The notes under the pieces were generated by a model. The model was not told the DNA's origin and ran no database searches. It saw only the letters and a program-made list of their open reading frames with translations. A stretch of 50,040 nt of DNA, taken from NCBI GenBank assembly GCA_900318535.1, contig ONKU01000025.1:1-50040 (forward strand). The letters are read 5' to 3'. Shown here in pieces: positions 1 to 50,040 of this stretch. Origin of the DNA: an uncultured Prevotellaceae bacterium. GTDB taxonomy: Bacteria; Bacteroidota; Bacteroidia; Bacteroidales; Muribaculaceae. A program made the translations under genes and the position numbers. Every line of letters begins with the position of its first letter. The first letter of the stretch is position 1.

Positions 1-279
1 ACAAGCCAAGACCGTGTCATCGTCAGGATTGATGCCGATGCCGCTGTACTTGTGCATCATCTTGTACTCTTTGCCGTTGATGACGGTGTCCCCCTTGAGC
101 TCCAGCGTGAAGAACGTCTGACCGGGCTGGAAACCCATGTAATCGTTATCCCAATAATGCACGAAATAGCAGACCCACTGCACGCCTTCGCGCACGAATG
201 GCGTATAATCAGCCTCCTGGGCCATGTTTTGGCCGATGCCCAACAGAGCAAAAGCCATCATCAAAATTATCTTCTTCAT
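1..279 (-). CDS. Exported hypothetical protein, N-terminal part (runs off the window)
   Basis: The minus strand is open from an ATG at 279 to the window edge, giving 93 codons. The first 22 or so residues form a signal peptide (MKKIILMMAFALLG followed by IGQNMAQ), so the protein is exported. The mature part begins EADYTPFVREGVQWVCYF and has a segment with GDTVINGKEYKMMHKY. This resembles the start of many Bacteroidales secreted proteins of unknown function that have a beta-rich body. The C-terminus is missing, so no domain can be assigned. A TAATTTTG element 88 bases upstream could be its promoter. Confidence 0.8.
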   Translation of the reverse strand, partial: MKKIILMMAFALLGIGQNMAQEADYTPFVREGVQWVCYFVHYWDNDYMGFQPGQTFFTLELKGDTVINGKEYKMMHKYSGIGINPDDDTVLAC

Positions 280-366
280 AGTCTTTAAATAATTAATATA
301 GATAATAAATAATTCAGTCGTTATTGTTGTCTAAAATCGTCGATGGCGGTGACGTGAGTGTTGATG

Positions 367-374
367 CAAAATTA
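367..374 (-). promoter_or_regulatory. -7 element of the exported protein gene
   Basis: The minus strand reads TAATTTTG, a match to the Bacteroidota TAnnTTTG -7 element, about 88 bases upstream of the ATG at 279. Confidence 0.4.
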
Positions 375-437
375 CTGCTGTTTTGCCGGATTTTGCAAAT
401 TTTTTCGTAATACAAAACAATTTTATCTATCTGATAA

Positions 438-572
438 TCAACTTGTTATATTCCTGAAAATAATACATGCCGAAAACGGCCACAAAAACAAGGTCAAATA
501 GGCAGTGTATCTTTCGCCTAAAAGATGCAGCGAAAACAACACGAAAAAACCTAATGAGATAACACGTTTCAT
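438..572 (-). CDS. Possible small hydrophobic peptide, 44 aa
   Basis: The minus strand has an ATG at 572 and a TGA at 438-440. The peptide starts MKRVISLGFFVLFSLHLLGE and has a second hydrophobic stretch (YLTLFLWPFSACIIF). It would be a membrane peptide or a signal-peptide-like remnant. Support comes from a TAACTTTG promoter element at 604-611, about 30 bases upstream, which otherwise has no gene. It is short and AT-rich, and no family is recognised. It could also be the stub of a decayed exported-protein gene. Confidence 0.35.
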   Translation of the reverse strand: MKRVISLGFFVLFSLHLLGERYTAYLTLFLWPFSACIIFRNITS

Positions 573-603
573 AATAAAATAAATGTTCTATAAATCATGT
601 TTG

Positions 604-611
604 CAAAGTTA
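604..611 (-). promoter_or_regulatory. -7 element pointing toward the 44-aa ORF
   Basis: The minus strand reads TAACTTTG followed by C, a full match to TAnnTTTG. The only ORF that it could serve nearby is the short one at 438-572. Confidence 0.45.
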
Positions 612-619
612 GAATGAAT

Positions 620-705
620 CCATCAAAAACTCAAGTTTTTTGATGGGACACCTTTATTTTTAATATATTGGTAATCATTGATTTAAAAAACTTCGATGGG
701 ACACC
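620..705. repeat. Hairpin and two direct copies of GATGGGACACC
   Basis: Bases 620-646 form a near-perfect hairpin: CCATCAAAAAC pairs with GTTTTTTGATGG with one bulged base. The right arm runs into GATGGGACACC at 642-652, which is repeated exactly at 695-705, both just after an A/T tract. The second copy lies about 75 bases upstream of the regulator start. This could be a binding site pair for a regulator. The rest of the 280-785 gap shows only promoters and the small ORF. Confidence 0.45.
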
Positions 706-772
706 CCTGTGGCACTGTTTTTAAGAGGGCGTTTTTGGACCCTTTTGGAGGTTGAGATTGCATCATTTTTGC

Positions 773-780
773 TAAATTTG
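773..780 (+). promoter_or_regulatory. -7 element of the TPR regulator
   Basis: TAAATTTG ends 5 bases before the ATG at 786. With the usual Bacteroidota spacing, transcription would begin 1-2 bases before the start codon, so the mRNA would be essentially leaderless. Confidence 0.55.
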
Positions 781-785
781 CAGCC

Positions 786-2501
786 ATGAACAAGACCATT
801 TCATTCATTCTTTTTTTGTTGCTGTCCATACTGGCCAGCATGTTGCCTGGTTGCAGTGGACGCGAGTCACGTTATGACTCGCGGCTGGTGCATGCCGACT
901 GTGTTTTGCGCAGTAATGACCCTGACAGCGCTCTGCGACTGCTCACCGCCATCGATGATCACCAGTTATCAACAGATGGCGACCGAGCCTATCACGCGCT
1001 GCTGCTGACACAGGCACAGTACCGCTGCTACGTGGACATCACGAGCGACAGCACCATCAACGTAGCGCTCGATTACTACATGCGCTATGATGGAGAACAT
1101 GAAAAGCTCACTCGAAGCTATATTTATAAAGGAGCTGTAACCGAAGTGCTGGGTGACCCCGAGGAGGCCATGAACTATTATAAAAAAGCGGCAAGTGTAG
1201 CTACCCTCGATGACCATTTTAATCTGGGCTATGCCAAAATGAGAATCGGCTCGCTGTACCGTGACTATCTGGTGAAGGATAGCTCGGACATCACCTTCCT
1301 GAAACAAGCGTTGAACCACTTCCGCCAGGTGCCCGACAGTTTTTACATCGCCCAGTGCCTGTCAACGATTGGTAGTTCCTATTCTGCCATAAATCGGATC
1401 GATAGCGCCCTTGTTTATCTGGAGCAGGCCTACACGGTGATCAAGGCACAGAACCTAAAATCTATGGAAATCACGAACCAGCGTTATCTGGCCGATGCGA
1501 AGATGTTTAGCCACGATTTCAAGGATATTGAGGAGGCCAAGAATATCGCCGTGTCGCTGGCAAATCAAAATTCAGACGAACGTAACCACCTGCTGCTGGC
1601 AGCCGCCTATACACTTGCCAAGCTCAACAAGGCGGACTCGGCAAGTTTCTACCTTAAACAGGTGGAGCAGGATATGCTGACTGACGGCTTGCGGGTGCTC
1701 TATAACGATTGCCAGGCCGAGTTGGCCCGCTGCCATGGAGATGTGGAGCGGTTCAAGTATTATTTTGCGAGGGCCACTCAAATAGGAGACTCGTTGAACG
1801 ATAATGCAATGCAGATGCAGTTGCGGGATATGGAGGCCAAGTATGACAATGAAGCGCTAAAAAACAAGGCATTAAGGTACAAGAGCAACTGGCTATTGTC
1901 GCTGCTGGGTGCATTGCTGGCCATCAGTACCTTGGCCATCGCCTTGATGATGATTACGCGCAAGGCAGCAGAACGAAAACGTCAGATAGCGGCTAGCGAA
2001 GAAACGATTGATCGCCTACAGAGCGATGCTGCACAACTGGCGTCACAGCTCGAAGCAAACCATAAGATGAGCGAGGGGCTGAAGGCGACCATTCGCCACC
2101 AGATTGACACGTTCACGCAGTTGGTTGAGCTTCACTATACACAGTTTGCCCAATTTCCCAAGAAGTTTGACGAGCTGTTCAAGAAGGCGTACAACCTGAA
2201 CCAGCCCGACCCGTCGTTCTGGACGGGCCTACGCGCCTATGCGGACAGCACCTGCAACGGCATCATCACCCGCACGCTCGAGGAGCACCCGTCGCTCGCC
2301 GAGAGCGATGTGCGTTTTCTGAGCCTGTGCTGCAGCAACCTGCCCACCTCGGCAATCATGGCATGCCTGGGTTACAATGACCTGCACTCGATATACAGGA
2401 AAAAGCGGCGACTGGCCCAAAAAATGGGGCTGACGGCTAAACTCGACGACTATATCATGGAAATGCAGAACTCAAAGCCTGCACCTCCCCACGAGGACTG
2501 A
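786..2501 (+). CDS. TPR-containing membrane regulator with C-terminal HTH-like domain
   Basis: The 571-aa protein starts with a lipoprotein-type signal (Cys 23 after MLPG). TPR-like helical repeats fill roughly residues 40-340, for example DPEEAMNYYKKAASVA and RIDSALVYLEQAYTV. One transmembrane helix lies at about 368-391, followed by a basic coiled coil to about 435. The last 130 residues carry an all-helical region ending SIYRKKRRLAQKMG, which looks like a winged or LuxR-like HTH. This layout is typical of Bacteroidales TPR regulators that sense outside the membrane and act on DNA inside. The target is unknown. It is monocistronic, and the next gene is convergent and begins after a decayed remnant. 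Confidence 0.8.
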   Translation: MNKTISFILFLLLSILASMLPGCSGRESRYDSRLVHADCVLRSNDPDSALRLLTAIDDHQLSTDGDRAYHALLLTQAQYRCYVDITSDSTINVALDYYMRYDGEHEKLTRSYIYKGAVTEVLGDPEEAMNYYKKAASVATLDDHFNLGYAKMRIGSLYRDYLVKDSSDITFLKQALNHFRQVPDSFYIAQCLSTIGSSYSAINRIDSALVYLEQAYTVIKAQNLKSMEITNQRYLADAKMFSHDFKDIEEAKNIAVSLANQNSDERNHLLLAAAYTLAKLNKADSASFYLKQVEQDMLTDGLRVLYNDCQAELARCHGDVERFKYYFARATQIGDSLNDNAMQMQLRDMEAKYDNEALKNKALRYKSNWLLSLLGALLAISTLAIALMMITRKAAERKRQIAASEETIDRLQSDAAQLASQLEANHKMSEGLKATIRHQIDTFTQLVELHYTQFAQFPKKFDELFKKAYNLNQPDPSFWTGLRAYADSTCNGIITRTLEEHPSLAESDVRFLSLCCSNLPTSAIMACLGYNDLHSIYRKKRRLAQKMGLTAKLDDYIMEMQNSKPAPPHED

Positions 2502-2730
2502 TTACTCCTCGTCGCCGCCTTCGGCCTGGTGGGCAATGCATGACACATCCAATAACAGTTGCTGCTGACTTGGGTTGAAGTCTGCCGTGTGAGGATGTAA
2601 TATGGAACGAATAGACTATTGGGTGGTGTAGAAGCCTTCGTAATCCAGCTCTTCTTTGGTGCGCTCCTTGCTGTAAAGGCCCACGGGTTCCACGATTGCA
2701 TCACAGTTTTTCGGCCCAGTAACCTTGACT
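2502..2730 (-). pseudogene. Decayed C-terminal tail of a metallophosphoesterase paralogue
   Basis: Read on the minus strand from about 2725, one frame gives DAIVEPVGLYSKERTKEELD and ends at TAG 2616-2618. It is shifted relative to the intact gene upstream, which overlaps it and whose own tail reads DAIVEPVGLHCKQRSKEELE. The same frame continues past the TAG with protein-like sequence to AHQAEGGDEE and a TAA at 2502-2504. The DNA of the two tails aligns over about 70 bases. This is best explained as what is left of a tandem paralogue after deletion. No start or catalytic part remains. Confidence 0.55.
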
Positions 2731-3798
2731 CTCTAATTCTTCCTTGCTGCGTTGTTTGCAATGCAGGCCCACGGGCTCCACGATGGCATCCCCGTTTTTC
2801 TTTACGGTAACCCTGACGAGCAGGTTGTCGCCGCCGTTGGGGTGATCCACAAAGTTCATCGACGGCATGGTGATGTGGTGCACACCGCCAAACCAGCGCT
2901 CATCCCACGCATGGACATGTCCCCAAAACGCGATGGTCGTGTTCCAGTCGGCCAGTTTGTCCAGGATGTAATACAATTCCTCGCGGCAATAGGTCGAGGC
3001 GAACTCGTTCATCGACGGCCTGAAGATATTGGTGTGGGTAAAGGTAAAGGTGTTGCGGATCTCCTTTTTGTCACGTTGGAAGAAACCATTCTCAATTTCA
3101 TCAATCTGATAATTGCCTAGCGTGCCATTGGCCGAGTCCAGGAAGATGAATCGGTCGTATGCCGTGTCGTTTTCGCAGACTATTCTTATAGTGAATTCGT
3201 AGAACGAAGTTTTGAAAATTCTGCTGAACAGTGCCCATCCGTTGTGGGTGATGTCATGGTTGCCGACAACAGGATAAAACGGTATGGAATTTGGGAAGAT
3301 GTTATATTTGTTTTTCGTATAAATATTTTGGGTTCGTGGGTCATAGTATAATGCCGTATCGGCATAGACCTCGCCATCGTCAGCGAGAACAGGTTCAAGG
3401 TATTTGTTCATCCATTTTTCGGTGGCATTCCGTATTGCTTTCTCGGTATTATTGTAGTATTCAACCTTGGTATCGGCAAGGTCACCCAAGTGGCAATAGA
3501 ACAAGTCGCCGTGTTCCATACCGATTTCAAGCATTTCTTCAAGTCGGCCTGGGTCTATTGTGATGTGGCTATCGCTACCCACCAGGAACGAATACTCCTG
3601 AGTGGTGTCGGGCAGATATTTGTCCCAAGCCACCTCTATGGAGGAAAAGTTGACCAGTGATTGCATCACGCGATCATCAACGCTGGTGTTGCCGATGAGT
3701 ACGCCTTGAGGACTCACTTTCTCACATGAGGTGAAAGATATGTTTGCTGCCACCAGTGCCATGGCAGCCATGATGGTATATGCTATAGACTTTTTCAT
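2701..3798 (-). CDS. Calcineurin-like metallophosphoesterase lipoprotein
   Basis: The 365-aa protein has a lipoprotein signal with the Cys at residue 25 (NISFTSC). All the expected metal-binding motifs are visible in order: GSDSHI (D-x-H), HLGDLAD (GDxxD), VVGNHDI (GNHD) and FWGHVHAWDE (GHxH). It is therefore a binuclear-metal phosphoesterase placed outside the inner membrane; the substrate is unknown. I chose the ATG at 3798 (MKKSIAY) because it begins the signal peptide. An ATG at 3810 overlaps the stop of the barrel gene and would add MEIT. It is the second gene of a two-gene operon. Its 3' end overlaps the paralogue remnant. Confidence 0.87.
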   Translation of the reverse strand: MKKSIAYTIMAAMALVAANISFTSCEKVSPQGVLIGNTSVDDRVMQSLVNFSSIEVAWDKYLPDTTQEYSFLVGSDSHITIDPGRLEEMLEIGMEHGDLFYCHLGDLADTKVEYYNNTEKAIRNATEKWMNKYLEPVLADDGEVYADTALYYDPRTQNIYTKNKYNIFPNSIPFYPVVGNHDITHNGWALFSRIFKTSFYEFTIRIVCENDTAYDRFIFLDSANGTLGNYQIDEIENGFFQRDKKEIRNTFTFTHTNIFRPSMNEFASTYCREELYYILDKLADWNTTIAFWGHVHAWDERWFGGVHHITMPSMNFVDHPNGGDNLLVRVTVKKNGDAIVEPVGLHCKQRSKEELESQGYWAEKL

Positions 3799-3800
3799 TG

Positions 3801-4526
3801 TTATTTCCATCGATAAATTAAACCCACTTTGCCTGTTGTCTCATATTTGCTGGCCAGCTGGCTCATCGAGCCGGCGGGGCGGATATTGAACTCGCCAAAC
3901 AGCTTCCAACTGGGCTTGATTGTGTAGTAGAAGTCCAGACCCCAGTTGATGTTCCAGTTCTCGTAGTAGAAGTCGTCGTAGTTGCGGAACAGCAGACCCA
4001 CGTTCCAGCGGTGGGTGCGCGGCCGCAGTGAGGCATGGGCACCAAAGGTGAGCGTCAACGGCTCGGTATAGTGGTCACCCATCATGCTGTAGTTGATCAA
4101 CGAACCACCTAGGGTGATGTCCCAGTAGCCGCGTTCAAAACGGACCGACATGTTGGCCACATTCTCATTGGTGTTGAAACGGTGGTAGTGGTTGAACAGG
4201 TATTCACCCGAAGCAAACATGTGAAACGACTTGACCTTGATGTGATACTCTCCCTTGGCCTTGAATCCGTACAATTGTTTGGTGTACTGCAAATTGGTGC
4301 CTCCATCGATGCTCCAGTGATCGTTGAAGTAGTGCTTGTAGTGCAGCGTGTTGCCGACGCATGGACCCGTAATGATGTTTTTGCCCGTGGTCAACGAAAC
4401 CGAGGCCTCGTTCTTGTTTTCCCCGTCAAACGTGTGCTCACCGCTATAATACTGCGCTACAGCGGTACACATCGTTAGAGAGAACGTAAATAGTAGAATT
4501 ATACGTTTCAATATGTACATTTTCAT
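3801..4526 (-). CDS. Outer membrane beta-barrel protein
   Basis: The 241-aa protein has a signal peptide (ending near AVAQ) and then alternating aromatic/polar strands such as HIKVKSFHMFASGEYLF and WNINWGLDFYYTIKPSW. It ends in VGLIYRWK, the hydrophobic-aromatic end typical of outer membrane barrels. I do not recognise the exact family; length suggests 8-12 strands. It ends within a few bases of the metallophosphoesterase start, so the two are probably translated from one mRNA and may work in the same envelope process. Confidence 0.7.
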   Translation of the reverse strand: MKMYILKRIILLFTFSLTMCTAVAQYYSGEHTFDGENKNEASVSLTTGKNIITGPCVGNTLHYKHYFNDHWSIDGGTNLQYTKQLYGFKAKGEYHIKVKSFHMFASGEYLFNHYHRFNTNENVANMSVRFERGYWDITLGGSLINYSMMGDHYTEPLTLTFGAHASLRPRTHRWNVGLLFRNYDDFYYENWNINWGLDFYYTIKPSWKLFGEFNIRPAGSMSQLASKYETTGKVGLIYRWK

Positions 4527-4562
4527 ATTGTTGTTAGATGGATAGTTATGCTATTGAGGCTA

Positions 4563-4570
4563 CAAAGTTA
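4563..4570 (-). promoter_or_regulatory. -7 element of the barrel/metallophosphoesterase operon
   Basis: The minus strand reads TAACTTTG, 37 bases upstream of the ATG at 4526. Confidence 0.6.
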
Positions 4571-4656
4571 ACTCTTTTTTTTGATAACTGATGACAATTA
4601 TTACTCGTTTTTATTCAATGAGCCCCCTCGGCATGTGCGTGTTGCGAAAAAATGAC

Positions 4657-4664
4657 TACATTTG
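4657..4664 (+). promoter_or_regulatory. -7 element of the rhodanese/NUDIX operon
   Basis: TACATTTG lies 15 bases upstream of the first ATG at 4679. Confidence 0.55.
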
Positions 4665-4678
4665 TGCCCGGAATATAA

Positions 4679-5125
4679 ATGATAGATTTTATGGCACTAA
4701 TGATGATTAATATCAAGTCATTGCTCCTGCTGGCTATTGTGGCGATTGTTGCTGTCTCGTGCGCAAAAATTTTCAGCAAGGGTGCTGGCAATGGCAAGGC
4801 CCTTGCCGCCTTTGCCAACGTTGGTGTGGACGAGTTCCAGACCTTTATCGCCAATCCTGTCGTGCAACTGCTCGACGTGCGCACCCGTGAGGAGTTTGAC
4901 GAGGGTCACATTGCCGGGGCCACGCTCATCGATGTGAACGACAGCACCTTTGTCGAGCAGGCAATGGCCGTAATCGACAAGCAGCGTCCAGTAGCCGTCT
5001 ATTGCCGCAGCGGCCGCCGCAGCACACGAGCAGCCAACCTGCTCACGAGCCAAGGCTGTCAGGTGACCAACCTTGCAGGTGGCGTCATGGCATGGCAAGA
5101 TGCCGGAAAGGCACTGGTGAAATGA
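4679..5125 (+). CDS. Rhodanese-like sulfurtransferase, exported
   Basis: The 148-aa protein is a single rhodanese domain (about residues 45-148) behind a hydrophobic signal with a possible lipobox (VAVSC). The active-site loop reads VYCRSGRRS with the catalytic Cys, preceded by the LLDVRTREEFDEGHI motif, which is typical of the family. Single-domain periplasmic rhodaneses carry sulfur or act in redox stress; the acceptor here is unknown. An internal ATG at 4694 is an alternative start. The stop overlaps the next start (ATGA), so the NUDIX gene is translationally coupled. Confidence 0.88.
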   Translation: MIDFMALMMINIKSLLLLAIVAIVAVSCAKIFSKGAGNGKALAAFANVGVDEFQTFIANPVVQLLDVRTREEFDEGHIAGATLIDVNDSTFVEQAMAVIDKQRPVAVYCRSGRRSTRAANLLTSQGCQVTNLAGGVMAWQDAGKALVK

Positions 5126-5550
5126 CCTCGCCACGCAAGCACTATAACGTGGTGGCTGCCGTCATCGAGGTGGACGGCAAGGTGCTGTGCATGCAGCGCG
5201 GGGTGACCCGTTATCCCTATACGAGCCATCTGTGGGAGTTCCCTGGAGGTAAAATCGAGCCCGGAGAGACTCCTGAACAGGCTTTGCACCGCGAATTGCT
5301 CGAGGAAATGGACCTTGACGTCGAGGTGCATGAACTGCTGGCTACCGTCACTCACGACTATCCCGATTTCACCATCACACTGGCCGCTTATCACTGCACA
5401 GCGGCAACACGCGACTTCGTCATGCGTGAGCATGCCGCCAGCCGTTGGCTGCCGTGGCACGACTTGCCATCGCTTGCCTGGTGTGCTGCCGACGAAAAAC
5501 TGATTGAACAGTTCAGCGAACACGAATGCTCCCTAAACTCTAAACTTTAA
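5122..5550 (+). CDS. NUDIX hydrolase, MutT-like
   Basis: The 142-aa protein has a complete Nudix box (GGKIEPGETPEQALHREL continuing LEEM), with the RELLEE core that binds the metal. The opening KHYNVVAAVIEVDGKVL and the WEFPGG segment match the MutT/CTP pyrophosphohydrolase group, which clean oxidised or non-canonical nucleotides. I start it at the ATG overlapping the rhodanese stop; an in-frame upstream ATG at 5002 would lie wholly inside that gene. Its last residues (LNSKL) are encoded by the tandem heptamers that follow, so the natural C-terminus may have been changed by repeat insertion. Confidence 0.88.
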   Translation: MTSPRKHYNVVAAVIEVDGKVLCMQRGVTRYPYTSHLWEFPGGKIEPGETPEQALHRELLEEMDLDVEVHELLATVTHDYPDFTITLAAYHCTAATRDFVMREHAASRWLPWHDLPSLAWCAADEKLIEQFSEHECSLNSKL

Positions 5551-5560
5551 ACTCTAAACT
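5533..5560. repeat. Four tandem heptamers, CTAAACT type
   Basis: Four contiguous 7-base units (CTAAACT, CTAAACT, TTAAACT, CTAAACT) span the end of the NUDIX gene and stop 1 base before the terminator stem. Related units occur at 28946-28966 and 31843-31864. Confidence 0.8.
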
Positions 5561-5561
5561 A

Positions 5562-5596
5562 ATTGAAGGGGCGCTTCATAAAAGCGCCCCTTCAAT
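5562..5596. terminator. Bidirectional terminator
   Basis: A perfect 15-bp stem (ATTGAAGGGGCGCTT and its complement) with a 5-base loop lies between two convergent genes and can serve both strands. Confidence 0.85.
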
Positions 5597-5597
5597 T

Positions 5598-6794
5598 CTA
5601 TGCCTCCAAGTCGATGTTAAACTGTTCATGCCAGGGCAGGCCTTGCTTGTTGAGCACGGCCAGGAAGGGATCGGGGTCAAACTCCTCGACATTGTGCACG
5701 CCGGGTTTGCGCCACAGTCCCTTGAGGAACATCATTGCGCCCGTCATGGCAGGAACGCCAGTGGTATAGCTCACGGCCTGCATGCCGGTCTCCTCAAATG
5801 CCTTGTGGTGGTCACAGTTGTTATAGATGTAGTAGGTGAGCGGCTTGCCTTCCTTGTCCAGACCGCCGATGCGGCAACCTATGCTCGTCTCGCCGGTATA
5901 GTTCTCGCCCAGGTCCTGAGGATTGGGCAGCACGGCTTTGAGGAACTGCAGCGGCACAATTTCCATGCCCTGGTAGTTGATGGGCTCGATGCTGGCCATG
6001 CCGATGTCCTGAATCACGCGCAGGTGGGTCAGATATTCCTCGCCGAAGGTCATCCAGAACCTGGCGCGCCTGATGGTGGGGAAGTTGATAACCAGCGACT
6101 CCAGCTCCTCGTGGTACATGAGGTAGCTCTCACGCGGGCCAATCATGGGGTAGGTGAGGGGCTTGTGGATCTCCAGAGCGCCGGTCTCGACCCATTTGCC
6201 GTTCTCCCAGTAGCGGCCTTTTTGGGTGATTTCGCGGATGTTGATTTCGGGGTTGAAGTTGGTGGCGAATGCCTTGCCGTGGTTGCCGGCGTTGCAGTCC
6301 ACGATGTCGAGGGTGTGCATCTCGCTGAAGTGGTGCTTGGCGGCGTATGCAGTATAAACGCCGCTCACGCCCGGGTCAAAGCCGCAGCCCAGGATGGCCG
6401 TCAGCCCAGCCTGCTCAAAGCGCTCGCGGTAAGCCCATTGCCAGCTGTACTCGAAGTGGGCCTCGTCGCGCGGCTCATAGTTGGCGGTATCCAGATAGTG
6501 AACGCCGCAACGCAGGCAGGCTTCCATGATGGTCAGGTCTTGATAGGGCAGGGCCAGATTGATGACCATGTCGGGCTTGTGGCGGTTGAGCAGAGCCACG
6601 AGCTGGTCCACGTCGTCGGCATCTACCTGGTCAGTGGTGATGTTGTCTTTGCCGATGGCTCGTGCCACAGCGTCACACTTGGCGCGGTTGCGTGAAGCAA
6701 TCACGATTTCGTTAAACACGTCAGGATTTTGCGCACATTTGTGGGCGCACACGGTGCCGACGCCACCGCAACCAATGATAATGACTTTACTCAT
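5598..6794 (-). CDS. Carboxynorspermidine/carboxyspermidine dehydrogenase (saccharopine dehydrogenase family)
   Basis: The 398-aa protein begins with a Rossmann motif (VIIIGCGGVGTVCAHKC) and continues with the saccharopine-dehydrogenase-family landmarks ILGCGFDPGVSGVYTAY and a C-terminal catalytic domain. Length and features such as YLDTANYEPRDEAHFEYSW fit the carboxy(nor)spermidine synthase branch. That enzyme reductively joins aspartate semialdehyde to putrescine or diaminopropane using NADPH. It forms the first step of the alternative spermidine route used by gut Bacteroidales. speA lies 27 kb away on the same strand; the decarboxylase partner is not in the window. It is monocistronic. A lysine-pathway saccharopine enzyme is less likely. 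Confidence 0.85.
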   Translation of the reverse strand: MSKVIIIGCGGVGTVCAHKCAQNPDVFNEIVIASRNRAKCDAVARAIGKDNITTDQVDADDVDQLVALLNRHKPDMVINLALPYQDLTIMEACLRCGVHYLDTANYEPRDEAHFEYSWQWAYRERFEQAGLTAILGCGFDPGVSGVYTAYAAKHHFSEMHTLDIVDCNAGNHGKAFATNFNPEINIREITQKGRYWENGKWVETGALEIHKPLTYPMIGPRESYLMYHEELESLVINFPTIRRARFWMTFGEEYLTHLRVIQDIGMASIEPINYQGMEIVPLQFLKAVLPNPQDLGENYTGETSIGCRIGGLDKEGKPLTYYIYNNCDHHKAFEETGMQAVSYTTGVPAMTGAMMFLKGLWRKPGVHNVEEFDPDPFLAVLNKQGLPWHEQFNIDLEA

Positions 6795-6823
6795 GTTTCA
6801 AGCGTTTTTAGATGATTTGTGGG

Positions 6824-6831
6824 CAAAGATA
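6824..6831 (-). promoter_or_regulatory. -7 element of the dehydrogenase gene
   Basis: The minus strand reads TATCTTTG followed by C, 30 bases upstream of the ATG at 6794. Confidence 0.65.
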
Positions 6832-6957
6832 CTCATTCTTTTATACCAAAACAAATAATGTGCCTGAAAATTGACCTGAGGCGATGACATCTGTCCCCAT
6901 TGGTCGATAAAAAAGGTATGATTATCGAATTTATTTGTCCCATTTGCAACATTCAAG

Positions 6958-6965
6958 TACCTTTG
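6958..6965 (+). promoter_or_regulatory. -7 element of the TonB-receptor-like gene
   Basis: TACCTTTG followed by C lies 34 bases upstream of the ATG at 7000. Confidence 0.65.
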
Positions 6966-6999
6966 CATCGTCAAATCACACATTATAAGAGAATACAAC

Positions 7000-9828
7000 A
7001 TGAAGAAAATTCTATTCATCCTGATAGCTGTGGGCTGCTTGTTGCCGCTTGCATCGCAGGCTGCAGTCATTAATGGTGTGCTGGTGGACTCCCAGGACAC
7101 GACCGAGCTCATCGAGGCGAGCGTCAGGCTGCTCATGGCCAATAAGGACAGCACCATGGTCAAGGGAACCACGACCGACATGAACGGCGTGTTCAACATC
7201 AAGGGCGTCAAGGCCGGCAAGTACCTGTTGCGCTTCTCCTATCTGGGCTACAACGATGTCATCAAGCACGTGACCGTCGGTGAGGACGGCCGCGACGTGA
7301 ACATGGGCGTGGTCAAGATGGACCCCAACACGATCATGCTTAAGGAGGCCGTGGTCGTGGGACTCAAGAGTCCTATCACGGTCAAGGAAGACACCATCGA
7401 GTTCAACGCCGATACCTACAAGACCCAGGCCAATGCCGTGGTCGAGGACCTGCTCAAGCGCCTGCCGGGCGTTGAAGTGGGCAGCGACGGCAAAATCACG
7501 GCCAACGGCAAGGAGGTGAAGAAAATCCTCATCGACGGCAAGGAGTTCTTCAGCGACGACCCCACGGTGGCCAGTAAGAACATTCCCGCCGAGATGATCA
7601 ACAAGCTCCAGGTCATCGACCGCAAGAGCGATCTGGCGCGCCTCACGGGCGTTGACGACGGCGAGGATGAGACGGTCATCAACCTATCGGTCAAGAAGGG
7701 TATGAACAACGGATGGTTCGGCACGGTCAATGCGGGCTATGGAACCGACGACCGCTATGCCGGCAATGTGATGATCAACCACTTCCGCGACGGCAACCAG
7801 TTCACCATCCTGGGTGGTGGCAACAACGTCAACAACCTGGGCTTTGGCGACGGCGCCTCGGGCAGGTTCCAGCGCTTTGGCGGCGACCGTGGCGTGACCA
7901 CGTCACAGTATGCCGGCATCAACTTCAACGTGGGCAGCAAGGAGGACGAGCACTTCCGTGTGGGCGGTGACATCATGTACAGCCACAGCGACCGCGACAC
8001 CCGCACCCGCACGGCACGCCAGTACCTGCTTCAAGACTCCACCAGTTACGAGGATGCCAACACGGTAGCCCGTGACAAGGGCCACAACCTACGCGGTGAC
8101 TTCCGCGTCAAGTGGGAGGTGGACAGCAATAACACGATCGAATTCCGCCCCAACTTCTCGTTCAATTTCAACAAGAGCGAGCGTGGCGACACGTCAAGTC
8201 TGGTGGCCGGCGACCCCGCCAGAACAGCAGTTAACCGCAGTTTGAGCAACTTCTTCAACGACGGCAAGAGCTACGAGTGGGGCGCACGACTGATTTATAA
8301 CCACAAGGTGGCCAGCCACCCCGGACGCAGCCAGAGCCTGATGCTCAACTACCGCTACAGCAACGTGCGCGAGGATGCTGACACTTACACCGACAACACC
8401 TACTTCCTGGTCCCCGAGAAGAACCAACTTATCGACCAGACGGCCAACAACCGCCGCAAGACCCACAACGTCACGGGACGCATCTCATGGACCGAGCCCA
8501 TCGGCGACGTCAAGAACGCACGATTCCTGGAGTTCTCCTATAGGGGCAACTACCGCTACACCACCAGCGACAAAATGGTCTATGACAACGAGCGCACCGG
8601 GGTTTGGCCTGGCGGTACCATCACCAATGCCGAGTGGAACGAGAGACTGTCCAACAGTTTCCGCAACACGTTCTACAACCAGACGTTCAGTGTAGGTTTC
8701 CGTCAGGTGCGCAAGGCCTATAACCTCAACGTCGGCCTGTCGGTCAACAGCGCCATGTCCAAGAGCAAAGACCTCATCAACAGCGCCCGCGACATCAAGG
8801 AGCGTTGGGCTTGGTCGGTAGCACCCTATGCGCGTTTCCGCTACAAGTTCACCGATACGCGCAACCTCAACTTCAACTACTTCATGCGCGCTAACCAGCC
8901 CAGCATCACCCAGTTGCAGCCTGTCGCCGACGAGAGCAACCCCAAGAACATCATCATCGGTAACCCCGAATTGAAGCCCACCTTCAACCACAATATCAAC
9001 ATCAGGTTCGGTGACTTTGCACAGGGCGCCCAGCGCAGCATCATGGCGATGGCCAATGTCGACTTTGCCCAAAACAGCATCGTCTCGACCGTTACCACCG
9101 ACGAACTCACTGGTGGCCGCACCACGAGCTACACCAATGTGGGTGGCGTGTGGAGCGCCATGGCGATGAACATGTTGAGCTTCCCCTTCGGTGCCAGCAA
9201 GGTATGGTATTTCACCAGCCACATGTTCACCCGTTACGGGGTTTCCAAGAGTGTCACCGACGGTGTCGAGAACCGCAGCAACACCTGGATGATCAACTAT
9301 TCGCCGGGTCTGGCCTTCCGCAACAGCGTGTTTGACATTGAGTTGCGTCCCCGCTACAGCTTCCAGAACACTACCACCTCGGCGCTCAAGTCCAACACGC
9401 GCAACATCCACACGTGGGGAGGCAATTTCGACGGCACCTATTCAGCCCCCTTCGGTCTGGTCATCAGCACCGACCTGCGCTACAGCACCACCAGCGGTTA
9501 CAGCGCCGGCTACAACAGCGACCAGTGGATCTGGAACGGCTCTATTGCCTATCAGTTCCTGAAGGAAAAGCAGGCTGCCGTGACCTTCTCGGTCTATGAC
9601 ATCCTGGGACAACGCAAGAACATCTTCCGCAACGTCACCGGTGACTACATCGAGGATGTCTTCTACAACTCCCTGGGCCGCTACGGCATGGTGACCTTCA
9701 CCTATCGCTTCAACACCTTCAAGAAAGGCGAGCAGCCCAAGGACCGCAACGCCGACCGATGGGATGGCCCGGGTCGCTTCGGACCTCCGGGTGGCGGAGG
9801 ACGCCCTGGCGGACGCCGTCCGTTCTAA
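7000..9828 (+). CDS. TonB-dependent-receptor-like outer membrane protein (OMP_b-brl_3 type)
   Basis: The 942-aa protein has a signal peptide (to about residue 22), a carboxypeptidase-regulatory-like beta sandwich (about 23-110, with TDMNGVFNIKGVKAGKYLL), and a plug-like domain (about 115-240). The plug reads VEDLLKRLPGVEVGSDGKI and KKILIDGKEFFSDDP. A long barrel follows, rich in Asn, Arg and aromatic residues. This matches the single-gene family that lacks a SusD partner, and indeed none is next to it. The C-terminus is a Gly/Pro/Arg-rich tail (GPPGGGGRPGGRRPF) beyond the last barrel strand. Transported substrate unknown; metal or peptide uptake is possible. Confidence 0.85.
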   Translation: MKKILFILIAVGCLLPLASQAAVINGVLVDSQDTTELIEASVRLLMANKDSTMVKGTTTDMNGVFNIKGVKAGKYLLRFSYLGYNDVIKHVTVGEDGRDVNMGVVKMDPNTIMLKEAVVVGLKSPITVKEDTIEFNADTYKTQANAVVEDLLKRLPGVEVGSDGKITANGKEVKKILIDGKEFFSDDPTVASKNIPAEMINKLQVIDRKSDLARLTGVDDGEDETVINLSVKKGMNNGWFGTVNAGYGTDDRYAGNVMINHFRDGNQFTILGGGNNVNNLGFGDGASGRFQRFGGDRGVTTSQYAGINFNVGSKEDEHFRVGGDIMYSHSDRDTRTRTARQYLLQDSTSYEDANTVARDKGHNLRGDFRVKWEVDSNNTIEFRPNFSFNFNKSERGDTSSLVAGDPARTAVNRSLSNFFNDGKSYEWGARLIYNHKVASHPGRSQSLMLNYRYSNVREDADTYTDNTYFLVPEKNQLIDQTANNRRKTHNVTGRISWTEPIGDVKNARFLEFSYRGNYRYTTSDKMVYDNERTGVWPGGTITNAEWNERLSNSFRNTFYNQTFSVGFRQVRKAYNLNVGLSVNSAMSKSKDLINSARDIKERWAWSVAPYARFRYKFTDTRNLNFNYFMRANQPSITQLQPVADESNPKNIIIGNPELKPTFNHNINIRFGDFAQGAQRSIMAMANVDFAQNSIVSTVTTDELTGGRTTSYTNVGGVWSAMAMNMLSFPFGASKVWYFTSHMFTRYGVSKSVTDGVENRSNTWMINYSPGLAFRNSVFDIELRPRYSFQNTTTSALKSNTRNIHTWGGNFDGTYSAPFGLVISTDLRYSTTSGYSAGYNSDQWIWNGSIAYQFLKEKQAAVTFSVYDILGQRKNIFRNVTGDYIEDVFYNSLGRYGMVTFTYRFNTFKKGEQPKDRNADRWDGPGRFGPPGGGGRPGGRRPF

Positions 9829-9849
9829 AGGGATGCATCAACAAGAGAC

Positions 9850-9897
9850 AAGTGCCCCAAAAAGCCCGTCAAAATGGCTTTTCGGGCACTTCTTTTT
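9850..9897 (+). terminator. Rho-independent terminator after the receptor-like gene
   Basis: AAGTGCCCCAAAAAGCC pairs with GGCTTTTCGGGCACTT with one bulge, and CTTTTT follows. Confidence 0.8.
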
Positions 9898-9998
9898 AGT
9901 GTTCCTGCCGTTTTCCGTAATTATTGCGTCTAGATAGCCCTCAGCGGTTTTTTTTTGAAAAAAAGTTGTCAAAAGTTTGCTGGTTTTGATATTTGTAG

Positions 9999-10006
9999 TA
10001 TCTTTG
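9999..10006 (+). promoter_or_regulatory. Promoter of cohesin-like protein A
   Basis: TATCTTTG followed by C, with TTTG about 20 bases upstream (9976-9979) as the -33 element. It lies some 340 bases before the ATG, so the mRNA has a long leader. Confidence 0.65.
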
Positions 10007-10345
10007 CATGCAAACTATATAGTGCAACAACTGGCTAGTGATTATTAAGTACTTTGAGATGAACAGGTTATGCATTTTCCAAGAGGCCAAGATGGCAAGC
10101 CTTGCCATTGGGGTGTTTCTGTGTCACCACTTGAATGACCACACTCGACATCGGTAAGTATATATAATGTATGACCGTTTAATACGATAAACCCGAATTT
10201 GATGCATGAAGAAAAATAGAGAAGTATATAAAGTTATTCCGAAACGATTTGAGAGACCAGATTAGATTCTACCATTTATGCTAAGACTTTGATTATTTAG
10301 ATTTTATACTTTTTATTATTAACTTTTTAAAATTTTGTTTCTATT
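10007..10345 (+). promoter_or_regulatory. Long 5' leader of gene A, shared with gene B
   Basis: About 335 nt separate the promoter from the ATG at 10346. Three stretches have counterparts, in the same order, in the leader of gene B: a segment near 10032-10065, a GC-rich segment at about 10092-10155 containing CACCACTTGAAT, and the block GTTATTCCGAAACGATTTGA near 10233-10252. The last 80 nt are very AT-rich. A structured regulatory RNA, a leader-peptide system or both would explain the conservation. I cannot assign a known riboswitch class. Confidence 0.5.
10059..10157 (+). CDS. Possible leader peptide, 32 aa, His-rich C-terminus
   Basis: An ATG at 10059 opens a 32-codon frame that ends at TAA 10155-10157. 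It reads MNRLCIFQEAKMASLAIG and then ends VFLCHHLNDHTRHR. In the leader of gene B, the matching place encodes VLVHHLNHSR before a TGA. The codons for L, N and R in this motif differ synonymously between the two leaders. That pattern suggests selection on the peptide, though the B copy lacks an obvious ATG. No ribosome binding site is evident, as is usual in this phylum. Confidence 0.3.
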   Translation: MNRLCIFQEAKMASLAIGVFLCHHLNDHTRHR

Positions 10346-12313
10346 ATGAAGAAATTTTTATTTACTCTTGCTGCTTTGATGATGGCAGGTTCTGCTTTTG
10401 CAGACAACTACTTCTTCATCGAAGACTTTGAGGTACCTCAGGACAAACTGGGTAGCACTATGAAGGTAGATGTCAAGGCTCACTTTGACAACTATGTTAG
10501 TGCATGGCAGTTCGATCTGGGTTACGTGGATGAGAATGGTGACGTTGTTATGAACGCACTTCCTGAGGGCATCACTAAGGTGACATCTGCTGCTGGTGCT
10601 GATATGAAGAATATGCCCTACACCGGTGATGATGGTGAAGATTATGATGACTATTCACCCAACCTGAAGAAGGGTATGGATGGCACCCGCATCATTGTTG
10701 CTGCTGATCAGGGTAACTATAGCCCCGACGGTGAGCTTTATGGTTGTGTAAAGTGGGCTCCTGCCGATTATGGCCAAATGTGGACGTTCACCTTTACCAT
10801 CGCTGCCGACTTCAAGGGCGCAACTCTCGTTCTTCAAACTGCACCCTCTTGCGGTACCGATACCCGTCCCGAGGTTCAAGAAAATACTTGTCCTAAGAAT
10901 GAAACGTTTGTTAGGAACACTGTTATTACCGTTGAGGGTGGCACCGTTGAGCCCGAGGTAACCGCAACTCCCGTCATCACCTACGATGATGAGACCTTCA
11001 CTGTAACCGCTACCGGTGCTGGTGAGGTTAAGCTGTACGTGAACGGCGAAGAGGTTGAGAACCCCTACACCTTCGAACTGGGTGAGGAGGAGACCACCTA
11101 CACCGTTACCGCTACCGCTCAGGAGGAAGGCAAGGAGATCAGCGAGACCGCTACTCTCGAGGTTACCGTTCCTGCTGCTCCCGTTGTAATTGAGGTAACT
11201 CCCAAGCCCCTCATCGACGTGTTTGATGATCCCGAGGCTCAGACCGTTACCGTTAAGGCTTCTGGTTATGGCCACATCTGCATCTACTGGGATGACATGC
11301 TCCAGGCTGAGGGCGAAGGCGAAGCTGTTTGGGTAATTCCTTACGGCGACGATCCCGAGGGTGAAGAGTATGGCGTAAGCGCTACCGCTCAGGAGGAAGG
11401 CAAGGAAGTCAGCGAGTATGCTCTGGCTACCGTATTCGTTCCTGGCAAGAGCGTTGAGCCCCAGCCCTATGAGACTCCCGCTCCCGAAGTCGTTGAGACT
11501 ATGACCGACGATGCTCTCTTGATCACCGCTACTGGTGAGGGTACTGTAACTATCTATGTTCAGACCATCGACAACGAGACCGGTGCAATTACTACCGAGA
11601 CCTACGAAGGCGAAGGCACTGTTAGCGCAGTGATCCCCCGTGGTGATGAGACTTATTTCATCAACTACTGGGCTGTAGCACAGGCTAACGAGGATGCCGA
11701 ACCCGGCAGCACTCAGGTTTCTTACTTCGTTGAGGTTCCCGCTCAGGAGATCACCCCCGTTGATCCTAGCCACGAGCAGGGTGTTTGGATTGTAACCTAC
11801 CTCGTTGACGGTACTGAGTTCTGGCAGGAGATGCTGCCCTCGAACAATGACTACACCTGCATTGTTCGCTTCAGCTATGGCAACTATGGCACCTTCCCCT
11901 ATGATCCCAACAAGAGCATGGCCGAGAACGACGCTATGCGTCCCAACATGCCCTTCTACATCGTTATCGATGGCGTTCGCTACGGTGCTGCCGAGGATGG
12001 CACTCTCTGCGTTCTGGGTACTGCTCTGAGCAACGAACTCTTCGAGAACGAGAACGACTACGTGCTTGAGAACGCTCTTGGTCGCGTTTACAACATGGGC
12101 GTAGCTATCGACGAGTTGGATCCCTCTAAGAAGTATGTTTACGCTGCTGTTGCTGCTTACACTGAGGTCGAGGAGATGAACGCTAGCAAGACCGTTGCAG
12201 GCGTACGCTACTTCAACATGGCCGGTCAGGAGATGCAGGAGGCTAACGGCATGACCATCGTCGTTACCACCTACACCGACGGTACCACCAGCGCTGTTAA
12301 GGTGATGAAGTAA
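10346..12313 (+). CDS. Secreted cohesin-like/Ig-repeat protein A with C-terminal sorting-type domain
   Basis: The 655-aa protein has a 19-residue signal peptide. An N-terminal domain (about 20-190) resembles the cohesin fold: KVDVKAHFDNYVSAWQFDLG, then PEGITKV and a GELYGCVKW stretch. Three or so Ig-like repeats of about 80-100 residues follow, marked by TVTATAQEEGKEISE-type strands. A distinct domain occupies about 475-610. The last 43 residues (KTVAGVRYFNMAGQEMQE and TTYTDGTTSAVKVMK) match a C-terminal domain found on many Prevotella/Muribaculaceae exported proteins and thought to act in sorting. Acidic composition and strong GCT/ACC codon bias suggest high expression. The ligand is unknown. 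Confidence 0.7.
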   Translation: MKKFLFTLAALMMAGSAFADNYFFIEDFEVPQDKLGSTMKVDVKAHFDNYVSAWQFDLGYVDENGDVVMNALPEGITKVTSAAGADMKNMPYTGDDGEDYDDYSPNLKKGMDGTRIIVAADQGNYSPDGELYGCVKWAPADYGQMWTFTFTIAADFKGATLVLQTAPSCGTDTRPEVQENTCPKNETFVRNTVITVEGGTVEPEVTATPVITYDDETFTVTATGAGEVKLYVNGEEVENPYTFELGEEETTYTVTATAQEEGKEISETATLEVTVPAAPVVIEVTPKPLIDVFDDPEAQTVTVKASGYGHICIYWDDMLQAEGEGEAVWVIPYGDDPEGEEYGVSATAQEEGKEVSEYALATVFVPGKSVEPQPYETPAPEVVETMTDDALLITATGEGTVTIYVQTIDNETGAITTETYEGEGTVSAVIPRGDETYFINYWAVAQANEDAEPGSTQVSYFVEVPAQEITPVDPSHEQGVWIVTYLVDGTEFWQEMLPSNNDYTCIVRFSYGNYGTFPYDPNKSMAENDAMRPNMPFYIVIDGVRYGAAEDGTLCVLGTALSNELFENENDYVLENALGRVYNMGVAIDELDPSKKYVYAAVAAYTEVEEMNASKTVAGVRYFNMAGQEMQEANGMTIVVTTYTDGTTSAVKVMK

Positions 12314-12336
12314 TTCATTCCCCTTTAACGCTAACC

Positions 12337-12374
12337 TAAAAAACGGGCGACCCCTTCGGGCCGCCTGTTTTTTT
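12337..12374 (+). terminator. Terminator of gene A
   Basis: A hairpin with stem AAAACGGGCG/CGCCTGTTTT and inner CCC/GGG pairs is followed by a T-tract. The same core (ACGGGCGACCCCTTCGGGCC) follows gene B. Confidence 0.9.
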
Positions 12375-12401
12375 ATCCGTTCCCCCACGTCATAATACCC
12401 A

Positions 12402-12483
12402 ACGTCAAGCCGCAAAGTTTTTGGATCGCGCTGCGCGCGAGCAACCCATTAAAACTTCGCGTCTTTGCGTCTTCGCGTGAGGC
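12402..12483. repeat. 8-nt-period palindromic intergenic repeat (family A)
   Basis: The left part reads CAAGCCGCAAAGTTTTT and the right part ends ACTTCGCGTCTTTGCGTC and then TTCGCGTGAGG. It is a member of the dispersed family also seen at 12542, 17856, 32611 and 42122. The two halves here are joined by a GC-rich hairpin (GATCGCGCTGCGCGCGAGC). Confidence 0.6.
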
Positions 12484-12541
12484 ACAGGCTCCGGAGCCAA
12501 ATGGTGCAGAGCATTAGATATATTCGTTTAATTCGAAGACC

Positions 12542-12569
12542 TTTAAAAACTTAGCGCCTTCGCGTGAGG
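12542..12569. repeat. Half-copy of family A repeat
   Basis: It reads AAAAACTTAGCGCC followed by TTCGCGTGAGG, the right arm only. The rest of the 12314-12994 gap holds the promoter and leader of gene B. Confidence 0.55.
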
Positions 12570-12678
12570 TTTTGTGGTGTTGTTTGCGCTACTGTTGCGG
12601 CATAGGTTTAATTCGTTAAATTCACCACCGTTTTATAAAAAAAAAGGGGTTTTATTTTGCAGGATATAAAAAAGTGTG

Positions 12679-12686
12679 TATCTTTG
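12679..12686 (+). promoter_or_regulatory. Promoter of cohesin-like protein B
   Basis: TATCTTTG followed by CA, as in gene A, about 308 bases upstream of the ATG at 12995. Confidence 0.65.
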
Positions 12687-12994
12687 CAAGACAAGATGGA
12701 CCAGCTAATCACGATTACTAGTAGTATCATGATGAAGGAACTTGATGACAGTTAGTGTTTAACCTCTAAAGCAGGCGTCCTCAGCGGGGCCGCTTGACGT
12801 GTGCTGGTGCACCACCTCAACCACTCCAGATGAACACATGGCTGTCAACCTCGATTAATACAAACAATTGAACCATTATATAGTTATTCCGGAACTCTTT
12901 GATAATCAAAACGGATGATAAACCTTGAAATGCATTTTACTATCGAATTTGTGTGTTATTTTTTATATTCATTAATTTCTAAATTGTTAAATTT
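12687..12994 (+). promoter_or_regulatory. Long 5' leader of gene B
   Basis: The leader shares with gene A the GC-rich segment with CACCACCTCAACCACTCC (about 12810-12830) and the block GTTATTCCGGAACTCTTTGA (about 12883-12902). Between these blocks the sequences differ, so the blocks look selected. A GTG-started 10-codon frame (VLVHHLNHSR) overlaps the first segment. Another frame, ATG at 12696, would encode a 19-aa peptide. Confidence 0.5.
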
Positions 12995-15730
12995 ATGAAA
13001 AAATTTTTATTTACTTTATTGACCTTGTTCATGGCAAGTAGTGCATTTGCAGAAGGCGGAAACTACTTCTACATGGACAACTTCACCGTTGTCAAGACAA
13101 AGCTTGGAACTGTTACGGTCAAGGCCAATGTCAAAGCTCATTTTGACAATTATGTCTCAGCATGGCAGCTCGATTTGGGTTACGTTAATGAGGCTGGTGT
13201 AGAGGTGATGAATGCACTTCCTGAGGGTATCACCAAGGTGACATCTGTCGCTGGTGAAGATATGAAGAATCTGCCCTTCATTGGTGAAGATGGTTCAGAA
13301 GGCGAATTTTCACCCAACATCAAGAAGGGTATGAGTGGTACCCGCCTCATTGTTGCTTCTGATGAGGGTAACTATAGCCCCGATGGTGAACTTTATGGTT
13401 GTGTAAAGTGGGCTCCTGATGATTATGACCAGATGATGGTCTTGACATTTACTTGTAGCAAGGACTTCACTGGTGCTAAATTAATCTTGAAGACTTTGCC
13501 TAGTTGTGGTGCCGACACTCGTCCCGAGATCAGTGAGAACCTGGCACCCACTGTCTTGGCTACATCTCCTGTGTGCATCGTGGATGTTAAGTATATCGCT
13601 CCTGAGCCCGTGTTCACTTGGAACGAGACTACTTACACCATGGACGCTGCTGTTCCCGAGGGTTACGATGCCGAGGACTATGAAATCGTTATGTATGCTA
13701 ATGGTGTGGAGGTAGAGTTCCCCTACACGGTTGAGCAGACCACCGATGAGCAGACCATCGTGTTCACTGCTTACACCAAGCACGCTGCTGACGAGACTTA
13801 TGACAGCAACGACGCTACTTATGGCAAGACCACTGAGCAGACTGTAACTGTTCCCGCTAAGCAGGAGCAGCAGGAGCCCGCTCCCGCTGCTACCATCTCT
13901 AACGAGGGCAATGTGGTAACTGCTGCCGTTGCAGGCCACACCGTTGAGCTCTACATCGTAACTAAAGATGGTGAGGGTAATGAGGTGCTCACTGAGGTTC
14001 CCAACCCCTACACTGTAGAGCAGACTTTCAGCGAGCAGAAGATTACCTTCAAGGCTTTAACCAAGGCTAACGAAGGCGAGAGTGAGGACACTTGGAGCGA
14101 GCCCAAGGAGATCACCATCGACGCTAAGCCCGACAACCAGTGCCCGCAGCCCGAGTTCGCTTATTATCAGACGCCTGACAACGAGTTATGGGCACGTGTG
14201 ATGTATTATGGCGAAGCTCCCTACACTGAACACGTTGAGCTCTATATTGTAACCACTAATGATGAGGGTGAAGAAGTCCTCACCCCGGTTGACAACCCCT
14301 ACAAGGGTCTGCCCACCGAGAACAACACCTTCGAGGACATTGTTGTTAAGTTCAAGGCTATCGTCAAGGCTGATGGTGTGAACTACAACGTTGACAATTA
14401 TGACTACTACACCGTTACCATCCCCGGTAAGGAAGACAAGCAGGCTCCCGCTCCCACCTTCCGCGTTGAGGGTGACAAGCTCTATGCCGAGCAGGGTGGC
14501 CTTACTGTTGAACTCTACAAGAAGAACGATGATGGAACTTGGACCAAGGTTGACAACCCCTACGAGGGTCTGCCCACCGAGAACACCTCTTACACCGATC
14601 CCATCAAGATTGATTTCAAGGCTATCACTCTTGCCGACGGTGTGACCTACAACCTCAACAGTGACGAGGCAACTTACACCTACACTATTGATCCTCTGAA
14701 CAAGAAGACTGCTCAGAAGCCGACCATCGTAGGTGCTAACGAGACCGATGCCACCTATGACATCGTTATCACTCCCGATCCTAACACCGATGGTACTCTC
14801 GAATACACTGCTACTCCCATGGGTGCCGTTGTACGTGCAGGCGCTACCACTATCCGGTACGAACGCCAGGATGCTCCCTACACCGTACACGTAGAGGCTT
14901 CCACCACCGCAGGTGAAACCTACCTGGCATCTGAGGTTGCAGAGGCTGACATCGTGATCCCCGCTAAGCCCGCTGCTCCCAATGTTTATGAGACTCCCGC
15001 TCCCACCATCAATGTAGATACTGACACTGAGAATCAGAAGGTGATCATCACCGTTACTGGTGAAGGTACTGTAACTGCAGCCGTTGAAACTGCTGAGGGA
15101 ACTGAGAACTACACTGATGAGGATGGCGATGGCAAGATCGTTATCGAAATCCCGTTCGGTGAAGAGGCTGACATCGCTAACGTAACGGCTACCGCTTTGG
15201 CTACAGTGGTTCCTGATGGTTACGATGTTATTTCTGAGACTCCCGGTAAAGATACGAAGAGTATCGACATCCCCGCTCTGCCCGCAAAGACCGCCAAGCC
15301 CACTATCACTTATGAATATGGTAAGGCCACTTGGGACGCCGACGGCAACCTTGTTGAAGATGGTCGCTATGCAACCATTACAATCACCAACAATGACGAG
15401 GGTGAAAATGTCGTTATCGAGTATAGCTTGGATGAGGGCGAAACCTGGCTCACTTACGATCCCGAAGTTCCTGTAACCGTAAGTGGTGAAGGTACTCACA
15501 CTGTAATGGCTCGTGCTCAGGCTGAAGGCAAGCGCGTGAGTGATCCTGCAACTGAGACCATCAAGATTGACAAGGCTACCAGCGTTAGCGAGCTCGTAAA
15601 CGGCAAGACCGTTGCTGGCGTACGCTACTTCAACATGGCTGGTCAGGAGATGCAGGAGGCTAACGGCGTAACCATCGTTGTTACCACCTACACCGACGGT
15701 ACCACCAGCGCTGTTAAGGTTATCAAGTAA
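12995..15730 (+). CDS. Secreted cohesin-like/Ig-repeat protein B with C-terminal sorting-type domain
   Basis: The 911-aa protein is a paralogue of the gene before it. It has the same 19-residue signal, the same cohesin-like domain (VKAHFDNYVSAWQLDLGYV, PEGITKVTSVAGEDMKN, SPDGELYGCVKWAPDD) and the same 43-residue C-terminal domain. The middle is longer, with about seven Ig-like repeats, several sharing the pattern VELYIVT followed by NPY and FKA. Repeats at about 420-500 and 500-570 are close copies (NPYKGLPTEN and NPYEGLPTEN), so the array has grown by internal duplication. The protein is very acidic. It is probably surface-exposed or released. Function unknown; adhesion or complex assembly is the best guess. 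Confidence 0.7.
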   Translation: MKKFLFTLLTLFMASSAFAEGGNYFYMDNFTVVKTKLGTVTVKANVKAHFDNYVSAWQLDLGYVNEAGVEVMNALPEGITKVTSVAGEDMKNLPFIGEDGSEGEFSPNIKKGMSGTRLIVASDEGNYSPDGELYGCVKWAPDDYDQMMVLTFTCSKDFTGAKLILKTLPSCGADTRPEISENLAPTVLATSPVCIVDVKYIAPEPVFTWNETTYTMDAAVPEGYDAEDYEIVMYANGVEVEFPYTVEQTTDEQTIVFTAYTKHAADETYDSNDATYGKTTEQTVTVPAKQEQQEPAPAATISNEGNVVTAAVAGHTVELYIVTKDGEGNEVLTEVPNPYTVEQTFSEQKITFKALTKANEGESEDTWSEPKEITIDAKPDNQCPQPEFAYYQTPDNELWARVMYYGEAPYTEHVELYIVTTNDEGEEVLTPVDNPYKGLPTENNTFEDIVVKFKAIVKADGVNYNVDNYDYYTVTIPGKEDKQAPAPTFRVEGDKLYAEQGGLTVELYKKNDDGTWTKVDNPYEGLPTENTSYTDPIKIDFKAITLADGVTYNLNSDEATYTYTIDPLNKKTAQKPTIVGANETDATYDIVITPDPNTDGTLEYTATPMGAVVRAGATTIRYERQDAPYTVHVEASTTAGETYLASEVAEADIVIPAKPAAPNVYETPAPTINVDTDTENQKVIITVTGEGTVTAAVETAEGTENYTDEDGDGKIVIEIPFGEEADIANVTATALATVVPDGYDVISETPGKDTKSIDIPALPAKTAKPTITYEYGKATWDADGNLVEDGRYATITITNNDEGENVVIEYSLDEGETWLTYDPEVPVTVSGEGTHTVMARAQAEGKRVSDPATETIKIDKATSVSELVNGKTVAGVRYFNMAGQEMQEANGVTIVVTTYTDGTTSAVKVIK

Positions 15731-15755
15731 TTGATTTCCTCTAATAGAGCAAATT

Positions 15756-15793
15756 AAAAAAACGGGCGACCCCTTCGGGCCGCCTGTTTTTTT
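15756..15793 (+). terminator. Terminator of gene B
   Basis: The hairpin is identical in sequence to that after gene A, with a T-tract of seven. Confidence 0.9.
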
Positions 15794-15872
15794 GTGACTG
15801 CTTGTGTCATGATTTGCTGACGAAAGGATAACCGCCCTACTGGCGGGAAATTACGTAAGTCCATGGAAATAA

Positions 15873-16030
15873 TGCCTTGATGCTCAATTTTTTCGCTATG
15901 TAGAGACGCAAAATCTTGCGTCTCTAGGGTTTGGCAGATGGTGATGTTTGCGATTCGAGACGCAAGATTTTGCGTCTCTACTTGCTATCTGGTAGCCAAC
16001 TCACTGAGAACTAGAATAGATTTTCATCTA
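15873..16030. repeat. Family B element with two opposed 25-bp arms
   Basis: Bases 15900-15924 (GTAGAGACGCAAAATCTTGC then GTCTC) are exactly reverse-complementary to 15957-15981. Each arm is itself nearly palindromic. Flanking sequence (CGCTATGTAGAG before and CTAACTC-like sequence after) also matches the copy at 31681-31838, so the repeated unit is about 155 bp. The rest of the 15731-16235 gap holds only the gene B terminator and the pyrG promoter. Confidence 0.75.
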
Positions 16031-16046
16031 ACTCATTTTAAAATGA

Positions 16047-17855
<1,809 letters not shown>

Positions 17856-17998
17856 CCTCACGCTAAGCCGCCAAGGCGCTAAGTTTTATAAGTTGCTGAC
17901 GCGGCGGCGTGAAGATGATAAAAAGTACAGATAGAACCTACTGTAGAAACAAATAAAACATTATAAAAAACTTAGCGGCTTCGCGTCTTAGCGTGGAG
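17856..17998. repeat. Family A palindromic repeat between pyrG and yidC
   Basis: The left arm CCTCACGCTAAGCCGCCAAG begins at the base after the pyrG stop. The right arm (ACTTAGCGGCTTCGCGTCTT then AGCGTGGAG) ends 22 bases before yidC. The arms can pair, with a loop of about 80 bases. Lying inside a probable two-gene transcript, it could modulate readthrough or mRNA decay. Confidence 0.7.
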
Positions 17999-18020
17999 CC
18001 CAGAGTCAGAGAAAGTACTA

Positions 18021-20117
18021 ATGGACAAAAACACTTTGATTGGAATGTTGCTGATGGGCGTCGTGATCTTCGGATTCATGTGGCTCAATCAGCCCAGTGA
18101 GGCCGAAATGGCCGAGCGTCAGCGACAGATCGACTCCATTGCCGCCGTGCAGCGCGCCAACGACCGCGCCGCTGCCGTTACCGGCAATGTCGATACCCTG
18201 AGCAACGACGACCTGAGTCTGCTCACCGGCGTGTTGCAGAACCTGCCCGCCGATCACGCTACGATTAACAACGAGGGCGTGATCCTGTCACTCAAGGACG
18301 GCAAGATCGACGGCACCATCACCGTGGCCGACACCACCGTCACCTGGGACGAGGTCATCGCATCGACAAGTAAGAATCCTGCTGCCCACAATCTGGCCGT
18401 GCAGGCCGTGCAGCGCGCACTCGACGTGTATGCCAAGAACGGCTCCTTTGCCGCTTCGTTGACGGGCACCGAGGAGCTGGTCACCCTCGAGAACGACTCC
18501 TTGAAGGTTGAGCTCAGCACCAAGGGCGGCATCATCGCCCGCGCGACGCTGAAGGGCTACAAGACCTACAAGTCGCCGCAGCTCGTGCTGTTTGACAAGG
18601 GTGACAACGACTACAGCTTCACCCTGAGCAACAACACGCAGCGCTTCGAGACCAAGAACTTCTATTTCACGCCGCAAAAGCTCAACGACAGCACTGTGGT
18701 GATGAACCTGCAGCTCGACGGCGGCGCACAGTGGGGACTGAAGTACACCCTCGTGCCCGGCAGCTACATGGTGCGCATGGAGATGGTGCAGCAGCACATG
18801 TCGCGCATCATCCCGCTGAACATCAACCTCATCGACCTGGACTGGCACCAGAAGATCTCGCGTCATGAGTTCGGCAAGCAGTTCGAGGAGCGCAACAGCG
18901 GCATCTACTACAAGTTTGCCGGTAAGGGTGGGGACGTGAAATATACCCGCGAGAGCGGCAACGACGAGAAGGAAGTGAAGGAGAAACTGAAATGGGTGAG
19001 TGCCAAGAACCAGTTCTTCTCCACCGTCCTGATTGCCGACAGCGTCATGAGCACCGCCAAGCTGGCCAGTGCCGACACCAAGGACACGCCCGACTACGAA
19101 GACTATCTCAAGGACATCAACGTGCACACGATGATTCCTTACTCGAGCGACCAGGCCATGCCCGCCTCGTTCTACTTCTACATGGGCCCGAACCGCTACC
19201 ACATGCTCTCGAGCTACGACAAGTTCTCGCCCAAAGAGGACCTGAAGCTGACCCACCTGATCCCGCTGGGCTGGAAACTCTTCCGCTGGATCAACACGGG
19301 CATCATCATCCCCGTGTTTGACTGGCTGGGCAAGTTCATGACCAACTACGGTCTCATCATCCTGGTGCTGACCATCATCCTCAAGATTGTGCTCTCGCCC
19401 TTGACCTACAAGACCTATATCTCACAGGCCAAGATGCGTTTCCTGGCTCCCGACATCGCCAAGATCAACGAGAAGTATCCCAATCAGGAGGACGCCATCA
19501 AAAAGCAGCAAAAGACCATGGAGCTGTACCGCCTTGCCGGTGCCAACCCGATGGGCGGCTGCCTGCCCATGCTGCTGCAGATGCCCATCCTGATTGCGAT
19601 GTTCACCTTCTTCCCCTCCAGTATCGAGCTGCGTGGCCAGTCCTTCCTGTGGGCCAATGACTTGAGCGCTCCCGACAAGATTGTGGAGTGGCCAACCCAC
19701 ATCCCGTTCATCTCGAGCACCTTTGGCAACCACATCAGCCTGTTCTGCCTGTTGATGACCGTGACCAACATCCTCTACACCTACATCACCACCAAGTCCC
19801 AGGCCCAGTCTCAGTCGATGCCCGGCATGAAGGCGATGATGTATATGATGCCGTTGATGTTCCTCGTGTTCTTCAACAACTACGCGTCGGGCCTTAGCTA
19901 TTACTACTTCATCTCGCTGTTGATCACCATCCTGCAGACCTACAGCTGCCGCCTGTTCATCACCGAGGACAAGGTGCGCGCCACCATGGCCGCAAACGCC
20001 GCCAAGCCCAAGAAGAAATCCAAATGGCTCGAGCGCATGGAACAAGCACAAAAAATGCAGCAACAGCAGCAACGCCAGCGCGCCAATGCTGGCAGCGCCA
20101 ATAAGCGCCGCCGTTAA
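18021..20117 (+). CDS. yidC: Membrane protein insertase YidC/Oxa1
   Basis: The 698-aa protein has the N-terminal transmembrane helix (LIGMLLMGVVIFGFMWLNQP), then a large periplasmic domain (about 30-420). The conserved Oxa1 core of about five helices (about 430-650) includes LSPLTYKTYISQAKMRFLAP and NPMGGCLPMLLQMPILIAMF. The C-terminus is basic and Gln-rich, as expected for ribosome contact. It inserts proteins into the inner membrane with or without Sec. It is somewhat longer than many Bacteroidales homologues, mainly in the periplasmic N-terminal part. No own promoter is visible, so it is likely co-transcribed with pyrG. Confidence 0.96.
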   Translation: MDKNTLIGMLLMGVVIFGFMWLNQPSEAEMAERQRQIDSIAAVQRANDRAAAVTGNVDTLSNDDLSLLTGVLQNLPADHATINNEGVILSLKDGKIDGTITVADTTVTWDEVIASTSKNPAAHNLAVQAVQRALDVYAKNGSFAASLTGTEELVTLENDSLKVELSTKGGIIARATLKGYKTYKSPQLVLFDKGDNDYSFTLSNNTQRFETKNFYFTPQKLNDSTVVMNLQLDGGAQWGLKYTLVPGSYMVRMEMVQQHMSRIIPLNINLIDLDWHQKISRHEFGKQFEERNSGIYYKFAGKGGDVKYTRESGNDEKEVKEKLKWVSAKNQFFSTVLIADSVMSTAKLASADTKDTPDYEDYLKDINVHTMIPYSSDQAMPASFYFYMGPNRYHMLSSYDKFSPKEDLKLTHLIPLGWKLFRWINTGIIIPVFDWLGKFMTNYGLIILVLTIILKIVLSPLTYKTYISQAKMRFLAPDIAKINEKYPNQEDAIKKQQKTMELYRLAGANPMGGCLPMLLQMPILIAMFTFFPSSIELRGQSFLWANDLSAPDKIVEWPTHIPFISSTFGNHISLFCLLMTVTNILYTYITTKSQAQSQSMPGMKAMMYMMPLMFLVFFNNYASGLSYYYFISLLITILQTYSCRLFITEDKVRATMAANAAKPKKKSKWLERMEQAQKMQQQQQRQRANAGSANKRRR

Positions 20118-20150
20118 GCCAACCTTTCTCGTCAGGCGGCCGGAGTATTG

Positions 20151-20165
20151 CAAGCCACCGGCTTG
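20151..20165. promoter_or_regulatory. Short dyad between yidC and the sigma-54 promoter
   Basis: CAAGCC-ACC-GGCTTG forms a 6-bp stem or dyad some 60 bases upstream of the -24 element. It could be a weak terminator for yidC or an activator site. Confidence 0.3.
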
Positions 20166-20220
20166 TAAATCCCCCACAGGGCGATAAAATGGCTTAGCAA
20201 GGAAAACCAGAGAAGAGAAA

Positions 20221-20237
20221 TTGGTACGGTTCTTGCA
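20221..20237 (+). promoter_or_regulatory. Sigma-54-type (-24/-12) promoter
   Basis: TTGGTACGGTTCTTGCA has GG and GC exactly 10 bases apart and differs from the consensus TTGGCACG-N4-TTGCA at one position. Transcription would start near 20248 and reach the ATG at 20306. No TAnnTTTG element is seen in this gap. Confidence 0.6.
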
Positions 20238-20305
20238 ACTTTTTGGGGGTGTCACACGTCTAACAGACGAATAGACACATTATAACAACTAAAAACGATA
20301 AGACT

Positions 20306-20740
20306 ATGTATATCCACAATTGTCCCGAGTGCGGAAAGCAGTACAGCACTCAAGAGAAAGTGAACCGTGTGAAGTGCCCCTATTGCGGCGCTGAAACCAA
20401 TGTATCCTACAGTGACCAGCAGCAGACCCAGTGGCAGCAGTTTGGTCAGCAGGCCGCTTCGACCGTCGACGACGTCTTCAGCAACGGAACGTCGGGCAAG
20501 AGCCGCGGTGTTGCCGGATTGCTCGCCCTGTTCTTGGGCAGCGTGGGTCTGCACTACTTCTACTTGGGCAAGACCAGCGCCGGCGTCCTTTTCCTGGTTG
20601 CCACACTGTTGTCTTGCGGCATCCTGGGAATTGTGACAGAAATCGTCTCAATCATTCAGGGCGTGCTGTTCTTCACATCGACCCAGGAAGAATTTGAGCG
20701 CAAATGGGTGTACTCGCCCAGCAACTTCCCGTTGTTCTAA
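20306..20740 (+). CDS. Zinc-ribbon TM2-domain membrane protein
   Basis: The 144-aa protein begins with a zinc ribbon (CPECGKQY and CPYCGAE, four Cys). A Gln-rich linker and then a TM2 domain follow: KSRGVAGLLALFLGSVGLHY and FYLGKTSAGVLFL, two transmembrane helices. TM2 proteins of bacteria are small membrane proteins of uncertain role. The first gene behind the sigma-54-type promoter, it is followed 14 bases later by the GH25 gene, so the two are likely one transcript. Confidence 0.85.
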   Translation: MYIHNCPECGKQYSTQEKVNRVKCPYCGAETNVSYSDQQQTQWQQFGQQAASTVDDVFSNGTSGKSRGVAGLLALFLGSVGLHYFYLGKTSAGVLFLVATLLSCGILGIVTEIVSIIQGVLFFTSTQEEFERKWVYSPSNFPLF

Positions 20741-20754
20741 CACATTGACTGCCT

Positions 20755-21516
20755 ATGGGTAGACGCCAGGTGCCTACACGACCCGATTACATCAAGTGGC
20801 TGCTTCTCGCAGGAGCGGCAGCACTTGTTGTGTTTATGGGTTGGTATGTGCTGCGGCAATATATCCTGCCTCATTCGGTCAATGTGGACCGCTATCGCTA
20901 CCCGATAGCCGGCATCGATGTGTCGAAGCACAACGGCGACATCGACTTCAACCAGGTGCGTGACGATGACTACCAGTTCGTCTATATCAAGGCCAGCGAG
21001 GGAATGACCTACAAGGACGATGCCTTTGACCGCAACTACCGCGCCGCGCGCAAGGCCGGCCTCAAGGTGGGCGCCTACCACTTCTTCCGCAAGAACCGCA
21101 CCGGCGAGGAACAGGCCAGCAATTTGCTGAGCGCCATCCGCGGCAAGGAACTTGACTTACCGCTGGTCATCGACCTGGAGGATGATTGGGGTAATGGCGC
21201 CGGAGTCAGCCGCCAAGAAGCCCTCGAACGTGTCATGGACATGATTGAGGTCCTCAACGGCAAGGGTTACCAGGTCATGATTTATACCAATCTGGACGGC
21301 TACAACAAGTACTACAAGGACATGCTGGGCGACCACGACCTGTGGTTGTGCTCGTTCAACAGTCCCGACCTGCTGACGTCGTTGCCGCATTGTTTCCAGC
21401 AGTTCAGCCACGAGGGCAGCGTTCGCGGCATCGAGGGCAAAGTGGACCTGAACGTGTTCCGCGGTTCCCGTGGCGAGTGGGAAAGCTATCTTGACGACGT
21501 CAAGCATCCCGACTAA
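20755..21516 (+). CDS. Membrane-anchored GH25 lysozyme-like muramidase
   Basis: The 253-aa protein has one N-terminal transmembrane anchor (about 14-36) and then a GH25 barrel. Visible landmarks are AGIDVSKHNGDIDFNQV (catalytic-region Asp), FVYIKASEG, GAYHFFRKN and LVIDLEDDW with the D-x-E pair. GH25 enzymes cut the MurNAc-GlcNAc bond of peptidoglycan. Facing the periplasm, it would act on the cell's own wall rather than on prey or phage. No holin or phage gene is near. Confidence 0.88.
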   Translation: MGRRQVPTRPDYIKWLLLAGAAALVVFMGWYVLRQYILPHSVNVDRYRYPIAGIDVSKHNGDIDFNQVRDDDYQFVYIKASEGMTYKDDAFDRNYRAARKAGLKVGAYHFFRKNRTGEEQASNLLSAIRGKELDLPLVIDLEDDWGNGAGVSRQEALERVMDMIEVLNGKGYQVMIYTNLDGYNKYYKDMLGDHDLWLCSFNSPDLLTSLPHCFQQFSHEGSVRGIEGKVDLNVFRGSRGEWESYLDDVKHPD

Positions 21517-21553
21517 TAAGATTCCTATATAATATATATAATGTGTCTCCACA

Positions 21554-22171
21554 ATGAAGAACAGATTCAACCCCATAGCACTAATGCTTGCCCTGTTGCT
21601 GATGATAGCGGCGGGGACAATGGACGCTGGCGCGACGGTCTACAACTGGAGCCGCTATGACCTCTCGTTTGAGACCCCCGACAATGGTTTTGTCACCTTC
21701 AACAGCTCCACACGCTTCGAAATCCAGTGGGAGGACATGGTCATGACCGTGCAGCTCTATAGCAAGGACCAGGGCGACGAAAAGAAGATGCTTACCGAAA
21801 ATCTGCAACGCAAAGCGCTGGGATACAGCATGTATGACCTGCATGACGGCAAACTGAAGGTCAAGGGTTTCAAGAAGACCTACAGCATCGACGGCACCAT
21901 GCCTGATGGCTCGAGGGCCATTATCGCCGACCTTGTCTCCAAGCATCAGAACCTCATCGTCGAGGTTACGGTCAATTATCTGTACGGCAATCGCGAAATC
22001 GTCGAGGATATGATCAAAAGCTTTGCCGAGAACAAGAACCAACAACCCAACCACGAGCATAAGCGCCAAAAGGTGCAACCCCGCCACAAGGCTAAAAAGC
22101 AGCAGTCCAAGGAGCAACAGCAGGAGACGCCCCGTCGCCCCGCCAAGAAGGAAAAACTCTATGACGCCTGA
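21554..22171 (+). CDS. Exported hypothetical protein with basic tail
   Basis: The 205-aa protein has a signal peptide (to about residue 27, MDAGA) and a beta-rich domain of about 130 residues (WSRYDLSFETPDNGFVTFNS, YSIDGTMPDGSRAIIADLV). A very Lys/Gln/Arg-rich tail (about 160-205) follows. The folded part looks like the small periplasmic domains that bind or scaffold other envelope proteins, but no family is recognised. The basic tail could touch acidic polymers or membranes. It follows GH25 by 37 bases and shares its orientation. Confidence 0.65.
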   Translation: MKNRFNPIALMLALLLMIAAGTMDAGATVYNWSRYDLSFETPDNGFVTFNSSTRFEIQWEDMVMTVQLYSKDQGDEKKMLTENLQRKALGYSMYDLHDGKLKVKGFKKTYSIDGTMPDGSRAIIADLVSKHQNLIVEVTVNYLYGNREIVEDMIKSFAENKNQQPNHEHKRQKVQPRHKAKKQQSKEQQQETPRRPAKKEKLYDA

Positions 22172-22220
22172 CGGGAATGCCCGATACCGTTTGTTTGACC
22201 TGACAAAAACATAAAACCCG

Positions 22221-23474
22221 ATGAAAATGAGAAAAATGACATTACTGAAGAATTGTTTGGCCCTCGCTGCGATGTTGGCGATGGGACTGAACGCTGCAGC
22301 ACAGGCCGAGGATCCTGTGGTAGAGCCCGATATGCTCTATGTACCGCTGGTGTATGATAACGATGCCCATCAGCCGGCTAACGGACATGCGTTGAATGGG
22401 CAAAATAATGGCCTTTACCGTTTGGATGCCGGTGACGAGTGGCTGCAGCAGGCAATAGCAGGCTCGGACCGTACCCACCTTGCACGCCAGCGTGCAATGA
22501 TCGCCAATCCGCAGTTGGTGGCCTATAATGCCGGCCGTCTGCCCGAGGCGCCCCCCGAGGGAGTCATCCCCGGTGATCCGCATAAGGCCATGCTCACTAT
22601 CGCTCCCGCACAAGTCGTTGTCGAGAACGTTACCCCGCCCGAGGCTCCTGCAGTCCCGTTGCACAACTGGCTGCATGTGTTCAATGCCTCGCTGCAGTTC
22701 ACCCAGGCCTACATCAGCGGCAACTGGTACCAGGGCGGCGAGAACAACCTGGCGTTGCTGGGTAGTGTCAATTGGAACTGCAACCTGAATACCGACGTAC
22801 ACCCCAACTGGTTGTTCAACAACGCCTTGTCCTATAAATTGGGTATCGCAACCACTCATGGCGACAGCATCCGCAAGTACATGATCAACGAGGATAACTT
22901 CCTGTTCACCTCGCAGTTGGGTTACAAGGCCGTCAAGAACTGGTACTACAGTGCCATGCTGCAGTTCACCACGCAGTTCCTCAACAACTACAAGGTCAAC
23001 ACCAGGGACATGACTGCGGCATTTCTCTCTCCGGCCGAGCTGAATATCGGTCTTGGTATGACCTACAACTACAAGAAGGCCGATGACCGCATGTTCACCC
23101 TGGCCATCGCCCCCATTTCCTATAACCTGAAGTATTGCCGCAATATCACCGATATCAACCCAACGCGTTTCGGCATCGATGCGGGCAAGCACTGCAAGAG
23201 CACCGTCGGTAGCAATTTCGAAGCCAAGTGGCTGTGGCGTTTCACTCCCAATGTGATGTTCACTTCCAGGCTCTACATGTTCACCAACTATGAGTATGTG
23301 CAGGGCGACTGGGAGAACACCCTCGACTTGTCCATCGGCAAGTACCTGACCACGCAGCTCTACACCCACCTGCGCTTTGACCGCTCCCGTACCCGCGACG
23401 ATGACTGGAACTACTGGCAGTTCAAGGAGATTCTCAGCCTTGGCGTCGTTTACCGCTTTGCCACAGTCAATTAA
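22221..23474 (+). CDS. DUF3078 outer-membrane-type protein
   Basis: The 417-aa protein has a signal peptide (to about residue 29) and a Pro-rich mature N-terminus. From about residue 145 it shows the features of DUF3078: HVFNASLQFTQAYISGNWYQ, GGENNLALLGSVNWNCN and DNFLFTSQLGYKAVKNWYYS. The C-terminus ends LSLGVVYRF, a barrel-type end. DUF3078 proteins are Bacteroidota barrels of unknown function. It sits in a run of envelope genes, 50 bases after the basic-tail protein and 9 bases before the next gene. Confidence 0.85.
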   Translation: MKMRKMTLLKNCLALAAMLAMGLNAAAQAEDPVVEPDMLYVPLVYDNDAHQPANGHALNGQNNGLYRLDAGDEWLQQAIAGSDRTHLARQRAMIANPQLVAYNAGRLPEAPPEGVIPGDPHKAMLTIAPAQVVVENVTPPEAPAVPLHNWLHVFNASLQFTQAYISGNWYQGGENNLALLGSVNWNCNLNTDVHPNWLFNNALSYKLGIATTHGDSIRKYMINEDNFLFTSQLGYKAVKNWYYSAMLQFTTQFLNNYKVNTRDMTAAFLSPAELNIGLGMTYNYKKADDRMFTLAIAPISYNLKYCRNITDINPTRFGIDAGKHCKSTVGSNFEAKWLWRFTPNVMFTSRLYMFTNYEYVQGDWENTLDLSIGKYLTTQLYTHLRFDRSRTRDDDWNYWQFKEILSLGVVYRFATVN

Positions 23475-23483
23475 AGGATAACC

Positions 23484-24077
23484 ATGCGTCGAGTCGTGCT
23501 CCTTTGCCTGCTTTTTGCCCTGCTGCCCATGGTAGCGGTGGCGGGCAATGGTGTGCCCAAGCGCTCGGTAGTGCTGCACGGCTTGGATGTGGACTCGATG
23601 CGTGTGCGGCTCGATGAGACCGACATGCAGCCCCTGGAGGGCATCTGGTATTACCCCAACGAGGAGATGACCTTGGGCATTGAGCGCTACAAGGGGCCGC
23701 ACAACATCGGCTACCGCATCATCTTGCTCGACTCGCCCGACATCAACGTCATGCCGGGAACGGTCATCGGCTATATCGCCGGCAGTGCGGTGGACAACAA
23801 GTACCAGCTGTGGCTCTACAGCCAGCGCGACAAGGTGACGTTGATCAAGCCGCTGGAATGTGTGGCGACACTCGACAAGACGGCGACGACATTCACCTTC
23901 GACCCGCCGCGCTGGAAGGTCAAGGTGCGCGTCAACATCGCCCGATTCCTGCCCACGCTTTTCAATGGCGTGAGCGTCATTCCCGAGCGGACGGGGGAGA
24001 GATTGCCCGTCGGTTTCCGCAAGATTTATCCCGAGGGTGGCGACGGAGCGCCGTTTAACCGCATTCGTTACCTGTGA
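23484..24077 (+). CDS. Exported hypothetical protein
   Basis: The 197-aa protein has a signal peptide (to about residue 20, VAVAG). A mixed domain follows with EGIWYYPNEEMTLGIERYK, TVIGYIAGSAVDNKYQLWLY and KPLECVATLDKTATTFTFD. The pattern, a beta sandwich reading out a threshold-like description of a cost, resembles small lipocalin-like or Bacteroidales proteins of unknown role; no family is assigned. Its stop overlaps the next ATG by one base, so the two are translationally coupled. Confidence 0.65.
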   Translation: MRRVVLLCLLFALLPMVAVAGNGVPKRSVVLHGLDVDSMRVRLDETDMQPLEGIWYYPNEEMTLGIERYKGPHNIGYRIILLDSPDINVMPGTVIGYIAGSAVDNKYQLWLYSQRDKVTLIKPLECVATLDKTATTFTFDPPRWKVKVRVNIARFLPTLFNGVSVIPERTGERLPVGFRKIYPEGGDGAPFNRIRYL

Positions 24078-24592
24078 TGAGACGTGGAAATAAACATATT
24101 TTAACTCTTCCGACCCTCCTGTTTCTGGCGGTGTCGTTGCTGTGTGTCAATACGTTAGATGCCCGCACACGCACCACGCGCAAGAACCTGCAGTCGCTCG
24201 AAGTGCCTGTCGCCGTGATGGACGCAGCCGACGGCCTGCTGCCCGATAGCCTGGACACGGACATCGACCCAAACGCCGTGACGCTCAAGGGCTACAGCAA
24301 GCGTGCCAGCGACAGCAAGGAGTCGTTCTTCATCACCAACAACACCAAGCATCGCATGAGTGCCGTCAGGCTGCTGTTGCGTTATACGACCATGAGCGGC
24401 GAGATGCTCACTCAGCGCACGGTTACTGTGCCCGTCAGCCTCAAGCCTGGTGAAACCAAGCTGGTCAGTGTCAAGACGTTCGACGTGCAGCGGCTGTTCT
24501 ATTACTATGCCGGTCCCAAGCCGCGTAAGCAGGCCACGCCCTTCAAGGTGGCGTTCCGTTTGACAGGCTATGACATACCGGTGGGCAACTAA
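24077..24592 (+). CDS. Exported FxLYD-like hypothetical protein
   Basis: The 171-aa protein has an N-terminal signal or anchor (about 8-28) and a C-terminal beta domain. Its segments ESFFITNNTKHRMSAVRLLL and VTVPVSLKPGETKLVSVKTF resemble FxLYD or transglutaminase-adjacent Ig-like modules. I start it at the ATG at 24077, which overlaps the preceding stop; a GTG at 24074 is also possible. Role unknown. Confidence 0.62.
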   Translation: MRRGNKHILTLPTLLFLAVSLLCVNTLDARTRTTRKNLQSLEVPVAVMDAADGLLPDSLDTDIDPNAVTLKGYSKRASDSKESFFITNNTKHRMSAVRLLLRYTTMSGEMLTQRTVTVPVSLKPGETKLVSVKTFDVQRLFYYYAGPKPRKQATPFKVAFRLTGYDIPVGN

Positions 24593-24641
24593 AGAAAAAT
24601 CATTGAACATTCACTATATTCAACAATCAAACAAACGAAAA

Positions 24642-26342
24642 ATGAAACATCTGTCAATTAAATTGTTATCGGTCGCTCTGCTGGCTCTTGCCGGCTGGAC
24701 TGCTGCCGATGCTTGCACCAACCTGCTGGTGGGTAAGAATGCCAGTGTCGATGGCTCGACCATCATCACCTATGCCGCCGACAGCCACACTTTGTTCGGC
24801 GACTTGCAGTACCTGCCTGCTGCCGATCATCCCGCTGGCGCGATGCGCAAGATCGTGGACTGGGACAGCGGCAAGCCTATGGGCGAGATTCCTGAGGTGG
24901 CTCATACCTATGCCGTCGTGGGCAACATGAACGAGCATCAGGTGACTATTGCCGAGAGCACTTGGGGTGGACGCGAGGAACTTTGGGATCTCAACGGCAA
25001 GTCCATCATTGACTACGGTAGCCTGATGTACATCGCCTTGCAGCGTTCCAAGACTGCACGCGAGGCCATCAAGGTGATGACTGACCTGGTGGCAAAGTAC
25101 GGTTATGCCAGCGAGGGTGAGTCGTTCTCGATCGGTGATCCCAACGAGATCTGGATCATGGACATGATTGGCAAGGGTCCCGATGAACTCGGCGCCGTTT
25201 GGGTGGCTATCCGCATTCCTGACGACTGCATCGCCGGCCACGCCAACAATCCCCGCATCTGGAAGTTCAACATGAAGGACAAGAAGAACGTCATGTACAG
25301 CAAGGACGTTATCTCGTTTGCCAAGAAGAAAGGCCTCTACAGCGGCAAGGATGCCGACTTTGCCTTCGCGCCCGTTTACCAGAAGTTTGACGCTGGTGCC
25401 CTGCGCGGCTGCGATGCCCGCGTGTGGAGCTATTTCAACCGTTTCCACAAGGGCATGGACGCCTACCTGCCCTTCATCTATGGCAAGACCAACGCTGATG
25501 CCGATGTGATGCCTCTTTACGTGAAGCCCGACCGCAAAATCAGCGTGCGCGACATACAGAATATGATGCGTGACCACTTCGAGGGCACCCCGTTTGACAT
25601 GACCGTGGATCCCGGTGCAACGACCGCCTATGGCGTGCCTTACCGCTGGCGTCCCATGGACTTTGAGGTGGATGGCGTGAAATATAGCCAGGAGCGTGCC
25701 ATCGCCACCCAGCAGACTGGTTGGGTGTTCGCTGCACAGATGCGTTCGTGGCTGCCCGACGAGGTGGGCGGCTGCTTCTGGTTCGGTGTCGATGATGCCA
25801 ACACGGCAGTGTTTGTGCCCATGTACTGCAGCATCACTCAGGTGCCCGAGAGCTACCGCCAGGGCAAGGCCGACATGTACACGCTGGATTGGGAGTGCGC
25901 CTTCTGGGTCAACAACTGGGTGGCCAATCAGGCCTATCACCGTTATTCTCAGATGATTGGCGACATCCGCAAGGTGCAGGGCGCCATCGAGGACAACTTC
26001 GCCAAGCAGCAGTCTGTCATCGAGGCCGAGGCTACCTCGCTGCTCACCACCGACCGTGACGCCGCCATCCGCCTGCTGACCAACTATTCGGTCAATGCCG
26101 GCCAGGATGCTACCGCACGTTACAAGAAGCTGGGCGAGTACCTCTTTGTCAAGTACCTCGACGGTAACATCAAGAAAGAGGAAAACGGCAAGTTCAAGCG
26201 CAACGAGCACGGTACGCCTGCTTCGCCAACGTTTGCCGGTTATACCCAGGAGTACTATGACATGCTCATCAAGGGCCCCAACGGCGGTGACCGCTTGAAA
26301 GTTGAGGAACCTGTATGGCTGGACGCTAAAGACAAGAACTAA
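24642..26342 (+). CDS. C69-family dipeptidase (PepD-like Ntn hydrolase)
   Basis: The 566-aa protein has a signal peptide ending TAADA, directly before Cys 25, which becomes the N-terminal nucleophile (CTNLLVGKNASVDGSTIITY). The rest follows peptidase C69: VVGNMNEHQVTIAESTWGGR, ARVWSYFNRFHK-type segments and a C-terminal helical region. These enzymes cut dipeptides in the periplasm to feed amino acid uptake. I start at MKHLS, since the longer frame to 24570 overlaps the previous gene. The terminator at 26367 marks the end of the run of genes. Confidence 0.9.
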   Translation: MKHLSIKLLSVALLALAGWTAADACTNLLVGKNASVDGSTIITYAADSHTLFGDLQYLPAADHPAGAMRKIVDWDSGKPMGEIPEVAHTYAVVGNMNEHQVTIAESTWGGREELWDLNGKSIIDYGSLMYIALQRSKTAREAIKVMTDLVAKYGYASEGESFSIGDPNEIWIMDMIGKGPDELGAVWVAIRIPDDCIAGHANNPRIWKFNMKDKKNVMYSKDVISFAKKKGLYSGKDADFAFAPVYQKFDAGALRGCDARVWSYFNRFHKGMDAYLPFIYGKTNADADVMPLYVKPDRKISVRDIQNMMRDHFEGTPFDMTVDPGATTAYGVPYRWRPMDFEVDGVKYSQERAIATQQTGWVFAAQMRSWLPDEVGGCFWFGVDDANTAVFVPMYCSITQVPESYRQGKADMYTLDWECAFWVNNWVANQAYHRYSQMIGDIRKVQGAIEDNFAKQQSVIEAEATSLLTTDRDAAIRLLTNYSVNAGQDATARYKKLGEYLFVKYLDGNIKKEENGKFKRNEHGTPASPTFAGYTQEYYDMLIKGPNGGDRLKVEEPVWLDAKDKN

Positions 26343-26366
26343 AGTTTAAATCCATAGGACTAAAAA

Positions 26367-26393
26367 GCCGCATCGATATCACATCGGTGCGGC
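26367..26393 (+). terminator. Terminator after the C69 dipeptidase
   Basis: GCCGCATCGAT pairs with ATCGGTGCGGC (one G-U pair) around a 5-base loop; a weak AATTTAT tract follows. The rest of the gap up to 26585 shows nothing. Confidence 0.65.
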
Positions 26394-26585
26394 AATTTAT
26401 CTGTTTACTTACTAATAGTGTTCTAACTATGGTTTAATCAACTAATAACTTATTCACTTTTTCACAATGCAAAATTACTGCTGCCGCAATGGTTGCACAA
26501 TCGCTAAAATCGGTCATATTCCCGCATTTTCATCATCATAATGGGGGATTTTGCCCAAAAACTTGGCAGATAAGTGGATTATTGC

Positions 26586-26593
26586 TAACTTTG
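26586..26593 (+). promoter_or_regulatory. -7 element of the TraB/GumN gene
   Basis: TAACTTTG, 25 bases upstream of the ATG at 26619. Confidence 0.6.
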
Positions 26594-26618
26594 TTCACAC
26601 AATTGGAACATAAAATCA

Positions 26619-27512
26619 ATGAAAACTATGAAAAGATTGACGCTGGCTCTTGGATTGCTGCTTGTGGCTACCGCAGTGCACGCACAACTCTTGTGGAAAG
26701 TGACGGGAAACGGACTGGGCAGGCCCAGTTACATCTTAGGGACGCACCACATGGCACCGTCGACGATGATAGACCAGATCAAGGGCATGAACGAGGCCAT
26801 CGCGGGATGCGACATCGTTGTGGGCGAGGTCGAGAAGGACAGCCTGATGAGCCCCGAGGTGCAGGCACGCATGGCACAGGCCATGGTCGCTCCGCTGGAC
26901 AGCACACTCGATAAGGTCCTCACGCCCGCCGATTACGGTATTGTTGAGAAAGTGTTCAACAAGTACTTCGGCACCTTGGGCATGAAACTGAAGCAAGTGA
27001 ACAACCTCAAGCCTAGCGCCATCAGCACCCAGATGCAGGCGATGCAGGCCATCAAATATTTCCCCAATTTTGACGCCAATAGCCTGATTGATGTCATGGT
27101 GCAAACCCGTGCCAACGAGGCTGGCCGTCCGTCGGTGGGGCTCGAGAGCGTGGACGAGCAGATCAACCTGTTGTTCAACGGCTCGATTGCCAATCAGGCT
27201 AAGGGTCTGGTTGAGGCCTGCAAGCAGGACGAATTCTTCCAGGTGCAGTCGGCAGCGCTTGCCGATGCCTACTTGGCTCAGGACTTGGACAAGCTGCTCG
27301 CTGTGATGACCGATGCCACAATGGGCGGCGACAGCGAGGAAGAAATGGAAGTCCTTATCTATAGCCGCAACCGCAGCTGGGCCGAGAAACTCAAGGTGAT
27401 CATGCCCGAGCGCGCCTGCCTCGTGTGCGTTGGCGCCGGACACTTGCCTGGCGAGCAAGGCCTGTTGCAGCTGTTGCGCAATGCGGGCTACACCGTTGAA
27501 CCGATGCAGTAG
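26619..27512 (+). CDS. TraB/GumN family protein
   Basis: The 297-aa protein has a signal peptide (to about residue 23) and the TraB/GumN start LLWKVTGNGLGRPSYILGTH followed by H, with the GTHH motif. Other family points are the conserved VVGEVEKD and, near the end, CLVCVGAGHLPGEQGLLQLL with a Gly-x-x-His-like motif. Members are thought to be metal-dependent proteases of the Tiki type; the bacterial role is not settled. It has its own promoter. Confidence 0.85.
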   Translation: MKTMKRLTLALGLLLVATAVHAQLLWKVTGNGLGRPSYILGTHHMAPSTMIDQIKGMNEAIAGCDIVVGEVEKDSLMSPEVQARMAQAMVAPLDSTLDKVLTPADYGIVEKVFNKYFGTLGMKLKQVNNLKPSAISTQMQAMQAIKYFPNFDANSLIDVMVQTRANEAGRPSVGLESVDEQINLLFNGSIANQAKGLVEACKQDEFFQVQSAALADAYLAQDLDKLLAVMTDATMGGDSEEEMEVLIYSRNRSWAEKLKVIMPERACLVCVGAGHLPGEQGLLQLLRNAGYTVEPMQ

Positions 27513-27561
27513 TAAACCAGTTATTTTTCTGTTACTTGTTGCGCACATGATATAATTGCAG

Positions 27562-27569
27562 TATCTTTG
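27562..27569 (+). promoter_or_regulatory. -7 element of the GldE-like gene
   Basis: TATCTTTG, 29 bases before the TTG start at 27599. Confidence 0.6.
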
Positions 27570-27598
27570 TCGCACTATTCAACAAAACAACTTTTATT

Positions 27599-28933
27599 TT
27601 GGACCCTGACCCGTTATCGTGCCTTTTATCGGTACTCTGCACAGCGAGCGGACATCCGCTTGTCACTCTCAACGCGCCCACTGTGGGCAGCATCATCGCC
27701 ATTATTGTAGCTCTACTGGGCCTCTTCCTGTCGGCCTTCAACTCGGGCAGCGAGATTGCCTATTTCTCGTTGCGCCCCGACGACGTTGACACTATCGAGG
27801 ACGCACACCGCCGTGAGCGGGTACGCGAGTTGCTTGCTAATCCCGAGAAACTGTTGGCTACCGTTCTGGTGGGTAATAATCTGGTGAACATCATGATTGC
27901 CATCGTGTTGAATTACGCGATGAACCAGATGTTTGACTTCAACAGCACGGTGCTGGACTTCATTGTGCAGACGGTCATCCTCACATTCCTGATATTGCTC
28001 TTTGGCGAGGTGATACCCAAGCTGTATGCCACCAACTTCAGCATCAAGTTCGCGGCATTGGCATCGGCTCCGCTCAAGGCAGCCGTCAAGCTGTTCTCGC
28101 CGCTGACGGCCCTGCTGGTGCGCAGCACGAGCCTGGTGAACAAGGTCGTTTCGACCCAGACCGAGGAAGTTTCGGTCGATGACCTCACGCGCGCCCTCGA
28201 GGTGAGCGAGGTCAAGAACCCTGACGAGAAGGAACTGCTCGAGGGCATCCTCTCCTTCGGCGACAAGACGGTGAGTGACATCATGCGGCCGCGTGTCGAT
28301 GTGGTGGACATTGACCAGGACGACGACTTCGACCAGGTGGTGCGCAAGGTCATCGACACGGGCTATTCCCGCATGCCCGTCTATGAGGAGACGCCCGATA
28401 ACATCAAGGGCATCCTCTATGCCAAGGATCTCTTGCCTTACATAGGCACCCGCGACAACACCTTCAAGTGGCAGACGCTGATGCGTCCCGCTTACTTTGT
28501 CCCTGAGACCCGCATGCTCGACGACCTGCTGGAGGACTTCCGCCAAAAGAAGATGCACATGGCCATCATCGTCGACGAGTATGGCTGCACACAGGGCATC
28601 GCCACGCTCGAGGACGTGCTCGAGGAAATTGTGGGCGACATCAACGACGAGTATGACACCGAGGAGAAATTCTATAACCGCATCAGTAAGGACACATGGC
28701 TCTTTGACGGCAAGACGCTGTTGAGCGACTTTGCCCGCGTCCTCGACATCGACGAGGAAGAACTGGGCGAGCATGCCGAGGAGGCCGAGACCATCGCCGG
28801 TTACCTGCTCGACCTCAAGGGCGAGTTCCTCCAGGAGAAGGAGGTCATGAAATATGAGCGCTTCACCTTCACCGTCATCAAGGTGGTCAAGCACCGCATT
28901 GCCAAGGTGAAAGTGACCCTCCGCGAAAAGTAA
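27599..28933 (+). CDS. gldE: GldE-like CNNM/CorC transporter with CBS domains
   Basis: The 444-aa protein has a DUF21/CNNM membrane domain (about 25-190, with four or so helices, including LVGNNLVNIMIAIVLNYAM and LLFGEVIPKLYAT). Two CBS domains follow (about 215-340, with IMRPRVDVVDI and MAIIVDEYGCTQGIATLEDV) and then a CorC-HlyC transporter-associated domain. In Bacteroidota this protein is named GldE; it supports gliding in flavobacteria but also occurs in non-gliding gut species, where ion transport is likely. The start is TTG: no ATG lies before the first helix and the promoter sits just upstream. Confidence 0.88.
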   Translation: MDPDPLSCLLSVLCTASGHPLVTLNAPTVGSIIAIIVALLGLFLSAFNSGSEIAYFSLRPDDVDTIEDAHRRERVRELLANPEKLLATVLVGNNLVNIMIAIVLNYAMNQMFDFNSTVLDFIVQTVILTFLILLFGEVIPKLYATNFSIKFAALASAPLKAAVKLFSPLTALLVRSTSLVNKVVSTQTEEVSVDDLTRALEVSEVKNPDEKELLEGILSFGDKTVSDIMRPRVDVVDIDQDDDFDQVVRKVIDTGYSRMPVYEETPDNIKGILYAKDLLPYIGTRDNTFKWQTLMRPAYFVPETRMLDDLLEDFRQKKMHMAIIVDEYGCTQGIATLEDVLEEIVGDINDEYDTEEKFYNRISKDTWLFDGKTLLSDFARVLDIDEEELGEHAEEAETIAGYLLDLKGEFLQEKEVMKYERFTFTVIKVVKHRIAKVKVTLREK

Positions 28934-28945
28934 AAGCCCTTATCG

Positions 28946-28966
28946 CTAAACTCTAAACCCTAAACT
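28946..28966. repeat. Three tandem heptamers, CTAAACT type
   Basis: CTAAACT, CTAAACC, CTAAACT lie 12 bases after the gldE stop and 1 base before a palindrome, the same arrangement as at 5533-5596. Confidence 0.75.
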
Positions 28967-28967
28967 T

Positions 28968-28995
28968 CAATATGGTCATTTGAATGACCATATTG
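28968..28995. promoter_or_regulatory. 28-bp perfect palindrome between gldE and the sigma-54-type promoter
   Basis: CAATATGGTCATT, a TG centre and the exact complement. It ends 6 bases before the -24 box. Without a T-tract it is an uncertain terminator for gldE; it could be an operator or a bidirectional terminator. Confidence 0.6.
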
Positions 28996-29001
28996 ACTAA
29001 C

Positions 29002-29018
29002 TTGGCACGCATTTTGCT
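29002..29018 (+). promoter_or_regulatory. Sigma-54-type (-24/-12) promoter
   Basis: TTGGCACGCATTTTGCT matches the consensus TTGGCACG-N4-TTGCW in every conserved position, with GG and GC 10 bases apart. The ATG of the YkvA gene follows 40 bases later. No TAnnTTTG element is present. Confidence 0.75.
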
Positions 29019-29057
29019 GCAAGAGGTTGCAGTACTGACCATTATTGATGATTCACT

Positions 29058-29498
29058 ATGGCTATCAACAACATCAACCTCGAAGACTACGCCCAGTACT
29101 TCAACGACAGCAAGTTGTGGAAGAAGCTGAAGAAGGTGGCGCAAAAGGCTGGCTGCAAGGCGGTCTATTATGTGCTCGTGCTCTACTACGTCTCGCGTGA
29201 TCCATCTGTCCCCAGGAGTCTCAAACTCAAGGTCCTGGGCGCGCTTGGCTATTTCATCCTGCCTCTGGACTTCATTCCCGATGTAATCTTGGCCCTCGGA
29301 TTCACCGATGACTTGGCGGCACTGGCATGGGCGTTGTTCACGATGAGGAAGTATATCACTCCCGAGATTGAGCGCAAGGCCCGTGAACGCCTGCGCGAGT
29401 GGTTCGGCCCCGAGGAGGGCGAAGAGGCTGACCTCACAATACCGCATGTCAATCCCAACGACCCGCGCATCATCGATGTTGAGGCCGAGGAATATTGA
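29058..29498 (+). CDS. YkvA/DUF1232 membrane protein
   Basis: The 146-aa protein contains the DUF1232 signature in about residues 55-95: VPRSLKLKVLGALGYFILPL and DFIPDVILALGFTDDLAALA, with the family's PLDxIPD core and conserved Asp pair. Two hydrophobic helices frame it, and the C-terminal tail is acidic. The role of DUF1232 proteins is unknown; in other bacteria they sit near transporters or stress genes. Transcribed alone from the sigma-54-type promoter and closed by a terminator. Confidence 0.88.
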   Translation: MAINNINLEDYAQYFNDSKLWKKLKKVAQKAGCKAVYYVLVLYYVSRDPSVPRSLKLKVLGALGYFILPLDFIPDVILALGFTDDLAALAWALFTMRKYITPEIERKARERLREWFGPEEGEEADLTIPHVNPNDPRIIDVEAEEY

Positions 29499-29506
29499 AT
29501 GAGCAA

Positions 29507-29536
29507 GAGGGCAAGCCTGCATTCAGGCTCGCCCTC
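29507..29536. terminator. Terminator between convergent genes
   Basis: GAGGGCAAGCCTG and CAGGCTCGCCCTC pair with one mismatch around CATT. Confidence 0.75.
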
Positions 29537-29571
29537 CGTTATCTCCGTTAAATCCGTTATCCCCGTTACTT
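29536..29571. repeat. Four tandem 9-mers, CCGTTANNN
   Basis: CCGTTATCT, CCGTTAAAT, CCGTTATCC and CCGTTACTT follow the terminator stem, and the last unit contains the stop codon (29566-29568) of the minus-strand gene. Confidence 0.8.
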
Positions 29572-30726
29572 CACATAGAAGTCGGCGCTCACACCCACGC
29601 CGCCGGCTTTCAGCTTGCCGTACTTGCCGTCGCCCTGATACTTCTGGGTCCACATACGGTCCTTGCAGATTTTGCCGAGTTTGTCCTGGGTGATGTAGTA
29701 GCCATAGATGTTGCGCCTTTCGGGCACCAAGCCGTTCATCTTCACATCCCAGTCATTGCTGGTGATGATGACATCGATGACATTGGGATCATCGGCTTTG
29801 GCGATAGCTAGTGCCTCGGCTTTGAACTTGGCGTGCATGGAACCGGTCTTGGGCATTGCCTTGTACTCGATGTTCTCGGGACTGTTGTGAGCGATGGCTT
29901 GATCTGCTGCATTGGCATATACATTCTGGTTGTAGTACATGTATTTTTGATTATTACTGTACTTCTCGCCGACTTCGTCCCACAGCAGATGGATGTCCTT
30001 GGTGAAAATCTGGAACAGGTGCATCTGTTTGGCACATTTTTTTGCACCCTCCAGATCTGCATCGTTCAGGTAGGAACCTTGTCCGCCGAGGGTGGCGAAG
30101 ACATATTTGCCGTTACGACTCACTAGGATGATGCCTTGAGCCGAACCTTTTGCACGGTACTTGTTCGCTGTCATCATGCTCCCTTTGGTTGAAACGCTCA
30201 CAGCACCATTGGCATCTTCGGTGACTTTCGTGCTGTTGATCAAGACGTTGGTCCAAGAACTGATTTTGTCATAGAATTGCCAATAGCGTTCATTCTCTTT
30301 CTGGATGCTTTCCCAGAGTTTTACGTCATAATCTGGTCCGGAGTTGATCTTGTCGAGCACATGGTTGTGCTTGAAACGGGCATCCAACTGGCTCTTGAGT
30401 TCTTTCAGTCCGTCCTCGGTGATGTCCATCTCGACCATGCGATCCACAAACTCCTCCAAACCGACACCGTTGTACGTGCCGTCTGGGGCCATGACCCAGG
30501 GCAGGGGAGGACGTTGGGTTTCAAGGGCATTCATCTTGGCCTCATCCTTGGCCTTTTTGGCTTCCTTCTTGACATCCTCTTTCTTCTTGTCCACGACTTG
30601 CTCGGCTTTCTTCTTGGCCTTGTTGATCAAACCGCCCAATTGGGCATTGGCCGTTCCGGGCACACTCATTGCTGCCATGGTGATGGCGGCAACCAGTAAT
30701 GTTTTGATAGTTTTTGCTTTCATCAT
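29566..30726 (-). CDS. Exported hypothetical protein with Lys/Ala coiled-coil N-terminus
   Basis: The 386-aa protein has a signal peptide (to about residue 28, ANAQ). A highly charged segment follows (about 35-65, INKAKKKAEQVVDKKKEDVK) that should form a helix. A mixed globular domain of about 310 residues comes next, with KYRAKGSAQGIILVSRNGKY and an alpha-helical region with HLFQIFTKDIHLLWDEVGEK. I do not recognise a family. It is periplasmic or outer-membrane linked and alone on its transcript. Confidence 0.68.
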   Translation of the reverse strand: MMKAKTIKTLLVAAITMAAMSVPGTANAQLGGLINKAKKKAEQVVDKKKEDVKKEAKKAKDEAKMNALETQRPPLPWVMAPDGTYNGVGLEEFVDRMVEMDITEDGLKELKSQLDARFKHNHVLDKINSGPDYDVKLWESIQKENERYWQFYDKISSWTNVLINSTKVTEDANGAVSVSTKGSMMTANKYRAKGSAQGIILVSRNGKYVFATLGGQGSYLNDADLEGAKKCAKQMHLFQIFTKDIHLLWDEVGEKYSNNQKYMYYNQNVYANAADQAIAHNSPENIEYKAMPKTGSMHAKFKAEALAIAKADDPNVIDVIITSNDWDVKMNGLVPERRNIYGYYITQDKLGKICKDRMWTQKYQGDGKYGKLKAGGVGVSADFYVK

Positions 30727-30795
30727 CTAGTAGTTTTAAGAGTTTATTGATTGTGAATTGTAGATGTCATCCTGGTGATGGAGAATTATCTTTGG

Positions 30796-30803
30796 CAAAG
30801 TTA
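30796..30803 (-). promoter_or_regulatory. -7 element of the exported protein gene
   Basis: The minus strand reads TAACTTTG, 70 bases upstream of the ATG at 30726. Confidence 0.5.
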
Positions 30804-30841
30804 CGCATTTCAAGAGATTCTTGCAAGTTTATGGGTATAAA

Positions 30842-30878
30842 AATGAGGGCGAACGCCGTGTTGGCGTTCACCCTCATT
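30842..30878 (-). terminator. Terminator of the rplU-rpmA operon
   Basis: A 16-bp stem (AATGAGGGCGAACGCC with its partner, one mismatch) and a 5-base loop are followed on the minus strand by TTTTTAT. Confidence 0.85.
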
Positions 30879-30905
30879 CCCTTAGGGTTGGGATTTGTTC
30901 CTTGT

Positions 30906-31175
30906 TTAGTTCTGTTCCTCCTTGGGAGCCTCGATCACGTTGATGTAGATGTGACCAGCGCGGTGCTGGAACTCTACAGTGCCGTCAACCAGAGCATAGA
31001 GGGTGTGGTCCTTGCCCATGCCAACGTTCTGACCGGGACGATGCTGGGTACCGCGCTGACGGCGGATGATGTTACCGGCCTTGGCAAACTGACCACCAAA
31101 AATCTTCACGCCGAGACGTTTGCTTTCGCTCTCGCGGCCGTTCTTAGAACTGCCGACACCTTTTTTATGTGCCAT
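30906..31175 (-). CDS. rpmA: 50S ribosomal protein L27
   Basis: The 89-aa protein is L27 in full: [20 protein letters not shown] and [20 protein letters not shown], which carry the conserved N-terminus reaching toward the peptidyl transferase centre. It is the second gene of rplU-rpmA, 30 bases downstream. The start without a cleavable N-terminal extension matches Gram-negative forms. Confidence 0.98.
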
Positions 31176-31205
31176 AATCTAGAGTTGTGATTTTTAAATG
31201 GTTAA

Positions 31206-31472
31206 TTAAGCAACGACTTCTTTAATCTCAAGCTGAGTGAACTGCTGGCGATGACCGTTCAAACGGCGATAGCCTTTGCGACGTTTCTTCTTGAAAACGA
31301 TAACGTGTTCACCTTTCACGAGGGGAGCCTTTACCTCGCAAACAACCTTTGCACCTTCGACGGTAGGTGCGCCAACCTTAACGGCACCGTCGGCATCTAC
31401 GAGGTGGACATACAACTTCTTGCCCTGCTCGGCACGGAACTGTTGTCCCTGAATTTCTACAATTGCGTACAT
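31206..31472 (-). CDS. rplU: 50S ribosomal protein L21, with a short internal deletion
   Basis: The 88-aa protein is recognisable as L21 by [20 protein letters not shown] at the start and [20 protein letters not shown] at the end, which binds 23S rRNA. L21 is normally 102-106 aa. About 16-17 residues that usually lie after KLYVH, the segment with GxxVEFxKVLL, are missing, and the frame goes straight to [13 protein letters not shown]. The frame is intact, so the gene may still work; an assembly slip is possible. It is the first gene of the operon and binds next to the exit region with L20. Confidence 0.93.
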
Positions 31473-31563
31473 TTGTTATTTTGTAGTTTAAACGTTTGTC
31501 CCTGAGGCGGCTGGGCATCAATTCCTAGCACTTTCCTGAGCCCCGCGGGCACTAATGCGGGTG
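31473..31563 (-). promoter_or_regulatory. Leader of rplU-rpmA
   Basis: About 90 nt lie between the promoter and the L21 ATG. They contain a GC-rich stretch (GCCCGCGGGGC on the minus strand) that could fold into a hairpin. A ribosomal-protein leader is plausible but no known class can be named. Confidence 0.3.
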
Positions 31564-31571
31564 CAAAGGTA
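31564..31571 (-). promoter_or_regulatory. -7 element of rplU-rpmA
   Basis: The minus strand reads TACCTTTG followed by C. Confidence 0.65.
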
Positions 31572-31680
31572 ATACTTTTCCCCAAACCCGCAAGCGCCTA
31601 ACCCAAATTTTTTTAATTGGCCACAATAATCTAGCCCCTTTAGATAATCTATAAACTAACGTGAGTTCGATGATAATAAA

Positions 31681-31838
31681 GCATTGATGCTTAATCCATT
31701 CGCTATGTAGAGACGCAAAATCTTGCGTCTCTGGGCATCATTTGGTGATGTCTAACGTTTGGAGACGCAAAATTTTGCGTCTCTACTGGCTATCAGGTGA
31801 CTAACTCGCTGATATTTAGATTAGAATTTTGTCGAACT
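31681..31838. repeat. Family B element, second copy
   Basis: The arms are at 31707-31732 and 31762-31786, each GTAGAGACGCAAAA-type and opposed. The flanks (GCATTGATGCTTAAT before, CTAACTCGCTGATATT after) align with 15873-16030. The other bases between rplU and truA hold only the rplU leader and promoter and the heptamers. Confidence 0.75.
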
Positions 31839-31842
31839 TACG

Positions 31843-31864
31843 TTAAACTAGGAACTAGAAACTA
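31843..31864. repeat. Three tandem heptamers overlapping the truA stop
   Basis: TAAACTA, GGAACTA, GAAACTA on the plus strand; the truA stop codon is at 31855-31857, inside the array. Confidence 0.6.
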
Positions 31865-32595
31865 AACGGATACTCGATGTCCCACAGAAAGAGGGCGTGG
31901 CCGGGCATGGAGGTGCCGGCGGCGCAGCGGTCCTTGCGCTCAATGACTTGGCAGAACTGCTCGATGGTTATCTTGTGGCGGCCCACTTCGACAAGGGAGC
32001 CCACGATGGCGCGCACCATGTTGCGCAGGAAACGGTCGGCGGTGATGGTGAACACCCATTGGTCGCCTTCCTGTGTCCATTGGGCATGGGTGATGCGGCA
32101 GTTGTTGGTCTTGACGTCGGTGTGGAGCTTGGAGAAGGAAGTGAAGTCGGTGTAGTCCAGCAGGTGTGCCGCCGCCTGGTTCATCAAGTCAAACTCGAGG
32201 TCGGGAGGGCATTTCCAGCTCAGCGGGTAGCGGAAGGGGTCCTTGCGGGTGACGGCAAAGTACTTGTAGGTACGGCTCGTGGCATCGAAGCGTGCGTGAG
32301 CATCGTCGTGAACGGGAGCGACGCTGTAGATGGCGATATCGGGCGGCAGCAGGGCATTCAGGCCGTGGATGAAACGCTCGATGTCAGGGATGGGCTGTCC
32401 GGCGTCGAAATGCGCTACCATCAGACAGGCATTCACGCCGGCATCGGTGCGGCCCGCACCAGTGACGGGGGTGGGAGTGCGCAGTAGCGTGGCCATCGCC
32501 TCCTCGATGGTCTGTTGCACCGAGGTGTCGTGGGGCTGCACCTGCCATCCGTGATAGGCGGCCCCGTTATAGCCCAATCTCATAAAATATCGCAT
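31855..32595 (-). CDS. truA: tRNA pseudouridine(38-40) synthase
   Basis: The 246-aa protein has the family's catalytic Asp in GAGRTDAGVNA. Other TruA landmarks are LGYNGAAYHGWQVQP at the start, FDATSRTYKYFAV and RFLRNMVRAIVGSLVEVG near the end. It modifies the anticodon stem-loop of many tRNAs. I start at MRYFMRLGYNG; a longer frame to 32637 would begin inside a family A repeat. It follows speA in the same direction with that repeat between, so co-transcription is likely. Confidence 0.95.
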   Translation of the reverse strand: MRYFMRLGYNGAAYHGWQVQPHDTSVQQTIEEAMATLLRTPTPVTGAGRTDAGVNACLMVAHFDAGQPIPDIERFIHGLNALLPPDIAIYSVAPVHDDAHARFDATSRTYKYFAVTRKDPFRYPLSWKCPPDLEFDLMNQAAAHLLDYTDFTSFSKLHTDVKTNNCRITHAQWTQEGDQWVFTITADRFLRNMVRAIVGSLVEVGRHKITIEQFCQVIERKDRCAAGTSMPGHALFLWDIEYPFSF

Positions 32596-32610
32596 TGCCT
32601 GCCGTTTTGG

Positions 32611-32685
32611 CCTCACGCTAAGCCGCAAAGACGCCAAGTTTTTAATAAAGAAAAAAATCTTAGCGGCTTAGCGCCTTTGCGTGAG
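32611..32685. repeat. Family A palindromic repeat between speA and truA
   Basis: CCTCACGCTAAGCCGCAAAG and, opposed, CTTAGCGGCTTAGCGCCTTT then GCGTGAG. The arms pair over about 25 bases with an A/T loop, which gives a stable hairpin in either strand. Confidence 0.8.
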
Positions 32686-32696
32686 ATGGTTGGGGA

Positions 32697-34613
<1,917 letters not shown>

Positions 34614-34659
34614 GGCTCGGTATGTTTAGTTTGTTGTACAATGCGGTTAAATGTGAGCG

Positions 34660-34667
34660 CAAAGGTA
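34660..34667 (-). promoter_or_regulatory. -7 element of speA
   Basis: The minus strand reads TACCTTTG followed by C, 47 bases before the ATG. Confidence 0.65.
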
Positions 34668-34729
34668 ACGTTTTTTATCGGTTACTGCAATAAACTGTCG
34701 CCTAAATCCCGTCAAAGTGGATAAAACAA

Positions 34730-34759
34730 GCAGGGGGCTCTGCTTGTGAAGCCCCCTGC
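34730..34759 (-). terminator. Terminator of the dockerin-bearing gene
   Basis: GCAGGGGGCT and AGCCCCCTGC pair perfectly around 10 bases; the minus strand then reads TTGTTTTA. Confidence 0.85.
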
Positions 34760-34784
34760 CGTTAAATTAAGTCAGGAATGAAGA

Positions 34785-36311
34785 TTACTCGCCCCAGTTG
34801 CCACTCAGCAGGAAGTCGATCAGGGCGGTAACGTCGCTGATGCTCACGTTGGTGTCACCATCGCAGTCAGCTGCTGCGGGAGCTTCGGCACCGCTCAGCA
34901 GGAAGTCGATAAGAGCGGTAACGTCGCTGATGGTCACGTTGTTGTCGCCATCAACGTCGCCACGGATGAAGTCGGGCTGAACCTTCTCAATAAAGAGCTT
35001 CATCTCGTTGAGGTCAACGGTCAGGTTGTACTCGCCACCGGCGATGCGGATTGCATGATACTCGTCCCAAGTCAGTGAGATGAAGTCCTCTTCGCCCGTA
35101 TACCAGTAGTCGCCCTCGCTAATGGCACCAAAGCGGAAGGGCTCAATGTAGGCCCAACCACCATCGTCGTTATTCTCGGCGAGCTCAGTGGTGAAGCCAA
35201 ACCAGTTAGCCTCAGCCGGGAAGTTAATCGTAGCGGTGTAAACTTCGTTCTCGGCATCATAGGTAAACTCAGTGCCATTGCTGGGATCCCAAGGCTGGTC
35301 GTCGCCACCCAGCATGTAAACCTTTGCAGGCTCGGGAGCGGGCTCGTCCTTGGTCAGGCGGTATACGCTGATTTGTCCACCGGGAACATACTGGTAGATG
35401 GTCACGCCATTCTCGTCCACCTCGGCATTGAGCCAGTTGCACTGGATGCCATTAGGATTGGCAGAAACCGACGACGGTACCTCTACCAGAGGAGCCTCGG
35501 CACCAGCCTCGGCAATTGCCCAGCCGTCCTGATAGTTGGGCACGGTAGGATACAGGTAGAGTTCCTTGCCGTCAAAAATGATGGGGAATACACCGTTGCA
35601 AGCTCCCTTGTTAGGCAGTACGAGGCCAGTACGGGTGAAGTTGTCACCATCGGGTACAAGCTTGCCGGGAGCACCACTGCGATAAGCAAACAGCAAGGCA
35701 GGATCGCCATTCAGGTCGTTGTAGTAGTTGATGACGGTTGATTGGTTAGTTGCCAACCCAGCGCATTGAGCAAGATAGCAATTGTCATAATCAACCTCTC
35801 CACCAGTAACACTGAAGATGGCAACACCATCGGTGAAAACTTCAGCCGAGGTAAAACCGGTGAGGTACAGCACTCCGTCCTCCATCATATTGCCCTTGGC
35901 CATGCCGATGAAGTCGCAGCGGCCCAGCAGGCCCGACTCCTCGGGAATGGTATACTCGACAAGATCACCAGTATTGGGATTGATGACCTTAAGGGTGGCT
36001 TCAACCCAGCTGCCGGGGAATGCGGCGTTGCTGACCAGGATGTTGCCTGCCTCGTCACGTGAAATACCACAGTTGGCACCACCAGGGAAGGACTGGTTGG
36101 TCAAGCCATTCTCGTCGATGACATAAACAGCTTGATCGGCCTTGTTGTGAATGTAGAATTTGCCGTCCATACCAAATCCTTGACGTACGTCGTTGGTAGT
36201 GGCGAAATAGTCCAGTGCATTAAGCGTCCACAATTTCTCGAGTTTGTAGCCGTAAGCGTTTGCGCCCAGTGCTACTGCTGCCAGTGCAGCGATAAGTAAA
36301 AATTTTTTCAT
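34785..36311 (-). CDS. Secreted beta-propeller-like protein with two C-terminal dockerin-like repeats
   Basis: The 508-aa protein has a signal peptide (to about residue 19). Residues 20-320 look like blades of a propeller (GKFYIHNKADQAVYVIDENG, DEAGNILVSNAAFPGSW). Residues 330-445 hold a SusE/F-like starch-binding-type module (VYMLGGDDQPWDPSNGTEFT). The last 58 residues are two dockerin-type calcium loops, GDVDGDNNVTISDVTALIDF and CDGDTNVSISDVTALIDF, nearly identical in DNA with a 90-base period. A dockerin on a non-cellulosomal gut bacterium is unusual and could bind the cohesin-like proteins encoded at 10346 and 12995. Confidence 0.75.
   Translation of the reverse strand: MKKFLLIAALAAVALGANAYGYKLEKLWTLNALDYFATTNDVRQGFGMDGKFYIHNKADQAVYVIDENGLTNQSFPGGANCGISRDEAGNILVSNAAFPGSWVEATLKVINPNTGDLVEYTIPEESGLLGRCDFIGMAKGNMMEDGVLYLTGFTSAEVFTDGVAIFSVTGGEVDYDNCYLAQCAGLATNQSTVINYYNDLNGDPALLFAYRSGAPGKLVPDGDNFTRTGLVLPNKGACNGVFPIIFDGKELYLYPTVPNYQDGWAIAEAGAEAPLVEVPSSVSANPNGIQCNWLNAEVDENGVTIYQYVPGGQISVYRLTKDEPAPEPAKVYMLGGDDQPWDPSNGTEFTYDAENEVYTATINFPAEANWFGFTTELAENNDDGGWAYIEPFRFGAISEGDYWYTGEEDFISLTWDEYHAIRIAGGEYNLTVDLNEMKLFIEKVQPDFIRGDVDGDNNVTISDVTALIDFLLSGAEAPAAADCDGDTNVSISDVTALIDFLLSGNWGE
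34801..34957. repeat. 90-base direct duplication encoding the two dockerin-like loops
   Basis: Bases 34801-34867 and 34891-34957 align with few differences (CTCAGCAGGAAGTCGATMAG and ACGTCGCTGATG are shared). This looks like a recent duplication. Confidence 0.8.
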
Positions 36312-36401
36312 AAAACTGTTGAATTGATAAAGTTAATATAAAGCGGTTATGATTTTCTGTAGTTTATAAGCGATGAAATTGATTGCGTTGGAACTAGGTC
36401 G

Positions 36402-36409
36402 CAAATTTA
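36402..36409 (-). promoter_or_regulatory. -7 element of the dockerin-bearing gene
   Basis: The minus strand reads TAAATTTG followed by C, about 90 bases upstream of the ATG at 36311. The gap to 36632 otherwise holds only the aldolase promoter. Confidence 0.5.
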
Positions 36410-36577
36410 ATAAAAGAATTATTTGTACGCAAGATATTGTTGTTTTTTATCTGAAATCAGTAATAATTTACTGCATTTGGTGTGGTGTCAGGTTTTTTAT
36501 ACACGTGATTGGGCCGCCATGAGAGGGATTGTTGAAAAATAATCCTTGTTGTGCTTTGCCCAACGACAAAAATGCCT

Positions 36578-36585
36578 TACCTTTG
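36578..36585 (+). promoter_or_regulatory. -7 element of the aldolase gene
   Basis: TACCTTTG followed by C, 47 bases before the ATG. Confidence 0.65.
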
Positions 36586-36632
36586 CGGGAAATATAATTT
36601 ATGGTTTTTCCAATAATATTTAACGCTAAATT

Positions 36633-37634
36633 ATGGTAAATTACAAGGATTTAGGTCTCGTGAACACTCGCGAGATGTTTGCTAAGGCAGTTGATGGCGG
36701 CTATGCCATCCCCGCATTCAACTTCAACAACATGGAACAGTTGCAGGCTATCATCAAGGCTTGTGCCGAGACGAAGTCGCCTGTTATCCTGCAAGTGTCG
36801 AGTGGTGCCCGCAAGTATGCCAACCAGACGCTGCTGCGTTACATGGCCGAGGGCGCTGTAGAGTATGCCAAGGAGTTGGGTTGGGAGCATCCGCAGATTT
36901 GCCTCCATCTGGACCATGGTGACACCTTTGAATTGTGCAAGTCCTGCGTGGACTTCGGTTTCTCGTCGGTAATGATCGACGGTTCATCGCTCCCCTATGA
37001 GGAGAACATCGCCCTGACCAAGAAGGTCGTTGATTATGCTCACCAGTACGACGTTACCGTTGAGGCTGAGCTTGGCGTGCTCGCAGGCGTTGAGGACGAC
37101 GTTGTTGCCGAGGAATCACATTATACCAAGCCCGAAGAGGTGATCGACTTCGCTACCCGCACGGGTTGTGACTCGCTGGCCATCAGCATCGGCACCAGCC
37201 ATGGCGCTTACAAGTTCAAACCCGAGCAGTGCACCCGCGACCCGAAGACCGGTAAGCTCGTTCCTCCTCCCCTGGCATTTGACGTGCTCGAGGAGGTAGA
37301 GAAGAGGCTCCCCGGCTTCCCCATCGTGCTGCACGGTTCGTCGAGCGTTCCCCAGGAGTATGTTGACATCATCAACACCCATGGCGGCAACCTGCCCGAT
37401 GCCGTAGGTATCCCCGAGGACCAGCTGCGCAAGGCCGCTAAGAGCGCCGTCTGCAAGATCAACATCGACAGCGACAGCCGTCTGGCCTTCACCGCTGCCG
37501 TTCGCAAGGTCCTGGCCGAGAAGCCCGGCGAGTTTGACCCCCGCAAGTATTGCGGCCCCGCCCGTGACGAAATGGTTAAACTCTACAAGCACAAAATCAT
37601 CGAGGTGCTGGGTAGCGACGGCAAGGCCGAGTAA
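36633..37634 (+). CDS. fba: Fructose-bisphosphate aldolase, class II
   Basis: The 333-aa protein has the zinc and catalytic landmarks of class II aldolase: CLHLDHGDTFELCK with the Asp and His, VEAELGVLAGVEDD, SIGTSHGAYKFKP and IVLHGSSSVPQEYV. It splits fructose 1,6-bisphosphate in glycolysis and reverses this in gluconeogenesis. The subclass is the longer, zinc-dependent kind. Codon bias is strong, as for a highly expressed gene. Confidence 0.95.
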   Translation: MVNYKDLGLVNTREMFAKAVDGGYAIPAFNFNNMEQLQAIIKACAETKSPVILQVSSGARKYANQTLLRYMAEGAVEYAKELGWEHPQICLHLDHGDTFELCKSCVDFGFSSVMIDGSSLPYEENIALTKKVVDYAHQYDVTVEAELGVLAGVEDDVVAEESHYTKPEEVIDFATRTGCDSLAISIGTSHGAYKFKPEQCTRDPKTGKLVPPPLAFDVLEEVEKRLPGFPIVLHGSSSVPQEYVDIINTHGGNLPDAVGIPEDQLRKAAKSAVCKINIDSDSRLAFTAAVRKVLAEKPGEFDPRKYCGPARDEMVKLYKHKIIEVLGSDGKAE

Positions 37635-37658
37635 TCGACAACTGCTAACTGAATCCCG

Positions 37659-37697
37659 CAAGGTCACCTGCCCCAAGAGGCAAGTGGCCTTGCTTGT
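37659..37697 (+). terminator. Terminator of the aldolase gene
   Basis: CAAGGTCACCTGCC pairs with GGCAAGTGGCCTTG through G-U pairs; CTTGTTT follows. Confidence 0.8.
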
Positions 37698-37797
37698 TTA
37701 TTGTTCAAAATGCTGGTATTCAGGCGAATTTGTATTTCTTCAGAAAAAACAATTGAAAAAAGTTGCGAAAAAATTTGGTCAGTTCCCGAAACGGCAT

Positions 37798-37805
37798 TAC
37801 CTTTG
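37798..37805 (+). promoter_or_regulatory. -7 element of the tRNA gene
   Basis: TACCTTTG followed by CA, 39 bases before the tRNA. Confidence 0.65.
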
Positions 37806-37844
37806 CACCGCTTTACGAAACAATTGCGTTTCGGTAAGTGCGAT

Positions 37845-37919
37845 CGGGGTGTAGCTCAGTCCGGTTAGAGTACGCGTCTGGGGGGCGTGGGGTCGCTAGT
37901 TCGAATCTAGTCACCCCGA
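37845..37919 (+). tRNA. tRNA-Pro (GGG)
   Basis: A complete cloverleaf: acceptor CGGGGTG/CACCCCG, anticodon stem CGCGT/GCGTG with loop CTGGGGG (anticodon GGG, 37880-37882) and T-arm GCTAG-TTCGAAT-CTAGT. The discriminator is A at 37919; CCA is not encoded. Own promoter and terminator. Confidence 0.97.
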
Positions 37920-37925
37920 CATCGC

Positions 37926-37965
37926 AAAAAGTGCTGATAGTCAATGATTATCGGCACTTTTTTTA
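37926..37965 (+). terminator. Terminator of the tRNA gene
   Basis: AAAAAGTGCTGATA pairs with TATCGGCACTTTTT, with a T-tract after. Confidence 0.85.
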
Positions 37966-37999
37966 GTTTTATTCTGACAACATTATCTATAACTCAGGT

Positions 38000-39097
38000 A
38001 TGATGAAAAGTGTAGGATCAATGGTGCTGATGCTGGTGGCAGGGCTGTCGGCTATGGCTCAGTCGTGGTTGGGCGGTGACATCTCGATGATGACGTCAAA
38101 TGCCCGCAATGGCGTGATTTACAAGGACTCTTGCGGAATGACAGTAGACCCGTATGACCTGTTCAGGCAGCAGGGATGGAACATGATGCGCGTGCGTCTG
38201 TTTGTCGACCCGCAGAATGCTCCTGGACGCCATCATGACGAGGGCGTGTGCCAAAATCTGGACTATGTGATTGACCTGTGCAAGACCATCAAGGCGCGAG
38301 GCTTTGAGGTCATGCTGGATTTCCACTATAGTGACACCTGGGCCGATCCCGCCAAGCAGTTTACTCCCAAGCGATGGGAGGGATTGGACGCTAAGGTGCT
38401 GACCGACAGTATCTATTGCTATACCCGCAACTGCCTGTTGGCGCTCAAGGCTGCCGGCGTCGTGCCCAAGACGATTCAGGTGGGCAACGAAATCACCTTT
38501 GGCATGGATTGGCCAGTGGGCCGTGTTGACGCGATGAATCCTGACAACTGGGACGTCCTTACCGGCTTGCTCAAGGCCGGTTGCAAGGCTTGCCGTGAGG
38601 TGTGCCCGTCGTCAGGCATCATTATCCACACCGAGAAGGCCGGCGTGTGGGAAATGACCCGTAACTACTATGATCGCCTGAAGACTGCCGGTCTTGACTA
38701 TGACATCATCGGCCTGAGCTATTATCCCATGTGGCATGGCACGATTCCCAACCTGGGCAGGACGCTCGACCTGCTTGCCGAGCGTTTCCCCGAAAAGCCC
38801 GTGATGATTGTCGAGGCCGCCTATTACTACCTGCATGACGGCGTGAACCGCGGCGAGGAGGATTTCACCAATTGTCCCCCGGGCACCATCAAGGGCCAGC
38901 GTGAGTTCACGGCCCAGCTAGTCAAGGAACTGAACCGCCACGACAATGTGACGGGCCTGTTCTGGTGGTACCCCGAGGAGAACCGCTACGGCACCCGCTT
39001 TGAACACAGCAACTGGGGCTTGAACCGCGGCCTGTTCAACAGTGCCAACGGCCAGGCCTTGCCCGCCTTCTACGAGATGAGCCGCTTCAAGCGGTAG
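38000..39097 (+). CDS. Endo-beta-1,4-galactanase, GH53
   Basis: The 365-aa protein has a signal peptide (to about residue 20) and the GH53 pattern: GGDISMMTSNARNG near the start, NMMRVRLFVDPQ and VMLDFHYSDTWADP. The acid/base Glu is in QVGNEITFGMDWP and the nucleophile Glu in PVMIVEAAYYYLH. GH53 cuts beta-1,4-galactan side chains of pectin. It lacks visible carbohydrate-binding or dockerin modules. It is followed 32 bases later by a DMT transporter with which it may be co-transcribed; the galactan or galactose link is inferred only from position. Confidence 0.9.
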   Translation: MMKSVGSMVLMLVAGLSAMAQSWLGGDISMMTSNARNGVIYKDSCGMTVDPYDLFRQQGWNMMRVRLFVDPQNAPGRHHDEGVCQNLDYVIDLCKTIKARGFEVMLDFHYSDTWADPAKQFTPKRWEGLDAKVLTDSIYCYTRNCLLALKAAGVVPKTIQVGNEITFGMDWPVGRVDAMNPDNWDVLTGLLKAGCKACREVCPSSGIIIHTEKAGVWEMTRNYYDRLKTAGLDYDIIGLSYYPMWHGTIPNLGRTLDLLAERFPEKPVMIVEAAYYYLHDGVNRGEEDFTNCPPGTIKGQREFTAQLVKELNRHDNVTGLFWWYPEENRYGTRFEHSNWGLNRGLFNSANGQALPAFYEMSRFKR

Positions 39098-39129
39098 CGC
39101 GTCATAAATTGCTTTAAGTCTAGATACTG

Positions 39130-40056
39130 ATGAAAAAGAACAAATCCGTTGGCATCCTGTGTGCCGTGCTGTCGGCCGTGTGCTATGGCACAAACCCTTT
39201 TGGCGCCCTGCCGCTCTATGAAGAAGGGGTGAACACGGCCACGGTGCTGGCCCATCGTTTTGGTCTGGCTGTCATTCTGCTGGCCGTGATTATGCTCATC
39301 AAGCGCATCGGTTTCAAGGTCACGCGCCACGAGTTCAAGGTGTTGTTCTCGCTGGGCATCCTGTTTGCCGCATCCAGCATCACCTATTACCAGAGCTTCC
39401 ACTTCATGGATGCTGGAATCGCCTCGACCATCCTGTTTGTCTATCCCGTGATGGTGGCCGTGATTATGGCAGCGTTTTTCAAGGAACGGGTGACGGTGAC
39501 CACCATTGTCGCCATTGTGATGTCGCTCATTGGCATCGGCCTGCTTTACAAGGGTGAGACAGGAGCCTCGTTGAGCGTGGTGGGCATCATTCTGTGTATC
39601 ATTTCTTCGTTGGCCTATGCTATATATATCATTGTGGTGAATCAGTCAAGCATCATGATGTCATCGTTCAAGGTCACGTTCTATGCGATGCTGGTTTGTG
39701 AAATCACATTGATACTCTATTCCTTCACATCGCCTGACTTATATTTGCACGCATTGCCATCGCCGCGGGCATGGTCGTTTGCCGTATGGTTGAGCATTGT
39801 TCCCACGATCCTCTCGCTGGTGTTCATGACGGTGGCGGTGCATCATGTGGGTGCGACGCCAACGGCCATCCTGGGAGCCCTGGAACCGCTGACGGCAGTG
39901 GCTATCGGTGTGGTGGTGTTTGGCGAAATGCTCACGCCCCGCCTCATCGTCGGCATTCTCTTCATCCTCTTTGCCGTGATGCTGGTCGTGCTGGGCAAGG
40001 ACCTGCACCTGCGCACGATCACCCACGCCGTCTCCCGCCTGTGGCACTGGCGGTAG
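39130..40056 (+). CDS. EamA/DMT family transporter
   Basis: The 308-aa protein has ten hydrophobic helices in two EamA halves (about 5-140 and 150-290), with SAVCYGTNPFGALPLY in helix 1 and ILGALEPLTAVAIGVVVFGE in helix 9. Both are typical of the DMT family of small-molecule exporters. The substrate cannot be told. It ends just before a MITE-like palindrome. Confidence 0.88.
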   Translation: MKKNKSVGILCAVLSAVCYGTNPFGALPLYEEGVNTATVLAHRFGLAVILLAVIMLIKRIGFKVTRHEFKVLFSLGILFAASSITYYQSFHFMDAGIASTILFVYPVMVAVIMAAFFKERVTVTTIVAIVMSLIGIGLLYKGETGASLSVVGIILCIISSLAYAIYIIVVNQSSIMMSSFKVTFYAMLVCEITLILYSFTSPDLYLHALPSPRAWSFAVWLSIVPTILSLVFMTVAVHHVGATPTAILGALEPLTAVAIGVVVFGEMLTPRLIVGILFILFAVMLVVLGKDLHLRTITHAVSRLWHWR

Positions 40057-40065
40057 CCTGATAAT

Positions 40066-40251
40066 CAAGAGGCTATGTCATCATTCGGTTGCTGGCTTTT
40101 TAATCGGCCTATCGGCCGAGAAATTAAGCAAAAATTTGTATAAAAATTAAATAAAATAAGTTTTTATTTTAATTTTATCAATAATTTTGTTAAATTTCTC
40201 GAGCGAAACTCGATCAAAGGTTCCAGATGCCAATTATGACATAGCCTCTTG
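40066..40251. mobile_element. MITE-like 186-bp palindrome
   Basis: The ends are exact 16-base inverted repeats (CAAGAGGCTATGTCAT). The interior continues the palindrome imperfectly (CGAGAAATTAA on the left mirrored by TTAAATTTCTCG on the right), so almost the whole element folds on itself with an AT-rich centre. Such ends resemble those of IS elements with GGCTRTGTCA termini; no transposase is inside. No clear target duplication is seen. Between two convergent genes it may also act as a terminator. Confidence 0.65.
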
Positions 40252-40258
40252 CTATAGA

Positions 40259-40459
40259 TCAATCGTTCTCCTCAAGGAGGAAGATTTCGTTGACGGGCTT
40301 GTTGAAAACGGCAGACATTTTTAACGCTAATACCGTCGATGGGACATATTTGCCGCTCTCGATGGCATTGATAGTCTGACGGCTCACTCCGATTAGCTCG
40401 GCCAGTTGGGCCTGGGTCATGTGGTGTATGGCTCGTTCCACTCTGACATTATTCTTCAT
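40259..40459 (-). CDS. XRE-family transcriptional regulator (66 aa)
   Basis: The 66-aa protein is one helix-turn-helix of the Cro/CI type: RAIHHMTQAQLAELIGVSRQ and TINAIESGKYVPSTVLALKM. Such small regulators usually pair with a membrane protein and repress the shared promoter. Its start overlaps the end of the membrane-protein gene by 11 bases, so they are translated together. Confidence 0.9.
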   Translation of the reverse strand: MKNNVRVERAIHHMTQAQLAELIGVSRQTINAIESGKYVPSTVLALKMSAVFNKPVNEIFLLEEND

Positions 40460-40910
40460 GAGGGACCTCCTTTCTAAACTTTTCTAGTTCATAATAGAAT
40501 TTGATAATAAACAGAAAGAATACCAGGTAGATCGATAGCAGCATGATATACAGCCAGTTGGTGCCGTAGACAAACAGCGTTGTCATCATGATGATGAGGC
40601 CATAACCCTTGACGGCCCATGACATTGACTTCATGCGCAGGTTGATAGTGTATTCGTCCTCCTGCTTGAGACGGGCAAATGTGATAAAGAGCAGCGATAA
40701 GATCATGCCAACGATGCATATCTCATCGGTCCAGTCGTCATTAGTCATGATGAATTTGCCCTCGTCTGGCCAGATGCTAAACACTTTGCACGCAGGTAAT
40801 AATCCCTCAATATCACCTGTCATCCACAGTACATTCAGTACTGCGAAGATCACAAACAAAACCCAACCGATTTTCTTGAATACAGGTGGGAATAAATAAT
40901 TGTAATTCAT
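40449..40910 (-). CDS. Four-helix membrane protein paired with the XRE regulator
   Basis: The 153-aa protein, starting at MNYNYLFPPVFKK, has four hydrophobic helices (about 12-30, 58-78, 95-115, 120-140) and a charged C-terminal tail. It resembles DUF2975-like or similar small membrane proteins that occur with HTH regulators in Firmicutes and Bacteroidota. The longer frame to 40988 runs across the promoter and is rejected. The pair might be a sensor-repressor; the signal is unknown. Confidence 0.75.
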   Translation of the reverse strand: MNYNYLFPPVFKKIGWVLFVIFAVLNVLWMTGDIEGLLPACKVFSIWPDEGKFIMTNDDWTDEICIVGMILSLLFITFARLKQEDEYTINLRMKSMSWAVKGYGLIIMMTTLFVYGTNWLYIMLLSIYLVFFLFIIKFYYELEKFRKEVPHEE

Positions 40911-40965
40911 AATCAAAACCTCTTTAAATCGTTTAATATGTTGTCTTTGTAATCGATTACGGCGA

Positions 40966-40973
40966 CAAAGGTA
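40966..40973 (-). promoter_or_regulatory. -7 element of the membrane protein/XRE pair
   Basis: The minus strand reads TACCTTTG, 56 bases upstream of the ATG at 40910. Confidence 0.6.
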
Positions 40974-41061
40974 AAGCAAACTTTTCAAAATGACAAGTAA
41001 ACTTGATAAAAAGTCGTGAAAAATTTACAAAAGGGAGATATTCAGGTGTTTTGGGGCTTGT

Positions 41062-42099
41062 CTAAAGACCGAGGTGGTCGCGCAGGATGTCGAGGGCTGC
41101 GGTGACGTCGTCGGGAGTGACGTTCTGGTCGATGCGGTAGTCGCCGATGGCGGTCAGCAGCGTGCAGGTAATTTCGCTGTCGCGGCTTTTCTTGTCGTGG
41201 CGCATCAGCTCCAGCAGGTCGTCATAATCGTCGCAGGTAAAGGGAAAACCACGGTAATTGTCGCGGACAAAATTGCCCAGCAGGTGCACATCCTCGCTGG
41301 GGAAATTCAGTTTGAGGTGCGAGAGGACAGCTTCGGTGACGAGTCCCCAGGCCACTGCATAGCCGTGGGGCACGGGTTTGCCGCGTTTCATCGCCAGGCT
41401 CTCGAAGGCGTGCCCGACGGTGTGTCCCAGGTTGAGGGCCTTGCGCTCGCCCTGCTCATTGGGGTCGCGGGCGACAATATCCACTTTGACCTGCACCGAG
41501 CGGCGCAGCCTTTCCAACAGGTCGTCGTGGTCAATGGGTGCAGTGAAATCATGATCCAGCAGTCTGTGAAACTCGTCGCGGTCGCTCAGCATGGCATGCT
41601 TGATGACCTCGGCAAAGCCTGATTTCATCTCCTCGATGGGCAGTGTGTCAAAAAAGCGGGTGGAGACAATCACGTCACTGGCGGGGGCAAAGGCACCGAT
41701 TTCGTTTTTCAATTCATGGTAGTTGATGCCGGTCTTGCCGCCCACAGCGGCATCGACGGCACCCAGCAGGGTGGTGGGAACATTGATGAACCTCACGCCG
41801 CGCTTGAAAGTCGCCGCGGCAAAACCTCCCAAGTCGGTCACCATGCCGCCTCCCAGGTTAACGATCAGCGAGTGGCGCGTCACGCCCATCCGTTCCATCT
41901 CGTCCCAGACGCGGGTAACGGTCGCCAGGGTCTTGTTCTCGTCGCCGTCGGGGATGGTGATGAGGTGTTGGGGTGGGGCAGGCAACAGGCGGGCCGTGTT
42001 GGTGTCGGCAATCCACACCGTCATGTTGTGGTTGCCGTCATTGGTCAGCCGCTCAAGCGCCTCCTGGACGTCGTTAGTAAAAATGAGGTTCTGTCCCAT
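41062..42099 (-). CDS. aroB: 3-dehydroquinate synthase
   Basis: The 345-aa protein carries the NAD-binding and active-site motifs of AroB: NLGGGMVTDLGGFAAATFKR, NVPTTLLGAVDAAVGGKTG and GFAEVIKHAML with the metal-binding Glu. LGHTVGHAFESLA and PHGYAVAWG supply the metal-binding His. It closes the dehydroquinate ring in the shikimate pathway. I use the ATG at 42099; the GTG just before it is also possible. It is third in a minus-strand run after the HAD and DUF5715 genes, with a family A repeat before it. Confidence 0.95.
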   Translation of the reverse strand: MGQNLIFTNDVQEALERLTNDGNHNMTVWIADTNTARLLPAPPQHLITIPDGDENKTLATVTRVWDEMERMGVTRHSLIVNLGGGMVTDLGGFAAATFKRGVRFINVPTTLLGAVDAAVGGKTGINYHELKNEIGAFAPASDVIVSTRFFDTLPIEEMKSGFAEVIKHAMLSDRDEFHRLLDHDFTAPIDHDDLLERLRRSVQVKVDIVARDPNEQGERKALNLGHTVGHAFESLAMKRGKPVPHGYAVAWGLVTEAVLSHLKLNFPSEDVHLLGNFVRDNYRGFPFTCDDYDDLLELMRHDKKSRDSEITCTLLTAIGDYRIDQNVTPDDVTAALDILRDHLGL

Positions 42100-42121
42100 C
42101 ACTGTTTTTATCGCTTAAAAT

Positions 42122-42187
42122 ATCACGCTAAGCCGCTAAGGCGCTAAGATTTATAAATGCTTGGCGTCTTAGCGCCTTAGCGTGAGG
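42122..42187. repeat. Family A palindromic repeat between the HAD gene and aroB
   Basis: TCACGCTAAGCCGCTAAGGC and, opposed, GCGTCTTAGCGCCTTAGCGT then GAGG. It is compact, with a short loop. Confidence 0.8.
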
Positions 42188-42201
42188 CTAAGTTTAGGCG
42201 T

Positions 42202-42942
42202 TTAGGCCTTGACGAGTGACAATGCCACGAGGAGCGAGGGCAGTGCGGCGGCCAGCTCGTCCATGTTCTTATAGACGAGGTCGGCACCAGCCTTGTACAG
42301 GTCTTTCTCGGGGATGGGGCCCGTGGTCACGCCGATGGTGAAGCAACCGGCGGCATGGGCGGCCTGCACACCCAGCGGAGCGTTCTCGATGACGATGCAC
42401 TGGTTGGGCTTCTTCTCGGCCTTGGCCATGGCCTTGAGGTAAGGCTCGGGGTTGGGTTTGCCCTTGCGCACATCATGTCCGGTGACTTTGACCTCTCCAA
42501 AGAGGTTGGCGAAGTCCTTGTCGATGCGCTCCAGGATGGTATCTTGCTGAGAACCGGTCACCAGCACGCGGTCCACGTCGGCCTCCTTGAGGGCTTCAAG
42601 CACGCGGACGGCACCGGGCATCACGGGCGCTTCGCCCAGCTCGCGGAAGTAGCGGGTCTTCACGCCATACAGGGCACGAGCCTCATCATCGGTGATGTTT
42701 TTGCCCACACCGGTCTTGAATTTCATCTTGATGATTTCGCTGCCGGTCATTCCTTCCAATTCATAGAATTCATCGCGTGTACACTTGATACCGTTCTTCT
42801 TCATGAGTTTCACCCATGCCTGGGTGTGGTACTTCATCGAGTCGTAGAGTACGCCGTCGCAGTCGATGAGAGCGGCGCTGATGTCTAAGCCTTTTTGTCC
42901 TGTATATTTCAGGTAATCGGCAATCGTCTGTTGTAAGGTCAT
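42202..42942 (-). CDS. HAD-superfamily phosphatase (beta-phosphoglucomutase-like)
   Basis: The 246-aa protein has the HAD motifs: ALIDCDGVLYDSMKYH (motif I, nucleophile Asp), VLVTGSQQDT (motif II), and KGKPNPEPYLKAMAKA with VIENAPLGVQAAHAAG (motifs III-IV). A helical cap at about 40-110 fits the beta-phosphoglucomutase/phosphoglycolate group. The sugar- or small-phosphate substrate is not evident. It precedes aroB and may be co-transcribed with it. Confidence 0.88.
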   Translation of the reverse strand: MTLQQTIADYLKYTGQKGLDISAALIDCDGVLYDSMKYHTQAWVKLMKKNGIKCTRDEFYELEGMTGSEIIKMKFKTGVGKNITDDEARALYGVKTRYFRELGEAPVMPGAVRVLEALKEADVDRVLVTGSQQDTILERIDKDFANLFGEVKVTGHDVRKGKPNPEPYLKAMAKAEKKPNQCIVIENAPLGVQAAHAAGCFTIGVTTGPIPEKDLYKAGADLVYKNMDELAAALPSLLVALSLVKA

Positions 42943-42973
42943 TGGTTTAATAATTTATATTAATGTATGGTTT

Positions 42974-43732
42974 TTATCTTACGGTGATGTGCAGGCAGCC
43001 CGACTTACGCTCAAAAATGGCGTAGCAGCGCCCCTGCTTGCGGAAGTCCTGCACGACCTCGGCAAGAATGTTCTTCAGGTCCTCGAGCGAGATGACCATA
43101 GAGGGGTCCAGGCAGTCGAACTTCACCCAGCTGATGTCGAACGTGGTGCCATAGCGGTGGCAGGAATTCTCGGTTGCGGCACGGTTGCGTCGCATGAGCT
43201 TGGAGACGCTGTACACGGTGCGGGTCACGCTGGTGACCTTGATGCGGTATTGCTTGCCGCCGCGCTTTTTTATCGAGTCCTGGAAAGCATAGCCTATCTC
43301 CTTGAGCAATTGTGCTGCCTTGGGCACCAGATAAGGCACCGAAGCGCTCAAGTCGTCCAGCATATAGGCGTCACAGGAGAAAATCCTGACCAGCGGCTTG
43401 TTGATGCGATAGGCGTCGCGCAGGCTTGTGACAGGCTTGAAGCCGTTTTTCTCGGCCGCCACGAGCTGCAGGGCGTTGCTGTCGTTGAAGATTTCCTTGA
43501 GGGGGCGTTGTTCGATATAGGTGGGCAGCCGATGAATGTCAGCATCGGTTATGAGTCCCATGCTGTCACCGGTGATGCTGCGGTTGATGGGCATGGCAGG
43601 CGGTGCCTTGTAACTCCATGCCGTGGTATCTTGTCCTTGACCCTTGCCGCCGTGGCCGCATGACGTGACGATTGCCAGGGCAAGTCCCATGAGCAACAGC
43701 ATTGGCAGCAGGCGCAGGATGTGTAGGTTCAT
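42974..43732 (-). CDS. DUF5715 lipoprotein, M15-peptidase-like
   Basis: The 252-aa protein has a lipoprotein signal with Cys 25 (TSCGHGG). The C-terminal half reads ENSCHRYGTTFDISWVKFD, the S-x-H-x-x-G-x-x-x-D metal motif of VanY/M15 DD-peptidases, and ends CLHITVR, which could supply the last metal His. DUF5715 proteins are annotated without function; the motif suggests a peptidoglycan or D-Ala peptidase in the envelope. It is first in the operon with HAD and aroB. Confidence 0.8.
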   Translation of the reverse strand: MNLHILRLLPMLLLMGLALAIVTSCGHGGKGQGQDTTAWSYKAPPAMPINRSITGDSMGLITDADIHRLPTYIEQRPLKEIFNDSNALQLVAAEKNGFKPVTSLRDAYRINKPLVRIFSCDAYMLDDLSASVPYLVPKAAQLLKEIGYAFQDSIKKRGGKQYRIKVTSVTRTVYSVSKLMRRNRAATENSCHRYGTTFDISWVKFDCLDPSMVISLEDLKNILAEVVQDFRKQGRCYAIFERKSGCLHITVR

Positions 43733-43767
43733 TTCTGTTCTTTACGGTAGTTTCACGTTTCAGGAAG

Positions 43768-43775
43768 CAAAGATA
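43768..43775 (-). promoter_or_regulatory. -7 element of the DUF5715-HAD-aroB run
   Basis: The minus strand reads TATCTTTG followed by C, 36 bases before the ATG. Confidence 0.6.
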
Positions 43776-43830
43776 CACATTAATAACGAAAAAAGCGGCC
43801 CCTCAAGTATCTAATTTCAGCGTTTTTTTG

Positions 43831-43838
43831 TAATATTG
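43831..43838 (+). promoter_or_regulatory. Weak -7-like element before the phosphatase gene
   Basis: TAATATTG differs from TAnnTTTG at one base and ends 10 bases before the ATG at 43849. Confidence 0.35.
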
Positions 43839-43848
43839 CACCTTCAAA

Positions 43849-44343
43849 ATGACAGAACCCTTGAAATACAGCGTCCTTTTCATCTGTCTGGGCAATATCT
43901 GCCGGTCGCCGGCGGCCCAGGCCGTGATGCAGCGCATGGTGGACGAGCGGGGCTTGACCGATCGGTTTTATATCGACTCGGCGGGCACGGGCGGCTGGCA
44001 CATCGGTGACCTGCCCGACAAGCGCATGCGGGTGCATGCCCGCCCGCGCGGCTATGAGTTGACGCATCGTGCCCGCAAGGTGCAGGCCAGTGATTTTGAG
44101 GACTTTGACCTGATCGTGGGCATGGATGCCGCCAATGTGGACGACCTGCGCAGCCTGGCTGCCACTATCGAGCAGCATGACAAGGTGGTGATGATGGGCG
44201 ACTACATCCGCCAGTTCCCGCATTACGACTATGTGCCAGACCCCTACTATGAGGGCAGCGAGGGCTTTGAACTCGTGCTCGACCTGCTGGAGGATGCCTG
44301 CGACAACCTGTTGAACAGCATATTAAGACAAAACAAGATATAG
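43849..44343 (+). CDS. Low-molecular-weight protein tyrosine phosphatase
   Basis: The 164-aa protein has the P-loop VLFICLGNICRSPAAQ (C-x5-R-S) at residues 9-24 and the general-acid DPYYEG near the C-terminus. These are the two hallmarks of the family. It removes phosphate from tyrosine or arginine side chains; the partner kinase is not in the window. It is 3 bases from the GH20 gene, so the two are one transcript, though a functional link is not obvious. Confidence 0.92.
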   Translation: MTEPLKYSVLFICLGNICRSPAAQAVMQRMVDERGLTDRFYIDSAGTGGWHIGDLPDKRMRVHARPRGYELTHRARKVQASDFEDFDLIVGMDAANVDDLRSLAATIEQHDKVVMMGDYIRQFPHYDYVPDPYYEGSEGFELVLDLLEDACDNLLNSILRQNKI

Positions 44344-44346
44344 GAC

Positions 44347-46824
44347 ATGAAGAGAATCAAGTTATTGACTACGTTGGCCCTTGTCCTGGCCGCCATGACG
44401 GTGAGCGCCCAGTCGCCCATCGCTGTGGACTGGCGCATGGGTCAGAACAACACTACTGCCAACAATTACAGTTCGCGTTTCGTTATCAAGAACATTTCCA
44501 AGCAGCCGCTCAACAGCGACTGGGAGTTCTTTTTCAACCAGTTCTCACGTTCGGTGAGCGTGCCTGCGGGGTGCCCTGTTGACGTTGAGGAGGTCTCAAC
44601 GACCTATTACCGCATCAGGCCCAATGCCAATTACAAAACGCTTGCGGCCGGTGATTCGCTGGTGATTGACCTGGTGATGGGCGGCGCTCTCATCAACAAG
44701 AACTACATGCCCGGCGGTGGCCATGTGGTGCTGAACGGGGACATGACCAAGCCTATTGCGGTGAACATCAACCGCTCGCCGCTCGACAAGCCCGGGCAGT
44801 GGCGTGACCACAAGGCTTATCCCGACGGCAACTACATGTATGCCTACAATGAGGCCATCAACGGCTTTGGCGACGGCTACACGGGTAACGACTACGACAT
44901 CTTCCCCGCTCCCAAGCAGGTGGACATCGAGGACGGTTTCACCCAGGTGGGCAGCCTTGTGTCGATCAAATACGGTAAATGGTTCCAGTGGGGCGGTTAC
45001 CGCCGCGCCAAGGCGTTGCTCACCGATGAGTTGCAGAAACGTGGCGTGTATGTCTCCAGTGGCCAGAAAACCGTTATTGAACTGCTGCTGGACAAGAAAC
45101 TGAGCACTAACGGCGAATATTACACCCTGCGCGTGCATGACGGCAAAATCTCCATCCATGGCGTCACCCAAGCGGCGTTGATGAATGGCGTCAAGACGCT
45201 CATCGCTGCCCTTGACCACAGCAAGGGACACCGCCTGCAGAACTGCTTCGTCATCGACTGGCCCGACTTTGGCTACCGTGGCGTGATGCTCGACATTGCC
45301 CGCAACTTCGTCATCAATCCTGCCGACTTCAAGCGCACGATCGACCTCTTGTCCTACTACAAGATCAACACCATCCAGTTCCACTTCACCGACGATGAGG
45401 CCTGGCGACTGGAGATTCCCGGTTTCCCCGAATTGACGCAAGTGGCCGCGCGTCGCGGTGCCACGCTCGACGAGAAGGGCTATCTGGCACAGATTTTTGA
45501 CGGCAACGGCAACCCCGATGACCTGTCGCAGTGCGGCAACGGCTATTTCACCCGAGCCCAGTTCATCGAACTGCTGAAGTATGCCCGCGCCCATGGCGTG
45601 CGCATTATTCCCGAGATTGAGACGCCCGGTCATGCCCGTGCAGCCATCGTGGCAATGAAAAACCGCGCGATGAACAACCCGACGGCCGAGCAGTTCTGCC
45701 TGTGGGACGACAAGAACGAGAGCGTCTTCACCTCGGCCCAGAGCTATCACGACAACGTGCTCAACGTGGCCAGCGACGACGTTTACCGCTTTATCGACCG
45801 CGTTGTGGAGGAATTGCAGAAGATGTACAAGGAAGCTGGCCTGAAACTCGAAATCGTCCACCTGGGCGGTGATGAGGTACCCAACAATGCCTGGTCCAAG
45901 AGTCCCGACGTGCAGGCACTCATGCAGCGCGAGGGCCTCAAGACGCAGCACGAGGTGAGCGAGTACTACATCAAGCGCATCAGCCAACTGCTGGCTGCCC
46001 GCAAAATCCGCATTGAGGGCTGGCAAGAAGTGGCGCTCGACCACAAGCCCGAGTTTAATGCCGTGGTGGCTCCGCATGTTGCAGGCGTGAATGCCTGGAG
46101 CACAGTGGGTTCGCGCAGCGACGTGCCCTATCGTCTGGCCAACGACGGCTATCCCGTCATCCTGTCCAATGTGACCAACTTCTACATGGACATGGGCTAC
46201 AGCTGGCACCAGAACGAGCAGGGCTTGCACTGGGGCGGCAAGGTTGATGAGTTTGACGCCTGGAGCGGCCTGCCCGCCAATATTTACGCTTCAGCCCGCA
46301 CTGCCGTTGACGGTACTCCCCTCAACATCACCACTGCTGGCGACGGCAAGGCCAAGTTGGAGAAGCCCGAGAACATCATCGGCATCCAGGCCCAGTTGTG
46401 GGGCGAGACGTTGCGCAGCTTTGACGAGGTGCAGTACATGCTGCTGCCCAAGATGATGGGCGTGAGCGAGCGCGCCTGGACGGCTATGCCCGAGTGGAGC
46501 AAGAATCTCACCGACACTCAGGCCTATAACGAGGCCCGCCACCAGTATAACCTCAAAATCGGCACCCGCGAGCTGCCGCTGCTCAAGGGCATGGGCTTTA
46601 ATTTCCGCGTGGGTCCTCCGGGCATCAAGGTGGTTGACGGCATGCTCTACATCAACACCCAGTATCCCGATGAACTGGTGACTTACACCCTGGACGGCAG
46701 CGAGCCCACTGTGGACTCTCCCCGCTGGACGGCTCCTGTTCCCGTCAAGACTCAACCCCAGGTCATCAAGGCCAAGACCTTCTATCTGGGCCACGAGAGC
46801 GTCACCACCTACCTATTCAAGTAA
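44347..46824 (+). CDS. Beta-N-acetylhexosaminidase, GH20
   Basis: The 825-aa protein has a signal peptide (to about residue 22) and an N-terminal CHB_HEX-like beta domain (about 25-160). A GH20b domain (about 190-310) and the catalytic barrel (about 315-690) follow. Key residues are in FHFTDDEAWRLEIPGFP, IPEIETPGHARAAI and HLGGDEVPNNAW with the adjacent Asp-Glu pair of the substrate-assisted mechanism. The C-terminal CHB_HEX_C-like domain ends TYLFK. It releases GlcNAc or GalNAc from host or dietary glycans. Gene order with SusE- and SusC-like genes suggests a glycan-use locus. Confidence 0.92.
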   Translation: MKRIKLLTTLALVLAAMTVSAQSPIAVDWRMGQNNTTANNYSSRFVIKNISKQPLNSDWEFFFNQFSRSVSVPAGCPVDVEEVSTTYYRIRPNANYKTLAAGDSLVIDLVMGGALINKNYMPGGGHVVLNGDMTKPIAVNINRSPLDKPGQWRDHKAYPDGNYMYAYNEAINGFGDGYTGNDYDIFPAPKQVDIEDGFTQVGSLVSIKYGKWFQWGGYRRAKALLTDELQKRGVYVSSGQKTVIELLLDKKLSTNGEYYTLRVHDGKISIHGVTQAALMNGVKTLIAALDHSKGHRLQNCFVIDWPDFGYRGVMLDIARNFVINPADFKRTIDLLSYYKINTIQFHFTDDEAWRLEIPGFPELTQVAARRGATLDEKGYLAQIFDGNGNPDDLSQCGNGYFTRAQFIELLKYARAHGVRIIPEIETPGHARAAIVAMKNRAMNNPTAEQFCLWDDKNESVFTSAQSYHDNVLNVASDDVYRFIDRVVEELQKMYKEAGLKLEIVHLGGDEVPNNAWSKSPDVQALMQREGLKTQHEVSEYYIKRISQLLAARKIRIEGWQEVALDHKPEFNAVVAPHVAGVNAWSTVGSRSDVPYRLANDGYPVILSNVTNFYMDMGYSWHQNEQGLHWGGKVDEFDAWSGLPANIYASARTAVDGTPLNITTAGDGKAKLEKPENIIGIQAQLWGETLRSFDEVQYMLLPKMMGVSERAWTAMPEWSKNLTDTQAYNEARHQYNLKIGTRELPLLKGMGFNFRVGPPGIKVVDGMLYINTQYPDELVTYTLDGSEPTVDSPRWTAPVPVKTQPQVIKAKTFYLGHESVTTYLFK

Positions 46825-46878
46825 ATAATAGCAAGAAAATTTATTGCCTTAATTATATATCGTTTAAAAATTAAAACA

Positions 46879-48189
46879 ATGAAAAACCTTTGGATTTCTG
46901 TAGTGCTGTTGGGTCTTCTGCCGTTGCCAGGATGGGCTTCTGTCGGGCAACAGTCAGATGGTCTTTCAGACTTACAGCGTGTGAGCACAAATGGCAAGAA
47001 TGCGGTATTAACAGGACAGACGAGCAAAGATGAGGTCTCGCTAAAGGGTCGAATTCTTCCCTGGGATGTGAATAGGGATGGCGAAGTGAACATTGCTGAT
47101 GTGAACAATGTCATTGATTATATCCTTTATGGCTGTCAACAAGAAATATCTTCAGCTTACTACTATGTGGGCACCAGCAATAATTGGACTCCTGGTGATG
47201 CCACCTATAAGCTGGATAACGGCGGTGGTGATGTTTATTCTAACCCCGTGTTTAGTGTAGTCATTCCTGCTGCGTATGGCGAGTTCGGTGCTGGACGCGT
47301 TGACAATTTTTTTAAGATTTGTTCTCAAGAGACCATGGACCTGGGTGCAGACGGTTTCTGGAACGGCGACTTCATTGGTAAGGCCACGAATATTGTCGAT
47401 CACGAGATGAGTGGATACTTCGTGGAGGACGCTTACGACCATGTTTTCAGTTTCGTCATACCCGCTGATATTCCAGCGGATAAGTATCGTCTGACTTTCG
47501 ACATGATAAACCGCTCCTATGAATTCGAGGCTATCAAGGAGTCGTCCGACCTGTGGTATCTTGTGGGAAGTTGCATCGGTGACGGCTCATGGGATAATAA
47601 TTATTATTCCTTGGGTACCTCGCTTGTTCCACTGTATCCTCAACCTGACAACAAAAATATGTTGAAATACGTTGGTTATTTCCCCGCTGGTGAGGACTTT
47701 AAATTAATTCATACGCCAGGTGAGTGGCAAGAGCAATGGGGCATGAGTGATGGCCGCCTCGTGAAGAACGATATCGGTAGTGATGTCATTAAGGTCACTG
47801 AGGACGGTTACTACCAGATTACCTACGACCTGACGATGGACGTTGTCACAATTACCAAATACACAGATGTTGTAGACGTTTTCACATCAATGGGTATGCC
47901 TGGCACCTATCAGGATGATCAGGCATGGGATCCTGCTACCACGCTGATGAGTCCTATGGGTACGGCCTTTGAGAACCATGACTGGATCAGGAAGAATATG
48001 ACCTTTGATTCCGATGAAGAACTCAAGTTTGCTGCTAATGGCGAATGGTATTATAACTGGGGAAGCGGGGCATTCCCAGTTGGCGTCGGTATACAATATG
48101 GTCCCAACATTCCTGTTAGTGCTGGAACTTATACGGTCGTTTTCAATGACATTTTAGGTACATATAATTTTATTGAGGAAACGGAGTGA
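46879..48189 (+). CDS. SusE/F-like surface protein with an N-terminal dockerin-like segment
   Basis: The 436-aa protein has a signal peptide (to about residue 20) and a single calcium-loop segment, WDVNRDGEVNIADVNNVIDY (about 62-82), of dockerin type, near the N-terminus. Three SusE/F-like beta modules follow, with YYVGTSNNWTPGDATYKLDN, WYLVGSCIGDGSWDNNYYSL and an AWDPATTLMSPMG third. These modules normally bind glycans. Base composition is more A/T-rich than in the neighbours, which may signal transfer. It lies between GH20 and susC. It lacks an obvious lipobox. Confidence 0.75.
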   Translation: MKNLWISVVLLGLLPLPGWASVGQQSDGLSDLQRVSTNGKNAVLTGQTSKDEVSLKGRILPWDVNRDGEVNIADVNNVIDYILYGCQQEISSAYYYVGTSNNWTPGDATYKLDNGGGDVYSNPVFSVVIPAAYGEFGAGRVDNFFKICSQETMDLGADGFWNGDFIGKATNIVDHEMSGYFVEDAYDHVFSFVIPADIPADKYRLTFDMINRSYEFEAIKESSDLWYLVGSCIGDGSWDNNYYSLGTSLVPLYPQPDNKNMLKYVGYFPAGEDFKLIHTPGEWQEQWGMSDGRLVKNDIGSDVIKVTEDGYYQITYDLTMDVVTITKYTDVVDVFTSMGMPGTYQDDQAWDPATTLMSPMGTAFENHDWIRKNMTFDSDEELKFAANGEWYYNWGSGAFPVGVGIQYGPNIPVSAGTYTVVFNDILGTYNFIEETE

Positions 48190-48235
48190 TTTTCTAATCA
48201 CAATAAGTAACGGCATCACAACGATAAAAAGTAAG

Positions 48236-48312
48236 ACAATAAGTACAATAAATACAATTTTGGTTCGGCGGTGGACGCGAGCTGATAGCATTGTATTTAT
48301 TGTACTTATTGT
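48236..48312. terminator. Long inverted repeat, probable terminator
   Basis: A perfect 23-bp stem (ACAATAAGTACAATAAATAC with AAT, at 48236-48258, against 48290-48312) encloses a 31-base, GC-rich loop; T-rich sequence follows. It is long for a terminator. The rest of the 48190-48510 gap holds the susC promoter. Confidence 0.7.
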
Positions 48313-48466
48313 TTTCTTTTTGGTAGAGTGAAAGCTTGTGTCAGGATGTAAAAATTCATGAAAATTTGTTGTTAAATCAAAAAAATCGATTTTTTCTATG
48401 TTAAAGTCATGACTAATGGTTTAATAATTGAAAAATAATATGTATGTTTGTAGTTCTTTCAGCAAC

Positions 48467-48474
48467 TAACTTTG
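48467..48474 (+). promoter_or_regulatory. -7 element of the SusC-like gene
   Basis: TAACTTTG, 36 bases upstream of the ATG at 48511. A second match, TATGTTTG at 48443-48450, is an alternative. Confidence 0.5.
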
Positions 48475-48510
48475 ATTTACATATTACCTAATCTATAAAA
48501 CCTATCAACA

Positions 48511-50040
48511 ATGAGAAAACAGTTACTATTGCTACTGCTGTTGAGCCTCTTGTCCCTACCGGCCTTGGCCCGTGTGGTGACAGGCGTGGTGACGCAGTCG
48601 AGCGACGGCGAGCCCATTATCGGCGCGTCGGTCAAGGTGCACGGCACAACGCGCGGCACGGCGACCGATTTCGACGGCCGTTTCTCGATTGAGGCTAACG
48701 ACGGCGACGTGCTCGATGTGAGCTACGTGGGCATGAATCCCAAGAGCGTGAAGATAGCCCCGGGACAGACCGAGGTCAACATAGCCCTTGAGGACAATGC
48801 CCAAGTGCTGGGCGAGGTCGTGGTGACCGCCATGGGCCAGACCCAGGAGAAGAAGAAACTGAACTTCGCTGTTCAGTCCCTCGACGAGGAACAGGTGACC
48901 GCTGGCGGTTCCACCAACTTCGCCAACACACTGCAGGGCAAGATCGCCGGTCTGCAGGTAAGCACCGGCGGCAGTTCGCCCAACGCCTCAACCCAAGTCA
49001 TCATCCGCGCCATTTCGTCGATGAACAACTCGATGAACAACGAGCCGCTGATCATCATTGATGGTATGGCCATTCGCGGTGGTGCTTCAACGCTCGCCGA
49101 CATGAATCCCAACGACATCGACAACATTACGGTGCTGAAGGGTGCTGCCGCATCGGCCCTTTATGGCCAGGAGGCGGCAAACGGCGTTATCATGGTCACC
49201 ACCAAAAGCGGCGGTACCAATGGTGAGGTCACCGTTACTGCATCGGCTTCGTTGGAGTTGAATGTGCCGGCACGCCTGCCCAAAATCCAGAGCACCTTTA
49301 TTCCTGGTGCCAAGGGAATGTACAAGGAGAACATGGGCAGCGGTGGCTGGGGACCCTACATGAGCGAGAACGACACCTATTACAACAACTTGAAGGATTA
49401 CCTCAAGACAGGTATCTTGCAGAAGTATGACGTGAGCGTGAGCGGCGGTTCCGAGAAGTTCTCCTCTTATGCTTCGGTGTCTTACTATGATAATCAGGGT
49501 ATTGTTCCCAAGGACTACCGCAAACAGGTGAATGCCCTCATCAAGGGCATATACAAACCCAGCGATAAAGTGACGGTACAGTTGAGTGCAAACTTCATGA
49601 ACCGCAAGTCGCGTGGTTCCGGTAGCTCGATGTCCACCATCTACAACTGGGGTATCAACAAGAACATGAGCGACTACCGCACCCTTGAGGGACATGTGAA
49701 CTGGTGGGCCTACTATGACCACTGGGAAAACCTGCTCGACACCGAGCGCATCAACGGCGCCGTGTCGCCTTACTTCGGCCGCTATATGGACTGGAGCCAG
49801 ACCGAGGGCAACCGTTTCGTTCTCAATGGCCAAATCAGCTACGAGCCCATCAAGAACCTGGTGTTTACCGGCAAGATGAGTTATGACAAGAGCTACTCGA
49901 TGTATGATTCTTACACCGTTCCGCGCATCTATGAAGGCGATCTGGTCGATCCCAATGCGGAGGACGTGCAGACTAAGCTCAGCGACATGCAGGACCGTTT
50001 CGGCTCATACAGTTTCCAGCCCTCGCGTGGCGCGTTGTTG
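48511..50040 (+). CDS. SusC/RagA-type TonB-dependent receptor, N-terminal 510 codons
   Basis: The frame is open from the ATG at 48511 to the window end. A signal peptide (MRKQLLLLLLLSLLSLPALA) is followed by a carboxypeptidase-like domain (GEPIIGASVKVHGTTRGTAT) with the FDGRFSI motif. A TonB-box region comes next (LGEVVVTAMGQTQEKKK), then the plug, with NTLQGKIAGLQVSTGGSSP and ITVLKGAAASALYGQEAANG. This is the classic SusC start and imports oligosaccharides or other nutrients. A SusD partner would be expected beyond the window. Together with the GH20 and SusE-like genes it indicates a polysaccharide-utilisation-type locus. Confidence 0.93.
   Translation, partial: MRKQLLLLLLLSLLSLPALARVVTGVVTQSSDGEPIIGASVKVHGTTRGTATDFDGRFSIEANDGDVLDVSYVGMNPKSVKIAPGQTEVNIALEDNAQVLGEVVVTAMGQTQEKKKLNFAVQSLDEEQVTAGGSTNFANTLQGKIAGLQVSTGGSSPNASTQVIIRAISSMNNSMNNEPLIIIDGMAIRGGASTLADMNPNDIDNITVLKGAAASALYGQEAANGVIMVTTKSGGTNGEVTVTASASLELNVPARLPKIQSTFIPGAKGMYKENMGSGGWGPYMSENDTYYNNLKDYLKTGILQKYDVSVSGGSEKFSSYASVSYYDNQGIVPKDYRKQVNALIKGIYKPSDKVTVQLSANFMNRKSRGSGSSMSTIYNWGINKNMSDYRTLEGHVNWWAYYDHWENLLDTERINGAVSPYFGRYMDWSQTEGNRFVLNGQISYEPIKNLVFTGKMSYDKSYSMYDSYTVPRIYEGDLVDPNAEDVQTKLSDMQDRFGSYSFQPSRGALL

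Follow-up and report, generated by a model that had tools for sequence, protein, structure and literature searches.

Does a bacterium of the order Bacteroidales build a surface assembly from cohesins and dockerins, and do the two tandem genes described here take part in it? The question arises from a stretch of 50,040 nucleotides (the window) from an uncultured Prevotellaceae bacterium, Gram-negative and probably of gut origin, in which a preliminary description made from the letters alone had recognised cohesin-like and dockerin-like genes. In other bacteria, dockerins act as plugs and cohesins as sockets in the building of cellulosomes. Dockerins of the same kind, from the same phylum and likely from a similar habitat, are already in print for rumen Bacteroidetes (PMC7260996, PMC6071333, PMC7480376, PMC5830445), and their role has been called not defined (PMC7480376). 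In the parts considered here, a rumen catalogue of 2020 reported no recognisable Bacteroidetes cohesin, suggested that such cohesins are perhaps too distant to recognise, and left the role of the dockerins open (PMC7260996). Two reports of 2018 mention in passing that cohesins were identified in certain Bacteroidetes (PMC6071333) and that one Prevotellaceae MAG, RUG606, has a two-cohesin protein (PMC5830445). The excerpts of these four papers on which we draw describe neither scaffoldin-dockerin gene pairs, nor an interchange of tails, nor a lineage-wide system. Judging from sequence comparisons, we propose, with a probability of about 0.55, that the window genes are part of a surface assembly of cohesins and dockerins in a Bacteroidales lineage, in which the tandem pair look like surface anchors built from a distant cohesin relative.

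Architecture of the Tandem Pair

Table 1. Features of the window discussed in the text, with positions and strand.
Feature	Position	Strand	Remarks
Paralogue 1	10346..12313	+	655 aa; signal peptide and Ig-like repeats by eye
Cohesin-like N-domain, paralogue 1	10400..10936	+	family model A3, E 4e-59 (sequence is a model member)
C-terminal 50-aa sorting-type tail, paralogue 1	12161..12310	+	tail model A9 (member), E 1.6e-32
Stem-loop 3' of paralogue 1	12346..12365	-	8 pairs, 7 GC; possible terminator
Paralogue 2	12995..15730	+	911 aa; plan of paralogue 1 with more Ig-like repeats
Cohesin-like N-domain, paralogue 2	13061..13591	+	A3 (member), E 4.3e-54
C-terminal tail, paralogue 2	15578..15727	+	A9 (member), E 5e-33
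Stem-loop 3' of paralogue 2	15765..15784	-	identical to stem-loop of paralogue 1
Exported propeller/SusE-F-like protein (by eye)	34785..36311	-	full dockerin at end
Type I dockerin, T class	34806..34961	-	two canonical calcium loops
SusF_SusE protein	46879..48189	+	half dockerin near N-terminus; PF16411 E 7.7e-12, above cut-off
Single dockerin calcium loop, N class	47065..47127	+	below family cut-off

Much of what had been said of the pair at first sight is borne out: the two paralogues lie in tandem, begin like secreted proteins and carry Ig-like repeats (both features seen by eye), and each ends in a sorting-type domain, the last 50 aa being 84% identical between them. In paralogue 1, where no Pfam domain scores above its cut-off, the order is signal peptide, cohesin-like N-domain, Ig-like repeats, a further domain and the C-terminal tail. 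The repeats of paralogue 2 give matches to CHB_HEX_C and PKD, both under the Pfam cut-off. The N-domains of the two proteins are 64-68% identical, and these proteins are the only matches of the N-domain model in their own genome at E<=1e-5; no dockerin-bearing paralogue of either was found there. Because each protein has one cohesin-like domain, the label of scaffold given to the pair does not hold, and each would be an anchor at most. The stretch has 9 terminator-like sites against a mean of 6.2 after shuffling, which lends weak support to the reading of the two stem-loops as terminators.

Remote Homology of the N-Domain to Cohesins

The Pfam profile for cohesins (PF00963) gave no match to either full window protein at E<=10 or to any of the 25 members of the N-domain family (A3) at E<=1, and no cohesin came up when the window proteins were searched with Pfam and NCBIfam. 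For this reason, profile-profile comparison was used. The reference was a family of 23 Bacteroidales cohesins (A4), 19 of which match Pfam Cohesin at E<=1 and whose five best matches in a PDB profile search are all scaffoldin cohesins. Comparison of A3 with A4 by hhalign gave 97.1% (E 6.5e-11), or 96.8% when members from shared proteins were left out, and the maximum among 60 shuffled controls was 0.7%. The earlier call of a cohesin-like domain thus survives as remote homology, although not as membership of the Pfam family, and the N-domain appears to be a distant relative of cohesins.

There is, however, close to an even chance that the system is real but that the N-domain of the window pair has diverged from cohesin and binds another ligand, such as a carbohydrate or a host protein. 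The pair would then be tail-anchored adhesins, with cohesins of the PF00963 type as the receptors. The silence of Pfam Cohesin on A3 is consistent with such drift, as is a weak CBM2-like resemblance in the PDB profile search (CBM2 best at E 0.11, then cohesin 2xdh at E 1.1, neither significant). Moreover, A4 has nothing that corresponds to a conserved stretch of A3 containing W, Y and D residues, and the N-domain is present in 16 of 37 genomes of the genus, compared with 36 of 37 for A4 cohesins; with this distribution it cannot be a general dockerin receptor. Among 24 distinct N-domain proteins at the fetched loci, 9 terminate in a dockerin and 3 more hold one inside, which also fits drift. 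Nevertheless, Coh-Doc proteins serve as adaptors in real cellulosomes, so that a dockerin on an N-domain protein does not exclude dockerin binding. In addition, N-domain copy number tracks that of dockerin candidates in the genus (partial r 0.48 after correction for genome size, phylogeny uncorrected), which argues against drift. We suggest tentatively, with the odds leaning against it, that the N-domain of the window pair is among the dockerin receptors.

Dockerins in the Window and Across the Genome

Two dockerin-type calcium loops had been ascribed to the gene at 34785, and this protein does end in a full type I dockerin (Dockerin_1, PF00404; residues 451-502, E 2e-7 to 2.8e-8, 31.5 bits against a cut-off of 22.9). 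The similar claim for the gene at 46879 is not supported: a single calcium loop lies beside SusF_SusE, and the segment reaches 19.5-22.2 bits against the same cut-off and is half a dockerin, not one of type I. The preliminary description also cautioned that closeness within 40 kb might be due to chance, and rightly so. The genome (2.92 Mb, 137 dockerin-bearing ORFs) predicts 2.3 such ORFs per 50 kb and the window has two; hence co-location carries no meaning, and we rejected it as evidence.

Across the genome, PF00404 gives 145 matches at E<=1. Of the 137 ORFs, 105 end in the dockerin and 30 hold it internally or near the N-terminus; most start in a signal-peptide-like manner (by a heuristic), and most loops retain their calcium residues. 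An artefact of domain calling or binning, by which these would be chance EF-hand matches or contigs of a cellulosomal Firmicute, is scarcely credible. Short dockerin matches do arise by chance at weak E values, as 9 of 14 control genomes had matches at E<=1 and 2 had matches over the cut-off. However, none of the 14 had a match at E<=1e-6, the dockerin ORFs are spread over 30 of the 43 contigs, dockerins were found in all 37 genus genomes searched, and some dockerin proteins bear sorting-type tails. For the genus, the present results speak strongly against an artefact.

Payloads were counted among the matches listed, which are the best 25 of 30, 27 and 35 families, and rare families may escape. 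Among the families listed, at least 18 of the 137 ORFs carry C10, at least 15 LRR_5, at least 7 M6 and at least 6 S8 domains; for carbohydrate-active payloads the counts are at least 4 (alpha-amylase), 3 (GHL10) and 2 (GH53). CotH and FGE also occur, and many ORFs have no recognised payload. Among the matches listed, proteases and LRR proteins are the commonest recognised payloads, and neither cellulases nor hemicellulases form the main payload of the families listed. A division of the dockerins into two separate subsystems, corresponding to the T and N classes, was discarded because groups of similar bodies contain both classes.

Cohesins and Scaffoldin-Like Proteins in the Genus and Order

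Domain models identify a 698-aa scaffoldin-like protein with three cohesins and a dockerin (3xCoh-Doc) on contig C19 of the genome, and a counterpart with six (6xCoh-Doc) in the same-genus genome G011. The genome also encodes two LRR-Doc-Coh proteins, one of them bearing the tail. Its cohesins are few, 6 against 137 dockerin ORFs. Pfam Cohesin scores above its cut-off in 17 of the 37 genus genomes. With the lineage-built A4 model, cohesins are found in 36 of the 37; the rumen catalogue, in the parts considered here, found none with the Bacteroidetes dockerins (PMC7260996). Counts of cohesin and dockerin candidates in the genus correlate (rho 0.49), but hardly at all beyond genome size (partial r 0.11), and a dose relation was rejected. 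A scan of genome contigs for related loci gave just two. The named relatives RUG373 and RUG12992 are presumably rumen MAGs, going by their RUG labels.

In a survey of 198 genomes of the order, dockerins occur in 14 of the 17 genomes with cohesins (Fisher p 1e-8, phylogeny uncorrected). All 15 cohesin genomes inspected have a dockerin beside or inside a cohesin ORF, above the Pfam cut-off in 14 of them, and 3 of their 18 cohesin loci (L134, L138 and L146) are without one. In the same family, both genomes from other genera have neither module. Within this Gram-negative order, scaffoldin-like and dockerin genes adjoin each other in several families.

Chains that combine both modules, as Doc-Coh or Coh-Doc-Coh, might link up head to tail into polymers or be self-capping, and the product would be surface filaments instead of enzyme arrays. 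Single ORFs of this kind include the two LRR-Doc-Coh proteins and the 3xCoh-Doc protein, as well as examples at L004, L008 and L010 and in G113, G147, G157, G171 and G178. We consider this very unlikely, as most dockerin ORFs of the genome lack a cohesin, 131 of the 136 with a dockerin match being dockerin-only by in-house models.

Interchange of Dockerin and Tail, and a Proposed Assembly

At E<=1, the T9SS sorting profile Por_Secre_tail (PF18962) matches 8 places in the genome, all of them outside the window. Because it misses the window tails, it was replaced by a model built from the tails themselves (A9), which has 18 matches at E<=1e-5. The tails resemble the T9SS sorting domain in their C-terminal position, basic end and attachment to many different proteins, and differ in that PF18962 does not match those of the window pair. 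The T9SS part that was sought, the translocon protein SprA, is present at full length (frame of 2496 aa; PF14349, E 8.4e-189). Dockerin and T9SS-like tail swap on paralogues, the window's own dockerin protein included: a paralogue of the 34785 protein (L153, contig C15; 62% identity over 303 aa) has the tail in place of the dockerin. Two dockerin ORFs of the genome also bear the tail according to A9, and in other families PF18962 scores above its cut-off on dockerin neighbours. Among the 107 dockerins within 20 residues of the C-terminus, a simple heuristic finds 93 SPI-like starts and 4 lipoboxes; with mostly plain signal peptides and few lipoboxes, these proteins have no visible route to the outer membrane.

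Some of these observations would suit a C-terminal dockerin that acts as a signal for sorting or stability, recognised by the secretion machinery and without a cohesin partner. Its extreme C-terminal position in 105 of 137 ORFs, the missing outer-membrane route and the swap with the tail point that way, as does the absence of A4 cohesins, the sole type sought, from 26 of the 40 dockerin-bearing genomes of the order. We find this unlikely, however, since multi-cohesin genes co-occur with and adjoin dockerins, calcium residues are kept in most loops, and 30 of the 137 dockerins are internal or near the N-terminus.

The cohesin-dockerin assembly that we favour would instead have about 137 exported proteins carrying a calcium-loop dockerin, mostly at the extreme C-terminus, with a T9SS-like tail at the same position on some paralogues. 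Cohesin carriers would be few, namely the 3xCoh-Doc protein, the two LRR-Doc-Coh proteins and, as remote relatives, the window pair, each with a tail and an Ig stalk that bears one cohesin-like N-domain. Tail-bearing cohesin proteins would be exported by the T9SS, for which the tail would be the signal, and anchored at the cell surface. Dockerin proteins and the scaffoldin would then plug into them, provided that the cohesins and dockerins of this lineage bind each other. The idea of an undescribed surface assembly, put forward as a possibility in the preliminary description, gains strength from outside the window, in the 137 dockerin ORFs, the multi-cohesin genes, the co-distribution and adjacency of cohesin and dockerin genes, and the tail interchange; the scaffold label for the pair, the dockerin call on 46879 and a meaning for the co-location are not supported.

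Docking might also serve as an export route, with dockerin proteins binding cohesin carriers in the periplasm and crossing the T9SS by means of the carrier's tail; a single tail would then suffice for many cargoes. Such a route would account for the C-terminal interchange of dockerin and tail, and we regard it as unlikely. If it is true, the product would be a surface protease/adhesin array and not a cellulosome, the commonest recognised cargo being proteases and LRR proteins. More generally, if the partners bind, cohesin-dockerin assembly would reach outer-membrane bacteria with a T9SS-like anchoring tail and a cargo in which proteases are prominent rather than cellulases. The open cohesin question in Bacteroidetes would, if so, be reduced to a simple binding experiment.

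Relation to Known Systems

By domain models, the genome has two features of a cellulosome-type system, a scaffoldin-like multi-cohesin protein and many dockerin-bearing exported proteins. Its scaffoldin plan, a cohesin array followed by a dockerin, is shared with Ruminococcus flavefaciens, where anchoring is of the sortase type. Anchoring in systems of the R. bromii/R. albus type also differs from the present T9SS-like tails, and Limousia is not known to have a T9SS. In the parts of the source considered here, the R. flavefaciens FD-1 cellulosome has 222 dockerin proteins, and a table gives 16 entries for peptidases and 28 for LRR (PMC2930009). It is thus similar in its very many dockerin proteins, peptidases and LRR proteins among them; however, it belongs to a Firmicute and is rich in CAZyme payloads, whereas the present host is Gram-negative, with T9SS-like tails and few recognised glycoside hydrolases. 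The R. bromii amylosome/R. albus type is placed, in the relevant part of the source, in category iv, with many dockerins and few cohesins (PMC6118326). Dockerins far outnumber cohesins here as well, although phylum and payloads differ. The Limousia mucinolysome, as outlined in the excerpt used here, is cellulosome-like; its non-cellulose payload includes Doc-peptidases, and next to multi-cohesin scaffoldins that end in a dockerin it has an anchoring scaffoldin (PMC12997984). The proposed system resembles it in the non-cellulose payload with peptidases, in the multi-cohesin scaffoldin ending in a dockerin and in its putative cohesin anchors, and differs in that Limousia is Gram-positive with a sortase anchor to the cell wall.

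A putative cohesin-dockerin assembly

From sequence comparisons, we propose that cohesin proteins carrying a C-terminal tail are most likely exported and then anchored, and that dockerin proteins, together with a scaffoldin bearing both modules (Coh-Doc), most likely plug into the anchored proteins. The two window paralogues would be two among few such cohesin-plus-tail anchors. In a bolder form of this scheme, docking would take place in the periplasm and the cargo would be exported by the tail of its carrier.

Bacteroidetes cohesins have already been mentioned in print. The accessible sections of a camel rumen study describe dockerins as abundant in three bins of Bacteroidetes and report cohesins from some Bacteroidetes as well as some Firmicutes (PMC6071333), and those of another paper list RUG606, one Prevotellaceae among 15 MAGs with multi-cohesin proteins (PMC5830445). 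Other reports, likewise as far as their accessible sections go, give a few dockerins and no recognisable cohesin in Bacteroidetes MAGs, with an unclear role and cohesins perhaps too distant (PMC7260996), a role 'not defined yet' for dockerins in Bacteroidetes PULs (PMC7480376), cohesin proteins confined to Firmicutes_A bins (PMC9177762), and, among cockroach-gut single cells, dockerins in three Bacteroidota groups with cohesin only in a Christensenellales one (PMC10266427). The word Bacteroidota is absent from the accessible sections of a review (PMC12484212); those of PMC9763041, PMC6118326, PMC2930009 and PMC12997984 are also related. Among titles and abstract beginnings of the top literature matches, with subscription papers outside this scope, none describes a Bacteroidales scaffoldin system, and an earlier description is possible.

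Window genes and the N-terminal domain

Features of the window
Feature	Positions	Strand	Description
Paralogue 1	10346-12313	+	ORF, 655 aa
Domain ahead of paralogue 1 tail	11747-12145		About residues 468-600
Paralogue 2	12995-15730	+	ORF, 911 aa, tandem with paralogue 1
Dockerin gene	34785-36311	-	Type I dockerin at end, 31.5 bits against a cut-off of 22.9; two canonical loops
GH53 enzyme	38000-39097		No dockerin
GH20 enzyme	44347-46824		No dockerin
SusF_SusE gene	46879-48189		SusF_SusE over cut-off; single dockerin loop, 19.5 bits

The preliminary description's two tandem paralogues with Ig-like repeats were borne out: they are 49% identical in the first 346 residues and 84% in the last 50, and by eye each opens with a signal-peptide-like start, continues through an N-terminal domain (N-domain; about 175 residues) and Ig-like repeats, and finishes in a tail with a KV(M/I)K end. 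The domain ahead of the paralogue 1 tail ('GVWIVTYLVDG...YGAAEDGT...') is by eye also present in loci L006, L007, L017, L023 and L024, has no Pfam match over cut-off and may be SusE/F- or CBM-like.

The claim that the N-domain is cohesin-like holds as remote homology, but not at the level of Pfam. A Pfam search gave no cohesin match for either paralogue at E<=10, nor did Pfam Cohesin match, at E<=1, any of the 25 rows of the N-domain alignment (family A3, relatives from the genus and two MAGs), whose profile found nothing significant in the PDB (CBM2 1exg, E 0.11; cohesin 2xdh, E 1.1). A second family (A4) of 23 domains was assembled from the Pfam Cohesin, N-domain and own-genome loci, which were searched iteratively with four starting seeds; 19 of its members match Pfam Cohesin (E<=1), and the best five PDB matches of its profile are all scaffoldin cohesins. 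Its match to 5n5p (E 9.8e-6) rests on two short pieces, each weak alone, and that to 6kgc (E 2.2e-4) covers the whole domain. Aligned with hhalign, A3 and A4 scored 97.1% (E 6.5e-11, 114 columns), and 96.8% after removal of members from proteins with both domains; controls reached at most 0.7% (60 column-shuffled versions), at most 0.4% (reversed) and 0.4% (Ig repeats and dockerins). A model built solely from A4 matched 20 of the 25 A3 members at E<0.01 (E-values for the set of 25), including paralogue 1 (E 0.0018) but not paralogue 2 (E 0.056). Given the hhalign result and these model matches, the cohesin superfamily most likely includes the window N-domain as a remote member. For the pair itself, it is at least as likely that this domain binds something other than dockerins.

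Cohesins of the genome and its relatives

Pfam Cohesin had two own-genome matches, both sub-threshold, and one dockerin ORF, from the batch (A5) holding a 698-aa protein, matched it at E 4.3e-9 as a whole ORF. The A4 model found six own-genome cohesins at E<=1e-5, four of them members of the model. Three lie in the 698-aa protein (SP-Coh-Coh-Coh-Doc), whose gene adjoins that of a 1331-aa subtilase with dockerin and tail; two are in LRR-Doc-Coh proteins, one with the tail; the sixth match, from a 219-aa frame of contig C20, is weak (E 7e-6).

Among 61 related genomes, Pfam Cohesin scored over cut-off in 22, including 17 of the 37 genus genomes, and these cohesins are therefore not wholly beyond Pfam. 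Larger arrangements elsewhere include 6xCoh-Doc in a genome of the genus (G011), 8xCoh and 5xCoh proteins with sorting-type ends by eye in another family (G039), and a cut ORF with at least 10xCoh (G084).

In other families, ORFs carry 4 to at least 10 cohesins (L131, L134 (G039); L137, L138 (G084); L139 (G111); L140 (G215)); some have sorting-type ends, and several stop at a contig or locus edge. Small proteins of 250-290 aa with signal peptide, N-domain and dockerin, possibly adaptors, occur at L005, L009, L012, L014, L015 and L020, twice as tandem pairs.

Dockerins across the genome

The genome (2.92 Mb, 43 contigs, 92% complete; the window is contig C11) has at least 145 matches to the dockerin family PF00404 at E<=1 and at least 141 over cut-off among the 150 of 229 first-look candidates scored, some passing only with neighbours in the same frame. 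Our own dockerin model, run on 96 stretches around these matches, gave 137 ORFs on 30 contigs, with the dockerin 0-9 residues from the C-terminus in 105. Within 20 residues of it there are 107; by a simple heuristic, 93 of these begin in SPI-like fashion and 4 show a lipobox, while the other 10 have neither feature (six of the 10 under 200 aa). At least two loops occur in 119 of the 137; 231 of 259 loops read D1-[DN]3-[DN]5-D12, the loose picking pattern itself requiring the last Asp, and position 10 is Ile in 97%.

The payloads are not a cellulase set. Called at E<=1e-5 over the 137 ORFs, among the 25 commonest families per batch (of 30, 27 and 35), they comprise Dockerin (118), Peptidase_C10 (18), LRR_5 (15), DUF285 (9), M6, FGE and CotH (7 each), S8 (6), alpha-amylase (4), GHL10 (3) and GH53 (2, elsewhere in the genome than the window enzyme). 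The three peptidase families together account for 31, and in many of the ORFs no payload was recognised.

By the residue after ..D-V, the own-genome dockerins (L035-L130) fall into classes T (76 ORFs), N (46), mixed (13) and unassigned (2), T and N being intermixed inside groups of similar bodies. Proteins at L048, L062, L063 and L119, which by eye are FGE-like at the C-terminal end, bear their dockerin after the signal peptide rather than at the terminus.

Dockerin-type loops had been assigned to two window genes. That of the dockerin gene stands; the SusF_SusE gene has its SusE/F-like module and a loop, but the latter scores below cut-off. The caution that co-occurrence may be chance proved apt: genome density predicts 2.3 dockerin ORFs for such a window, so the two found are no evidence of local meaning.

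Interchange of tail and dockerin

Among 24 distinct N-domain proteins from fetched loci, nine end in a dockerin and nine in a tail (10 counting paralogue 2, whose locus is cut), three carry a dockerin internally, ahead of a second cohesin, and lack a tail by the model, and two are incomplete; none combines tail and dockerin. A model of the tails (A9) found 18 own-genome proteins at E<=1e-5. Compared with tail and dockerin removed, 10 of these match a paralogue that bears a dockerin at E<=1e-6 (11 with an LRR protein bearing both), some matches covering short stretches only; neither window protein has one in the genome at that threshold. Six cases of tail against C-terminal dockerin are clear. 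One is a C10 peptidase, at 46% identity along 764 aa. Tail-bearing L153 is 62% identical over 303 aa to the window's dockerin protein, and the L157/L059 pair reaches 48% along 256 aa; L151, L152 and L154 show 36-46% to L078 over 333-543 aa.

The genome encodes the T9SS translocon protein SprA (2496-aa frame). Nine dockerin neighbours were examined for the sorting domain PF18962, which passed its cut-off on five, each of them belonging to another family, and had no match on the window pair's tails; because it misses these, we only infer that they are T9SS tails.

Distribution and neighbourhood

Dockerins (E<=1e-6) occur in all 37 genus genomes searched (5 to at least 87 per genome), A4 cohesins in 36 and the window-type N-domain in 16. 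The N-domain model matched none of 24 genomes of other families; a single-sequence search outside the family gave one weak match (G045, E 0.002). Two genomes of other genera of the family had neither A4 cohesin nor dockerin at threshold.

Across 198 genomes of the order, own included, 17 have A4 cohesins, 40 dockerins and 14 both (Fisher p 1.0e-8, or 4.2e-8 without G000, G039 and G057, genomes being counted as independent and kinship ignored); 26 have a dockerin without A4 cohesin and three a cohesin without dockerin at threshold. Two genomes of family f94 (G130, G232) have 29 and 14 dockerin matches (169 and 110 first-look candidates) and no A4 cohesin; the matches listed mostly begin at profile position 8 or later, and these dockerins are perhaps of another type.

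Of the 17 cohesin genomes, 15 (all but G082 and G224) had their neighbourhoods inspected, at 18 cohesin loci. Three loci (L134, L138, L146) had no dockerin, and each of the 15 genomes had one in the same or an adjoining ORF at one or more loci, over the Pfam cut-off in 14 (G178 below, 18.4 bits). In G174 and G221, the sole dockerin match of the genome (E<=1e-6) lies in the ORF adjoining the cohesin gene.
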